Of a stretch of DNA of 64,000 bases, positions 1 through 64,000 are shown piece after piece. The stretch covers positions 171,747 to 235,746 of the forward strand of contig JALQBC010000052.1 of assembly GCA_023375675.1 (NCBI GenBank), given 5' to 3'. This DNA is from Cytospora piceicola. Its lineage: Eukaryota; Ascomycota; Sordariomycetes; Diaporthales; Cytosporaceae. Every line of letters begins with the position of its first letter. The stretch's first letter is position 1. The notes beneath the pieces were generated by a model. That model was not told the origin of the DNA. It was given only the letters and a program-made list of their open reading frames with translations, and did no database searches. The translations under genes and the position numbers were made by a program.

Positions 1-1
1 C

Positions 2-347
2 GTCGCCCGCCACGTCTACATGCGCAAGACCGTCGGTGTTGGCCGTCTCCGCAAGGTTCACGGTACCGCCCGTAACCGTGGATCCCGTCCTTCCCACCAC
101 GTTAACGCCTCCGGCTCCGTCGACCGCAAGGCCATGCAGTCCCTTGCCAAGATTGGCATCCTCGAGATCGATGAGGACAAGGGTGGCCGCCGTATCACCC
201 AGGCCGGCCAGCGTGATCTGGACCGTACGTTACACTTCCGAGATATTATCATGGTTGTTTTTTGCGAGGACGGAATACTGACATTTCTTTCCTATAGGCA
301 TTGCTGCCCAGACCGTTGAGGCTGAGGAGGATGAGGATGACGAGTAA
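2..347 (+). CDS. RPS19: 40S ribosomal protein S19 (eS19), 3' part
   Basis: C-terminal part of small-subunit ribosomal protein eS19, a structural protein of the 40S head needed for pre-18S maturation. The 5' end lies outside the window. The reading frame entering at base 2 gives ARHVYMRKTVGVGRLRKVHG, the conserved eS19 helix region, followed by KIGILEID and GGRRITQAGQRDLDR. A 73-nt intron (225-297, donor GTACGT, acceptor CTATAG) splits an Arg codon. The last exon encodes IAAQTVEAEEDEDDE and a TAA stop at 345-347, the expected acidic fungal C-terminus. The frame matches across the splice. Family identity is essentially certain; only the missing start limits the entry. The gene converges with MDM10. 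Confidence 0.95.
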
Positions 348-899
348 ATGCTTCGCCCAAAGCTTGCAGGAATCGTAATGGCGTCCGGTTTGGACTTAAT
401 GGATTGGTCATAGGCGTCTAAAATGGATCATATCATATGGATTGATCAGGGTTTTCGTCTCGGATTTTGGGAAAATGATACCACGTCGACATGATCCGTT
501 GCTTCCCGGTGTTGGTGAAATATACCACAAAGAGAAGCCCCAATCCAAGTCCGTCCGCGCCATCAAATCAACTTATGTTCGACCATCATACGGTCGTCCA
601 GTCAAGTTTGCCTTTGTTGTCCATGTTGTCTTCGTTCTGCTACACCGCGACACAAGCTGAAGATGCTTGATTGATTGTACATTGCTCGCTCTAGCTTCAA
701 GCGGTGCTGCCAACGGCCGCCAGATCTCAGGGGTGTTTTAATAAGATCAAACCCGGCCCCCGTATCACCTCTCCAAGCAACCCTGTGCAAGGGGGGTATT
801 CCCACTCGCCTTCCGCCATATTTTGGTCATTGGCCCATTTTTATTGCACGCCGCCCCGTGATACACGTCTAAATCGCCATTCCTCTGGCCCACCACCGC
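348..899. other. Intergenic, convergent 3' ends
   Basis: About 550 bases between the stop codons of RPS19 and MDM10. It should hold both 3' UTRs and polyadenylation signals. Small open frames here have no family resemblance. No repeat or RNA gene seen. Confidence 0.6.
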
Positions 900-2464
900 T
901 CAGGAAGAGAACTGAACGGCCAACCCCACTCCCCGGAACGGCGCATCCAGCCTCTTTAAATCAATGTCCGACCCCAGACTGAACAGCAACGACTTGTACC
1001 GGCTCTCATACAGGAGCCCTAGCCTCATGTGCAGGTCGCAGCGACACTTGAGTACGCCCGCCGAGATTTCGTCCTCTGGCTCGTCCGCCTTGGTGATCTT
1101 CTCCCCTGTTGTAGGGTCGTAAGTCTCTTCTGGGGTGGTACTGTTGTCGCCGTTGCCGTCAAGTCGCCATTCCAACTTGGCTTGGAAGCTTCGCTCCCGG
1201 TATGCGGGCTGGTTGGGAGGAGAGACGGACGGGGCAGGTGTTGTCGTAGTCGAAATCAATGTCGTGTCGGTTGGTTCCAGGGGCGTCATGGCCGCCATGG
1301 AAGTCGGATCAACCTCCTTGCGATCCACGAGTTCCCCCTTGGCAATACCATTCATCTCGTCCATATTCTTCAGGGCCGCCTCCGCTATGCCAGCCTCAGC
1401 CGCCGCCTCGGCCCCCTCGTCCTCGTCCATGGCCGCCCCAGGTGCCAAGGGGCCCCTCTTCCTCCACAACTCCATGCCCACGGCCCACTCGCTCTCGTAG
1501 CTGTACACGTTGAAGCCAAACATGCTCGCCAGCGTACAGTCCCCCGCCTGGACCGTGTACGTGGCGCTCATGTGGCCCAGCAGGTTAAACGTCAGCGTCG
1601 CGGCGAGCGGCGTCCCCGCGTGGGTCGGCAGCGTCTGGAACCGGCCCCCGATGGACATGCCGCCCGACTTGTTCAGCAGGCCGTAGTAGATCTCGCCGCC
1701 GACCGAGAAGCGCCCGTTGATGCGCTCCCTGTTGTTGTCCTCGGGGGGCGGGGGCGGCAGGGGCGGCAGTGCCGCCGGCGGCTCCGGGGGGCCGCCGGCC
1801 GGCGAGGCCGGGTTCGTCACGTTCCAGAGGCCCCGGAGGCCCAGCACGCCGCCGTCCGAGGACGCGAGCGTCTCCACGCCGAACCTGCCGTTGGGGTCGT
1901 CCCACTGGGCCAGCCCGAGCAGCGTCGCGCCGTGCCTCAGGCGCTCCTGGCTGACGGCCCTCAGCGACAGGTTGACCTGCCTGCTCACCCTGCACGCCAC
2001 CAGGGCCTCCAGGCTGTTCTGCGGGAGGTAGAGTCGCCCGTACACCAGGCTGTGGCCCACGGCATGGTTGACGGCCCTCGTGCTCAGTTCCCTGTAGCAC
2101 TGGAGCAGGTTCTGCAGGGGGATCTGGTCGGAGGATGTGGTCAAGGTTGGGTCCGTCAGGGGGCGGGTAGAGTACAGGTAAGATATCCAGCCATCCTTGA
2201 TGCCGATGCTGTAGGACGTGCCGAACCGGGGGCGCACGAAGGAGCTGAGTGTTATCCGGCTCCCGGAGGGCGTGGGGAAGTGCAACAGGGAGCGGGAATT
2301 CAGGTCGAGGTTGGAGTACTGAGAGGTCGGGTATTAGTGGGAGTGAGAGATGATGTATGCTGGACCGGGGGGAGGTGCATTGAGCGTACACTGGTGTCGT
2401 AGGTGTTGCCCCCGCTGGCGGTGACGAAGGCTTCTTGCAGGTAATCTATGAAGTCGCGCATCAT
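900..2464 (-). CDS. MDM10: Mitochondrial distribution and morphology protein 10 (ERMES beta-barrel)
   Basis: Mdm10 is an outer-mitochondrial-membrane beta-barrel of the ERMES ER-mitochondria tether and also binds the SAM assembly complex. Two exons: 2464-2390 and 2318-900, split by a 71-nt phase-0 intron (donor GTACGC, acceptor CTCAG). The joined protein is 497 aa. The N-terminus reads MRDFIDYLQEAF, then YSNLDLNSRSLLHFPTPSG after the splice, the hallmark Mdm10 start. ISYLYST, SLVYGRLYLP and the terminal GVGLAVQFSS (a beta-signal-like end) also fit. A long low-complexity acidic/Ala/Thr insert (roughly residues 300-385) interrupts two strands; such loops are common in filamentous-fungal Mdm10. 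Two adjacent ATGs (2464 and 2461) could serve as start. Without the intron the long frame would begin at an internal Met and lose the conserved N-terminus. Confidence 0.93.
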
Positions 2465-3468
2465 GGGCGGCCCGGCCGAGACGCCGTCTCGGAAAGGGAA
2501 GGACGCGTTGAGAGGACGAGATGCGCGTGAGTGAGGATCGCGACGTGCACTCAGCAGCTGGTGAGTGTTGAGGGCCCGTGCGAGCCAAGCCAAGCCAAGT
2601 GTGTACTCTACCTACTTAGTACACAGCAAATTCAGTGCTTAATTGCCCCTAAAACCGCCTGCTGGGATTCCCCCGCACGGGCCATAGTTTACTTGATGCT
2701 CTTTTGCTGGAGGCAACACAACCACTACTGAAGTACCTAGGTAGGTACTTAAGTCAGTAGGTACACGATTTCCAGCAAAGCGAAGCCTACCGTCTCACTG
2801 TTGTCGGAAATCTTGTGGTGTTCCTTGGTGTTTTGGTGTGTTTGAGGAGCCCCCTCCAAGGACCAAACATCGACCATATCCTGAGCTACGGAAGCCACAT
2901 GCTCCCTAATATAAAGTAAGTTTATCCATGTGGTACTTTGCCCTCATAGATTGATCAATCCCTATTTTTTTATTTTCCGGTATCCTATTCGCAACTTTCA
3001 TCAAAACTTTGTGATCCGTGATCCGTGATCTGTATCAAATCGAACTCCGTGTCGGATTCCATCTTGATACCAAAATGAAAACCAAAAATACACTTTTCAA
3101 CTTTTGATCCCGACCTCGACAGTACGCACAACTGACACACCTCTCCCTGTATCGTTTCCGGCGTACCTCGAAAACATCTCAAAATACTGCAAGTCGTCTA
3201 CCCTTGGACTAGGGCAACCCGCCTTCTGTCGGTAACGTCCCCGGTCATGATAAAAATCGTGAACAAATAGACCCCTCTGCAATAATGATGACCGGTAAGC
3301 ACAAAATAAAGTCATCCAGGAAAAGACCAAAACAAAATAGAGTAAGAACAGCCTAGAAAGCCACCACCCCCCAACCACTCGGTGCAGAAGACTGCACCAA
3401 ACATGATGGCATGTAAGCCCTCAGTGCTTGGATTCATGCTGAAGTCTCGGGGATGAACGTCGGAGAAT
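2465..3468. other. Intergenic, with one CCTAGGTA palindromic cluster
   Basis: About 1 kb between the MDM10 start and the 3' end of the ankyrin-deaminase gene. It holds the MDM10 promoter and a TACCTAGGTA-type palindromic cluster at about 2731-2764. Nothing else recognised. Confidence 0.6.
2731..2764. repeat. TACCTAGGTA-type palindromic cluster
   Basis: Overlapping copies of the self-complementary motif (R)TACCTAGGTA with TACTTAAG variants. The same motif recurs in several other intergenic regions of this window. Confidence 0.7.
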
Positions 3469-5419
3469 TCAAGAATCGTCAGACAGCAGCTCCACATCTT
3501 CCATCCCATCATCTGCTTCGCAGGCTTTGATGGCTTGCCAGTACTCGTCAATGAGGCGCCGGCAGTTGGCCAGGTTCTTCACGGGCTCCCATGTACTGCG
3601 AGGCGACCCTTCCCTCCACTGGACTTTGTATTTTTTATCTTCCGGATTGTAGTCCACAATATTCTCGGCATCATACTCCGAAGATGACTCCCGCGACCGG
3701 TCATTCGCCGCATTGTAGCCGTAACGCAATCGAAGTTGATCTCCGAAATCAGTCGGCGGTATGGGCCTCACGTTGAAGTCAGGCCAGCGGGGGAGGTTGT
3801 TCTGGGGAGGTTCGACAATCGGCGAGCGACCCTTGCGGTATGGATCCGAGGCATGTCGCCGAAGCCGTCGTCGAGGGTGGTCTCGGCGATGCGTTCCTTC
3901 GGACGCGGGCAAGGGTGGCGAAGGATCAGCGGCGGCATCTTCAACTGTCGCATCGGTATTGGCAGTAGCAGTGGCGGCGTTGTCGTCGTCGTCTTCTTGG
4001 TTGACAGTCACGGAACTATCGTAGGTTTCATCGTCGTACCCATCATCAACGATCTCATCTTCGTATTCGCAATCATCTTGGGTATTCTGGGCGTTTCCCG
4101 CGACTCTGCTGCTATCATCGAAGATCCGCAGTCGTGGCCGCTGGCCTTCGGTAAACCACTCTCGAGACTTCCATTCGATGAGAAGACCAGCCTTCTTGTG
4201 AAGAAGCCGCAGGAACTAGAAAGGCGTGTTATTCATGTGCTGCAGGGGGACAGGTATTATAGTATACTCACATTGATACAAGATGGACACGGTTTGTGGT
4301 CCAACTCGATCAGGGTCTCCCTCAGCCTTGTAGGCAACTGAGGCGAGATCTCCTTCAGTCTCGCGATATTTTCCACAGTGACTTCGTCGGTGTCCAAGGC
4401 TTCAGCGAGCGCTTCCCTCAACACCCAAGCTCCCAGCTGCTTTTCGGCATGGCAACGGAAGAATGCGCCCGTTTTAAGCCTCGGTTCCCCGGACCATCGC
4501 TATTAAAATATCGTTATCAGTACTAGTTCTGTCGTAGTTGTGGAATGAAGAAGTCATAGAAACCTACGTAGTCAAGCCTGTGACCTCCAAGCGTAAACCC
4601 GTATATACTACAGATACGGTGGACGAGACCTGTGTAGGACTTGTTGCAAAGGACGTCTTCACCCTTGACGCCAGCCCAGCCTGAAATCGCGAACTTGGAG
4701 ATTTTGACCTCGTTCTTTCCGCGGATGATTCCACTGCTCTTGCGGCCTAGAACAATGTTGACTTCAGTTGCTCCGAGACGTCGGAGCTCCGCTACTTCGA
4801 GATGTTTGCCGCATCGTAAAAATACTAGGCGGGGAAGGGGCGTGTCTGTTGGTGGCGTTTCTGCTGGTGGCGTTTCTGCTGGTGGTGTGTCTGCTGATGG
4901 CGTGTCTGCTGATGGCGTGTCTGCTGACGGCGTGTCTTGGAGGACGGTCCCCGGGGGGCGCAAGTTCCTCGAACGTAGTATATTTGAGCGACGTCGGGGC
5001 CGTGAGGTCTTGTTGGCATATTTCAGAATTTTCAGCGAGTACTGAATAGTGTTTTGCCCACTTAGGCAAGGGCCGGCCGTAGCGATTCCTTGGTACCTAA
5101 GAATGAGGTCGCGAGTAAACGCGCCCTGGATGTAGTCTATGACAGGATGGCCTTGATGATCTCTGCTTTCCAAGGCAGCCCCGTTCTTCAACAGGTATTG
5201 GAAGATCTCGGCCCGACCGAAGAGAGTAGCCAGCATTAACGGCGTGGTACCCGTTGATGACCGGGCGTTTACTCCCAGCTCGCGCGACCGGAGCAGGGCG
5301 CGGACCTTCTGATGATCATTTTCGAGTACGGCCGCGTGGAGAGCTGTAAGGCCGTCAGGGAGGGCTGCCTCCATCGCCATCGCATTGTTGCTACCAGCTA
5401 CACGTGGCTGGTCAGCCAT
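3469..5419 (-). CDS. Ankyrin repeat / DYW-like deaminase core / chromodomain fusion protein
   Basis: Three exons, 5419-4568, 4499-4272 and 4215-3469, joined by phase-0 introns of 68 nt (donor GTAGGT, TACTGATAAC branch-like site, acceptor TAATAG) and 56 nt (donor GTGAGT, acceptor TTCTAG). The protein is 608 aa. Residues about 22-105 form ankyrin-type repeats (GLTALHAAVLEND; GTTPLMLATLFGRAEIFQYL). Residues 161-195 are a DTPSA/ETPPA tandem repeat. Residues about 295-375 carry the zinc-deaminase signature: C-H-A-E-K at 300-304 (H301 ligand, E303 proton shuttle) and P-C-P-S-C at 354-358 (C355, C358 ligands), followed by NFLRLLHKKAG, resembling the HSEKLA...CxDCH...I pattern of DYW-type nucleic-acid deaminases. 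An acidic linker follows. Residues about 540-588 are a chromodomain (EYDAENIVDY; YKVQWREG; TWEPVKNLANC; LIDEYW). Seen: motifs and frame-consistent splicing. Known: such deaminases edit C to U or act as toxins. Inferred: a chromatin-targeted deaminase. OTT_1508-type deaminase is the alternative family. Confidence 0.8.
4835..4936 (-). repeat. 15-bp coding minisatellite (DTPSA/ETPPA)
   Basis: About seven tandem 15-bp units on the minus strand inside the ankyrin-deaminase gene, encoding five-residue Pro/Thr repeats between the ankyrin and deaminase parts. Unit variants (SA, PA, PT) are grouped, which suggests recent slippage. It probably acts as a flexible linker. Confidence 0.85.
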
Positions 5420-6133
5420 ATTCAGCAGAGGGTTGGTAAAATGTAGAAAGTTATGAAGTTAGAAGAAGAGAAAGGGTAACAGGATGGACGCATTCGAGAC
5501 CAATATGACAAAGGCGTATATGATGAAGATATGTTCTGAACTCAGGAAGTGATAATGAGAGCCGACGACGCCGTGGAAGTTATCGAGGACTTCGAAGTGA
5601 GCCGTTGAGGTTGGAGATGTAAGACACGAAAAGGCGCGGTGGAATGAAATCAACGTAGACACCAGCCCTGCAGCCCTGGGAGAAACAGGCAGGTACTTAG
5701 TTGTGACACAACTTAAAAGTTTAAGTAGGTAGTCTAGGTACGAATAACTTTCTGCGCCAGTCTCCTTCAAGGACGTTGAAGTTTCTTCGAGCTCCCAACT
5801 CGAAAGTTTGCTCAAGGAGGTAGAAGGCATCGATCGCACTCGGCAACCGCAACACGCTGGGAAATATCAAGTGCCCACAGCCGACGGTGGAAGATGCTAA
5901 TGAGAATGAATAGCCATTAGGCAGTAGTATTATTTGATGATTTCTAATTGATACAAGGAGGGCGGTGCATTGCAGCTGATCGTGACACCTACCTACTTAA
6001 TTACATAGCCAGACATGCCCTCATATATGTACTTAAGTATGTACCCTTGACAATAGACTATATCTCTGTCGGCGCCGCATCGAGTCGCGGCACCACGCCA
6101 GCGTCGAACGTTGCAGATGTAGGACCAGACTGC
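5420..6133. other. Intergenic
   Basis: About 710 bases between the start of the ankyrin-deaminase gene and the 3' end of the NCS1 permease. A 126-codon minus-strand frame at 5459-5839 has no recognisable domain. No RNA gene seen. Confidence 0.55.
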
Positions 6134-7741
6134 TTATCGGCCAATATACTTCAGCTCGAGGTACCTCAGAGGCACATACAAGACCAAGGTGAAGCCAAAG
6201 GCCAGCTCGTTCGCCAGGTCACCACCCGCACTCCCTACCAACTTGCCCAGTGGCCCAGTGAACCAGGTCTCGACCATCCCAAGCACCCAGCCGACAACCC
6301 CCACGAGGAACGCCACCAGCGCAGCGAGACCAATAGGCAGTCGCTTGGGGTCGTTCCAGCCTTCGAGGTCGTAGTTGTCGGCGGAGCCCTTACGGAATAT
6401 GTAATGCTCGCACCAGACGATCACGAAGAACGACGTGGCCCAGTACCCGAGCAGCGACAGGAAGTTCTGCAGATAGGCGTTCAGGTGCTCCCTTCCTCCG
6501 GCAGCGATTCCAAAGGTGATACCAAACAGAACCAGCGTCCAGACAAACCGAGGGACGCGGGCCAGAGGTCGCGCAAACTGTTGCACGGAGAGCGCGCAAC
6601 TGTACAGGTTGATGCAGTTCATACCGATTCCTGAAAGTACGAGGACCACAAGGACGAACTTGGCGAAGCCACGAGGGTAGAGCATCTTCTGGATCAGGAA
6701 CCCGACGCCCTGGTCATTGTAAATATCCGCCAGGGCTGGCTCGGCGCCCATGGACGATCCGATGCAGCATCCGAGGACCATACCCACACAGGTCGAAAGG
6801 CCGATGCCCATAGTGGTCAAAGTGAAGATCTTGAGCTTGGAGCTATATTATTATCAGATTAGTAACAAACCAAGGTCTTCTGCGAAGAAGACATACGTAT
6901 TGCGCGGGTGGAGGACATAAAAGTCAGCCGCGATGGTCGCCCACGAGACCGAGGAGCCGTACACAATCGCCAGCAGTGACAGCACGTTGCCGCTCAGGTC
7001 CGTCCCCTTCAAGGTGCTTTTGGTATGGATATCTGCCCGCGGTGCCATCTCCCCATACATAACCATAAAGAGCACAAAGAAGATGGCCCAGGCGTACTTC
7101 TGGTACTCCAAAATAGCACGGAGACCACAGAAGTTCAGGACGGAACTGCAGACAGCGACGATGACGATGCCCACGATGGACGAGACCTTGCCGTTGGACA
7201 CGGCCGAGAGGGCAGAGCCGGCCGTGATGCAGCCCACGGCACTCCATCCGATCTGGGAGATAACATTGAGAAACGCCACGATCTTGGCGGGGTACCAGCC
7301 GAAGCTGTACCGCGCCAGACTCATCTCGCGCAGACCCATGGGGCCCATGGTGGCGCAGAATCCGGCGACCATGGCCCCGAGGAGCGTGCCAAAGATGGTG
7401 ATGGGGATGGTCTGGCTCAGGTCCAAGCCGAGCTCCCATCCCAGGAAGCCCGTCGACATGCACGACACGTTCATAGTGGCGCCCGCCCACAGCAGGGCCA
7501 TGGTCGCCTGCTGGTGCCACGACTGCGGCTTCTGTTCCTCGGGCAGGACGCGCTGAATGGCTTGCGACTCGATGCCCAGCTTGCGATCCAGGGCGGCCTC
7601 GAGGATGAGGAGCCTGTCGAGGATGCCGGTACCCTTAGCGTGGGAGGTTTCATGGACCGAGGCGTTCTCCGACGATGATGACTCGGTGGTCTTCGCCGCC
7701 ACCGCCACGTGGTCGAGCTGCTTCTCTTCGTCGTGAACCAT
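6134..7741 (-). CDS. NCS1-family purine-cytosine permease (Fcy2/FcyB type)
   Basis: Plasma-membrane proton symporter of the nucleobase-cation-symport-1 family, Fcy branch, importing cytosine and purines. Two exons, 7741-6897 and 6842-6134, with a 54-nt phase-2 intron (donor GTATGT, acceptor ATATAG) that restores FYVLHPRNTSKLKIFTLTTM. The protein is 517 aa, close to yeast Fcy2 (533 aa). A hydrophilic N-terminus is followed by the family-typical GIESQAIQRVLPEEQ stretch and about 12 hydrophobic segments, including a Gly-rich TM1 region (ALLWAGATMNVSCMSTGFLGWELG) and TM4-type NVISQIGWSAVGC. The exact substrate cannot be read from sequence. Its 5' end faces an 1.1 kb promoter region. Confidence 0.9.
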
Positions 7742-8838
7742 TTTGGCTTGGTGATTCCGCCGTGTCGATGTATGCGCTGGCGTTAATTATGCGATCTCCC
7801 CCCGGGCTGGGGAGAGAAAGAAAAAAGGAAGGAGAAGAAAGAAAAGAAGTCAAAGAGCAGTTCGACTGTTGCGGCGACATCTTTAAATTTTTCTTTAGTG
7901 CGGTGGGGGTGCATGGCGTTGCAATCAGACGTCGTCCGTTACTCGCGTTATCGCCGTACGTAAGTGCTAGCTTTGCATTTCTCCTTCCAGACGTGGATCT
8001 GCGGCCCACATTTCCAGGGACAGAATACCAGGAATACTGATCCTGCTGGATAAGGCCATACTGTTTACCCAGTAGTAGATACTGGTAGATATATATATAT
8101 GGGTAATCAGACTGCATATCAGGCGTGGCGACATGTCTCAAACGTTACATCGTTTATCAGTCACAAATCCTGCAAACCGTAATCATGTAACATGTAAGAG
8201 CAATCAAGAGAGCCGCATGCTGATGAAGTCCAGATGTCGTTGGGAGTCCGTCCATATTGCCTCGCCATATCAAGGGTCCATCCAGCCCTTTTGATGCTCA
8301 TACTGGGCGCATCCCCCCCCCCTATGCTCTTTTTTCCTCCGGATGTCCAACACCAACCAGCTCACCACCACAGCGTGACGGGTAACGGAAAATATTCCAA
8401 GACAATGATCCAGACTCTAGTTTTCATAGTGGATATCTGCATCTGGCATATCGTTGTCTCTCACCCTCGCATGCTCCATTCATCTGTGACTCTGAGCTGA
8501 CCCAAGCTTGCGATGTCGACTCACATGCCCGTGGAGGGTCGGTCACCAGGCATACGGCAGCCCTCATGACCGAATGATCAGTCTCAGCTGCCAGGTATCC
8601 ACTCCGTCAGTTTCAACGGTCTTAAAAGGACAAATAAATCCTTTCTATCCTCCTGGAGGAAAACACTTAAGCCATGTTATTAGCATTCTTTCGTGTATTA
8701 ACTCAACCGCGCAAAATTTAGCCCCCACCCTCCTCCCTTTTCTTTCATGGCAAGCGGAGCACAACAATATCGGAACAGTGAAATCAACAAGCAGCAGACC
8801 TCAAGACTCTGGGCGGACAACTTGATACGTATTCAACT
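7742..8838. other. Intergenic
   Basis: About 1.1 kb divergent region between the permease start and an orphan gene. It contains purine-rich GAAAGAAAAAAGGAAGGAG-like sequence near 7810-7850 and a C10 tract near 8311. No convincing coding sequence. Confidence 0.55.
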
Positions 8839-9543
8839 ATGCCTTCACAATCATCTCGTATATCATCCCGTCGTTCTAGGCCACAACAACAAGCCTGGCC
8901 CTCCTCTCGGCCAGTACGCCAGAGGAGCGATGTGGCTCAGCGTCTTGGCCGGCATGTCCTCAGATATGCAGCATCAAATTTTCTCGAAAACGAGTCGCGC
9001 AGTCGGGGAGAAAGTCCACAAGAACGCCGACACGGCCAGCAAAGTGAAGATTCGGGGAGGGGGCAGGTTGTCATGGACATCTTAGTCGGACAACTGCTGG
9101 AAGAGGTCATCCAGTACCTCGTCCGGCACAACTTCTTCCTGCGTCGGAGAACTGCCTCAAGGACTTCGGCTACGAGGGACTTGGACCAACAAGTAGATTG
9201 TCTTCATTCCCAGTCTTCATACGAGCAAAGGAGACGACATCGCCGTCAACGACGCACCGATGCGATGATGGTATCTTTAGACCGGCTATCCACGGAGCTG
9301 GAAACGACGAATAATGCACTCCTGCGGGTTATCAATAACCCCAGGAACGGCTCTATTACCGAGAATGGACCCCTCCTCGCCGATGCAGGTGACCTCCGAC
9401 GGGCAATTAACCGCTGCGTGGCCAGGATAGAATCGGTTCGGCATCACTATAGACGAACCTCGGGACAGGGAAGCTCGGCCCGGGGAGACGGTCGGTTCCT
9501 TTCGAGGTCGAGCTCTCAGCTTCGATCTCAGTCTTCCTATTGA
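8839..9543 (+). CDS. Hypothetical Ser/Arg-rich protein
   Basis: Single-exon frame of 234 aa starting at the first ATG. I do not recognise the family. The N-terminal 65 residues are Ser/Arg/Gln-rich and likely disordered. Residues about 75-100 (VVMDILVGQLLEEVIQYLVR) form an amphipathic helix. Residues about 140-215 look helical and Arg-rich (DAMMVSLDRLSTELETTNNAL; DAGDLRRAINRCVARIESVR), which fits a coiled-coil module. The tail is Ser/Arg-rich again. The patterned C-terminal helix argues for a real gene, but length alone would not; a chance frame remains possible. It sits alone between two intergenic stretches over 1 kb. Confidence 0.5.
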   Translation: MPSQSSRISSRRSRPQQQAWPSSRPVRQRSDVAQRLGRHVLRYAASNFLENESRSRGESPQERRHGQQSEDSGRGQVVMDILVGQLLEEVIQYLVRHNFFLRRRTASRTSATRDLDQQVDCLHSQSSYEQRRRHRRQRRTDAMMVSLDRLSTELETTNNALLRVINNPRNGSITENGPLLADAGDLRRAINRCVARIESVRHHYRRTSGQGSSARGDGRFLSRSSSQLRSQSSY

Positions 9544-11242
9544 GCCTTAATGGCGATGGCTCATCGAACACATATACGTATCGGCCAGACTTCCCCGGGG
9601 CCGAACCGTATTCAAGACCTACACATCCCAAACTTGGAGACGGGAGGTCGCAATCATCCAGTCTGTTCTTCTGCTATGAGAGTCATGGATCATGGCATGG
9701 GAAGACAGTTCCTAGAATGATTTTCATGTAATTATTCCACATATCTGGTCAAGCATTGGTTGATAACGAGGAGCCTTGGAGGTCGGCGAATGGCCCAGCG
9801 TCGCACAACGACATGCCGCATTGAAAGCCTCACTCATCATGAGATAAAATTTCATTGAAGGGACAGTGATTCCGAGTAGAAGGATATGTGACGAACTTTC
9901 CTGACTGGCTATGCAACAGTGCACTTGCATCAAGTGGCTGCAGGATGAAATGCATACCGTGGTACATGTCCCGTTGGGCCGCAAGACCACCCTTTTCTTT
10001 TCTCCCCCCCCCACCCTCAAGGTCATTATGTAGCAGTAATTACCCATGAAGCTCTCTAGCAAATCATATTACATTCAACATATTTTAAAAGGAACCGGGA
10101 CTTCAAAGCGGAATAGGCAGCGTCTCTGTCATGTTGCGCAAAGCGCTTGTAAGCCTATAACAAAAACATGTCAAGTCTGGCCTATCGACAGGCTTAATCA
10201 GGCTTTTTTTATGACCGATCAGGTACATGTGTAATCATCTCGCATAACTAGAGGGGTAATACGTGCAGCGGGGAAAGGTGGCACAGCAGGTCCAACCGCC
10301 CACGGGAGCTCGGCGCATATTCGTACCTGGATGGTTAGTCCTGTAAGTCACATCAAAGGAACGACAAGATATGGGAGTTTACCACTGAATTCTTCTCACC
10401 TGTTCCCATATCCTTGATCTACGCACACTGTTTCCTGATCAAGTGGGCTTCTGGCGCGGCTTCAAGAAGTAGTGTCCCGTTGTCAACGATTTGGAAGACT
10501 GGAGGTGCCGGACAACAACAGAGATTGCAAAATACAGGTCATTCAGTGTTGCATCCCGAGCTTAGCGAGTATGGAAAAGTCAAGCTGCACCAGCGCCAAG
10601 GTGTTGCGTGTCGTTGACATTCGATCCAGACAAAATCCTCGAGGCCTGCAGGCCTGTCGAATCAGTGAGAGACGCCACCAGGATTAGTGTAGCCTGTAGC
10701 ACATACTGCTTGCCCCCGCTTGATTACTTTTTATGGTTTTCCGGCCTTTGATTGCACATACCGACTCTCCCGGTGCACGGTGTTGCCTGCGCGGGATCTA
10801 TGGTGAGAGTTCGGTGTGTATATCCTTTGCAGAAGCATGTGATGAAAAAGGAATGGAAGACTCTTGCTCGCCTCACTTAGAGCTGCACACACCATTATTC
10901 TCTGCTAACCTTGCCAAAAGCAGCGGGTAAGTGCGCACGTCAGGATATCTGATCAATTTACAGTTCGGCCAGTAACACAGCATCGACCGGGTGCAGTAGC
11001 AGGCTCAAGTGCTGGCTCGGTAGAAAGTAGCTACGACTGCTAGATATTTGCCTGGGTATCCTGGAGTTCCTGGTCTGAGAGAACGGCTCGTTCGCTTTCT
11101 TGTCTTCTTGCTTCTTTGAAAGATTTTCGTTATTTTGTTCGGCTGTGATATTTCGTTCCTCTCCCTTTACATCATAGTATCATCTTCATGATCGGTACCT
11201 CCGCCCTGAACAGTAGCACATATCACACAATCATCGTCTTGA
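9544..11242. other. Intergenic, gene-poor
   Basis: About 1.7 kb with only short frames lacking family resemblance. A C9 tract lies near 10006. I see no repeat, tRNA or recognisable relic. Confidence 0.5.
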
Positions 11243-11608
11243 ATGTATACCCCGGTAGTATCCCGTTCACTTGCGCCCCTTTTCACCATCATCCCACGCG
11301 CCGCCCCGGCGCCGGTTCCGAGATCGAATGTTTCAAAATATATAACTACGGCGGTAGGGAGAAGGGGTGCTACCGCAAGCACGAATACGACAATTGGTAT
11401 TGTAGTGGGGATTCTCGTCGGAATATTTGTCCTCGCCAGCGCTGCGTTCCTCTATCGATACCGTTACTCGGTCCGTTTTCATAAACGCAAACGAAGAAGG
11501 CATCGACACCACCACTCAAAAGGCTCCAACACATCTTCTGAAGGGGCCGCTCAGCCGCCGCCACAGCCTCAACCACCTCCAGCAACGGCAGAAGATCCGC
11601 CGGCATAG
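11243..11608 (+). CDS. Small single-pass membrane protein with basic juxtamembrane tail
   Basis: Single-exon frame of 121 aa. A Pro/Ala-rich N-terminal segment leads to an uncharged helix at residues about 51-70 (IGIVVGILVGIFVLASAAFL). It is followed immediately by a strongly basic stretch (YRYRYSVRFHKRKRRRHRHH) and a Pro/Gln-rich tail. This is the layout of a type I/III single-pass protein with a cytosolic basic anchor. Many ascomycetes encode small proteins of this layout with unknown function. A start further upstream or an unseen 5' exon is possible. No enzyme motif present. Confidence 0.55.
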   Translation: MYTPVVSRSLAPLFTIIPRAAPAPVPRSNVSKYITTAVGRRGATASTNTTIGIVVGILVGIFVLASAAFLYRYRYSVRFHKRKRRRHRHHHSKGSNTSSEGAAQPPPQPQPPPATAEDPPA

Positions 11609-12472
11609 ACGATCCGGCCTGGATATGCATAGACAGGGCTACGGACTGGACCGATTGGTGGCGTGGACAGGTTGGCCGTTGGCTCTTTGACATAGCTGGG
11701 TTCCAAGACATGTTTGTGAGGCTCTCACCATGGAGTTCGACTTATCTGTAAGTCAAGACCCGTGCAGTTGTTCTTGTTCCATTCGAGATCTGACCAAGCG
11801 GAAGATCAGTACGAGTATCTATGATTGAGCAAAAACCCATGATGGCATGGAGTGGGCATCAGAGTAGGGTGCACGGAGTTTGTGTTTCTCTTGCGCAAAG
11901 GAATTGTTTTTCCAAGTCGGAGCACGTAAATACGAAGTATTTCAGTATATGAGTGCTATTTCGGTGCCCTGCACAAGATCTTACAATGTATGCACATGGC
12001 ACAATTTCGAGCTCTGCAGACTGCATTCTCGAATCATTCAATGTTCGAGTTAGAATTACCGAGGAATCTCGAGACCAATATCACACTTCTGACGACAGTT
12101 CTCCTTGATATGTATCGATGGTCCACAGTAGGTGCTAACTTACGAATGCCCTCTTTAGGCTCAAAACGCCGGCATTAACACAGACGGTCTGTCTCACATT
12201 GATGTTCAGTTTATTAGCTAGTGCCTCTCATATGGTAGGAGGCCATGCCCGTCCCCACTGCAAGTCTATCAGTTCTCTAAGCATCTGTCGTCGGCCGCGG
12301 GGTCCGGCGAGGATCGATGTCAATATGGGGGCCGTATCTAACATCACATCACCCGGTTGCTGAAACGATGCAAAACGGGAAATATGTCAGGCTCCTAGAG
12401 GCAAATCAGGAGTCTAGTGACAATACATACAGGTTAGGGCCAGGGCCCGAGCCCAGTCCCAAGGAGCCGGAA
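11609..12472. other. Intergenic
   Basis: About 860 bases between the small membrane protein and the 3' end of the SDR pseudogene. Only short frames; nothing recognised. Confidence 0.5.
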
Positions 12473-13808
12473 CTACTTCCAATTCTTCAAAATAGTCTCG
12501 CCTTCCTCCAACTTAGCATACCGCACACTACTTTTCTATACTATATCTCTTTTCGAAGGATCCGTGGCCTCCACATTGTACGCCCTACGCTCCGAAATAT
12601 TTAGGTACACGCTTTTTGGCCATTTACAGAGCGGCGGCGGACCATAGGTAAACCCGGCGGCGATTATAACGCGAGCGGACTTATCCAGCGTGCGAAACGA
12701 GCTATTAAATAAAACCTTATCCTACAGGGCTGCTATAACAGGTACGAGGATCCCAAACATTGCGCCTCGAAGGAACTACGAGTTGCTTAGGGGAATGTTT
12801 CCGATGGATATAGCACCAGGGTTCAGAGTGTGGACTGATATCTGAATAAGGAGGGCGTTTTGGTCGAGACGACGTTGAAGTTCGTAACTGTCTTCGGGAT
12901 TACTTTATTAGCTGGCTGGATGCTGAAAAAAAAAGTAAAGATGTCTATGGGCTAGTGTTGTATTGCGGACGAGCTAGCAGTAAGTTTATTAGAGGAGGAC
13001 CTATATTATTATCACGCCGTACAGTTTAGAGATGTTGTAACGCCGGTACCCGGCCGTTTGAAATGTTAAATCGTTTTTGTTTGCGTTCTAAGTGCTGTCG
13101 GCAATAGTTTGAAGGTTATCGTAGATGACTTCCTCATACTTGTCCTCATAAAACGTTCCGTTAATAGAGTTATGCTAATTTTGAGGGCTATCGAGAAGCA
13201 ATGATTAGCGATGCACATCATGCGAGATGAACTTCCGGTAACCTCGAAGCTCTTTACGGGGACCCAGATCAGCCATATACTTGTGAGACTCACTGTCATC
13301 CAGAGATTACCTTCCCCTTCTGTCTGTCTATACTCCCAAGGTGTAACAAGGTTAAGAGCTAATGGCCGAGGTAGTTGGTGGCAAAGGTTATGTTTAGTCT
13401 ATCTTCTTCGGTCCAGGTCTGTACCGTAAATTACTTAATGCTCGCATTAAGCACTATGGCGCGGATAGGGGGGATCACGCCGGTCGCGATACGCGAGTTA
13501 ATAACCGCAGCTACTTTCCGTACGCTACTAGGCCGTGACAGGTTAAGCGATATCTTTTCGAAGCGGTGTGGTAAGTATGGCGGCGGCGTTGGTATCGCAG
13601 AAGCAGAATCAGATAAAACTTAGGGATGGGCTTTTCTGAGGGCAGCATCGAGGTCCCGCGTACACATAGGACTGTACGCCGTGTAGATGTCGTAAAAGGC
13701 TGCGAGTTCAGGATCTAAGACGATATTAGACACGACGGCGCTCCCGAGTTTTCCATTCTCGCCCATCAAGACGATTGAGCCCTTGGGGTTGACCATAACT
13801 TGTGGCAC
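12473..13808 (-). pseudogene. Short-chain dehydrogenase/reductase pseudogene with multiple stops
   Basis: Read on the minus strand, a full-length SDR can be followed in pieces. It begins near 13800 with GSIVLMGENGKLGSAVVSNI, a degraded TGxxGxxG nucleotide-binding motif. It continues with RPSSVRKVAAVINSR, IRAIVLNAS (NAG motif), FTVQTWTEE, ITFATNYLGH-stop-LLTLLHLGSID, then a frameshift. The RRYNISKLYGV region follows (YxxxK active-site lysine). Near 12650-12720 LFNSSFRTLDKSARVIIAA is readable, and the end reads RVYLNISER, DIV-stop-KSSVRYAKLEEGETILKNWK, stop at about 12473. Several stops replace expected Trp (TGG to TAG, for example near 13360) and others fit Gln loss. These are the changes expected from C-to-T mutation on either strand, as in repeat-induced point mutation. 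No functional product is likely. Confidence 0.8.
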
Positions 13809-14267
13809 TTCTCAGAGAGTGCTATTTTATTTGTAGGTAGCAAAAAGAAGACACGTGAACAGGACTCCGTGTATGGTAACATCACTTGTTGGAATGTAAG
13901 AGCGAAACCGGCCAATCTACTGCTCTGCATCGAGGTGTTGGTTCAGCGCCAGGACGGTACGGCGTAAAATCCCCCATCCTTGCAGCTGCACGTCTCAAAT
14001 TCAGGGGCCCAACTGGTCAAGATCCGCTGGAGGTTCCCACCATTTCCAATGCTGTGCCTCCAGATGTCTTAGGTGCGTCTGCAGGGAACAATAAACCGCC
14101 GGACATACGACGAGGGTCCCGAGGGTCGTAGCGACGCTTGGATCTATCATCTAAACCTTGGTACATTTGTAGCTATGGGTGGAGACCATGCCCCATCACC
14201 CTTTGGTCCACATAGACGTTACAGTGTTGTATAACAATCCGGATTGAAGCTATCAAAAATCAATATA
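13809..14267. other. Intergenic
   Basis: About 460 bases between the SDR pseudogene and the 3' end of the monooxygenase. Nothing recognised. Confidence 0.5.
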
Positions 14268-15837
14268 TTACAGCTTTGGCCTTACTCCGCCTCCCATCCC
14301 TTCCCTCGATCTCTTCCTTGCCTGCTCCCAGCCTTGTACATTCTCCGAGACTCTTCCCGTCCACACCTTCGCCCACTCCTTGTCGAATGATGGGAAAGGC
14401 CGCCCCGGCGTCCCAGGCCCTGGTTTACCCGCAATGTCACGCAGCAGCTCGAAGAACTCAGCATGGTGCGGAGCGATAGAGTAGTAGGCCTTCCCGCCTC
14501 GTAGTGCTGCCACTCGCTTCCGCTCCCATTCTCGCTGCTCCTCCACCGGTGGCAGAGGCTTCGACCGTCCGGCAAAGAATCTTGCCACAGCGACTGCTTG
14601 CCATTCATAGACTCTGAACGTGAAGCCCCCGTTCAACTGCATTCATCAGTCGTGTCAGTCAAAGATACTGGATTGGGGAAGTCGACTTGCTTACCATCCC
14701 GATCAGTGCCAGTGTCGGATCGTCAATATTCCACGTGTGCTGCCAAATCCCCGGGATGCGTCGATGTGCCCGTTTGATCCTCTCCTGAACCACCGGCAAG
14801 AATGGCAGGCTGAAGGTATACCCCGTCCCAAATATAACGTGGTCCACGTTATCGAGGTACGAACCGTCTTCGAAGAAGATCCTCCCGGACTCGGAGTCCA
14901 GTCTCGTGATTTGCTTTTTGACGGTGATATGAGGATCTTTCCACGGCTTCCATCCAAACGCCGGGTCCGGGTCACCTCGCAGTGAGGCATATACCGGCTG
15001 TTGTGCGTATGGCAGGACCTCGCCGATGATTTCGTACGCAGACACAGAGCCGCCTACCACGATGACTCGCTTTCCGTGATACCTCGAGCCATCACGGAAG
15101 TGCTTCGCGTGAAGGATCCGTCCGGGGAACTTTGCATCGTACTCAACTAGGCCGTCGATCTTGGGCATCCAGGGGACATTGTAGTGGCCACTTGCCACGA
15201 TCAAAGCATCGAATCTCTCCTCCCACCAGTGATTCCTCTGGCCTAGCTCTTTCCGCAGAGTGAGTACCCACTTGTTGCCCTTCTTCTCAGCCCGCTCGAC
15301 GGTGGTGTTCAGCTCCAGAAATTTCCGGAGCCCATTTCGGACGAATACGCCCTCGATCCACTCCCTAACAACCTCACGATGCTTGAATGGCGCCCCTGGC
15401 CCATCGCCTCTTGGTTCCGTAATGCCACCAAAAGATGAAGGGATATGGTTCCCGTGGAGGTGTTCGTGCAGTGCTGTGTCGGCGTAGCGAACTTCCTGGT
15501 TGTTTACTGCGTCGGACTTGGGGGTCTCTGTAGGCAGTTGTGATGGGACGGGGACTGGATTGTCTGCGTTTCCATCGAGAAGGTCCCGCAGATCAGGTAT
15601 CTTGAGAGATGCATCGGGTGTATAGACCCTGAAGGAAACAATTCATCAGTATCAGTCCGACTTTGCTGGCAGATACTTTCATATAAGTGTGATGGGGTGT
15701 CATTACCAGGTTCCCCCGGCCAATGATCTCCTGTCGAAGACACGGACTGTCTCGAATCTCTCCTCTTTTGCTAAAGCATCTGCAGCGGCGGCTCCTGCGG
15801 GACCGGCCCCGATGACCGCCACACTTCTGACGTTCAT
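14268..15837 (-). CDS. Flavin-containing monooxygenase
   Basis: FAD- and NADPH-dependent monooxygenase, inserting one oxygen into a nucleophilic or carbonyl substrate that cannot be predicted. Three exons: 15837-15707, 15628-14695 and 14636-14268. Introns are 78 nt (donor GTAATG, acceptor TTCAG) and 58 nt (donor GTAAGC, acceptor TGCAG). The protein is 477 aa. Visible motifs: FAD-binding GAGPAG at residues 10-15 (VAVIGAGPAGAAAADAL), LAGGTWVYTPD across the first splice, the FMO fingerprint-like FPGRILHAKHF (FxGxxxHxxxF), an NADPH-binding VIVVGGSVSAYEI and the ATG-like VIFGTGYTFSLPFLP. All key motifs are intact. It lies next to the SDR pseudogene, so both could be remnants of one metabolic locus; that is inference only. 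Confidence 0.9.
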
Positions 15838-18800
15838 GTTCGTTACCGGCTTGTATGTAAGCAAGACAATGTCTGTCCCAGCGGTAATGCAGAGCTAGGT
15901 CGAGCGGCCGCGGAGGTTCGAATAAAATATAACCTGTCAGTTCTCGTGCGTCAAGGGCCCCAAGACTAAGGGGTTCTGATGAGGAGGGGCGGAGGGATAT
16001 TCAAAGTACGACGCAACCTCAGTCCTTCCCTCCCCCCCTCCCCCTATGCGCCCCTTGGACTTGGTCACCGACTTATTCGCGTATGGCGGTGTTGCTGCCT
16101 TCCTCATACCGTCGCCGCTCTTTTCTGTTGCTTTTTATGCACCTAATAGTAGGCTGGTCGCACAGACGAGCATAGGGCCTCACGGGCTTCCAATGGGGCG
16201 GCGTCAACGGTCCCAAGTGGCCGAGAGGCGTTGATGGCACCCGCAATTGGTCAAAAAAACGTGGTTGAAGATGAGTCGGCAGGTTTTATTCATGAATTAC
16301 CAAGCCACATTGTACAAGTACTTGTGCCTGTCACGATCCAATCATCACCGGGTTAAAGCTGGTCACAGAGAACCTGACATGATTACAGAGATCATACCTG
16401 AGCGTTCCAGGTGCCGTCTTCAAATGTTGGTATGTTCAACAGCTTCAGATATCTGCTAGCGGAAGACATTCCAGAGGAACCACTTTCACCCCAGGATACA
16501 ACTTTGTTCCCGAAATTTACCGGGACGTACTGTGAGGATTATAAGGGAGTTGGTACATGTTAGTAATTACTAATGGGTTGTAGAGCTATCCTGACATTTA
16601 GCTCAGACTCTCAGGGGCACCTCAACCGCCCGTAATCTTGTATAACCTCAAAATTCCATAACCTGTTATTCCTCGGCGCAGACGTTCGTATTAGGTTATA
16701 GCTCCGCACACGGCATGGCCTATATCAGCCATTAATTTTACTCTTCGAGATAATTACACAATAATGTCTCAGAAGGGGTCTATTCCAGATGGCCTTTTGT
16801 ATGTTCCATTGGAAGGGTCGCATTAGGCTATTCGAAAATCACCATTACTTGTGTTGGCATGTCTGAATCCCGACCAGAAAAGCGCACATCAAATTAGGTG
16901 CATGTTTGTGCGTGCATATGTATGTAATACGGTATTTTTCCAAAAGAGACAATCTTTAGCGGTCAAGGCTTTGCTTCTTCCCGGCCTTCTTTTATCTGCC
17001 GATCTCTTCACCACAACACTCAGCCTTGAAATTCCACGGCTATTGTTTCAGAAGTATTAATCTAAAAAAGATGACTGCGCCAGGATCACCTTTTCACTAG
17101 ATCTGGCTGCAAAGTCATGGTGTCAGCGCCGAGCATATCATCCCAAGGCACATTGGCATATCAAATGTAGGAAGTTGTATTATCTATATTAACACCATGA
17201 GCAGTGATCCAGTCGCAACCCGTGTCTTTATGTCAATTGCGTGTTCTCAACGCCTACCACAAGCCACCCATCTCCTCTGAGCACAGGATACCCAACTGCC
17301 GTAAGTGTATCTAACATTGATCGTATCAATAACCGCGGGGGCTGGCGGTTGTCGATGTGCATGTGTTGGGCTTGATCGAGTCTCGGTAATAATAGACATC
17401 ACGCAATAATTAAGCCGCAGTCTACGTAGTTGTGCTAGATTGATGCCAACTTGTGATCATCAAAAGGAAGTTCATGTGCGTAATTTTCAAATCTAATTTC
17501 AGAAGTACGGAACGGTGACGGACATCGTCCCCTGGACGGGTTCAGCCTTGACTGTAACACGTGCATATGCAGTAGTGTGAGTGGCGCGGCCGGGGCCATA
17601 CCTGAGTAACTGATGGATGGGACGGCCGTTTCCGGTGTCGTGGATGGCTCTACGGTGAAAGATTTGGCTGAGAGAGTCTCACGATGGCTGGGAACGTTGA
17701 ACAGAGATGCCTTGCTGAGGACAGTAAGATGCAGTTCTCCTTGACGTGGTGGTTGAGGGTGTCTATAATTAGGTCGTTCGGCTGCAGAATCTAGATGAAA
17801 TGATGCCCAGTAAAGAGTCACATGGCTTCGGGTATGGTCAATGGTAATACAATGCAGGTGGGCAAGTTCTACCTGTTCCTGTCCGTCCTAAGGTGCTGTG
17901 GACAAGTGATCTGTTCGAGCCGCTAAGTTGTATGCTATCAGTCCCATGTTGTTGTAAGCCGATAAAGACCTCCGAGTCTGTCGCAATCCATACCTGACTG
18001 GTTTTATCAGTGATACTTCGATTATGAATAATAAAATTATGAATAATTAAGAATAAAAAACCCAAGCCGTCCAAATACCTCGCCATGCATGAATGAGAGC
18101 AACATACCCAAGTAGGGTCTCGCCGCGGGCCGAGATGATCCCTGATGTCATGAATGGGCTGCGATTTGAGCCGGCCAAAGCAGCCATTTGGTGCCGTTCA
18201 TTAATACCTTGAACTTTAGATCTCATGGTCCGATAGACGACAAATTCCTGCGAGTTGTTATGCTGTCTTCATAGACCGGCCCAGTGCCTGTAACCTAAGT
18301 CGAGGCATTCAATGTTTCATGTCAGGGGCATTTCAGACTCGGTGAAGAAGTCAACCCTGGAATACTTGAGTAATTATACAGGTGCCAGCACATGAGGCTA
18401 AGGCAACACTTTTCGTGAAGCCTACACCTAATTATTGAGCTCAAGAGCCGCCTCAACTTCGATCAATCAGGGGTAGGGGAATAAATTACCCATGGCACAT
18501 GGCTATCCTTTGGGCCACCCTTGACCAGGCCACCAAGACATGGACGTGGACACATAATTATTGTTGTTATTATTATCATTTTCTTGGCCCGAAAATGAAG
18601 GCGACGTATGTAGGTACCGATGCTTTGGGCAAAGCGGTGTGCTTGTGAAGTACGGCTTGCATAGTACCACGATGACGACGAAGACGGATTGGCTTTATGT
18701 TGTTGATCATCCGCACCAGGTAATGTCCATCACGTGGGGTAGAGCGTGGAGAAATGGGGCTTTCTCCGGATTCTCGTGGCTTGCTTACCCACATCTCCAC

Positions 18801-19197
18801 CTCCTCGGAGAGGTGTGAGTGGAGGTGGATACTGGGTGGGCCATGTCGGCATCTTGATGCGGGGGAGAAAGGAAAGCAATTACCGGGAGATTCTCTCTAG
18901 CTGTCTACCTAAGGAGATAAGCCCTGGAGCCGGTTGGGCTGCATGTACTGTGCTGGCACTTACAATTATGTCGGGAGAGAGAAACCCCGAGAAGGAGGCA
19001 CATGACGGCACACATCTGATTAAACCTTGGAGGAATGGTGATTCTTCCTTTGGACGTTGGGGTCCTTGTTACAATAATCACCTGCCAGCTCGTCTGTCGT
19101 AGTCGAGTCCTTCAAGGTGTGGTCCCAAGTATCACTGCTGCTCTGGTACACCTGAGTTGTCACTTGTCAGCACGATCTCTTTTGGTCTTTGCAAACC
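15838..19197. other. Gene-poor intergenic stretch of 3.3 kb
   Basis: The longest stretch without a supported gene. The biggest frame is 128 codons on the minus strand (17435-17821) and has no domain. A C-rich tract lies near 16025-16045. AT-rich patches near 16540-16780 hint at decayed sequence, but I could not assign a parent element. Confidence 0.5.
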
Positions 19198-21107
19198 ATG
19201 TCAGCATCAAATGCAGGAGATGAGGCTCCTGAGAGGCCCAGACCCTCGACAGTCTGGGAGGATATGAAGGCATATCGAAGGACCTACTGGCTGACAGCAG
19301 TGACATCCTTTGGTGGTATGCTTTTTGGGTTAGTCTCACCGCACTATTGTCCATCACATCAGCACATCCTATTGAAGTTGGTGTGACTACCCTTACCTGA
19401 AGTGACGCTGACCAAAAGTGCCCGGTAACAGCTGGGATACAGGTCTCATCGGTGGCGTTTTGACGATGGATGCTTTTCAGAATTCTTTCGATCTTGATAG
19501 TGACAGCCCCTACTTTTCCAATCTCCAGGGCAACATTGTCTCGGTCCTCCAGGGCGGTTGCTTCTTCGGAGCTGCTGCTTCATTCTGGCTCAGTGACAAG
19601 ATTGGCCGTAAATGGTCCCTCATCTGCGCTGATCTGATCTTCCTCGCCGGTTCCGTCATCCAAACCTGCTCGGGCATTGGCACGACAGATCTGGCACAGC
19701 TCTACGTCGGCCGGTTCATTGGAGGGTTCGGTGTTGGGCTCATCAGTGCCGTTGTCCCGACATACATCGGCGAGAATGCCAACAGGGAAATCCGTGGACG
19801 CTGTATCGGGTGTATGCAACTCTTCAACGTCACCGGCATAATGCTTAGTTACTTCGTCAACTACGGCATCAGTCTCCAGATCACGAGTTCTACCAACTCG
19901 GCAAAGTGGCGCATCCCCTTCGCCCTGCAAATGCTGCCCGGGGTCCTTCTCCTTCTCGTCTTCTTCGAGAACGAGTCACCACGCTGGCTCGTCGAAAAGA
20001 AGCGATTCGCACAGGCCAAGAAAGCTCTGTCCCGTGTGCGAGCCCGCTCGCCTGACGACCCAAAACTTTGCGAGGAACTGGCCGACATCGTCGCTGACTT
20101 CGAGGGCAAGGAAAGGTTATCCATCACACAACAAGTGCGGGCTGCTTGCTCTAGCAAGGCAATGTTCTACCAGTCATCCATGGCTGTCATTCTCATGTTT
20201 TGGCAGCAGTGGACTGGTACAAATTCGATAAACTACTACAGTCCCCAAGTCTTCCAGAGCGTTGGGCTCACAAGCAGCTCTGCGGGCCTGTTCGCTACTG
20301 GTATTTATGGTGTGGTGAAGGTGGTGTTTACGACTTTGGGCCTCATGTTTGGCGTTGAGCAGGCTGGAAGAAAGGTAAGAAGGCTTCACCCTGGGCACCG
20401 GTGCATTATAGTCCACACCTGATATTATACTAACCGACCATCTTTCCACTCGTAATAGTGGTCTCTCATCACGGGTGCTGCTGGTCAAGCTTTCGCCATG
20501 TTTTATATTGGGGCCAATATGGCGGTGCATCCCAACGATTCGAGTCTATCTGGCAACAACATTTTCGCAATTATATGTGTATATCTGTTTGTTGTATTCT
20601 ACTCGTTTGGGTGGGGCCCCATACCTTACGTCCTGTCGTCAGAATGTTCTCCCAATCATGGTAGGTCTCTGGCTGGATATCATTCCCAGGCCATTCTCCT
20701 TTCAAGAGTCCTTCGCAAGCTAACATATCGCTACAGTCCGCTCATTGATTATGTCCGCGTCTCTCATGACGCAGTGGCTTTTTAACTTCGTGATCGCCAA
20801 ACTCACCCCCATCATGCTAGACCGCATTACGTACGGGACCTTTCTACTGTTTGGTGCTTGCTGCATTGTTATGCTCTTCTACGCAGTTTTCTGCGTTCCG
20901 GAGACTAAGGGTGTACCTCTCGAGAGCGTTAGCCTTCTCTTCGAGGGCAATATTATAGCTGGGGCTACGAAGGACACAATCCCGAGTCTTAGTCGGGCGA
21001 AGAAGCTGCAAACCCTCAACCTGGTTGATGGAGCAAGATGGGCCGGTGACAGCAAGGCAGTTGGTGATGCGGATGAGGAAGCCGAACACGCGGTGCATGT
21101 GGCCTGA
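19198..21107 (+). CDS. MFS sugar transporter
   Basis: Major facilitator superfamily sugar porter of the plasma membrane, 548 aa, 12 predicted membrane segments. Four exons: 19198-19328, 19432-20374, 20459-20660 and 20737-21107. Introns are 103, 84 and 76 nt; the second has a TACTAAC branch site. Motifs: GWDTGLIGGVLTM after splice 1, SDKIGRKWSL (GRK loop 2-3), GRFIGGFGVG, IGENANREIRGR, NESPRWLVEKKR (PESPRWL-like), the sugar-porter QQWTGTNSINYYSP in TM7, and PETKGVPLE after TM12. A TTG codon nine bases upstream is in frame, but ATG at 19198 is the natural start. It lies 850 bp upstream of a pectinesterase on the same strand, which makes pectin-derived sugar such as galacturonate a possible substrate; the sequence alone does not decide. 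Confidence 0.92.
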
Positions 21108-21954
21108 GTTCTATCTGGCTGAGGTGGTCACTAGGAGTACGGCAAACATGGCAGCTAAATGCAATATATCCTTATGACGAAGATGGTTATATCGTTTCGA
21201 GACTTGACGGGCACAGTGTAGCTGACGGGCTCTGTAAATGGTTACGTGCGGCTTATGTAGACGTCTTATGAGTACCAGTACTTTCAATAGTATCTACACC
21301 CCCCGTAATTAGAGTAACGGTCCACACGTGGACATATACCAAGCCTATCGTGATTGTTTGATCTCTATGGAAGATTATTGGTGTTTATTTCCGTCTTGGT
21401 GGCGCTCTGCAAGCTTACACACGTGTGGATGTACAGACACTGGCGGCTCTTCAATGGCTTCTCCCCGCATCGTTTATATGAGGCCCGACCCTCTGGGATT
21501 AATTTGAAACGTCAAGATCAACTCTGAAAGGTGGGACAATTTGGTGATGTCGATCGCTTGTGTGGGGATCCATGTGCCCCTTAATCAAGTTCAACTGCAT
21601 TTATACGACCCTCAGGAACGGAACCAGCCAAGCCGCCGCCATGTCTTTGGAAAGGAAACGGTTGTAGGTAGGGTGAGACCTGGAGGAAGTCGTTTCACAC
21701 GCCGGCAAGCCACAGAAAATCATACTGTGTAATCAATTCCCATATGAGTGATACCTGCCAAGAGCCTAGGCGCACCCTTCTCAACCCATCCAGAATAATA
21801 TAATTATAGGCATCTCGAGGTATATGCAAGCCTCTTGGCTCACGATAAATTCGGCAACATGTATTGAGTTGGCTTAGTTTACTCATAGGACAGATCCTTT
21901 TGCTTGTAGGTTAACGCTCATTTCATTCTATCTCTTCGTTTCTCAGTCATCAAT
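21108..21954. other. Intergenic between transporter and pectinesterase
   Basis: About 850 bases holding the transporter 3' UTR and the pectinesterase promoter. Nothing else recognised. Confidence 0.55.
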
Positions 21955-23051
21955 ATGAAATCCATTGCTTTCACCACCGCTCTGGCGGCCACTGTTTCTG
22001 CCACAGCCCGCTCCTCGCCTCCTGATGGCGCAGTTACTGTTTGCACCTCTGGCGGCTGTGACCACACCACGGTAAGTGCATCCAAGCACCCGAGGTATTT
22101 TCCAAAATCCTTTTATGACCAAGGTGTTGAATAATTTGCAGATCCAGGATGCCGTTGACGCAACGTCGACTGGGAGCATCTTTATTTACAGTGGTACATA
22201 CACTGAGCAGGTAGGTGGTACCCATTAATACTATTCACTAGCTTCGCTGTTGGGCTGACATGGCAGCAAAGGTTACCATCTCCAAGTCCGCCGGTGGACT
22301 TGCCATCTATGGAGAGACCACTGACACCTCTTCCTACTCCGGCAATGTTGTCAGTCTCGAGTACAACATGAGCCAGGCCAGTGGTGCAGGCAGCAACATG
22401 GCGACGGCTGCTCTGATCAACCAAGGCACCAATACCTCAGTATACAACATCGATATCAAGAACACCTACGGCAAAGGGTCTCAAGCCGTTGCTTTAGCTG
22501 CCTACAATAAGCATCAGGGGTACTATGGTGTCGGAATTTACAGTTACCAGGACACTCTTCTCGCCGAGCAGGGCACCCAGATCTACGCCAACTGCTACAT
22601 CGAGGGGGCGACCGACTTCATCTTCGGACATGAGGGTCTCGTCTGGATCACCAACAGCACCATCGGCGTCTCTGGTGCCGGCAGCATCACCGCTTCCGGC
22701 CGTGACTCTGCAGACTCGGACAGCTACTACGTGATAACCGACTCCACCGTGACGACGGCCTCCGGGGCCAGTGTCTCCCCGGGCAACGTCTATCTCGGCC
22801 GCCCGTGGCGGGCGTATGCCCGAGTGGCCTTCCAGCGCACCGAGCTGCCCGACCTCATCAACAGCGCCGGGTGGAGCCTCTGGCACAAAGACGACCCCCG
22901 TACCGACGGTGTTGTGTACGGGGAGTTTGAAAATTCCGGCGATGGTGCTTCTGGCGATCGCGACTATGAGACGGTGCTGAGCGCGGCGCTTGAAATTGCC
23001 GACATTCTGGGTAGTGATTATTCTGACTGGGTCGATGCTACGTACAACTAG
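21955..23051 (+). CDS. Secreted pectin methylesterase (CE8)
   Basis: Hydrolyses methyl esters of homogalacturonan outside the cell, preparing pectin for lyases and polygalacturonases. Three exons: 21955-22071, 22142-22210 and 22272-23051; introns 70 and 61 nt. The second acceptor is AAAG, chosen because it restores EQVTISKSAGGLAIYG, which fits the family EQVYI...IYG with no gap. The protein is 321 aa, typical of fungal CE8. Residues 1-18 look like a signal peptide. Catalytic region: YSYQDTLL (D156), EGATDFIFG (D177, nucleophile), LGRPWR (R239). All are intact. A weaker alternative for intron 2 (donor GTGGTA, acceptor GGCAG) would add two residues. The gene follows a sugar transporter on the same strand. 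Confidence 0.93.
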
Positions 23052-24063
23052 GGTCAGTCTTTGGGAATGATCAATGATATCAATGACTTAAGTAACCTAA
23101 GACAGTGGCGGTTCCAAGTGCACACACAATATTGAACCATTCTGCTGGTCAGAACCGTGGACAGTTTCGAATTGTGATCTCAGGCCGGTGTGAGATGGGA
23201 AATGTGATCATTGGAAAAGGCGAGGGATAGCTTGAGGGCACCGGGACATACCAGTTGACCTAAGCAAAGTAGGTATTGATTCAGATGATGACACTGGAGT
23301 GTAAACCTACAACTTCGAAAGGGCATTGGAACCATATAAATATCATACCATGCAACCTCGAAGAGTTGAATTCTTTGGACATATGTGATGGCTAAAAAGG
23401 AAGTAATCAATTGACCTGAGTCTGGTTTCGGCTTCGGATATATGCGAGGTCAAGGCGGCAAATGCTGTGCCGATGACAACAGCTAATTACGGAGAACGAC
23501 TGCATAAATGACGACCTCCCAGGCTTGCTTGTGGATTGTCGGCGTTCGACCTTCCGAAACGGGCCATGCACATGTGCTTGATGGCAATATCAGCTGTTGA
23601 AATCTGTCATAATTGTCTTTTGTCGGTCAGTGTCGGAAGCATGCGCAGATACCTAAGTACCAGATCCCTTAACACCGGAAGCGGGACTTGGGATCGGGAG
23701 GGCGGAAGTTCGTTTCGGAAGTACGTTTGCTGTGACATTATCTTCATTGGGCGAACTCCCCTTTTGTGTACATTGATGTAATCCATCTCGACAGAACCCT
23801 GTGGCCTCATCGACGTTGTTTGACTTCCCCATGTACAATAATTAGTGGTAGCAACTTTGTCTCCATTTGAGCACTCCCCAGATAAACACAACGGCGACGC
23901 ATGATTTTCCTGAAATACTTAGTAAGGAATCAGGTATCATTCCTTTTGGCATCTTGAGGTCTCCGGGTGGACTTCTTCCAGGTCAACCAAGGTGTGCCAA
24001 TACTACGGCCGAAATTACCGAGCGGGCTTGACTTCGACTTTGTCACCGAACGACACCACCGCC
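23052..24063. other. Intergenic
   Basis: About 1 kb between the pectinesterase and the HglS-type gene. Short frames only; nothing recognised. Confidence 0.55.
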
Positions 24064-25428
24064 ATGTCTTCGTTGATACCAGCCTCCCAACTCCGTCTAG
24101 GATTCGCTAAAGCCCTATCTCGAATGTATAGACACGAAGTCCCACAATATGCAACCCTAGAGCGTCTCGTCACCCAAGTCAACAAGCGGTCCAATGCAAA
24201 CCTCGCATTACCAGACATCCCTCGGCACGGCGCCTTGCGTCTGGCTTCATTAGCAGAGCTGAAGGTGGCATCTAGATTCCTCAATGTGATGGGGTTGAGA
24301 TCAGTTGGTCACTACGATCTTTCGGCAGCCGGACTGCCAGTCCATGCCACAGCTTTTAGGCCCACCACACATGAAGATCTATCCGCGGCGCCCTTTAGGT
24401 TATTTGTTTCTGTTCTGAGGCCAGAGCTGCTCACGCCGGGATTGCAACCACTTGCGAGGCTCTTACTCGGCGAAAGGGGACCAGTGTTCAGCCAAAGGGC
24501 CATCGACTTGGTCTCGCAAGCAGAGGCCCAGGGAGGATTGACCGCATCAGAAGCAGATGATTTTGTTCGGGGCGGCTGCGACACACTGGCGTGGAGGAAC
24601 CAAATCTCACTCACAAAGGAGGATTACGATACGCTCAAAACAGACAAGCATGGCGACTTACTCATCGACATCATGGCATTTCGCAATCCTCACTTGAACC
24701 ATCTGACTCCCGCGACAGCCAACATCGACGCAATCCAACTAGGAATGGCCTCATGCGGACTTGAACCTAAGAACCGGGTCGAGGGCCCACCAGAACGGCA
24801 ATGCAACGTACTGCTAAGGCAGACCAGCTTCCTAGCGGTGGACGAGGGGATTGTTTTTGATGGAGTGGCGGACAAGGGCACCAAAGGCAGCCACAGCGCC
24901 AGATTTGGTGAGGTCGAGCAAAGAGGCGCTGCGCTCACACCAAAGGGAAGGGCGAAGTACGACGAGGCGATGGGAAAGGCCACGAGGGCGAATCTGCTCG
25001 AAGAGGGCAGGCAGGGTGCCTTCAAGGAACTCTTTGACCAAGATCTACCGGATAATTGGGAGGTATTGAAGAACGACGGGCTGATCTGGATCGAGTACAG
25101 TCTGACGAAGAAAGGCAAACATGAGGGAACCTCCAGTGGGGCAAATACACTGCAGCAGGCTGTTGAAGATGGGTTGGTATCGTGGGAGCCGATACAGTAT
25201 GAGGATTTCCTGCCGTTGTCAGCGGCAGGAATCTTCCAAAGTAACTTGCACCACAACTCTGCGGTGGATACAGATGATAGCATGCCTTGCGATTCCCTTG
25301 CCGAGTCCAAACGTCAGTTGAGAGAGGTTCTCGGCGAGGAAGGCATGGTTGATGAGATGAAGCTCTATGAGCAGCAGCAGGCCATGAGCGTCGAGAAATG
25401 CTGCGAGGCTCTGGGAATATCAAGGTGA
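24064..25428 (+). CDS. 2-oxoadipate dioxygenase/decarboxylase (HglS type, DUF1338)
   Basis: Non-haem iron enzyme family that converts 2-oxoadipate to 2-hydroxyglutarate with loss of CO2, a step of bacterial D-lysine catabolism; fungal members are less studied. Single exon, 454 aa from ATG at 24064. An in-frame ATG-less extension upstream is ignored because MSSLIPASQLR begins the conserved part. Family motifs: PRHGALRLAS (His ligand near residue 55), FRPTTHEDLSAAPFRLFVS, LNHLTPATANID (second His), GPPERQCNVLLRQTSFLA and ARFGEVEQRGAALTPKGRAKYD (Glu ligand plus Arg). The C-terminal WEPIQYEDFLPLSAAGIFQSNL also fits. All putative metal ligands are present. Family assignment is strong; the substrate in this fungus is inferred. 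Confidence 0.88.
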   Translation: MSSLIPASQLRLGFAKALSRMYRHEVPQYATLERLVTQVNKRSNANLALPDIPRHGALRLASLAELKVASRFLNVMGLRSVGHYDLSAAGLPVHATAFRPTTHEDLSAAPFRLFVSVLRPELLTPGLQPLARLLLGERGPVFSQRAIDLVSQAEAQGGLTASEADDFVRGGCDTLAWRNQISLTKEDYDTLKTDKHGDLLIDIMAFRNPHLNHLTPATANIDAIQLGMASCGLEPKNRVEGPPERQCNVLLRQTSFLAVDEGIVFDGVADKGTKGSHSARFGEVEQRGAALTPKGRAKYDEAMGKATRANLLEEGRQGAFKELFDQDLPDNWEVLKNDGLIWIEYSLTKKGKHEGTSSGANTLQQAVEDGLVSWEPIQYEDFLPLSAAGIFQSNLHHNSAVDTDDSMPCDSLAESKRQLREVLGEEGMVDEMKLYEQQQAMSVEKCCEALGISR

Positions 25429-25960
25429 TGAATTAGTCCTCGATGGGGTGGATGAAAGGAACCATCCATCAGAGTCGAAGTCGAACAAATAATGGAGACA
25501 ACATATGTGTCAAAAGGGAAGAACACGTGGAGTGAAACCTCATGATTGAGACCAGTTGGATGACAGATACCTTCGAGGGTGTGAGACACGGAAGAAGCCG
25601 ATGTCAGCACTTCGTAAGCACTTTATCTTGTCCTCTTGAGCTTTTGGTGATACGGACTTCCTCGTTTGCCAAGAATGGTGAAATCACCGGGCTCAGTTGA
25701 CGTGGTCTTCAGGAGCAGCAAGTTCCAGTAGAAAGCTGGAGGAGGGAGGGAGGGAGGTAGGGGATGGATTGATCGCATCTGTTAAGAGACGCCACCAACT
25801 CTACTGTGTTTTGCTTAACATCGACACACAAGTGCTAATACGACCTTGAATTACTGCAGACGACTAACGTTGGTAGTGCAGTTACGAACCTTATGTATCT
25901 TGCAACCTATCACGAGTCGAGGATCGGTTATTGGGGGAGGGGCTGCTAGGGCACCTATAC

Positions 25961-26010
25961 CCACCTAGGTAGGTGCTGGAGTACCTATATAGATACCTAG
26001 GTACCTACCT
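25961..26010. repeat. TACCTAGGTA-type palindromic cluster
   Basis: Two CCTAGGTA(G/C) palindromes flank a GTACCTATATAGATAC core that is itself nearly symmetric. Same motif as at 2731, 36508, 45421 and 55482. Confidence 0.7.
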
Positions 26011-26393
26011 CTTCAGCGCGCCTACAGCTGTAAGTTAGGTACTGCAGTAGTCTACATAGTGCTATTAGCTGCCCGGGAGAGTTTTCTGGTTGCTGCCGTT
26101 GCAAGCATTTACAGTTGCAGTCTAACGTTTCAACAAAAATGATCATTCCCTAGCTTGCATAACGTTACTGACTACCTATCGTCCGGACCCTTCGCTCATT
26201 TATTTTATACCTTCTTGTTCGCTCGTCAAAATTGTTCCTCCAATTCCATTAAGCTACAGTCTCTTCTTGCTACACGTCTGCTTCATTACTCTCCTTTTGG
26301 TGTCCTGTCTCTCGCTCTCATTTCGATATACGCCTCAACACCCTCGTCGGCAGTCGAGTCGAGTCCAGAAAAGCGAGCGGGCGGGCGGGTCAT

Positions 26394-26427
26394 GATACGA
26401 TACCGATACCGATACCGATACCGATAC
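26394..26427 (+). repeat. CGATAC hexanucleotide microsatellite
   Basis: About five tandem copies of a 6-bp unit (GATACC/CGATAC) in non-coding sequence, followed within 50 bases by a GACT tetranucleotide run. Likely length-polymorphic. Confidence 0.85.
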
Positions 26428-27006
26428 ATAAACAAAGTTGCTTCGACTGGAGACGACAGGGACGGACTGACTGACTGACTGATCGCCTAACCCAATCCTT
26501 GTGGGGCGGTAACTGGGCTGAACTGGACACTCCAGTTCGACACGACACGACACACACTGTCTCTGGACGAGTCTGGCGCTCTGGCGCTCTGGAACACGAC
26601 TCGGAACACGACCAGAAGAACTTGGAAGCCCTGATTGAGGCAAGCTCAGGCGAGACCCTCTTTACAGACTCCCAGACTACCGGTAGACTACCACTACCTA
26701 CCACACCTAGACTGCTAGACTCCTGCCAGGGGCCCCGTTATTTGTGTACTTGGCGTATTCCGGATCCATCTATCCAGGTTCCGATGAAAGACAGCGGCGC
26801 ATTCCTTCACGACAACAACACCAACACCGTCGCTCATCACCCATCGCCCTATCCACCAATCTGCTCCAGGAGAAAAGTCGTCGAGCTGGCTTAGTTGGTC
26901 GTCTAACCTCGAAGGCCCTTCTTCCTTCTTCTTCTTCTTCTTCCTCCTCCTCCCCTCTCCCTCCTCTCTGCCCCTGCCGTCGTCGCTGGTGAAGGCGTGC
27001 AGGAAT

Positions 27007-29152
27007 ATGCATCCGCCGTCCTTCAAGCAGCTCGTCACAACATGTATCATCCTCTGCGTGTGTCTGTTCCTGTATAGCAGGCGACTGTGGGGCGTCCCAG
27101 CATCCCAAGTCCACGACGAATGGACCAACCTTGCCCCGGCGCAACCACCACAGGTCCCCGACGACATTAACAACCCATCACCACCACAGGCCGACAACCA
27201 GGTCGAGCACCAGACCCCTTTCCAGCAAATACCATGGCATTGGAACGAGTACCCAATGTGAGTACATGCATACTTTACCTACACGCAGACATGTTTCGAT
27301 AAAAAAAATGTCATTGCTGGACACTGACTTCTGCCCTGTCGACAACAGTCTCGAGGCCTTCTACCATGGCATCCGCACACTAGTCGATTATTCCAAGTGG
27401 GTTCCTGAGCAGCTTGTGGATCATGGAGACCTGAAGGTAGCCGACAGAGTGCCCATCGAGCCGACCGTCGCGAACCCTTACTCTCATCTCCAGGACGTAC
27501 AAACCTGCTACCTCGACGAGCAAGACACCATCCCGCTGCCTGATATACTCTCTTACCCTGGCATACCCGCATACTTGCCCGCCCCATACTTCGGTGGATA
27601 CGAGGAGCTGGGTCTGGTTCCCAACCAATGCTGGGAGCGCTTTGGTAGGCTCGGTCCATACGGATACTCCTACCCCAAGTCGGAGGGCGGCTTCGGGCTC
27701 GAGGCTCTGCCATCTGAGGAGCCTAATTTGGACAAGATGATCCGCAAGATCGACTACAACAATATCAAGTGGGATCAGGTGCAGAAGAGGTGCCTCGAGA
27801 AGAACCGCGAGCGCTTCGGCTTGGACAAGGAAGCTCTCGACAAGCCGGCGGGCGCCCTGTCCAGGCTGTGGTCCCAAGCTGAGAAGATGTCTGGCGGTAA
27901 GCGCCTCCCTCGCCATGCCCTTGTCCTGCGCGCATGGACCGGCATTGAATGGTCGCCCATGCGCATCATCACCACCAGATCCCTCATCAGCGAGCTCTCC
28001 CTAAAGACCGGTGGCCAGTATGATATTCACATTCTGATGCACGTTACCGACGACTCGATTGACATTTCGGACGAGGCCACTGCCACGAAGATGGTTCACG
28101 ATAACATTCCCGAGGAGTTCTGGGAAATTACCACACCTTGGTCTGTACCCGACATGGCCGAGTACTACCCCGGGTTCACGGAGGACATGACCATCGAGAA
28201 CGACAGTGGAAAGCCCCTCTACAGCGTGTATCGTGTCCCCCACTTTGCGCTGCAGTGGTTTGCGCAGCACCATCCGGAATACGAGTTCTTCTGGAACTGG
28301 GAGCTCGATCTGCGCTATACCGGTGACTACTTCGAGTTCTTCGAGGCGGCTGGGAAGTGGTCAGACAAGCAGCCACGCAAGTATCTCTGGGAGCGCAACG
28401 AGCGCTACTGGATTCCTGGCTTGCACGGACGCTGGGAGAACTTTGTCGACCTGGTAGAAAAGGAGACCAAGGCCAGCAACTACCCCAGTCCATGGGGCCC
28501 CATCATCAACGACGGCGTGGTAGACCCGACGACCTATCCACCCACCACGATGGAGCAGGACAACTACGAGTGGGGCGTGGGCGAGGCCGCTGATCTCATC
28601 ACTCTGAACCCGCTCTTCGACCCTGACAAGAACGCATGGTGCCTGCGTTACGACATCACAGGCTACAACACCACCGTCCCACCGCGTCGCACGTCCATCA
28701 TTACCATTGGTCGCTTCTCTCGCCGGCTGCTGCAAGCCATGCACGAGGAAGCCTCGCGAAACAAGCACACCATGTTCCCCGAGATGTTCCCCGGTTCCAT
28801 CGCACTGCACCACGGCCTCAAGGCCGTCTACATCCCACACCCGATTTACTTTGACCGGCGTTGGCCGCTCGACCGTCTCCACTCGGTATTCAACCACGCT
28901 GAGACCCCCGAGACTAGCGTCTACTACTTCCCATTCACTCCCGGTACCGGCGAGGCGAACTTCCAGACGGCGAGTTATTACTATAGTACCGAGTTTGGCG
29001 CACCGTTGTGGCATCGCTGGTTGGGTAACGAGGATGCCGGGTTTGGCGGGGCAGAGCTCGAGAAGGAAACGGGCAGGATGTGTCTGAGGGGCATGTTGAT
29101 CCATCCTGTCAAGCAGGATTTGGGGGCAGATAAGGCCATTGGGGCGACGTGA
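27007..29152 (+). CDS. DUF3405 family type II membrane protein
   Basis: Fungal protein of the DUF3405 family, function not established; the fold and topology suggest a Golgi/ER-lumen glycan-related enzyme, which is inference. Two exons, 27007-27257 and 27349-29152, with a 91-nt phase-2 intron (donor GTGAGT, branch CACTGAC, acceptor ACAACAG). The protein is 684 aa. A signal-anchor helix lies at residues about 9-25 (LVTTCIILCVCLFLY), followed by a Pro/Gln stalk. The lumenal domain includes LEAFYHGIRTLVDYSKW, LRAWTGIEWSPMRIITTRSLISEL, DIHILMHVTDD, HHPEYEFFWNWELDLRYTGDY and RNERYWIPGLHG. The DxD-like ELDLR and repeated aromatics suggest a nucleotide-sugar-type active site. The next gene downstream is another type II glycosyltransferase-like protein. 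Confidence 0.85.
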
Positions 29153-29782
29153 TTCCAGAGAAGCATTGATATGAGATCGGGTTTTTGCAGAGGGGGTTGT
29201 ATATATGGCAGAATGACTAGTCGGTTGCCATGCTAGCTAGAAAGGAGCCCTTTATGGTGGGCCGGGGGTGTTCTATTTGTATAGTACTGGATACCTGATA
29301 GACCTGGAGCGTTTTTAAGGGCAATTTCTACACACAATCCACATTGGAGCTTTATCAACGACCACCGGGTGGGTGCACAACAACCTTCCGGCGTGCCCCC
29401 GAATGCTGATGGTACACGTACCCCCAAAAAGTATCAACTTGCACTTTGGTCACACAGCAGCTGATTGCCATGCAGGTTCCACCCTCAGCGGGCATCAACC
29501 GAAGGCTGGCCATGAATGCCAAATTCAGGAACGAATGTAGCGTGGATGGCCTCCATGTGGTCTGCCGGAGACCATGTTCCGTATTCCGATTTCAGCAGGA
29601 GAACCACCTGGCAGATCGAGCAAGTCCTTCGAAGCGTCTGTCTGTCTCACACTTGCACCGCCTATCCATATGGTTTCATCACCTTTCTTTCGATTTTATG
29701 CGTCGTGCGGAAAAATTGTTCCCACGACAATTTGTCAATACGGGGCCAGCTTTTGTCAGAAGCCCTCTACTCTTCTCCTGTG
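29153..29782. other. Intergenic
   Basis: About 630 bases between two same-strand Golgi-type genes. The downstream reading frame extends upstream to 29516 in the same frame, so a longer N-terminus for the next protein is formally possible but would bury its signal anchor. Confidence 0.5.
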
Positions 29783-31195
29783 ATGGTTGTATTGCCCTCG
29801 AGACAGACGAGAGTCATCCTACTCGTCTGTCTCATCATCCTCATCACCTTTCGAACATATCGACTTCCTGGTTTTTGCATATTCGGTCAATGCCCTCACA
29901 GCCCTCAGGCTTTTGGTCATGACCGCTGCCCAGCCGACAATGACACTGATCTCGCAGCTCCGGATGCTCCGTTCGTCTCATGGCCGCTGGCAAGAGTCTG
30001 CAGCGAAACGAATATATGGATCCCGGGATTGGTCTTTATGTGCGACAATAATTCAGGCGGGATAGGTAACATCCGGAACTTCATACTTACATGTCTACGT
30101 TACGCCATCGAGGCTGGCGCCACTGGCCTGGTAATGCCGACTGTCCAGACAAGGAACGAGGAAAAGCTGGCGGATTTGTTCACGGCACCCAAGCTACCCT
30201 TCTCGTACTTCTTCGACGAGGGCCATTTCCGCCAGTCATGGAACTCGGCATGCCCTCAAATTTTCATTTACGACGAAGTGGCCAAAGTTTCAGGGTTGAA
30301 CGTGCAGGACTTACATATGGGCAAGGTGCGGCCGGAACAGATCACCCCTAACTACTTCGGTCTCAGGGGTGGGTGTGATTCCAGGGATCTCAATCGGCAT
30401 GCAGATCTTTTCGGGGATAGGTTCCGTGCTTCATTGAAAGAGAAGGAGGAGACGTTGGGTCTGGAGCCTGTGAGTGCAAGGAACCCGAAGCTGGTGAGGA
30501 TGAACTGGGGCGTGCAGTGGAACTACCCTGTCTACAAAGATGGGCCAGAGTTTGTAGCCACTTTTGGTGGCTTGCTGAAGTTTCGAGGCGACATTCTGGA
30601 GTTGGGCAGAAGGACGGTTGCCGCGATGGAAAAGACGGCTGCCAATCTGGAGTCTGAGACCGGAGTCGAGGCCCAAGTCAAGGACGATGGAAATGGCTAC
30701 CTTGGTGTTCATCTGAGGACTGAAAACGACGCCCTGAGCACCTGGCCCTCGTTTGAGGACCAAACCGCCGCTTACCTAGCGAAAGCAACTACCCTCAGCC
30801 CGCCGTTGAAGTACGCTTATCTGGCGACGGGGAACGCGACTGAAGCAGCCAAGTTTGCGTCGCTCGCACAGTCCCAACAAGCGCTACACGTCGTCACTAA
30901 GCAAGAGCTCCTGTCCAAATCCCCTGACTTGCTGGGACAGCTCAACTCGCTCAGCTGGGACCAACACGCACTCGTCGATTTCATCGTGTTGCTGCACGCC
31001 GATTATTTTCTCGGCGTGAGCCCAAGCTCGTTCAGTATGAATGTCGCTCTCAAGAGACATCTCAAAGAGGAGGGCCTGTACATGCGGCCATGGAAAGTGG
31101 GCAGCATGGAAGGAGATGGGAGGAGTTGGCTTGTGGGAAGATATGAGAGCTACTGGGATGACTGGTTGTTCATGTACGATTCGCTTTGGCCATAA
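29783..31195 (+). CDS. O-fucosyltransferase-like type II membrane protein
   Basis: Resembles the fungal branch of the GDP-fucose protein O-fucosyltransferase-like fold. Start at ATG 29783 gives 470 aa with a signal anchor at residues about 10-23 (RVILLVCLIILITF). An upstream in-frame extension is discounted because it lacks family features and puts the hydrophobic anchor internal. Key segments: GLVFMCDNNSGGIGNIRNFILTCLRYAIEAGATGLVMPTV, the nucleotide-binding Gly-rich N-lobe; YLGVHLRTENDA, the HxR-type motif of the second lobe; YAYLATGN; and DFIVLLHADYFLGVSPSSFSMNVAL near the C-terminus, the usual donor-site end. Donor and acceptor are not predictable. Single exon. Confidence 0.75.
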   Translation: MVVLPSRQTRVILLVCLIILITFRTYRLPGFCIFGQCPHSPQAFGHDRCPADNDTDLAAPDAPFVSWPLARVCSETNIWIPGLVFMCDNNSGGIGNIRNFILTCLRYAIEAGATGLVMPTVQTRNEEKLADLFTAPKLPFSYFFDEGHFRQSWNSACPQIFIYDEVAKVSGLNVQDLHMGKVRPEQITPNYFGLRGGCDSRDLNRHADLFGDRFRASLKEKEETLGLEPVSARNPKLVRMNWGVQWNYPVYKDGPEFVATFGGLLKFRGDILELGRRTVAAMEKTAANLESETGVEAQVKDDGNGYLGVHLRTENDALSTWPSFEDQTAAYLAKATTLSPPLKYAYLATGNATEAAKFASLAQSQQALHVVTKQELLSKSPDLLGQLNSLSWDQHALVDFIVLLHADYFLGVSPSSFSMNVALKRHLKEEGLYMRPWKVGSMEGDGRSWLVGRYESYWDDWLFMYDSLWP

Positions 31196-31911
31196 TAATG
31201 GCACACGTCGGATCTGCCTCCTATCTGCCTCCTCCCCGCTGTCCTGTTTCTCCTTCATTCCTCCATTCATCCAGCTTACGTCTCTATCCACATGAGCACC
31301 AATTGTTTGCGGGGTCCGCCTTAGTTGCTTCGTGAGGAGAGCTGACGTAGTGGGGAAGCAGTCCATCTCATCGTCATTGGACTCTTTCAAGGCAGTCAAC
31401 GGGCAGACAGGCAGTCTCACCCGTCACATTCTCAAGTGGCTGCATGTCAAGTGATCAAATGACGATGCTAAGAATCGACTTCTTTACCCACGCAGGTCGA
31501 CCAACGAATAATAAGCAGGATGCCCAGGCTCTCGTTCCCACAAGCCCGTACACCCCCTGCTCAATATCCATGGACGGTACTAGGGCCGGCATCTCGGTTC
31601 TATGTTTCCAGCTCCAAAGATTCCAAGAGCAGATGACAGGGACGTGGTGATGGTGGTAGAACCAGCCACGTCCGCCAGGCAGGGCACCCACAGAACTAAC
31701 ATTCAGCACATCACAATGGAGCCCCGGGATGCTGTTTCTGGACCACCGGGTTACCCAATCCTGGTGGACAAGGGAAAGATGCTACAAGATCAGAGATCAT
31801 ATATACAAATAGCATCATCTCCTTGCTGCCTAGTTTCGCTTCTGGTATGACAAGAGGTTGTCCTTGTATTCGGCAAGTCTATATACCCAAGTTGGTATCG
31901 CTTCATCCACC
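31196..31911. other. Intergenic
   Basis: About 720 bases upstream of the GH106-like gene. Nothing recognised. Confidence 0.5.
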
Positions 31912-34900
31912 ATGGCCTGGCCAAGTCCGTTCATGTGTGCCCTGGAACTGGTCGTCGTCGTGTCGGCGATAATACACCACCATGCTATCGCTCGTGAAGA
32001 CGGGTTTTCCAACCCAAGCAATGCCTATCGACCTAAATTCCGTTACTGGTGCGTCCTGCCTGGAATCCTCCACTCTTTTCACGATACTATCACTAACACA
32101 TACCACCCCTTTCCCCTCAGGCTTCCAGATGCCTCCGTCTCATCTGACATCGTCGCCAAGGATATATCTTCCATGGCTGCCATTGGCGCCGGCGGGTTAC
32201 AATTCTTACCGTTCTACCTCTATGGCCTCATCTACACACAGATCGGCATGAGCTCGGCGGTATCTGACTCGATCGCGCCGCCAACAGACTGGTCTATCTA
32301 CGGCTTTGGAGACGAGGCCTTCAACGTGCTGTTCAAGACTGTCCTTCAAGCGGTAAAGGATGAGGGCGACGGGTTTGTTATAGACTTTGCCCTCGGGCCG
32401 AATCAGGGTGCTGGTGTGCCGAGTGCGCCTGGCTCGGATGGGTTGGCGGTTCATCTGGTGAGCTTCTCCAGCCTTGCCAATGTAATAGGGGCAAAACATG
32501 TCACGCTTCCATGTGAGGTCTCCGTACGAATCGTCTCGGAGCTGACTAGACTGCCTATAGGTACCAGGAAATGCGACCGTGACGGCCGGGCAGTCATTCT
32601 CAGGACCTGTCCCATCGCCATACTTGCCTGGTATTATCCAGTCTGGCCTCACGTTCCAAAACGAACTCGAGCGGTTTGGTACTGCCAAGCTCATCACTAT
32701 ATTTGCTATGAAAGTCGTTAGAAGTAGGTCACGCACTATCTGCTCCCATGCACAACCACAGTAGTCAGTCTGACTCTTTTACGTATGTAGATGATACCAG
32801 AACAGTCTCCGTCTATGGATCTGGAGACATCACAGTGCCTGTAGTAGTCCTAGATGAGTCTTCGTATGTCGACTTGACAACCCTTGTATCTACAGACGGG
32901 CAGCTCGAATGGACACCCCCCGTGAACGGCATTAACTCCACGTGGAGGATCTTTAGCTATTGGCAGCAGTATACGAACCAGCGAGAGTGTCATGGCGGAC
33001 TAAACGCTACGACAGTGATTGGAAATGGCTCTTGGGTAGTTGATCATTTCAGCATCATCGGCGCACAGAAGGTGACTAACTTCTGGGACGAGCAAATCCT
33101 CGTCGACCAGGAGACAGCGGACCTGTTGGCCAGCGTCGGTGAATACTGTAAGCTCGATCTTCCGGCCTTGGCCAACTCTGTAATCATAGGACTAATTTTG
33201 TATTCCGTCCAGCCTGGGAAGACAGCATAGAGATGCTAGCAGCTCTGTATTGGACCCCCGACTTCCTCTCCCGGTTCGAGCACGAAATGGGCTACAGCCT
33301 CATCAAATACTTGCCCCTGCTCTATGACTCCTCAAATGCCTGGCTCGCTGACAGCTCTGCCTACCCAGAGTTGTATCAGTACGGGAAGTATACACTTGAC
33401 AATCAGAGCGTCCACAACCTTGATTATCACGCGGTCCTGGGCTCAGGGTATCTTGACTATATCAACCACTTCGAAAACTGGTCACACTCTCGAGGCATAG
33501 GATACTCTAACCAGCCGGCTTATAACCTCCCTATGGAGATGCTAAGGATGATTCCATCAGTCGACGCACCAGAATGCGAATCTCTTGGTTTCGAGGACAG
33601 TCTGACCTCCTACCGACAATTCTCCGGCCCGGCTCACCTCTCAGGCCGCAAAGTTATCAGCAGCGAGATGGGTGCTGTGTCAGGCCCGGCTTTCAACCTC
33701 ACCATCCCTCAGCTGCTCTTCCACGCCAAACGTGGCCTTGCCGGCGGTATCACGCAGCACGTCCTTCATGGCAGTCCTTATACTGGCAATTACCCAAACA
33801 CCACCTGGCCCGGATACGCGCCGTTTTACTACTCGTTCAGCGAACAATGGACGCCACACTTGCCGACATTTGGTTCGGGCCATCTGAAGGATACGGTAGA
33901 CTGGATCGGGAGGAACCAATGGGTTCTGCAACAAGGCAAACCAAAAATCGACCTTGCGGTCTATGACTATGCCGCGCCTTGGGCACCCGGTGGTGAGGAT
34001 GTCTTTGGGGGCGTCGACGGTCTTGGTGCGATAGGGTATACGTACGACTATTTAGGGCCAGAGAACCTGCTCCTCCCGCAGGCTGTCGTCACAGAGGGGC
34101 TTCTGGCTGCCCACGGTCCGGCGTACAAGGCGCTTGCATTTTCCGGCCAGCAGGTAATCACCGCCGAGGCGGCTCAGGTAGTTCTAGCCTTTGCCGAAGC
34201 TGGACTACCCATTGTGGTCGTCGGTGGGACAACAGCACTGCCAAGTCAGACATACCCGTCGACGAAGGCAAGCCTAGCACTTATTGCCGCAACCATGGCG
34301 GAGCTGGCCAACAGCCCATCGGTACACTTCGTCCCATCCATCTCGTATGTGCCAGGAGTATTGTCTCAGTTGGGCATCGGACCGCGTGTTGGGCTGAACT
34401 GCACGTCCAATCCCGTGTACCCGGTCTTGAGGAGCAATGTGGACAACGGAACGGAGTACGTGTGGCTGTACAATGACCAGGAGTTGGCTGTGGACTGTAC
34501 CGTCACTTTCAGGCCGGCAGGGCGATACAGCGTCACACCATTTGTGTATGACGCTTTCACCGGGACGCAGGAGGAACTGGTCCAGTATACCACCCATGTA
34601 GAGACGTTCACTTTGCCAGTCAGCTTAGCAGCCAACGAGACGGCGATCCTAGCGTTCAAATCTGGCCATTCGAACTCTACAGGTAACAGGAAACCTTTCG
34701 TCATATCATCCAGCCAGAATGTCGCAACCATACGGCGCGGCTCTTCCAACTCAAGCAGCTCCTCTGTTCTCGCAGCTATCACCAGCTCTGGCTCGGCAAC
34801 GCTCACTATCGACTCCGGTAAGACGGCCATATTCGACGTCAGCTTGCCCGAGGCAAGTAATATGTCTACATGGGATATCGAGATCGAGGACTGGCACGCA

Positions 34901-35428
34901 CAGGACGACCTGTTCGACGTCGATTCTGGCACGGCCATCACGTTGCATAATTTCACGGACCAAGCTCTTGTTCCGTGGTACGAGCTGGGTGCCGGATTCG
35001 AGAATGTGAGCGGTGTGGGGCGGTATACGACACAGTTTACTGTACCATCACTCCCATCCACCAACACTACTCCTCCCACCTTTGTTACTCAGCGTATTGG
35101 AGCCTTCCTCTCCCTCGGACCGGTGGTGAATACCGTCCGAGTGAACATCGATGGCGTCCAACTCCCGCCAGTCGATCCAGCGAGGCCAATTGTCGACATT
35201 TCATCGTATCTTGGTGAGGTAGGTGAAGATCACACGCTGATGATCGAGGTTACCACTACATTGTTCAATAGGATCAAGAGCATGGCAGATCATGTTATGA
35301 CGTGGGGCCAAATTGCTGCCGTGCAACAGTCGCTGTATGCCTCGGAAGGACCATTCGCCTACGGGTTGTTAGGGCCGGTAACGGTGCAATGGATTGCTAT
35401 TGCTGAGGTTGATGTCGGCTCATTGTAG
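31912..35428 (+). CDS. Secreted GH106-like glycoside hydrolase (alpha-L-rhamnosidase-like)
   Basis: Large secreted protein of the fungal branch related to GH106 alpha-L-rhamnosidases, which act on rhamnogalacturonans. Five exons: 31912-32048, 32121-32457, 32561-32723, 32791-33147 and 33213-35428. Introns are 72, 103, 67 and 65 nt, all frame-consistent. The protein is 1069 aa. A signal peptide-like N-terminus precedes NPSNAYRPKFRYWLPDASVSSDIVAKDI and GAGGLQFLPFYLYG, the hallmark of the family N-terminal barrel. Later: SWEDSIEMLAALYWTPDFLSRFEHEMGYSL, SEMGAVSGPAF, LFHAKRGLAGGITQHVLHGSPYTG, then Ser-rich and beta-sandwich C-terminal regions. Many N-x-S/T sequons support secretion. Catalytic glutamates were not assigned with confidence. 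Together with the pectinesterase 9 kb away it fits pectin degradation. The third donor choice (AGAA-GTAGGT) is the least certain splice. Confidence 0.8.
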
Positions 35429-35560
35429 TATTTTTATACTACCTGTTCCTCGCGAACCTCTACCATAGGAACATATGGGTGATCTCATCGCTGTTCACCC
35501 AATTCCCAATTCCCACTCAATGTCCTGTGCTCGTAAGCTGAGGGACAGGTTCGCGCATCC

Positions 35561-36286
35561 TTAGGAGACGTCAGTGTCGCTTCTCATGACCTCCACTAAA
35601 GTCTTGTATCCAGCCAGCGCCGAGAAGTCCTTGCGGTTGTAGGCCTCCAAGGCATGGTGGAAAGTTCCATTGGGCAGGAAGATCTTATTGACTCCAGAGC
35701 CATCGTTGTACGACATGTAGTTGGGATCCATACATCCTCCATTCCCGTCCGCGTCCGCGTCCCTCTTCCAACCATGGGGAGTAGCCCCCGTATTACCATT
35801 CAGCCAGAAGGCAGAACAGGTGCTTCCGTCACCCCCGCCAGGGGGAATGTCGCTGCAGCAGTCGGCCGTGTTGTCGACGCCGCCCTGGGTGCAGTAGCTG
35901 CCTCCATTCTTGTTCAGCTGGCAGTTGTCCTGGTGGATAAAGTACTGGGTGTATATGAAGGGTTTGGGAACGACGCCCACGCCAAGCATGAGGTTCACGC
36001 AGAAGGGGGCGTAGCTGTTGCAGCACACGCTGGCAGGGTGCATGTAGCAGCCAATGTGCTGTTGGGTTGGGAAGGGTTAGTAACAAATCATTGCAGTTCG
36101 GTATATACAACCAAAAGCCTTATTTACGGACAGCTGGGGGTATAAGCTTCAGAGGGGCGGCGATTTCCTTACGTCGCTGCTGATGTTACAGCCGTTAGCG
36201 GAGCTGTAGAACATGAGGGAGTTGGCGCTGACAGTGCCCATCATGAGAAGGAAGGCAAGGAAGACCATGTTGACTGGAGACGGCAT
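35561..36286 (-). CDS. Small cysteine-rich secreted protein
   Basis: Two exons, 36286-36173 and 36058-35561, with a 114-nt phase-0 intron (donor GTAAGG, branch TACTAAC, acceptor AACAG). The protein is 203 aa. Residues 1-21 are a signal peptide (VNMVFLAFLLMMGTVSA). The mature part has about 11 cysteines, including two CC pairs (SVCCNSY, DCCSDIPPGGG), a mostly polar composition and the recurrent YxxYFIHQDNCQ segment. I do not recognise a catalytic domain. A secreted, Cys-rich protein of this size next to an AT-rich island fits an effector-type or cell-surface protein, but a housekeeping extracellular role is equally possible. The gene converges with the GH106-like gene. Confidence 0.75.
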
Positions 36287-36507
36287 GTTCGGTCGATGAT
36301 GTTTGGTGAACCTTTGTTCACTTTCTGGTTTCGAAGTATCAGAATCGATCCTCGGTCGCGACGAGTTTGGTGCTTTCTTTTCAAAGCTTGAGTTGATCCT
36401 TTTGGTCCTGTCAAGAGTTGGGGCAGACGTGGTGGTGTCTTAGGAGAAACTTTGCGAGGGGCAAACCTCAGCTACTGGGCCTTAAGTAAATACTTGAGTG
36501 TCGGTGT

Positions 36508-36545
36508 ACGTACCTACTTAAGTACCTAGGTAGGTACTTAGGTAG
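36508..36545. repeat. TACCTAGGTA-type palindromic cluster
   Basis: Tandem GTACCTA/TAGGTAC units with TTAAG spacers at the left border of the AT-rich island. Further AGGTAG/CCTAGGTAG copies extend to about 36620. Confidence 0.7.
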
Positions 36546-36639
36546 TTTCCTTGTTAGGGTTCCTATAACATACTTCACACCTGAATAACTAAGTAGGTAG
36601 AGTGCCTAGGTAGTTGCCTCCTTAGTCACCTCTGCTAGA

Positions 36640-37060
36640 TATACCTGTTAAGCTGTATTCACTGCACTAATAACTTACAATATACCTAGGTATATATATA
36701 ACCTCAGAGGTTTAAGTTAAAAAGCCTACTCTAGCATATACTCCTATAAGTGTAAAAGCTTACTATTAGTATAATTATTTCACTATTCCCTTTTAACATT
36801 TAAGCACTTTAATTAGATATTTAATATAGCTTTCTTATATTATTAATATAAGTATACTTATACATAGCACTTTAGTTTAAGCTTTAAATAATTCTTATTA
36901 TATAACTAATATTTTTCTTATATACTTTATTATAACCTTTTTTATTTATTACTATTTATTTGACATCCTACTTATATTGTTATAAGTGAAGGTATTTGAT
37001 TGAATGGAAGCCAGACTAACTAGTTAGTCTGTATGACTCTTGTATACTATAATATATAGT
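36640..37060. repeat. AT-rich island, probable RIP-mutated transposon relic
   Basis: A sharply bounded AT-rich segment of about 400 bases dominated by TATA, TTAT and ATTA strings, in contrast to the mixed composition around it. In Pezizomycotina such islands usually are transposon copies degraded by repeat-induced point mutation. No element end, ORF or target-site duplication can be assigned with confidence. Confidence 0.6.
37012..37031. repeat. Perfect 20-bp palindrome
   Basis: CAGACTAAC/TAGTTAGTCTG reads the same on both strands. It sits at the right edge of the AT-rich island. Confidence 0.8.
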
Positions 37061-37763
37061 ATGTAATCGGGTTCTTCTGCATTCGAAATTCGGTTCTGTT
37101 ATTCCGTGTAAATGGCAAGCTGTCGCGTCAACTGGTATCGGGGCCCACTCTATTATGGAGCTCGCTTCGATTTGGTCTATACAAGGGTGCTCTCCACGCC
37201 CATTGTAAATAGTTGTAAATAGCGTACAACGGTAGTCAAGTTACTGTATTCGACATCTGGATATGCCCTGCTCTGGATCGTTACCAAAGCAAACCCCGCC
37301 TGAGCAGGATCCTAACCCTGTGGGCCTGACCTGGTATGAGTACGTAGGAAGGTCCCCTTACTCAGGCAAATCTTCCCTCATCTAGTCGAATCCACATTCT
37401 ATACTAACAAGCGGAAGCTTGACGGCATCATTATTTCCAAGGTTCCAACAATGAGTTTAACTTCACTCTAACTTCGGTACTATCCTGAAATTTGCAAGTA
37501 ACTGGAACACCGTCTTGCTGCATGCATGCTCATGCATCAATCACGTGTGAGGTCATCTGACAATGTACATCAGTACATATGTACATGTTCATATGTATTG
37601 GTCAACATTGAAATGCACGATCCCGGACGGACAACCTTGGAAATCATGGCTATGCAAGGTATTCTGTTCATACAGCGCCCAACGCTTCTGACTACCTGGG
37701 ATCCCGAGGATAAGGCATACCACCAGGAGTACAGCATTCTCGCATCAACATTTGACGCCGACA

Positions 37764-39137
37764 ATGACTGTTCCTCTTCGAGGATGGGCTCGGCCCAGGT
37801 CGGCAGCAGCTCGGTTGGCAGCCTGTGAGCAGCTCATCGGTCACGAGTTTAGCAACCTCGATCTTTTAAAGCAGGCCCTTGATAGCCGAGGATCATCTAG
37901 CAAGAGGCTGGCCGTCATTGGGGACCGCGCTGTCGAGACTCACTTGGCTCATCGTTGGTGGAAGAAGAAGGACCTCAGCGGCACCCAGTGGAATGAACTT
38001 AGAACCAACGTGCTCTGCAACGAAAACCTCAGCAATGTCGGCTTCCGTATGGGTTTACATGAATGCACAATTCCAGACTCTTTCGAAACTAATATGAAAC
38101 CTCGCATGGCTACCACGATAGAAGCCCTACTGGCTGCCGTCTGGCTGGACACCAACCGCGACGCCGCAGCTTTTGACAAAGTCATAGACAGGCTCGGCCT
38201 CACCCACACTCTCCTCGATTCTGGCACGACCAGTGCCTGGTGGCACAGCCCCATCACCTCAAGCCGTATGGTTCCCCACTGCTTTTTTTCTGGGCACCAC
38301 ATCTCGCCCATTAAAGCCTTGTCCGAACTGGAGCAGCCTATGGTTCCACCCAGGGGTTCAACAAGTCGAGATGTGAGGCTTGCCGCTGGCAATCCATCTC
38401 CAAAACAGAAAGCAGAACCAAAAAAGAGCAAGACCCAGAAACCGGTATCGACAGATATTAGGACCGAAGTCGAGCAATTGTATATGAGGATCGAGGAGGA
38501 TGCAATGGGCCAGCTGTCTCGGCAGGTGCCACAGAGCAAACAGCCGAACCCCAAGGTCCCATCAGATGATGTCGAGCAAAAACCAGAAAGTTACGGTAGC
38601 GTCGAACAGGACCAGGAGAATGCGGTACAATCACATGTTACAAGAGATCAAGTCACAAAAGACCTGGATTCATTTGATTTGGGTACGAAGAAGAATACCG
38701 AAGACGCCAAACAAACCGTACACGACCAGGGTCCCCTTTACAGGGTGAAGAGCCCAAAGGCTGAGGAGAGCGTTGAGAGGGATCCTCCAAGCGAGACGAA
38801 GGCCGACCCGGGCAAGGTGAAGAGACCTCATGTCCAAAACCCGGGGCCAAGTGCACATCAGGAGACTGGAGTGGGTGGAGAGACCAGCTTTAAGAAGGGC
38901 TCAAAGCGGGACGTCATCGTCGATCAAGGACAAAAGCCATCTGAGGGCAATCCAGAGAAGAACTCCAGTACCCAAGATAAAAGATCTATCCGGAAGCAGG
39001 AGATACAGGCACTGGAGAAACGGGTCCAAAAGTTGATCAACAAACAGAGAGCCAATCCTAGTGCGTCCCGGCTAGCAGCGCTTGATGAGGTGATAGCCCA
39101 ACTTAACGCGCTGAAGGAGAGTACCGTGGAGGTCTAG
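37764..39137 (+). CDS. Degenerate RNase III-domain protein with disordered, coiled-coil tail
   Basis: Single exon, 457 aa from ATG 37764 (an in-frame TTG 12 bases upstream is ignored). Residues about 17-140 resemble an RNase III domain: EFSNLDLLKQALDSRG, then KRLAVIGDRAVE (residues 47-58) in place of the canonical ERLEFLGDAVL, and MATTIEALLAAVWLD (115-129) in place of LADTFEALIGAIYLD. Of the four metal-binding acidic residues, D54 and E120 are kept, but the Glu of LEF is Ala50 and the Asp of ADxFE is Thr117, so cleavage activity is doubtful. Residues about 200-410 are charged and disordered. The C-terminus (IRKQEIQALEKRVQKLINKQ) is a coiled coil. No double-stranded-RNA-binding domain seen. 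It could be a structural or RNA-binding relative; a mitoribosomal mL44/mL57-like role is a weaker alternative. Confidence 0.7.
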   Translation: MTVPLRGWARPRSAAARLAACEQLIGHEFSNLDLLKQALDSRGSSSKRLAVIGDRAVETHLAHRWWKKKDLSGTQWNELRTNVLCNENLSNVGFRMGLHECTIPDSFETNMKPRMATTIEALLAAVWLDTNRDAAAFDKVIDRLGLTHTLLDSGTTSAWWHSPITSSRMVPHCFFSGHHISPIKALSELEQPMVPPRGSTSRDVRLAAGNPSPKQKAEPKKSKTQKPVSTDIRTEVEQLYMRIEEDAMGQLSRQVPQSKQPNPKVPSDDVEQKPESYGSVEQDQENAVQSHVTRDQVTKDLDSFDLGTKKNTEDAKQTVHDQGPLYRVKSPKAEESVERDPPSETKADPGKVKRPHVQNPGPSAHQETGVGGETSFKKGSKRDVIVDQGQKPSEGNPEKNSSTQDKRSIRKQEIQALEKRVQKLINKQRANPSASRLAALDEVIAQLNALKESTVEV

Positions 39138-39674
39138 TGGACACTCCAATAGATGCTGTGGAACAGTCAGTCGACTCACCTGTGGTCAGTACGGAGAAGG
39201 GTGTATGTGAGTAAGTGGTATTGGTGATCCTCACCCGTACGACAGGGGCACCGGCCGGGCGAAGATCAGTCGAATGAGTTGAGTGGTGGTTCGAAAGTGG
39301 AATTTCCGTACTTACTAGTACGGCAGGATATGTACATAGATTGAAAAGGGATATACGATATCGAGACGAAGAGAACTCCTCAGCCTCTTCGGGAGACGAT
39401 ACTGAACAACAACAACATGACATGGAAAATGGACCACCCCCCCCCTTCCCCCCGGGTGTCGGCGAATGAGGCTGACACCCTCCAGGGTTGGGGTTTTACT
39501 ATCGTTATCGCCGGTCAAAAAATTTCCAGGAAACTGATTTGAGAGTAGAAAGATTCCCGAGTTGCATGTGCTCTGCCCCTCCAATAATCATCCCCTCCGC
39601 CCCTCCTCCGATTTGCCGAATACTTCGGAATCATTTTCAAAGCTCCAAACTTCCCATTGAGAGCTGTCATAACC
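39138..39674. other. Intergenic, RRB1 promoter
   Basis: About 540 bases. It has a C-rich run near 39437-39453 followed by a GGGTGTC...GACACCC stem (39454-39460 with 39474-39480), about 200 bases upstream of the RRB1 start. Confidence 0.5.
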
Positions 39675-41300
39675 ATGTCGAAGCGTGTAGCAGATCACGA
39701 AGATGGCCCCTTGAAGGGTGGCCACCGCCCAGAGGCCATGGATGTCGACAGGCCCGACCAGGACATGGGCGAGTTCGAGGACGAGTTTGAGGATGAGTTC
39801 GAGAGCGAGGACGAGATCCTTGAGGCTGGCGTCGACGGCAGACCAGACGCTGAGCGTGAGGCTGAAGAGAAAGAAGGTATGTGCTTGTGTTTGTGTTTTT
39901 GTGTCTGTGTATTTGTGTGTGTGGTGATGCTGTTGCGCTCCTCCTGCTCTCCCTCTCTCCTTCCTACCTACTTCCTCTTTTGTGATGTCTCGATAGCTAA
40001 CATTGATGACCCGACGCCAGGTGAGATGGACGTCGACAAGCCCGATGGCCCAGGCACATTTATTGTCGGCCGCACAAAACTCGAGCCTGGCCAGACACTC
40101 GCCCCCGATCCGTCCACATACGACATGCTCCACAACCTCTCCACGCCATGGCCCTGCCTCTCCTTCGACATCATACGCGACACCCTCGGTGACAACCGCA
40201 AGGTCTACCCAGCCACCATGTACACCGTCTCCGGTACACAAGCCGAAGGCCGACGCGCAAATGAGAACGCACTTATGGTTATGAAGTTCGCAGGCCTGAG
40301 CAAGATGGAGAAGGACGGCGAGGACAGTGACGAGGAAGAAGACGATGACGACGAGGACGCCGACCCTATCCTCGAGTCCAAGAGCATCCCCTTGTCCTCG
40401 ACAGCCAACCGCGTACGCGCCCACCAGAGCCCCAGCTCGGATCCCTCCAAGCCTCCCACCACCCTCGTCGCCACTATGACCGAGTCCTCCGAAGTCTACA
40501 TTCACGACATAACGTCCCACCTCGCCAGCTTCGACACCCCTGGTACCATCGTCTCCGATAAGCAGAACAAGCCTCTCTCTACTATCCGCGCACACAAGTC
40601 GGAAGGTTACGCTGTTGATTGGTCGCCCCTGTCTCCAGCTGGAAGGCTTGCGACTGGCGACAACGACGGCATGATCTACGTCACCTCGCGTACAGATGGT
40701 GGTGGCTGGGTGACAGACACGAGAGCCTTCGCGGGACACACCGGTAGCGTTGAGGAGATCCAGTGGAGCCCAAGTGAGGACAAGGTCTTCGCCTCGGCGT
40801 CATCCGACGGGTCAATTCGCATCTGGGACGTGAGGAGCAAGAGCCGCCAGGCCATGATCACATTGCAGGTCAGCAAGACAGACGTCAACGTCATGAGCTG
40901 GAGCAAGCAGCGATCGAACCTGCTTGCCGCGGGAGACGATGACGGAGTCTGGGGCGTTTGGGACCTGCGACAGTGGAAGCCTAATGCTGCCGAGAAGCCT
41001 TCGCCTGTTGCAAGCTTCGACTTCCACAAGGAGCAAATCACGAGCATCGAGTGGCACCCTACCGACGACAGTATCGTGGCTGTGGCGGCTGGTGACAATA
41101 CCGTTACGCTGTGGGATCTGGCCGTTGAGCTGGATGACGAGGAGAGCAAGGACACGGCCGGCGTTCAGGACGTGCCACCACAGTTGCTGTTTGTACACTA
41201 CCATGAGCAGGCGAAGGAGGTGCACTGGCATCCTCAAATCCCCGGCGCCTTGGTGGCTACGGGCCAGGAGTTCAGTGTGTTCAAGACGATCAGCGTCTAA
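39675..41300 (+). CDS. RRB1: Ribosome assembly protein Rrb1 / GRWD1
   Basis: Nuclear WD-repeat chaperone that binds newly made Rpl3 and is essential for 60S assembly. Two exons, 39675-39876 and 39997-41300, with a 120-nt phase-1 intron (donor GTATGT, acceptor GATAG). The protein is 501 aa. The N-terminus is acidic (EFEDEFEDEFESEDE), followed by the family-specific segment with GTFIVGRTKLEPGQTLAPDPSTYDMLHNLSTPWPCLSFD. An acidic EDSDEEEDDDDED loop and then WD repeats follow: HKSEGYAVDWSP, GHTGSVEEIQWSP...SIRIWDVR, VNVMSWS...VWGVWDLR, QITSIEWHP...TVTLWDLA and AKEVHWHP. The intron is a multiple of three and has no stop, so the unspliced frame stays open for 40 extra hydrophobic codons. Identity is near certain. 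Confidence 0.94.
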   Translation: MSKRVADHEDGPLKGGHRPEAMDVDRPDQDMGEFEDEFEDEFESEDEILEAGVDGRPDAEREAEEKEGMCLCLCFCVCVFVCVVMLLRSSCSPSLLPTYFLFCDVSIANIDDPTPGEMDVDKPDGPGTFIVGRTKLEPGQTLAPDPSTYDMLHNLSTPWPCLSFDIIRDTLGDNRKVYPATMYTVSGTQAEGRRANENALMVMKFAGLSKMEKDGEDSDEEEDDDDEDADPILESKSIPLSSTANRVRAHQSPSSDPSKPPTTLVATMTESSEVYIHDITSHLASFDTPGTIVSDKQNKPLSTIRAHKSEGYAVDWSPLSPAGRLATGDNDGMIYVTSRTDGGGWVTDTRAFAGHTGSVEEIQWSPSEDKVFASASSDGSIRIWDVRSKSRQAMITLQVSKTDVNVMSWSKQRSNLLAAGDDDGVWGVWDLRQWKPNAAEKPSPVASFDFHKEQITSIEWHPTDDSIVAVAAGDNTVTLWDLAVELDDEESKDTAGVQDVPPQLLFVHYHEQAKEVHWHPQIPGALVATGQEFSVFKTISV

Positions 41301-41577
41301 GGATCCGTGGTGTGAGGAGGTAAACCTTGGCGCATTGGAAACGCTCATTTCGAGTGCAAAATAGGATGAGATATGGACAAATGATACCAACGAGTTGATT
41401 GCTCCGACAGAATTCTGGGAGGCAAAATGGAGAGGTTCGAGGCATTTTCGGTGACGTGACAACCCTCAGGCCACCATCTTTTGAACTGACATCCGGATGT
41501 CGCTAGTGTCTCCTGCTGATATGATATATTGAATCTCATAACAGGGGCCGTGTCCGTATCACTCGGCGCGTATGTTC

Positions 41578-42570
41578 TCATGATTGCCCTCCAACTTGCG
41601 GCACATGCGGTCCCCCCTGGCCCCAGCGAAAGCAATGGCTCCCCCTACACTTCAAATCGAACCAGTCCACGACTTCCTCGGTCTGAACGGGGATATTGTG
41701 CGTTACATTCCAGGCACTGTAAGCCTCGAACCAGTCCGCATAACCGTACACATACTTGGTCCAGTTTGCCACCGGCGTGTTAGGTATCGTTATCGACGGG
41801 ATCTGGCCCAACCCAAAGACCCCCGTCCACTCCTTGATCTCTTCTCGAAAGTTTGTGTAATTCAATGTCGCGTCCACCGTCCCGTGGAAGACCTGCATCT
41901 TGGGCCTCCACCTGTCCCCATAGCCGGAATACGCACGCCTCACGATCTCAGCCCATTCTCGGGGAGTGTGACGGACTTGTCCAGTAGCGCACTCGGCATT
42001 CCAGTAATCCACAACGTCACTCGCGTCGGCAGGAATATCCTCCCCAAAGCACCCCAGCGGGACACCAGCGAACGCGCTCCCGCCAGCAAAGACGTCCGGG
42101 TAAGCACCCACGAGCACGTTCGTCATCATGGCGCCCGAACTGACACCCGTGACGAACACACGGCGGGGGTCACCATTGTACGCGTCCAGGGTCCACTTGA
42201 CCATGCTCACGATGCCCAGGCTGTCCCCTCCGCCGTTGTGCGTGAGCGTTTCGGGGCTGGCGACGTCCCAGCATTTGTCGGCTTGGTTGGGGCTGTCCGG
42301 GTAGACGACAATGAAGCCGTACTGCGAGGACAGGTTGGCAAAATTAGAGCCGGCATACGCCGAGGGTGCGTCGCCGTGGCACCAGTGGGGGTTTACCAAG
42401 ATGGGTGGACTGGGAACGAGTTCGTCGGGCACGTAGATATAGAAGCCTACGTTGGATGGGTTGTTGGCGAGGGAGACGTTGAGATGTTGGAGGGAGGCGG
42501 CCTTGACGAGACTCATGGACGAGACTAATAGGGCAATGACTGCAGTCCATCTCCACATGGCTACCTGCAT
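41578..42570 (-). CDS. Secreted CE1-type acetylxylan/feruloyl esterase
   Basis: Secreted serine esterase removing acetyl or feruloyl groups from xylan. Single exon, 330 aa. Signal peptide at residues 1-24 (WTAVIALLVSSMSLVKA). The family core is clear: NPSNVGFYIYVPDEL, WCHGDAPSAYAGSNFANLSSQYGFIVVYP, CWDVASPETLTHNGGGDSLGI, nucleophile elbow GVSSG with S144, GSAFAGVPLGCF, acid HGTVDATLNY and the catalytic His region THNIPVQTEEVVDWFD. Fungal relatives normally end a few residues after this WFG-like motif; here about 23 further residues, including two Cys, follow, and they are not a CBM1. This may be a stop-loss extension. Acetylxylan versus feruloyl specificity cannot be told. It converges with RRB1. 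Confidence 0.88.
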   Translation of the reverse strand: MQVAMWRWTAVIALLVSSMSLVKAASLQHLNVSLANNPSNVGFYIYVPDELVPSPPILVNPHWCHGDAPSAYAGSNFANLSSQYGFIVVYPDSPNQADKCWDVASPETLTHNGGGDSLGIVSMVKWTLDAYNGDPRRVFVTGVSSGAMMTNVLVGAYPDVFAGGSAFAGVPLGCFGEDIPADASDVVDYWNAECATGQVRHTPREWAEIVRRAYSGYGDRWRPKMQVFHGTVDATLNYTNFREEIKEWTGVFGLGQIPSITIPNTPVANWTKYVYGYADWFEAYSAWNVTHNIPVQTEEVVDWFDLKCRGSHCFRWGQGGPHVPQVGGQS

Positions 42571-43483
42571 GATCTTCCTTATCCTGGCGAGATTCCGGTT
42601 TGTTTGCTTCTGCTTGCTCAGGCTGCCCTGAAGTATAGAAAGGTTGGTCGAAGAGGTATAGTGGCACTGGTTCTCGAGGAGTCGTCACTTGAAATATCTA
42701 TGCCCTGAGAGGACAGTATTGGTCGTCCAGGAGGATTTCTTCAGTCCAGAAATGACACGATGAAGACTGTGAGGGATGATCACGATGCTGCTGGGTGGAA
42801 CGTCCTCGTTGAACACCTTGGAACTGCGGAGTGAACAAGCCCGGCCGTGGATCCGTCTAAAGATGGCTAGAGCATCGAGCATCACCGCCTTTCTCCAAAC
42901 CGAGCGACGTAGTAATCCCTCCAATTACCCGTCTATACCCTTGAGGTTTTTCGCGGTATCACCGAAGCGGCAACCGGTGGCAAAAGTCGTATGTATCTGC
43001 ATGAGATTTGGCGAATCTAAGTACATTTCGACCTCTTGCCACTCACTGGCTCGATACCTGTCACGCAAACAACGCCAACATACATACTTTTGCTTTACAC
43101 CTGAAACATGGTTTTAGTATATTATAAATCTGCTAGTCACTGGCCTCTTGTAACGATGCGGAGGATCAGTCATCCAGATTAAGTGTGTCGACACCAGTGC
43201 TGTTGAAGATTGAAACTCCCCCGTTCAGCATAGCCATATACTATCTTCAAGTGGTAAGTAAAGTAGGTTTCATACACGTGGTAATTCTAGTCGAGTGAAT
43301 TACTTCCTAGGTTGAAAGCGCCGGGCACCGTGGTAAGTACATAGGGCGACTGAAAACTGTGATAAGGAACAGAAGAGGCTCTCCATCATGCCTACCACCA
43401 GTCGACATCAAAACGTGCCTCGTTGGATATTGGTACAGGGTTTTTACCGCGATCCGGACTGCAAGCTCGCCCTTTCCAGTCCA
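42571..43483. other. Intergenic
   Basis: About 910 bases between the esterase start and the membrane-protein exon. Nothing recognised. Confidence 0.5.
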
Positions 43484-43783
43484 TCATAAACTGTAGACAT
43501 GTTCGCCATTTCTGGCTGCTTCCGCTGCCTGTCCCATCTTAGCTGACCGCCTCTTCTCTGCATACCACCTGAACACACTCCTCCGTGGAGAACGGCTGAG
43601 AAGCATGATCAATTCCCAAATCAACAGAAACATGAGAGGGATCACGAGAAATCCCCAAAAGAGCCCGTACATAATGGCAGTACCCACATGTGCCGACCGG
43701 TCCCAGTGGGGTTTCATGAGACGCAACTCGCGATAGATCCCCAAGCCTATAGCGACGCCGAGTGTGAGGTATATCGGCAGCCC
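43484..43783 (-). CDS. Two-helix membrane segment, probable 3' exon of the upstream gene
   Basis: The frame follows directly, in register, after the TAG at 43784-43786 of the preceding secreted-protein gene. It encodes 99 residues with two hydrophobic helices: GLPIYLTLGVAIGLGIY and AIMYGLFWGFLVIPLMFLLIWELIMLL, then a basic/Ala tail (YAEKRRSAKMGQAAEAARNG). Two introns could remove the stop. One is 51 nt (donor GTATCT near 43797, CTCAC branch-like site, acceptor CTATAG) and removes part of the first helix. The other is 144 nt (donor GTACGT, acceptor AATCTAG). It could instead be a separate 86-aa protein starting at ATG 43744. I favour a spliced exon. Confidence 0.5.
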   Translation of the reverse strand, partial: GLPIYLTLGVAIGLGIYRELRLMKPHWDRSAHVGTAIMYGLFWGFLVIPLMFLLIWELIMLLSRSPRRSVFRWYAEKRRSAKMGQAAEAARNGEHVYSL

Positions 43784-44971
43784 CTAGATTAAGATACCCC
43801 GAGACCCGCCAAGGCCGGATCTGTTGCGCTCGTGTATGGTGCCCAGGTACCTCGTCTTGATTGCTCCCTCAGATTTCTTGGAAGCACGTCCGTGATTGGC
43901 CTCGGGTACGTCCACATCAGCACGTACGTTGAGAATCTTGATCTCCTTAACAGGCTTGCCCACGTGTTCTTCCTGGTGAAGGCACGCGTCCTCCCATGCG
44001 GCCACGGCTGAGTGATGGAGCACCATCCATTCCCGGGCTTTGAGCATGAAATGAAACGAACCCCACTGGCCATGGATTCCAGAGTTCCCGGCTATCCGAA
44101 CCATCTCTCTGCACACCGAATTGCAACGGGGTTGGTCAAGCAACATAACCGGGTCATTCATTCCGATGATGTCGTCGTACTCGCCCTTCAATAGTCCATG
44201 TACCTCTGTATCGGTGCCATTCTGGTAGTCACTATGCAACAGTCGAAGTAGTCTATTGTGTTTCTTCGACCACCATTTCCGTACTCCATGCTGCCATGGG
44301 TTGCCAGCAATACCAGAAGAAATCTGTTTCCCGAGCACTTTCGATGCTATTCTGCATGGTGATTTTCCGACATGGCGCCTGTCGAGCATGCTGGACTCCC
44401 GAATTATGCAAGCTTCCTTCAACTCGTTCTGGCGATCGGGCCGGAGCCGTAGCCACGCCACGAATTTGGACAGGAGGTGAAAAGCGCCGCCTGTGCCATG
44501 GAAAACAGAAGCCTCGGTTGCCTCGAAGGTCTCCTTGCACACCCCGAAGGCACCAATATGCATTGCCACCCAATGCATCAACATGGGATCGTCAAAGTCA
44601 GAGGAGTATTTGCCGGAGAGAATGTTTCTTGCCGTGTCCAAACCCATCTTGGCGGTGATATTTTGCAGACACGCAGGGAATAGTGGGATCGGGTTCTCGA
44701 GTTGCTGCGACCACCACTCCAGGATGCCGTCTTGCATCCCATCGAAGAGCTCGGTTGCGAAATCATGGGCAAGATTCTTGATGGTTTGGTCGCAGCGGGG
44801 CTCGACGACGCGATGTATGCTATTGCTGCGCACGTCAAGGACGTTCGCCCCAGACCACACATCGATGGGAAGAGGCTGAACAGTGCTCACGTTGGGGGGA
44901 TGCCGGCGGTCGGGCAAGACTCCCAGCACCGGGGTACAGAGGCCGGCTGTCAAGAGAATGACGAATTGCAT
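43784..44971 (-). CDS. Secretory-pathway protein with internal tandem duplication
   Basis: Frame of 395 aa from ATG 44971, chosen because it begins a clear signal peptide (MQFVILLTAGLCTPVLG); the open frame runs 119 codons further upstream without typical features. I do not recognise the family. Two copies of an about 70-residue motif are visible. Copy 1: GKYSSDFDDPMLMHW, VCKETFEATE, HGTGGAFHLLSKFVAW and ELKEACI. Copy 2: GEYDDIIGMNDPVML, VCREMVRIAG, HGQWGSFHFMLKAREW and AWEDACL. Shared features are DPxML, VCxE, HGxxGxFHxxxKxxxW and AC. The cysteines recur in both copies, suggesting one disulphide per copy. The frame ends at a TAG that may lie inside an unspliced intron (see the adjoining exon). 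Function unknown. Confidence 0.65.
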   Translation of the reverse strand: MQFVILLTAGLCTPVLGVLPDRRHPPNVSTVQPLPIDVWSGANVLDVRSNSIHRVVEPRCDQTIKNLAHDFATELFDGMQDGILEWWSQQLENPIPLFPACLQNITAKMGLDTARNILSGKYSSDFDDPMLMHWVAMHIGAFGVCKETFEATEASVFHGTGGAFHLLSKFVAWLRLRPDRQNELKEACIIRESSMLDRRHVGKSPCRIASKVLGKQISSGIAGNPWQHGVRKWWSKKHNRLLRLLHSDYQNGTDTEVHGLLKGEYDDIIGMNDPVMLLDQPRCNSVCREMVRIAGNSGIHGQWGSFHFMLKAREWMVLHHSAVAAWEDACLHQEEHVGKPVKEIKILNVRADVDVPEANHGRASKKSEGAIKTRYLGTIHERNRSGLGGSRGILI

Positions 44972-45567
44972 GGTGACCAACGCAAAACTCGCTGGTGTTT
45001 TTGATGGACAAGCAAGCACTGTCGACCTCGCACGCTTGACGAAGAGCTGACTGTTCGGGTACAGCAGCGCGGTGAGTGAGGATGCAGTTCGTACCTGGAT
45101 GATCAAGAGAAGAATGCTGTGTGGTATTGATATAATAGCAGGCCACTGGCACTGGGTGATACGCAGCAATTGGGGGGAGGGGGGAGAGACAGTGGCAGTC
45201 CGGGTCAACGAAAGAGACCCACGATCTGCGCGTAGTTGACTATGGATAAGTGCAAAATACCAAGTGGACACGATGGTATTGGCTAAGAAGTAGGCATCAG
45301 GAGAAGGCACCATCTTCCGTGTTGACACGAGGCCTAGACGATATCTCCTTCCATGTTATAGGTAGCTAGGAAGGAGCACCTAAACATCTAGAAGCCCCGA
45401 GGTGTATGATTCCTTACTTAGTACTCAAGGTAAGTACTTAACTACCTAGGTACTCAAGTATGTCGTCAACCTCGCGGTCGTCACCTTCCACCCGAATAAG
45501 TCGAACTTCTCGTCCCTCATGTTGTGGCACATGGAAAATCTAGGTACCCAAGTCCGCATCCGCGTTC
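44972..45567. other. Intergenic with palindromic cluster
   Basis: About 600 bases. It contains a CCTAGGTA-type cluster at about 45421-45460 and related TAGGTAGCTAGGA sequence near 45358. No gene supported. Confidence 0.5.
45421..45460. repeat. TACCTAGGTA-type palindromic cluster
   Basis: GTACTCAAGGTAAGTACTTAAC followed by TACCTAGGTACTCAAG; same family as elsewhere in the window. Confidence 0.65.
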
Positions 45568-46696
45568 TCAATCGTAGAAAACCAGACACCTAACCTCGAT
45601 GCTCTGTCTCCCTTTCGCATCCTTGGGGGTTGCTGGATCGTTGAACGCAGTGTGCGGTGTCAGCTGAGCGACGCCTTCTCGTCCGTTCGGATGCCCATGA
45701 CTGCCCGAGTCGAAGCACTTGATGAACATGGTCTCATCGGGCGTCATATCTTTCATGTAATAGAACTTGTGAGTCTCATTGGGTGCGACTGAGTACGTCT
45801 CACCTGCGAGGTACGGTCTCCTTGTCAGCTCTTTCCCCTGTCTTCAAACCTCCCGAGGTCGTTGTCGCTTAGTACTTACCTTTGACTTCATAACCCGTCG
45901 TGTCCTTCGCCTTGTCTGGGTCCGGCAGGATTTCTTTGCCGCGGTCGTCATTCCCATCCCCAACATCTCGATTCCTCGTGGGATATAGCAAGTCCACCTT
46001 GACCAGATCCTGCGGCGCGGTTGTCCGCCAGTCAACGACAGCAAGAGGGAAATCGCTTGCTGGGTGTCCAATCGGTCTCCAGACGTTGATCAGCTGGTAC
46101 CTCCCTTTCAGCAACTCATCCACCTCTTCTGTGGGCACGTGTCGGCGGACTCTCGTTTCGGCAGCCTTTGGTGTTTGGTCGACGTGTACCTGCTGCACGG
46201 GCTGGCGAGGCGAGTTTGGGTCACGTTTTCGTATGGTGTGATCGAAGATGACAACCTTCTTCACACCTGCTCCCAGCTTCTCCCGCAGAAGTTGCTCAAC
46301 TTCGGCGTAGTAACCCTTGCGGATCTCGCTGTCATCAGATGTCAAGAATACCTCTGGTCGGACCTTGGAAGGATAGTGATACACGGCAAATCCGGAGATG
46401 TCGACGCCGAACTGTGTGCCGTTCGCAACTGCTTCACGGATGTTGGCGACGGACCGCTTGCGCTCGGTGCGCTCGAAGGAGGTCGCATCTGTGTCCACCT
46501 TGGACCAGGGCTTGATGAACGGCTCTTCGGACTGAATGACAGTGGCCGGGTCGATGTACTTGAAAGAGCCGGTCGTCATTGTGCTGCCTGTGGTCGTGAT
46601 AGGCCGGTAGACAGTAATAGGAGACGCTGGTCTGAAGGATCTGCTGAGTGTTGCAGCACGTGTGGCTCTGCTGAATGTGTGCAGTAACGGGCGCAT
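45568..46696 (-). CDS. CmcJ/AsaB-like (GA4-desaturase-like) oxygenase
   Basis: Member of the fungal CmcJ/AsaB-type family, related to 2-oxoglutarate/Fe(II) oxygenases and often found in secondary-metabolite loci; substrate unknown. Two exons, 46696-45880 and 45803-45568, with a 76-nt phase-1 intron (donor GTAAGT, acceptor TCGCAG). The protein is 350 aa. Conserved segments: SFKYIDP, VIFDHTIRKRD, QPVQQVHVDQTP (HxD-type ligand), LINVWRPIGHPASDFPLAVVDWRT, and after the splice HKFYYMKDMTPDETMFIKCFDS, LTPHTAFND and SIEVRCLVFYD. The start is uncertain: ATGs at 46741, 46696 and 46579 are in frame. The Arg/Ser-rich residues before MTTGSFKYIDP could be a mitochondrial presequence; most relatives begin near that Met. 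Confidence 0.85.
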
Positions 46697-47807
46697 TCGG
46701 AATTCCACAAGGTACGGTTGGTTCAATTCGCTTTGCTTCACTTCTCTTCACTTCACGTACAAGGGGTCGAATGTCGTAGTGGTGATGGAGAAGACTATTG
46801 TACCAAGTACCTTGGATAGTTATATATGCAGCAGATATATGGAATCATGAGGGTTGCGGATAATATTTGGTCCCACTGCTATGTCATGTACTCTCAATAT
46901 GAAGTGTAGTGTGGTGTACTTAGGTAGGTAGAGAAGGTGGTGTAGGTAGTGTACTGTCAACTGGTACTGTACTTGTAAGCGGTCGAGTCACATTTCGTGA
47001 TGTCATCAGCATTTCAAATGGAACTCGATGGGTTTTGTTTGCCTTCCGAATTAATAATTCACGGCGCCTCCCGGGCGGCGATATTCTTAGGACCGAAGGC
47101 CGATATTGCGTGACCTGCTTGCTGTCAGGCCGTCTGTACTGGGTACTTGACTCGTGAGACGGGATACAATACTTGCTCTTGCTATCATGTGTGTACTACG
47201 GATCAAGCATGTATTGACATGACAGTACACAGTATTATTACTCGAAAATAGAATCGAAATTGTAACATGCCTGCGTATCCTTACTTGTGTGTCTGTCTAC
47301 GTAAGTTCCTAGCTCTCTCGACGATGCTTACAGCACCCCTGGGTAGACTATCAAGCACTTCAATACTGTGGAATTATATGGTGCCCTGCAACCACACTAC
47401 ACGTATACTAAGTATAAGTCGGCATCTATGTAACACTAGAGACCACTAATAGCGGGCATCCTCTCTTCCGGATATCCTTTTGCCCCATCGACAGCACCCT
47501 TGAGTGGGTGGACCCTGGTACAATCATACAGTCACTGATGACCAATCCACCCTGTTCTATCGCGGTCTTTAACTCTATCTATCTTTCCAAGTTTCCTAAC
47601 ACTGGGGACACCTAAGCAGCTCAGGCTGTCTCACATATAAAAATAGGACACTTTTCCCGTCTCGTTCATTCATGTATGTGTTGAACCCGTCTCACCACTA
47701 TCAACACTGCCAGTAGAAGAACCAGACTCCCACACTCCCAAACATCCCTCCCCAGTAATTAATTGATTATTTGCACACCCGTCTCTTCCACATCGCCAAC
47801 GTCCAAA
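46697..47807. other. Intergenic, divergent promoters
   Basis: About 1.1 kb between the CmcJ-like oxygenase and the Old Yellow Enzyme gene. A TTAGGTAGGTAG-type fragment lies near 46918-46935. No gene supported. Confidence 0.55.
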
Positions 47808-48920
47808 ATGGCCTCATCATCAGCCCTCTTCAAGCCCCTTCGCGTGGGCCGCAGCGAGCTCCAAAACCGCTTGGCCATGGCCCCTTTGACTCGCTTCCGC
47901 GCCGACGACAACCATGCTCCCATCACACCACTCGTCAGTGAATACTACGCCCAACGTGCCTCGGTCCCAGGCACCCTCCTTATTAGCGAGGCCACATTCA
48001 TCGCGCCCGAGGCTTCAGGGTACCCAAAGGCCCCCGGTATCTGGTCCCAGACACAGATCGACAGCTGGAAGAAGGTCACCGATGCCGTGCACGAGAAGAA
48101 GAGCTTCATCTACCTGCAACTCTGGGCGCTTGGTAGAGTGGCTTCCGAGGAGTGCCTGAAGGGCGAGCTGGGCCCCAACGCCAAGGTTGTTTCTTCCGGT
48201 GATATTGCCGAAGGCGGTGTCAAGCCTACGCCCCTGACCGAGGAGGAGATTCAATGGTATATCAAGCAGTATGCACAGGCGGCCAAGAATGCCATCGAGG
48301 CGGGCTTCGACGGCGTGGAGATCCATGGCGCCAACGGCTACCTTGTGGATCAGTTCACCCAGGACACATCCAACAACCGCACCGACAAGTGGGGTGGCAG
48401 CGTCGAGAACAGGGCACGCTTTGCCCTCGAGGTCACCAAGGCCGTGACTGCGGCTGTGGGAAGTGACAGGACGGGCATCAGACTGTCGCCCTTCTCCGAC
48501 TTCCAGGGTATGAAGATGGCCGATCCCAAACCGCAGTTCACGTACCTCACCAAGGAGCTGAAGAAGCACAACCTGGCTTACATTCACCTGGTCGAGTCGC
48601 GCGTCTCGGGCAATGCGGACAAGGAAGGCACTGAGAAGGTCAACTTCCTGGTGGACATCTGGGACAACCAGAGCCCGGTGCTGCTGGCCGGTGGCTTCAC
48701 GTCGGACTCAGCAGTCACCGCGGCGGACGTCGAGTTCCCAAACAAGAACGTCATTGTTGTGTTCGGCCGCTACTTTATCTCGACGCCGGATCTGCCCTTC
48801 AGGATCAAGAATGGTATTGAGCTTAACCCCTATGATAGAGACACCTTTTACAACGCTGGGGAGGCCAAGGGATACACAGACTACCCCTTCAGCAAGGAGT
48901 TTTTGGACGCCAAGATATAG
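47808..48920 (+). CDS. Old Yellow Enzyme family NADH:flavin oxidoreductase
   Basis: FMN-dependent ene-reductase reducing activated C=C bonds of enals and enones. Single exon, 370 aa from ATG 47808. TIM-barrel motifs in order: LFKPLRVGRSELQNRLAMAPLTRFRA (first strand), SEYYAQRAS, GTLLISEATFI, GIWSQTQIDSWKKVTDAVH, FIYLQLWALGR, AGFDGVEIHGANGYLVDQF (HxxN substrate-binding pair), SNNRTDKWGGSVENRARF (signature), TGIRLSPFSDFQGM and VVFGRYFISTPDLPFRI (FMN phosphate site). All key residues are present. It may take part in detoxification or secondary metabolism; the neighbouring CmcJ-like oxygenase is divergently arranged and might share control, which is inference. Confidence 0.93.
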   Translation: MASSSALFKPLRVGRSELQNRLAMAPLTRFRADDNHAPITPLVSEYYAQRASVPGTLLISEATFIAPEASGYPKAPGIWSQTQIDSWKKVTDAVHEKKSFIYLQLWALGRVASEECLKGELGPNAKVVSSGDIAEGGVKPTPLTEEEIQWYIKQYAQAAKNAIEAGFDGVEIHGANGYLVDQFTQDTSNNRTDKWGGSVENRARFALEVTKAVTAAVGSDRTGIRLSPFSDFQGMKMADPKPQFTYLTKELKKHNLAYIHLVESRVSGNADKEGTEKVNFLVDIWDNQSPVLLAGGFTSDSAVTAADVEFPNKNVIVVFGRYFISTPDLPFRIKNGIELNPYDRDTFYNAGEAKGYTDYPFSKEFLDAKI

Positions 48921-49615
48921 AAAGGAAGAGATTAGATTTTGATTAGAGAGATATCACAAAGCTGGGAAATGGAATAGAATATACCTTCCTTACGCTGAGA
49001 CACTTGGACACTTTTCCCACTTTTGTCCCGAGAATTTCTTGAGCTTTTTATCCTGAATACTCAGAATATCGGACCACTGAAATAGAAGCCTGTGGTTGTA
49101 GTATGCACTATCACTTTGATATGTAAACATCCCTGGCGACAAGCCACATGCCAGCACAATTGCCAATCAGGTTTGCTGGCACCAAGCGGAAGGATTGGTT
49201 CTAGACCTCGGAATACCGGGAGACGAGTAACATTCTGCCAGTGATGTACCTTACAGTAACTACCTAGGTACCCTAGTACATCACCGAGATGCTTGCAGAG
49301 CTGAACACACCAATCCCTAATTGAGCTCTCGCTTCGGATCCAAAGTCGTTATTGAGCTTCTCAGCTGCCATGGGGCGTTGCTGACCATGCAGGAGGGTGG
49401 GTGCTTAATAACTACCTCGCTGAAGTGAGTACGCTTTTCCCATGGTTGTCTACATATGTGTATAAATATAGACATGAGTACCCGCCAGTCCGTACATATA
49501 TAAATTCTCGCCTGATCGATACCTAATCAAGTAAACCAGTACGCAGTACCGTATCAAGTTTCCTTTCACGACACAGCCCGATAGTCACCGGCAGCAGCCA
49601 GTCAACTCAGGCACG
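48921..49615. other. Intergenic
   Basis: About 700 bases. A single TACCTAGGTACCCTAGTAC palindrome lies near 49261-49279. No gene supported. Confidence 0.5.
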
Positions 49616-50208
49616 ATGCTCTCTCTCAAACTCGACAACGCCATCCTCCTCCTCCTTGCTTCGTGTGTATACAACAACATTGCGGGCGTCGCAGCTTCCC
49701 ATGTCGCCTTCTATAGTGATGCGAGCTGCACGACTTTGGTCGCTAATACTACGGCTCAAGATGGCTACCCAGATGGGCTGTGCACAAACCTCACAGCATC
49801 CGTCGATCAGACATATGCCGCCTTTCTGATCTCATCTCTTGATGATGGCTGCAGTGGTACGCAAACCAATCCTATCTGCCCTACCACCTATCAAGTCACC
49901 CACATATCTGACGCAGCAGGGGTTTCGCAGCAACCGTGTACGGTCCACTCACTACCGAGGACAGCTGTTCTGGCACGCCAGTGGCTGCGGAAATCGGCAC
50001 CTGTTACAACACCACATGGGTTGAATATAGCGTCGACGGGTGCCAGGCGGCCAGTGCCAGTGGAAGCGCTGCTGGCTCTGCTGCTAGCACTGCTGCTGTT
50101 GCTCCGTCCTCTACCGGAAGCACCAGCGGCAGCACGTTGCTGAGTGCTCGATATGAAACCGTGAATGTTGGAATCGCGATGTTGGTTGGGCTGTTCGTCT
50201 CTCTTTGA
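49616..50208 (+). CDS. GPI-anchored-type small cell-surface protein
   Basis: Two exons, 49616-49856 and 49931-50208, with a 74-nt phase-1 intron (donor GTACGC, branch TCTGAC, acceptor TCGCAG). The protein is 172 aa. Residues 1-27 are a signal peptide (AILLLLASCVYNNIAGVAA). The ectodomain has six to seven cysteines (DASCTTL, DGLCTNL, DDGCSATVYGPL, EDSCSGTP, GTCYNTT, DGCQAAS). A Ser/Ala/Gly-rich stalk follows, and a C-terminal hydrophobic tail (VNVGIAMLVGLFVSL) typical of GPI-attachment signals. Without splicing the first frame runs into a Leu/Arg-rich tail with no GPI signal, so the intron is well supported. Function unknown; probably wall or membrane surface. Confidence 0.78.
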
Positions 50209-50881
50209 TATAGATCTGGGGCACACTGGAGACCTGAAACTGCAACCATATGTATTATAGCGATGATATTGACATGCAAGGAGAGAGCCGTGGCTTCGAA
50301 GAGAGTCTGCACAGATGGCCTGTTGGCATGGTCATGCGGACGGTAGCTAGTATACACCTTGCCAGGGCGAATGAATCTTTTTGCAACCCCTTTTTCCGGG
50401 AAGCCTACATCTAGATATCTCAATTTGTACACCCCCTCCCGTTCCAAACTATCAACATCATCAGGTGTAACCTGAAAAGCGGCAAATGTAAATCCTATGC
50501 CAATGAGAATGGCTGCTACAAGAAGCACTTGAGTGTGATCACCGTGCCGATATATGTGACAATATATGTACCTGAGTACTTGCTATGTAAGTAGTGTCTC
50601 TCTCCCGGGATGACATCGAGATATTATGACATCACCCCTCACAAATACCTGCCAGCCAGTGCCCACGTAGATTATGACCGTGGCCCTGAATATCCAATAC
50701 GCTATATACACTTTTGTCCTGCGATATGCTCATCTACTTCCTGAGGAACTCGGGAACCTTGAACCTCCTAGCAAATTCCCTAAGAAGTTAATCACAATAG
50801 TCACACATTCTCAACCTGTAGGCCCAGTCATTTAGCACCCTTTTTTTTAATACTTAGGTACATACTCCTCCTCCTTTCACC
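50209..50881. other. Intergenic
   Basis: About 670 bases. Nothing recognised. A 174-codon minus-strand frame overlaps the end of the GPI-type gene antisense and is treated as a shadow. Confidence 0.5.
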
Positions 50882-51577
50882 ATGCCGAAACTCACCTATT
50901 GCGTCGACAACGCACCAGGTCGGATATACGGCAAGAATTCAGACGAACTCGTCTTCAAAGAGCCAACCAAAGATGCCGTCATCTACAGCACATCGACCGA
51001 GTCTGGCTGGCTGAAAAACACCAGGAAGCACCTATGGCGCGGACCACCCAGCGAGAAAGAAGGAGGCATCTGCATTGCAACTATTGACGAGCCAAGCCAC
51101 GCAACGCTCGCAGTCCATCCAGCCAGGACCTCGGAGACAGAAGACAGCACCGATACGAACCACGACACCACCAAGCTGAAGCTCAAGACCACCTGGTTTG
51201 GCAGCAACAACCGCACCGTCACCTTCGACGGCGTCACCTACACCTGGACCGGCACCTCCAAGATCACTGACAAGGATGGCAATGTAGTCGCCCGCATGGA
51301 AAAGCCTTGGTTCTTCCAGGGCAAGCTCGGCGACTTGGAGATTGACATTGAGCACGGTGATGAGGGCCGTGAGGTTCTCGAGATGGTTCTCTCTACATAT
51401 GTCCAGCGTTGGTGGGAGGAAAAGGTCAAGGCCGAGAAAGCCAAGGAGGAAGCCAAGGAGCAGAAGTCCAAGGAGAAGAAGGCTGCTCAAGCTGCCGCAA
51501 AGTCACAGAAAGAGCAGGAAAAGAAGGAAGGTGGTGACCAGAAGGACGGCCAAGGAAGTCCGGCCACTGCCCCCTGA
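50882..51577 (+). CDS. Hypothetical protein, tubby-like beta fold suspected, coiled-coil tail
   Basis: Single exon, 231 aa. The first 165 residues look like an all-beta domain with regular hydrophobic strands and a final helix: MPKLTYCVDNAPG, DAVIYSTSTESGW, TTWFGSNNRTVTFDGVTYTWTGTSKITDKDGNVVARM, KLGDLEIDIEH and EVLEMVLSTYVQRWWEEK. The strand-turn-strand layout with a central tryptophan and a closing helix recalls tubby C-terminal/LURP-one-like or DUF6593-like fungal proteins; that is only a resemblance. Residues about 172-225 are a highly charged Lys/Glu/Ala coiled coil. Function unknown. The gene is probably expressed: the frame is clean and starts in good ATG context (CACCATGCC). Confidence 0.7.
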   Translation: MPKLTYCVDNAPGRIYGKNSDELVFKEPTKDAVIYSTSTESGWLKNTRKHLWRGPPSEKEGGICIATIDEPSHATLAVHPARTSETEDSTDTNHDTTKLKLKTTWFGSNNRTVTFDGVTYTWTGTSKITDKDGNVVARMEKPWFFQGKLGDLEIDIEHGDEGREVLEMVLSTYVQRWWEEKVKAEKAKEEAKEQKSKEKKAAQAAAKSQKEQEKKEGGDQKDGQGSPATAP

Positions 51578-52622
51578 TCGGCTGGAATGGGACCATACTA
51601 TTGTCTCATTGGTCACAAGTGGCAAGAAGTCGACCTCGTTGAGCAGTGACGAGAACGACTTCCCTTACCCGGTGGCCAGGTCAACTACTTGTCCCCTTTT
51701 GTAAGTAATCCATTCTTACACACATCCTGCCCGTCTTCTGTTACCTAGTCAGACCTGACGACCGTCTAGTGTTACATATATATGGGTCAGGCAGAACCCA
51801 TGCGGCACGCTGGATAATGGCATGGGTCTTTTTTTCCTCTCCAGATGTCGAGTTGGGCGATGAGCACGAGGTCAATGAACGGAAGGACGAGCTGGGTCGT
51901 CTTCCAATATCATGAAACATCGCCCGGACTAGAGGTTGATTTGTCTTTTGTTCTTTAAGCTTTAGGTTTTCACTACAGTATGTCACAGTCATGGCCCGTA
52001 GTAGCCTGGCAGCCAGGCGGAGGAGAACGTCATTAACTATTCTTGAGATCACCTGCACATCAAAATCCATGTAGGGAATGCAATGAAACTTTAACATGAG
52101 GTACATGCTTGGAGCCAAATGAGGAAACAGCCAAGCATACTTAAGTACATGGGGAGAAGCGTGGCACGTGTGTATCATGACTATCGAGCAGTTGAGAGCC
52201 AGGTGGTATTGTATTGATACGGTTAAGTCCAGGAACGTACGTGATCGAAAGATATAGAATGCCGTCTCCTAGGTGATATTCACAGGTCGCACGCCATTGT
52301 CAACCCCATCATGGATGTTTATGTATGGGTCAGACACAAAAAGTAGCAAGAAACTCCCTTCCGGTATAAGTCAACCATCGAGAATCCTCAACTCCGCAGA
52401 CTTTCCCCTACAGTTAGCCAGTATAAAGATCAACCGCCGAATTATCAGCTCCTATATGCAGGTTTGCTGCTGGGTATGAGACACCCCAGCTAAGTAGGTG
52501 GCTCAGCGGCGACACCCAGCCTGCTTGCGAGGATGAATTGCTGCCCCGGTAATTACAACGTTTGCTCGCTGACATATTACCACAAGGAGATACTTCATTC
52601 ATCCCGCATCTTTGCCATTCTA
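51578..52622. other. Intergenic
   Basis: About 1 kb between convergent genes. Short frames only. Nothing recognised. Confidence 0.5.
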
Positions 52623-54644
52623 TCACTGGCCTGTCGTTGCCGCCGGTACCGTCGCCTTGCCATCCGCATTGTCCTTGCTGCCGTTGTTCTCGCTGTGGGG
52701 AAAGTAACTCTTATCATAGCCCACAGCCTTGACGATACCCAATCCTTTTGTCCTTCCTTCTCGGAACAGCAATCGGTCACCAGGAGCAAGGTACTCGGGT
52801 CTCTGGACAAATCGAAAGGCTACCGTTGCTCTGTCGCCCGTCCGGATGAAAGGCCTGTCAACATCAATGATGGAGCACGTCTGACTGACCGGTCCAACAT
52901 GCAGCATGGCCTGATATTTCTTCTTGATAGTCGTTGCATGGCTCAGTATTAACACCTCAGCAACAAACTCACTGTACACCTTGGGTGTTGGAACCCCATC
53001 GGCAGGTTTTGGTAACACAACCATGCCCTTGCGGACTTCCTTGCGTCTCACTTTCTTCAGCGCAAAAGAGGCACTCTGTCCGGCAGAGGCGGCAGGCACG
53101 CTGATACGCTTACGCTGAATGGAGCGGATGGACGTCGAGGTGAACTGCCCTAGCGAGTCGGGGCCGATCAACACGTCGTCGCCTGCATGGATGACGCCGG
53201 ATTTGATGATTCCGGAAACAACGGTGCCAACGAAGGGGACGGAGAATGTGTCATTAACGTGAAACTCGAAGGGGGCGTCGGCATCATATCTGTGGAATTG
53301 TTAGCAATGGAAACAGGGCGAGATGAGGAATCAAGAGAACACTACTCACCGCCCGTGGTGCGGGAGGATGTTCAAGAAGGTTCGCATCAAGTCCAGGTTC
53401 TCGCCGGTGACGTTGGAGACCTGGAATATGGGAGTGATACGCTGAGAGACGAATTGGGTTGCCGTGTTGATGCACTCGTCGCGGTTGTTGATGAAGATGG
53501 GGATCTTCCTGGCGCCCGGAGACTTGAGGATCTTGGTAATCTGGCTAATGGTCTCCTCGAGAATATGGGGGGGACATATGTCGATCTTAGTGATGACAAC
53601 CATGACGGGCACATTCAATGCTAATGCAATACCCAAGTGCTCCTTGCTCATACCGATCAGTCCGTTATTTGCCGCCACCATCAACAAGCAATAGTTGGGG
53701 CTGCTAGAGAGCAAGCCGAAGACGGTGGTTCGCAAGTACCGCTCGTGACCGGCAAGATCAGTGAAGGTGATGACCTTGGCACTGCGCCTGCCGATCTCCT
53801 CCCACGACAGCTTGCGGCCCGGCGTATCACTCCTAATGACCTGACCATGGGTGTCGAAGCCCATGATCTCCATGCCAACGGAGCTGGTTCTGCCGGTCTC
53901 GATCTCGTGCTTGTGCCGAAATAGGTTCACTCGCGCCTTGCCTCGACCGTCGTCAAGGTCGCCCTTGACCAAAACACCCAGCATGGAGCTCTTCCCGGCG
54001 TCGACATTGCCCACGACTGCTATCCTTGTCTCAATGACGTTCTCGACAGTCGCGGGTTTTTGACGGATGAGCACCTTGCCGCTACAGTCCTTCTCCTTAT
54101 CGCTGCCGGCGGCCTGGGTTTCGACCTCACCCCCGACGTTCTTGGTCAACAGTAATTGGCAATCGGCATTGACCCCTTTTGAGGCTTCTTGTAACCGGGA
54201 CCATGCCTTGTCCCATTCGGCCCGGTCCAGGTGCATCGAGTCGCCATTGTGCTCGAAGCCGATGTCGAAGAGTGTCTCCCCGTGGCCTTCATCTATCCGT
54301 AACGTTATCATGTCCACCAGGCTTTGTAATGACTTGTCGTCGGCGGCGAGGAGAAGCTCGTTTAGCGGCAGCCGAGGGGCCTGGTCAGATAGTTCGAGGG
54401 CATCGAGGATGTCATCGAGCTCGGCATCGTGGTCATCCTCTTCGGCAGTGGTTTTCGTTATCGGTGCCGCAGTCGCTGTCGATGTCTCTGTCCCTGTGTC
54501 TGTGTCTGTTTCTGACCCTTGTGGCAGCTTGGCACTGGGAAATCGTATTTCTTGTTGCTTCTCGACGTATTCGGCGAAGTCGCTGAGAGCAGCCTCTCCT
54601 TTCCGGCGCTCTTGGGGTAATTTTGCGGGTTTGGTGGTCGTCAT
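52623..54644 (-). CDS. GTPBP1-type translational GTPase
   Basis: EF1A-like GTPase of the GTPBP1/GP-1 family; animal members bind aminoacyl-tRNA and assist ribosome rescue or exosome-linked mRNA decay. Two exons, 54644-53350 and 53289-52623, with a 60-nt phase-2 intron (donor GTGAGT, branch GCTAAC, acceptor CACAG). The protein is 653 aa. The start at ATG 54644 (MTTTKPAKLPQERR) is preferred over an in-frame ATG 69 bases upstream. Motifs: G1 GNVDAGKSS at residues 212-220, switch-I-like ETGRTSSVGMEIMGFD, G3 DLAGHERYLRTT at 296-307, G4 TKID at 352-355. Then come beta-barrel domains 2 (FEFHVNDTFSVPFVGTVVSGII) and 3 (EVLILSHATTIKKKYQAMLHVG). The N-terminal 100 residues are Thr/Asp-rich and disordered. 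Confidence 0.92.
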
Positions 54645-56135
54645 GGTGTCTCTGAGGCACTGAGCACTAGTCGACAGATTAGTCGGTGCATCTTCATAGG
54701 ATACAGTTACCAAGGAGACTCGATCGGTATGATATGGGCCAGGTCAAGTCAGCCCTCGGACGCAGGCGTATATGTTCCAATAACAGTGTTTGGAAAAGAA
54801 TAATTGAGCTTGCTTGCAGCTGATGGGCGGGAGGTCATGGCAATCCATGAATCCCAAGCGCGAAGGACAGAGTGGAGCAGTCGTACAGAATCCCTACAGT
54901 ACCTTCTGTGTATCTTATTGGTGACGATGGGCCGGTATTCGAGTGATCATTGATGCCAATATGCTTTGGGACGAGGACGTCGGGAATTGAGAAAGTGGTT
55001 GGGAAAGGTGTCAGTCGTGGTTTACGGGTCGATTAGATTTTGTTGTGACAGATGTGAGGTATAAATACCGTCGACAATAATGTAGAGTTCTGCCTCGTGT
55101 TGCACTGCACTGCCTTTGCCTATTGATTGATGAGTCGTTCGCCGAATGAGCCATGGGCCGTTGTTGGTTGTGACGAGGACGATGATGGACACGGATCTGA
55201 TATCGAGTCATACATAGAAATGGGCCGGCGCGCAATTGAGTGCCGAAGCATAACCAACATTGAAGTACCTAGCCTCCTGCCTCCCTAGGCTGTTGGTAGC
55301 TGGTACCCAGGTACCCACCCATCCACCCGGGGAGCACCTGGAGCATCAATGATGTACTAACGGACCGGTACTGGTGGCGTTCCACGGTATGCACGGGCTG
55401 GACGGCAGGACGGTTTGTACCTCATCTTATCGATAAAACTCCCCGCTTATGTTCTGCCCCACCAGAGCTCCGGCTTCAGGGCTACCTAGGTACCTAGGTA
55501 TGTGAATGGTACTTAGGTACGTACCTAGGTACCTAGGTAGGTACCCAGGTAGTACCTAGGCCACACACGAGGGTTTCCCTACTCTGACTCCCGCCAAATT
55601 CGGTGGGAACACATATCGCCGGACCTCGTGTAATCTGATTCTGGACGATGATTAAAAGGTATATGTTCTTCCGATCATGGTATCTCATTATTTTATAGAG
55701 CTTCTTTGCTCACGCTCAAGTCCCTTTTACCTAGGTATTCGGTGAGACAGTCGCACCATGTTCATTTTTGATGCCCGCCAGTCGTCCCGCAGCAACAGAA
55801 CTCCCCATCTTCGGACTTTCCCATCTTGCCGCAATTTCTGCGAGCAACAGTACCTGCCTTTGTTATACATTGATAACCTTCCCCCTGGCTAGACATGCGC
55901 CATGTCCTAGGATCAATACCCTCCAGCATGACTCCTAGCACCTGATCACTAGGTCGACAGACAGACGTCTTCCGAGCCCGACACATGGATGGACTGACTT
56001 GTTCTGTCATGGACCCGAACGCCAGAGATCGACTCATCGACCTTGCAGAGGTGAGAATAATAGCATGTCCCGTCGCCTTAGATCCGGGTCCATTCGTTAG
56101 GGGACCCGGTCGAATCTGGATGAATCATAAACGGA
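54645..56135. other. Intergenic with large palindromic cluster
   Basis: About 1.5 kb between the GTPase promoter and the LSM3 3' end. It contains the densest CCTAGGTA cluster of the window (55482-55560) and related copies near 55262-55315. A 91-codon minus-strand frame (55762-56037) has no recognisable domain and is not supported. Confidence 0.6.
55482..55560. repeat. Dense TACCTAGGTA palindromic array
   Basis: At least five overlapping copies of TACCTAGGTA or close variants within 80 bases, able to fold into several alternative hairpins. Largest cluster of this motif in the window. Confidence 0.85.
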
Positions 56136-56555
56136 TCATGATTGAGAGGATGGTGAGATCAACACGACACTATCGCCTGTTCAACGCGTCAGCCGGAGTC
56201 ATCGTTCATTTTTGATAAAAGGACATTTCGTACCTCGCACGAACAACATCTCGGACTTCTTGCTGACGGTCTTGACCTCGTCATTCTCAGCATCGTCGTC
56301 CACCACGTAGACGGTCTCCTCCACGTCGCCCAGCACCAGGTTACAGTGGCTATCATATGCCTAAGTCACAGGGACACCATGTCAGTGAGGGGGAGCAGGC
56401 AGAGAGAGAGGCGAGGCTGAGGTCACACGTACGTGGAGTCTCCCCTTGAGTTCACGGTCACCCCTGAGCTTCACAAACACGACCTCGTCTAGCAGAAGAC
56501 GAACCAGGTCGAGAGGTTCCGAGACGGTGGCTGGCTCATCTCCGACATCGGCCAT
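56136..56555 (-). CDS. LSM3: U6 snRNA-associated Sm-like protein LSm3
   Basis: Subunit of the LSm2-8 ring on U6 snRNA and the LSm1-7 ring in mRNA decay. Three short exons: 56555-56433, 56360-56234 and 56176-56136. Introns are 72 nt (donor GTACGT, acceptor CTTAG) and 57 nt (donor GTACGA, acceptor GAACAG). The protein is 96 aa. Sm1 motif: [46 protein letters not shown]. Sm2 motif: [19 protein letters not shown], with the diagnostic RGDSVV spanning the second splice. The length and [10 protein letters not shown] loop fit LSm3. The exons are too short to be found from open frames alone. It is divergent from the ATP13-domain gene with a 500-bp shared promoter. Confidence 0.93.
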
Positions 56556-57055
56556 TTTGTCGCGGATTCAAGGAGTGACTGGTTGGTTTGAGTTCTTGGG
56601 CTGGGTTGTGGAAGGCGAGGTGAGAAGTTAGGTAGGCGCGGAGACGAAGTAAGGTGAACGAACATTGAAGCTTCAACTGCTCAAGTGCTCACTGGTGAAA
56701 GGCGGCAGAAATTGAGAGGCCCGTGCACGCCACCGAACCCTGAAAGCCTGCTGTCAACCCTGGTATCAACAACCCTGGCGTCAACCCTGAAGCCAACCTT
56801 GAAGCCTGAAGCCCCGGGGGGGGTGGTTGGGGGTGTTTTTACTGTACTGTGGAAGAGAGAGGATGCAACCTTCTCCAAGTGCTCCAAGTCACACAACGTG
56901 GCAAAGGGGGAAGTCAAATTGATTGCGTGCCTCGAATCCATATTCCGTCCGTCGAAAACGATGTGTATGTCTTCATCGTATGTATGTACGAAGTCTACAT
57001 ACGCCTCCAACGACCGCCCTTGAGACGCTGGCTCCACGGCCATGAATCGCCCCGG
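56556..57055. promoter_or_regulatory. Shared divergent promoter region (LSM3 / ATP13-domain gene)
   Basis: 500 bases between divergent start codons. It contains a degenerate tandem repeat of CAACCCTG/AAGCC units at about 56736-56812 and a G-rich run just after it. No specific factor site can be named. Confidence 0.5.
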
Positions 57056-59614
57056 ATGATCACATGCAAGACGACTTACTCGGTGGAGCTGCTGTTGCTC
57101 CGCCGTCCCCTCCTCCTCCGCAATGTCATAACAGGAACCCAGCGAAATGTTGATCTTCCAAGAAGATATGTCCATACTCATAACCAAGGACCATCTGTCT
57201 GGTCTAAGTCTGACAGGTTGCGGCAAGCCTGGAGATCCATACCACCTGGTTCTGGCTCCAAACCCGGTCCCTTCTTACCCGATCGACTGCAACGTCCCGG
57301 CACCTTTGGATATTATCATAATGTCCTGGAGGCCCTTCTCAACGCCCTGAGGCAGGGCGATACCCTCAAGCTGTACTTTTGTCTCATGAGGTTCGTCCGC
57401 GGCCAAGACCACGGCCCAGACGCCTCATGGTGCTTCGCTGAGGTAGTGGCCAGCATCCCCCCTACCACCTTCTCTGAGATCCTGAGATGCTTCGATCCCT
57501 ACAACGTCTCTGAGGAGATTGACACGGCTCCTGGCATGAACATCTCGTACGGCGCCGCCTTGCACACCCCTCTAGGCGAGCTGGTCAACAAATGGGGCGT
57601 CAAGCTCCTCTACGTCCGTATCTTCAACCGGCTCCGTCGCATGCAGGAAGCACGCCGCCATGCGCGCATTCGCCCACTCCTCAACGACTGCGTCGTCCTC
57701 ATGAGATGCGCCGCTGCAACCTCTGACATCCGCGCCGCCAAAGACATATGGCATGCCATGAAGGACGATGGCTTTTCAACCTGGAGACACACGGAAGCCT
57801 TCGGCGAGTTCGTCAAGGCTAGGTACTTGACCGAGAGGCTCTACGCGAACAACGACCTGGCCAGATTGCGCTTACGGCCTTTGGACATGCACCGAAGCAG
57901 TTTGAACTTCCGTAGTCATGTAGCGCACAGGCTCCGGAACCTCGAATTAAACATGACCAATTTGCGACGACACCGCTTTGGGGAGAACATGCACGAGCGG
58001 TACTTCGCCGAACCCCTGACCAGGCTGCTGAGGAGGAGAAAACCCGTCAGAAGACTGTGGCACACAGCGAAACTACGGGGAATGCTCTCTGGCGACGAGA
58101 GGCTGCTGTGTGCTCTCTTGAAAGCGAATGGTCGCTGTGGACGCCTTGTGGGAAGCAACAGCGTGCTCAAGAATTATTGGGGCATTTGGATCCAAAGGGA
58201 CAAGGCATCTGGCACGATCCAGGTCGATGGAGGTATCATCTACCCTCCAGACTCGCCGAGGGCGCCCACAGAACATTTATTGGACGCAATTGTTCACTGC
58301 TACTGTTGCATGGGAGAAATAAATATGGCCGTCAAGTTAGTCGACTTTGTCTCGCGACGTTTCGGCATTTCCGTCCCCGATAAGGTCTGGTCCGACCTGC
58401 TCGAATACACACGCATCATGCAGACCAAACCCGCCGCCAACGAGTGGGCGATAGCACGCTTTGCCCAAAAGGGGTCCAAGGCAAACACTGTCCTAGATGT
58501 CTGGGACCTTTGTACACAGGAACCTTATAACTTCCAGCCGGGAATGCGAGACTACTACAATCTCCTCAAGTCGATCGTCCGAAAAAGCGGGTCTGTGAGG
58601 AAGCCTATTCAAGCGCTCCGGCAAATCAAACCGCTCTATGACGATGCTGTCCGCGCGTGCGAGGAGGCATGGTGTGAGCTTATGCAGACCACTATACAGC
58701 GTGTTCCCAATCATGCTGCGTACCGCCGCTACAGGGTGCTTCGGGCGAGGAAAGATCACATCTGGTACTGCTTCCACTACAGCAGCCGTCAAATCTTGAA
58801 GATGATTATCCCAAACCGCGTGGATGACGATGGTGGTGTAAGGGAGATACCAAACCTTGTACGCGAATTTGGGCAGTTCATGCCTAGGCGGGTCAAATAC
58901 CAAGTTGCCACTGGCTACGTAGAATATGCTTCAGACAATAATTTCCGGAGAAATCTGGTGGAAGCGCAACAGGTGGTAGAGGAACCGCTGCCAATTTCCC
59001 AGCGCCCACGCCTTGTCGAGGAACAGAGGGACCAAGAAGAGTGGTTGGAAGACATAATGGATGAAGGGTACTGGGACGGGGTGGAGGACCACACGCCATC
59101 ATCACAGGATGATATGCAAAAGGAGGAAGTGGACGCGCATGGCCCCGAGCACATGAGCAGGATATCCACTTCGCAGCAGGTGGCAGAAGATACAGCACCC
59201 AACCTGGACCAAGAAACGTCCCCCGAATTGTTCAGCGGCACAGAGGAGGACAGCCTCGACGGCGACCAGCGGCAATTGCCACCACCATTTGACATCAGAA
59301 ATCCAAGGCTTGGCGCATCTCGGTGGATCACCGACACTCAAGTTGCCGAAAAGCCCGCCTATTGGTTCCGTCCTCGACATTCTGGACCGTCCACACAACC
59401 TTCGATCATATCCATCCGCCAAGATGGGGGCGAGTTCACCGGGTACCACGATGATGACAGCCTCAAACATTTTGCGGCGCATCGAGTGATCAGGTCGACG
59501 AAGAGGGTGGCGGCGGTACCTATTGATTTGGGGCTTCGGGGCCTGGAGAAGAAAGGGGCAGCAGAGAAGCAGGACCTGCCCGACACTGCGAAATTAGCGG
59601 AGCAGTTCCTCTAA
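57056..59614 (+). CDS. Mitochondrial ATPase-expression (ATP13-domain) / PPR-like protein
   Basis: Likely mitochondrial RNA-binding factor of the Aep2/Atp13-type group needed for expression of mitochondrial ATP synthase subunits; the target in this fungus is inferred. Single exon, 852 aa from ATG 57056. The open frame extends 69 codons upstream without conserved features. The N-terminus is Arg/Leu-rich and lacks acidic residues early on (LLLLRRPLLLRNVITGTQR), as in a matrix presequence. Helical repeat character is clear: YYHNVLEALLNALRQGDTLKLYFCLMRFV, NDCVVLMRCAAATSDIRAAKDIWHAMKDDGF (PPR-like) and LDAIVHCYCCMGEINMAVKLVDFVSRRFGISVPDKVWSDLLEY (typical of the ATP13 domain). The C-terminal 200 residues are acidic and disordered. 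It converges with GPI12. Confidence 0.78.
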   Translation: MITCKTTYSVELLLLRRPLLLRNVITGTQRNVDLPRRYVHTHNQGPSVWSKSDRLRQAWRSIPPGSGSKPGPFLPDRLQRPGTFGYYHNVLEALLNALRQGDTLKLYFCLMRFVRGQDHGPDASWCFAEVVASIPPTTFSEILRCFDPYNVSEEIDTAPGMNISYGAALHTPLGELVNKWGVKLLYVRIFNRLRRMQEARRHARIRPLLNDCVVLMRCAAATSDIRAAKDIWHAMKDDGFSTWRHTEAFGEFVKARYLTERLYANNDLARLRLRPLDMHRSSLNFRSHVAHRLRNLELNMTNLRRHRFGENMHERYFAEPLTRLLRRRKPVRRLWHTAKLRGMLSGDERLLCALLKANGRCGRLVGSNSVLKNYWGIWIQRDKASGTIQVDGGIIYPPDSPRAPTEHLLDAIVHCYCCMGEINMAVKLVDFVSRRFGISVPDKVWSDLLEYTRIMQTKPAANEWAIARFAQKGSKANTVLDVWDLCTQEPYNFQPGMRDYYNLLKSIVRKSGSVRKPIQALRQIKPLYDDAVRACEEAWCELMQTTIQRVPNHAAYRRYRVLRARKDHIWYCFHYSSRQILKMIIPNRVDDDGGVREIPNLVREFGQFMPRRVKYQVATGYVEYASDNNFRRNLVEAQQVVEEPLPISQRPRLVEEQRDQEEWLEDIMDEGYWDGVEDHTPSSQDDMQKEEVDAHGPEHMSRISTSQQVAEDTAPNLDQETSPELFSGTEEDSLDGDQRQLPPPFDIRNPRLGASRWITDTQVAEKPAYWFRPRHSGPSTQPSIISIRQDGGEFTGYHDDDSLKHFAAHRVIRSTKRVAAVPIDLGLRGLEKKGAAEKQDLPDTAKLAEQFL

Positions 59615-59803
59615 GTGAGAACACGATGATATGGCTATACGATGCGGTTATTGTGTTGGCGTGACACCATGCCTGTACCTATATCTAATGTAGTCTTGCC
59701 GCCTATGTGCAGTTTGGTGGCTGGGCTGCATAGGTGTATATCTGTGGTTCTGGCACATGCTCTGGGAGACGATTTGTCCTCTATCCTGATTGATGCATTT
59801 GCT

Positions 59804-60790
59804 TTATACCCGCTCCAACCTTAAATCGTTCATGAACATATACCTAGACACGGTGATCCAGCCCCACCGAAACCACACCATCTGGCTTACATGGGCCCTA
59901 GTCATAGCCTCCCGCGCGGTGGCCCACCCCCCGGCCCCAAAGCCGTGCATGAAGGCCAGGGCAGGAGGATGCTTGGCAGTGTCTTTGGTCCTGACACTCC
60001 TGGATTCAGTACCTTTAGCTCTCCACATATCCAGGGCGGCTGTACCCAATGTGGTGAAGACGTCGAATATGCCGGTGTACTTGCGCACAATGCTGATAGA
60101 GGTCAGCGTATACATGTCGACAGGGTTTGACCAGCCAGATTTCCCAGCAGTGAGGCTAGCGACGAAGGCGCGGGCACCGTGGTACAAGGAGATATGATTG
60201 GGATGCAATGATATGCCGTGTTCGTCGAAGGTTATTATAGTATCTATGGTTGCCCTGGGAGGTTCTTTGTCGTTGGTTGGTTTGGAGGTTGACTGGTCTG
60301 GGGCGAAGGCTTCGCGGAGGAGCTGCGAGATGCTGTCGGCGGACCACGTTGTGATCATGGAGTCGAGGAAGTCACTGCGAGGGCGCAAAGAGGTTATTAG
60401 CCAAGCAGCGAGAAGAGAGGAAGAGGGAAGACGGGGGGGAAGAAGAGTGTGAACATACTCGGGCTTGTCAACTACAAACACATCATCGCTTTTCCTCAAA
60501 CCCAGCACCAGTCCACTCTTGACCAGCTCCCGCTTCCTCGTGTCGCCCAGCCCTGCTGCATTCCCGCTGCTCAGACATAGTATCTTGACGTGGTTCCCCG
60601 TCTCTGGTCTTGTCAGAGCCAGGACAGTGGGCGCAAAGAACATGGCCTCGTCATCGGGATGGGCGATCAACAGACAGATGCGCTTATTGCGCAGGGTGGG
60701 CAGGCGGGTGGACACCACGGCGACGGTATAGAGGTAGAGGCTGGGAATGACGATGGCAAGGAGGGCCAAGATCAGGAGGCTCGGGTTCAT
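59804..60790 (-). CDS. GPI12: GPI N-acetylglucosaminylphosphatidylinositol de-N-acetylase (PIG-L/GPI12)
   Basis: ER membrane enzyme of the second step of GPI-anchor synthesis, removing acetate from GlcNAc-PI. Two exons, 60790-60459 and 60374-59804, with an 84-nt phase-2 intron (donor GTATGT, branch GCTAATAAC, acceptor TCGCAG). The protein is 300 aa. An N-terminal ER anchor (LLILALLAIVIPSLYLYTVAVV) is followed by the metal-binding AHPDDEAMFF (residues 43-52), KILCLSSGNAAGLGDTRKREL, and in exon 2 TIITFDEHGISLHPNHIS (HPNH metal/active-site motif). The intron length is a multiple of three and contains no stop, so the whole region is an open frame of 328 codons; the splice is inferred from signals and from the family, where LDD-type sequence continues without an insert. 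Confidence 0.92.
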   Translation of the reverse strand: MNPSLLILALLAIVIPSLYLYTVAVVSTRLPTLRNKRICLLIAHPDDEAMFFAPTVLALTRPETGNHVKILCLSSGNAAGLGDTRKRELVKSGLVLGLRKSDDVFVVDKPEYVHTLLPPRLPSSSLLAAWLITSLRPRSDFLDSMITTWSADSISQLLREAFAPDQSTSKPTNDKEPPRATIDTIITFDEHGISLHPNHISLYHGARAFVASLTAGKSGWSNPVDMYTLTSISIVRKYTGIFDVFTTLGTAALDMWRAKGTESRSVRTKDTAKHPPALAFMHGFGAGGWATAREAMTRAHVSQMVWFRWGWITVSRYMFMNDLRLERV

Positions 60791-61193
60791 GGCGAGAGCG
60801 AATATTCAGATGTGTTTATCTGACTTCGTGCGAGTACAGCGCGTCGTGGGTGTTGAATAAAGGGGGCGGAATTCAAAAACAAGAAGCTTAAGGAGCTCCA
60901 AACAACGTAGTGCCGTACATTCGAAGTGTTCAAATTCAGTGTCGAACTCCCCCATGCGTCGACGCTGTGTCACAGAAGACAATAACTGATTGTGTAATGC
61001 GTGTCGTCGTGTTGAGTTGTGTCGACTCGACATGAAGCGGGTCGAGCTTCCCCCGGCTGATGCCTCGGCTCGGCTCGTCATGATGCCGACTGGAGAAAAG
61101 TACCTTGAGACCACATTCCGCAAAAGAAACAACACCGACCAACAACACCGAACAATAAGTAACAGCAACGACCAGCTTGTAAGGTTCTCGAAG
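60791..61193. promoter_or_regulatory. Divergent promoter region (GPI12 / multi-TM gene)
   Basis: About 400 bases between divergent starts. The downstream frame is open well upstream of the chosen ATG (to 60990). No specific regulatory site recognised. Confidence 0.45.
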
Positions 61194-61978
61194 ATGGCCC
61201 GACAGCGCAAGGAAAAAAAGGCCAAGGACATCAAGCTCCGCCAGCCAGACAGGTCAGGCCCAAGCGAGAAGACGCTCTTGCAGCTGGCAGAGGAAATGAA
61301 GCTCTTTAAGCAGGCCGACGCAAGGCAGCGCAAGAACAGGCGCCAGGAAGAGGCGCAAGAAGAAGAAGAAGAAGAAGAAGACAAGGAAGATAGAGAGGAA
61401 GGTGATGAGGACAGCCAGGATGACGACGGACTATCTCCCACCACAGAACGCGTCATGGAGTGCCTACTCTACAGCGTCTGTCTCGCAATGCTGCACTTTA
61501 CCCTCGACGTCCTCGTCCAACGCCAGTACGGGGAGGTCATCGACTGGTACAATATTGTCGAGAGGGCCACACAAGCCTTGATGGGTGCGTGCACTCACTC
61601 CCTTCTCCCATCATTCTTCAGTAGCCCTCCTGTCGCTGACTCGTTGAATCATCTTCCCTTCCAGTGTTTGCCGCCCTAGTCTACGCCCTCCATCCCCACG
61701 CGGCCGTTACCACCGTCGTCCCCGGCCTCCCTCAGAGGTATCAACCCGCCGCCCGGCAGACGATCTTCCTCGCCATCAGCCTCGTAGCCGGGTGCTACCT
61801 GATATATATCACTAGCGAGTATAGCTACCTAGCTGTGCTGAAGCAGTCCCCGCCTGTTGGTGCTCTCTGGGTGTGGTCCGTCATGGAGTTGAACTTGGGC
61901 CTGGCGCTTTTGACCTTGACGGGGAGCGGCCTGTTCTTTTGGCATGGAGGCTATAGCATCCGGCAACTAGGTGGCTAA
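61194..61978 (+). CDS. Multi-pass membrane protein (possibly DUF7719 family)
   Basis: Two exons, 61194-61584 and 61665-61978, with an 80-nt phase-1 intron (donor GTGCGT, acceptor TTCCAG). The protein is 234 aa starting MARQRKEKKAKDIKLRQPDRSGPSEKTLLQ at 61194; this Lys-rich opening is the conserved start in similar fungal proteins as I recall them. A charged E-rich stretch (QEEEEEEEDKEDREEGDED) precedes four hydrophobic segments: LLYSVCLAMLHFTLDVLV, VFAALVYALHP, QTIFLAISLVAGCYLIYI and VGALWVWSVMELNLGLALLTLTGSGLFFW. Small upstream in-frame ATGs exist but add Thr/Asn-rich sequence. Function unknown; organelle or ER membrane likely. Confidence 0.75.
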
Positions 61979-62339
61979 GGAATCATCCGTCCAGTCATCG
62001 CTGGCCGGGGTTACATTGCAGCTGGGCAAACAAGCAGGCCCCCCGGATCTCTCAACAACAGAACATCCGCGTCAGCCAGACCAAGCCAGAAGAGACACCA
62101 CACACCGTTGGCTTACAGACACACCCTTGCATGTGCCAACGGTATATGCAAGGGTACGCGATGGGCAGAGAGGTAAATAGACCAGAGAACTCTTGCAGCC
62201 TCGCCATTTGGTTCCCCCAAATGTTTCCGGGACGCCATTCCGGGGTGATCGATTGATTCAGCCTTCAAACTACCTGGATTTATCGACACTGTACCGCGGC
62301 GACCTCTGTCGCTCCGGCATCGTGCAGCTCTTAACTCAT
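61979..62339. other. Intergenic, convergent 3' ends
   Basis: About 360 bases between the multi-TM gene and the NmrA-like gene. Nothing recognised. Confidence 0.5.
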
Positions 62340-63372
62340 TCAGGACAGCAGCTTCTGGATCGTCTTCTCATAGTCTTCAGGCTTTCTCCCCAATATCTCT
62401 TCCAAGTCCGCCGTCACCAGCGCCGTCTCCCCAGCTCTTATGCCCTCCCAAGCAGTAGCCCAGGTTCCTGCCTTCTCTTCGTCTCCGAACCTACCTACCA
62501 CCTGCGGCAGCTTGACGTACTCATTCACCGAAACTTGTCGGATCTTGAACGTTTTGCCCACCGCCCGTCCCAGGATGCCCACTGTCTCCGCAAGGTTGAA
62601 TTCTTTCGAGCCTGTCAACAAAACCTTCCCATTCACCAACTGCTGCGGAAACTGCCCCCCAAACCCACTGTACCTCGCAATCAACTTGGCAGTCGCCTCG
62701 CCCAACTCGTCTCTCTTCACCCAGCTTACGCCAGGTCCACCTCCATCATGGGGGATTTGCACCTGAGAGCCGTCTGGTGCCGAAGCCGGGTCTAGAAAAG
62801 CGGTGTAGATGGGGAAGGACTCGGAGTAAATGCCCTCTCGGATGGACGTATACGTGAAGCTTGTATCTGACTTTGCAATGGAGGCCAGGTGTGCTTCACT
62901 GTCAAGGTGTGCCTGCATCACCACAGCCTTGGACTCCTGTTTCAGTATCTTGTTCGACGCATCACTGCCAAAGCCCAAGCTGCTGTAGAAAACATGCTTG
63001 ACTCCGGCCTTTCGAGCAGCATCTATGGCCGGGAGTTGAACCTGTCACAGTCAGTCTACCAGCCCTTCCATTGTACCATCGTAACCTCGCATACTGGAGA
63101 CAGCTTACCTTCTTCCGATAGTCATGAACGTGGCTTGGATAGCTCACGAGGAATAATACGTCCAGCTTGCTGAACGCCAGCTCCAGCTCCACTGGTGTAG
63201 ATTCGTAAGAGGCCTTCCGAACGGTTACGCCCGCTTCCCTATACTCTTCCTCAATCTTTTCAGGGTGCCGACAAATGAGTGTGACATGGTCGTTTGGGAC
63301 GAGCTTGAGCAAGTGTCGGTACGTGCTCCCACCGAGGGCGCCGGACGCTGGGAAAATGCCAATTTCTGTCAT
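62340..63372 (-). CDS. NmrA-like NAD(P)-binding protein
   Basis: Atypical short-chain dehydrogenase of the NmrA/TMR group: either a redox sensor or an NAD(P)H-quinone-type reductase. Two exons, 63372-63109 and 63041-62340, with a 67-nt phase-0 intron (donor GTAAGC, acceptor TGACAG). The protein is 321 aa. The start at ATG 63372 (MTEIGIFPASGALGGSTYRHLL) directly precedes the dinucleotide-binding motif. Other features: VTLICRHPEKIEEEYREAGV (second strand and basic NADP-type residues), LDVLFLVSYPSHVHDYRKKVQLPAIDAARKAGVKHVFYSSLGFGSD across the splice, and TYTSIREGIYSESFPIY. The classical YxxxK pair is absent, as usual in this group. A 39-codon in-frame upstream extension is less likely. Confidence 0.85.
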
Positions 63373-64000
63373 TTCAATAGGCGTTGAGGAAAGAAGGTAT
63401 ATGTGCAATGAGTGGTAGTCGGGATCGATGCAATTCAGGCGTGAACTAATATACTCCTCTTCTGTAGTTTTGATGCTGAAATGTTTCATTCAAAGAGGAC
63501 ACAACCCGACTGAGAAAGTGCCGACGTGCTCATAAATCCGAGGCTATTCCCCACCAGTTTATGGAGACTTACACGTCTGACGTTTGATGACGAAAGGTTA
63601 ATCACCTTATCCCCCATATAAAGCCCACAAACACGGCACTGAACGGCACCGCTGCTAATATGCAGCTAGAACAATCCGTGTTCTCCCGATTCTAAACGGC
63701 TCAGGGTACCAGGGGGTCATGCGGTTAGAAGTTGTATGCAGCCTAAGTAGGGCCGGTATGTCGGAACAGACGGGATCTCTATAAAGGAGCCCCGGCTAAT
63801 TAAGAGACCTAACCCTTCGAGTCTTACACTAAGACTCGAGAGACTCGATAACAGGACTATCGAGCTAGACTAAAAAGCTGGATATACTAGGGAACGGCGG
63901 TAGGACCGCCTGCCGAGAAGGCCTTCCGTTAGGAAGGATCGGAAACTTAATAGCTAGTTAGTTAGATAGTTAAATACGCCGCTTAGGCTGCTCCGGATCC
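63373..64000. other. Intergenic, hairpin-rich right edge, possible LTR start
   Basis: No coding sequence recognised. From about 63759 the sequence begins TGTCGGAACAG, has CTATAAAG near 63779 and then four perfect stem-loops at 63818-63838 (9-bp stem), 63844-63864 (7 bp), 63896-63910 (6 bp) and 63922-63937 (6 bp). A TG-start plus TATA box would fit the 5' end of a retrotransposon LTR cut by the window edge, but structured non-coding RNA is also possible. Confidence 0.45.

Follow-up and report, generated by a model that had tools for sequence, protein, structure and literature searches.

In the deaminase superfamily a histidine and two cysteines hold zinc, and a glutamate shuttles a proton for the conversion of cytosine to uracil. 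SsdA of Pseudomonas syringae (BaDTF2; PDB 7jtu and 9c63; Pfam PF24120) is a bacterial type VI secretion toxin domain which is accompanied by an immunity protein, carries a CxDC motif and has neither ankyrin repeats nor a chromodomain. It is described in PMC7901873 as a strong deaminase of ssDNA which is weaker on dsDNA and retains only residual activity on RNA, and its Ser-Gly-Trp (SGW) motif near the active site is said there to occupy a place at which the DYW proteins that edit RNA carry different features. The BaDTF2 toxins are presented in PMC11789416, a paper of 2025, with CxDC as their hallmark and interbacterial antagonism as their role, and members of the wider family in plants and fungi are said there to contribute to organellar mRNA editing. 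Plant PPR-DYW editing enzymes act on RNA and possess a second-zinc motif and a C-terminal DYW, without SGW. An SsdA-type deaminase placed behind ankyrin repeats is an established fungal architecture, present in databases and in print (for example Fusarium oxysporum FOYG_15860, P0018 in our set), in which the deaminase usually occupies the extreme C-terminus and no Chromo match is found. The Cytospora piceicola gene described here, from a genus of tree-canker fungi, shares the order of ankyrin and deaminase, however a chromodomain tail follows, and this tail is the unusual part; no description of an ankyrin-SsdA-chromodomain protein was found in the open-licence literature.

The gene occupies the minus strand from 5419 to 3469 of the window (the whole 64-kb stretch of DNA that was analysed, on contig C50 of a searched assembly of 43.6 Mb in 99 contigs) and encodes 608 residues (Table 1). 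The coordinates, strand, three exons and protein length proposed by a sequence-only reading were all reproduced exactly, and a residue check on the spliced translation confirmed its positions for H301, E303, C355 and C358. Its claim of a single gene joining ankyrin repeats, a cytidine-deaminase-type domain and a chromodomain was upheld by the Pfam matches and by the alignment of relatives, which spans both exon junctions in all four annotated Cytospora proteins (P0001-P0004). One open frame in exon 1 covers the ankyrin repeats and the SGW motif, another in exon 3 (248 codons) covers the deaminase end and the chromodomain, so splicing is required solely for the inclusion of exon 2. Unspliced reading frames of relatives agree with this layout: P0005-P0008 diverge from the alignment just past the same WLDN/WFDC position, and P0009 covers exon 2 with its edges at the same places, thus both introns look conserved among the relatives. 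It is hardly credible that two or three adjoining genes were fused in the prediction, since ankyrin and SGW lie in one unbroken frame, deaminase and chromodomain in another, and P0004, from Cytospora schulzeri, shows the identical domain order through both junctions.

Table 1. Features of the Cytospora piceicola gene, in positions of the window
Feature	Positions	Strand	Basis
Exon 1, residues 1-284: ankyrin repeats, linker, deaminase start	4568..5419	-	open frame, alignment
Ankyrin repeats, residues 21-91	5147..5359	-	Ank_2 E 3.8e-11
15-bp tandem repeat, 6.6 copies, encoding DTPSA/DTPPAE linker	4839..4937	.	
Deaminase domain, first piece, residues 196-284	4568..4834	-	PF24120 match 244-306; alignment
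SGW motif, residues 246-248	4676..4684	-	alignment
Intron 1, 68 nt, GT...AG	4500..4567	-	
Exon 2, residues 285-360: deaminase core	4272..4499	-	alignment with relatives
HAE motif, residues 301-303	4443..4451	-	
PCPSC motif, residues 354-358	4278..4292	-	
Intron 2, 56 nt, GT...AG	4216..4271	-	
Exon 3, residues 361-608 and stop: deaminase end, acidic and basic linkers, chromodomain	3469..4215	-	open frame
Acidic linker, residues 393-468	3892..4119	-	sequence
Basic stretch, residues 469-490, putative nuclear localisation signal	3826..3891	-	sequence; function inferred
Chromodomain, residues ~540-590	3526..3678	-	PF00385 E 1.9e-6, 28.2 bits against cut-off 25.1

Other genes on the minus strand of the window encode an MDM10 mitochondrial protein (900-2333, Pfam E 4.1e-97) and a probable cytosine/purine permease (6854-7786, Transp_cyt_pur E 1.2e-14); the frame at 6134-6847, with no Pfam match, may be the next exon of the permease (6134-7786). 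At 36001-37000 there is a stretch resembling the product of repeat-induced point mutation (RIP), with GC 0.39 and a composite RIP index of 0.71, the highest 1-kb step in the window.

All three Pfam domains of the protein stand above their gathering scores and are therefore more than chance: Ank_2 and Chromo with the values of Table 1, and SsdA_C (PF24120) with 43.4 bits against a cut-off of 27 (residues 244-306, E 5.3e-11). The whole zinc-deaminase domain extends over approximately residues 196-392. NCBIfam, PHROGs and PADLOC profiles gave ankyrin-type or weak matches only. The in-frame 15-bp tandem repeat forms a linker of variable length, missing from all four Cytospora relatives in the alignment. 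The two families which the sequence-only reading had proposed for a profile search were rejected for the deaminase, as neither DYW_deaminase (PF14432) nor OTT_1508 (PF14441) matches the 608-residue protein at E <= 1 in Pfam, whereas SsdA_C does. The second-zinc motif and C-terminal DYW of the former family are absent: the protein contains no CxC and no H..C.C, its C-terminus reads LLSDDS, and H..C.C or a terminal DYW occurs in 0 of the 108 collected fungal relatives. OTT_1508 is matched at E <= 0.1 by 14 of the 73 relatives in alignment A4, with a best value of 1.7e-4. The Cytospora piceicola genome also has three OTT_1508-like deaminase loci (C47:64001-68263 and C79:1073673-1073852), a pair of which is separated by about 4 kb.

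SGW, HAE and CxxC are common to SsdA and the Cytospora piceicola protein. All five members of the Cytospora clade keep SGW, HAE and the two cysteines C355 and C358 invariant, and SGW is present in 105 of the 108 collected proteins as well as in 11 of 12 bacterial relatives. The cysteine motif itself reads CPSC, with serine likewise in all four Cytospora relatives (CxSC, not CxDC); CxDC is found in 54 of the 60 other aligned fungal members having both cysteines, and serine at this position also in one of these 60 rows and in one of the 12 bacterial relatives (L022). The aspartate of CxDC is thus absent, though both cysteines are present, and the gene is a fungal, intron-bearing one without bacterial context, therefore it is classed as SsdA-like and not as BaDTF2. 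As the match is to SsdA_C rather than to DYW, ssDNA would be a likelier substrate than RNA; the remark on organellar mRNA editing in PMC11789416 counts against ssDNA as the preferred substrate. SsdA is matched by the fungal family at both profile and fold level. A profile of the five-member clade had no match among solved structures, and phmmer with the single deaminase sequence returned two spurious matches only from the same structures. In the predicted model of P0004 the ten-residue blocks of residues 251-320 have mean pLDDT of 91-98 and the HAE-bearing block 241-250 has 76; in a fold search with this 551-residue model the matches listed were taken up by ankyrin proteins, which makes it uninformative for its deaminase.

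The 108 distinct proteins were collected in three protein searches, which reached only short-exact-word matches within a length range, so that rarer or longer forms may be missed among them. The organism names displayed for these proteins are ascomycetes, the sources including Fusarium, Aspergillus, Penicillium, Trichoderma, Colletotrichum, Pyricularia and Daldinia. Among the 73 of them in alignment A4, SsdA_C is matched by 71, Ank by 66 and Chromo by one, P0004 (Pfam E <= 0.1), which bears out the earlier statement on ankyrin-linked deaminases in ascomycetes. The same reading had regarded the added chromodomain as undescribed and had called for a survey of homologues with the same domain order; the addition proves unusual but not unique, because one other carrier, Cytospora schulzeri VMCG_10476 (P0004), was found among the 108 and is also the only one with PF00385 in the precomputed Pfam annotation. 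The chromodomain addition is therefore represented by one database entry besides the Cytospora piceicola gene. Canonical fungal members (P0018 and others) have a conserved, zinc-finger-like stretch of the CPYCxKIHxHGF type before the ankyrin repeats, a stretch that the Cytospora chromodomain clade lacks. P0036 (Epichloe bromicola EsDP_00005972) combines SsdA and protein-kinase domains in one annotated protein, either a real fusion or a joined gene model.

The Cytospora clade stands apart by its tail and by its branch. Outside the clade the tail after CxxC has at most 36 residues in 82 of 87 measurable proteins (the remaining five have 46, 52, 56, 85 and 417), and it reaches 131-246 residues in P0001-P0004 and 250 in the Cytospora piceicola protein. 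The five members sit on a long stem of 4.93 changes per column in a tree for which the program warned of long branches meeting, and with such a stem the deaminase chemistry may have changed. An independent bacterial origin of the clade is disfavoured, as its members match fungal domains better than bacterial ones; the long-stem tree itself cannot settle this question. In the Cytospora piceicola genome SsdA_C is found in two places, the fusion gene and C21:358332-358469. The latter has one stop and is what is left of a broken ankyrin-SsdA gene of the canonical kind, at L003:4827-5192, with 65-67% identity to residues 286-410 of the Cytospora schulzeri paralogue P0011; the surrounding 9.9 kb gave no match to an ankyrin part. 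Of the SsdA-type genes found in this assembly, just the chromodomain form is unbroken.

P0004 reaches 35.1 bits with the chromodomain profile PF00385. Sequence searches gave Clr4 (1g6z) as the best solved relative of the Cytospora piceicola chromodomain (E 8.9e-6) and as a relative of that of P0004 (1.6e-5), along with CDYL2, MPP8, HP1 and others; Clr4, CDYL2 and HP1 are H3K9me readers. The Cytospora piceicola domain has EY, TWEP and general sequence similarity in common with chromodomains of the HP1 and Clr4 type and differs from them by a missing third cage aromatic. At the positions which we take, from HP1 and Clr4 work, to form the three-aromatic cage, aromatics one (EY) and two (QW/KW) are present in both proteins, and the third is absent from both in the Clr4 alignments, being G in Cytospora piceicola; in P0004 it falls into a gap, and counting by position gives S. 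Even with that residue missing, binding of methylated histone by the chromodomain is plausible. P0004 further lacks the 15-bp-repeat linker and has a shorter chromodomain loop. Identity between the two proteins is 63% in the ankyrin repeats, 60% in the deaminase, 56-57% in the C-terminal linkers and 47% over 49 positions in the chromodomain, which is hence not the most constrained part.

Three of the four annotated Cytospora models (P0001-P0003) are without a chromodomain. A frameshifted remnant in the tail of P0001 was considered and is not supported, as the three frames had 92, 96 and 135 of 200 shuffles that did equally well. A likeness to the linker preceding the Cytospora piceicola chromodomain is seen in the tails of P0002 and P0003 (6 and 2 of 200 shuffles equally good), and in these species the domain may have been lost, mis-annotated or gained later. 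A recent chromoviral (transposon) origin of the chromodomain is disfavoured, since TWEP is kept and the best solved relatives are Clr4, CDYL2 and HP1. There are 11 chromodomain matches in the Cytospora piceicola genome, the deaminase gene among them; the others, named from sequence by eye, presumably include CHD1-like, HP1-like and chromovirus integrase proteins. Three degraded chromodomains of this genome (L017-L019, on C52, C55 and C12) have stops at expected tryptophans, as RIP would leave.

The protein is tentatively read, with a little less than even confidence, as an SsdA-type cytosine deaminase that would act on ssDNA and be tethered to chromatin in the nucleus, for which we infer catalysis, substrate, location and histone binding. 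By the chemistry of the family, H301, C355 and C358 would hold one zinc, with E303 as the proton shuttle when cytosine is turned into uracil. The SsdA-like domain would deaminate cytosine in ssDNA exposed during transcription, replication or repair; the chromodomain with the basic linker may tether the enzyme at particular chromatin, perhaps H3K9-methylated repeats, and a partner bound by the N-terminal ankyrin repeats may direct or restrain it. Serine in place of the aspartate of CxDC and the incomplete histone-mark cage weigh against so simple a chromatin-deaminase reading. A possible though somewhat improbable alternative is a self/nonself or antiviral effector, a function which the sequence-only reading had also raised, in which ankyrin repeats sense or restrain, the released deaminase damages nucleic acid, and the chromodomain serves only for nuclear localisation. 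Ankyrin plus SsdA being the usual fungal architecture agrees with such an effector, as do the position of the deaminase domain at the ORF end in 12 of 12 bacterial loci, as in toxins, the fast divergence of the clade and the broken state of the canonical paralogue in the same genome, as conflict genes often are; a simple killer, however, needs no chromatin-type tail, yet the tail is conserved in two species.

Two further explanations are considerably less probable. C-to-U editing of nuclear or chromatin-associated transcripts, in the manner of plant DYW enzymes, is quite unlikely: SGW is present, H..C.C and terminal DYW are lacking in the Cytospora piceicola protein as in all of its collected relatives, and a chromodomain would be an odd partner for organelle editing. 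The residual RNA activity described for SsdA in PMC7901873 speaks against it as well. Only a shade more doubtful is a catalytically dead adaptor, where the deaminase fold is kept as the nucleic-acid-binding module of a chromatin protein; the long stem of the clade and CxSC replacing CxDC would suit it, but the catalytic and zinc residues are all invariant in the five clade members, and the serine, which one of the 60 other fungal rows and one of the 12 bacterial relatives share, need not imply loss of activity.

A bolder form of the chromatin-tethered deaminase reading, which we consider unlikely, is a chromatin-guided DNA mutator of some fungi in the Cytospora lineage, a fungal counterpart of AID/APOBEC in which an ssDNA deaminase derived from a bacterial toxin and a chromodomain resembling an H3K9me reader would together bring about C-to-T changes in marked chromatin, silenced repeats for instance. 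The protein may have a role in C-to-T mutation or genome defence, as the sequence-only reading had suggested. That of a general RIP deaminase is unlikely, because the chromodomain form was seen in two fungi only, by searches of limited reach; a lineage-specific role of the fusion protein may exist. To our knowledge no fungal enzyme is established as deaminating cytosine in nuclear DNA, and we know of no settled account of the chemistry by which fungal genome defence mutates C to T. The chromodomain addition would be important should it bring a DNA-mutating enzyme to chromatin, and the presence of an SsdA-type domain and a chromodomain in one protein lets DNA mutation and chromodomain steering be tested directly. 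According to PMC11789416 the SsdA-related deaminase family is already employed for base editors, and the Cytospora piceicola protein, if active, would add a eukaryotic member to it.
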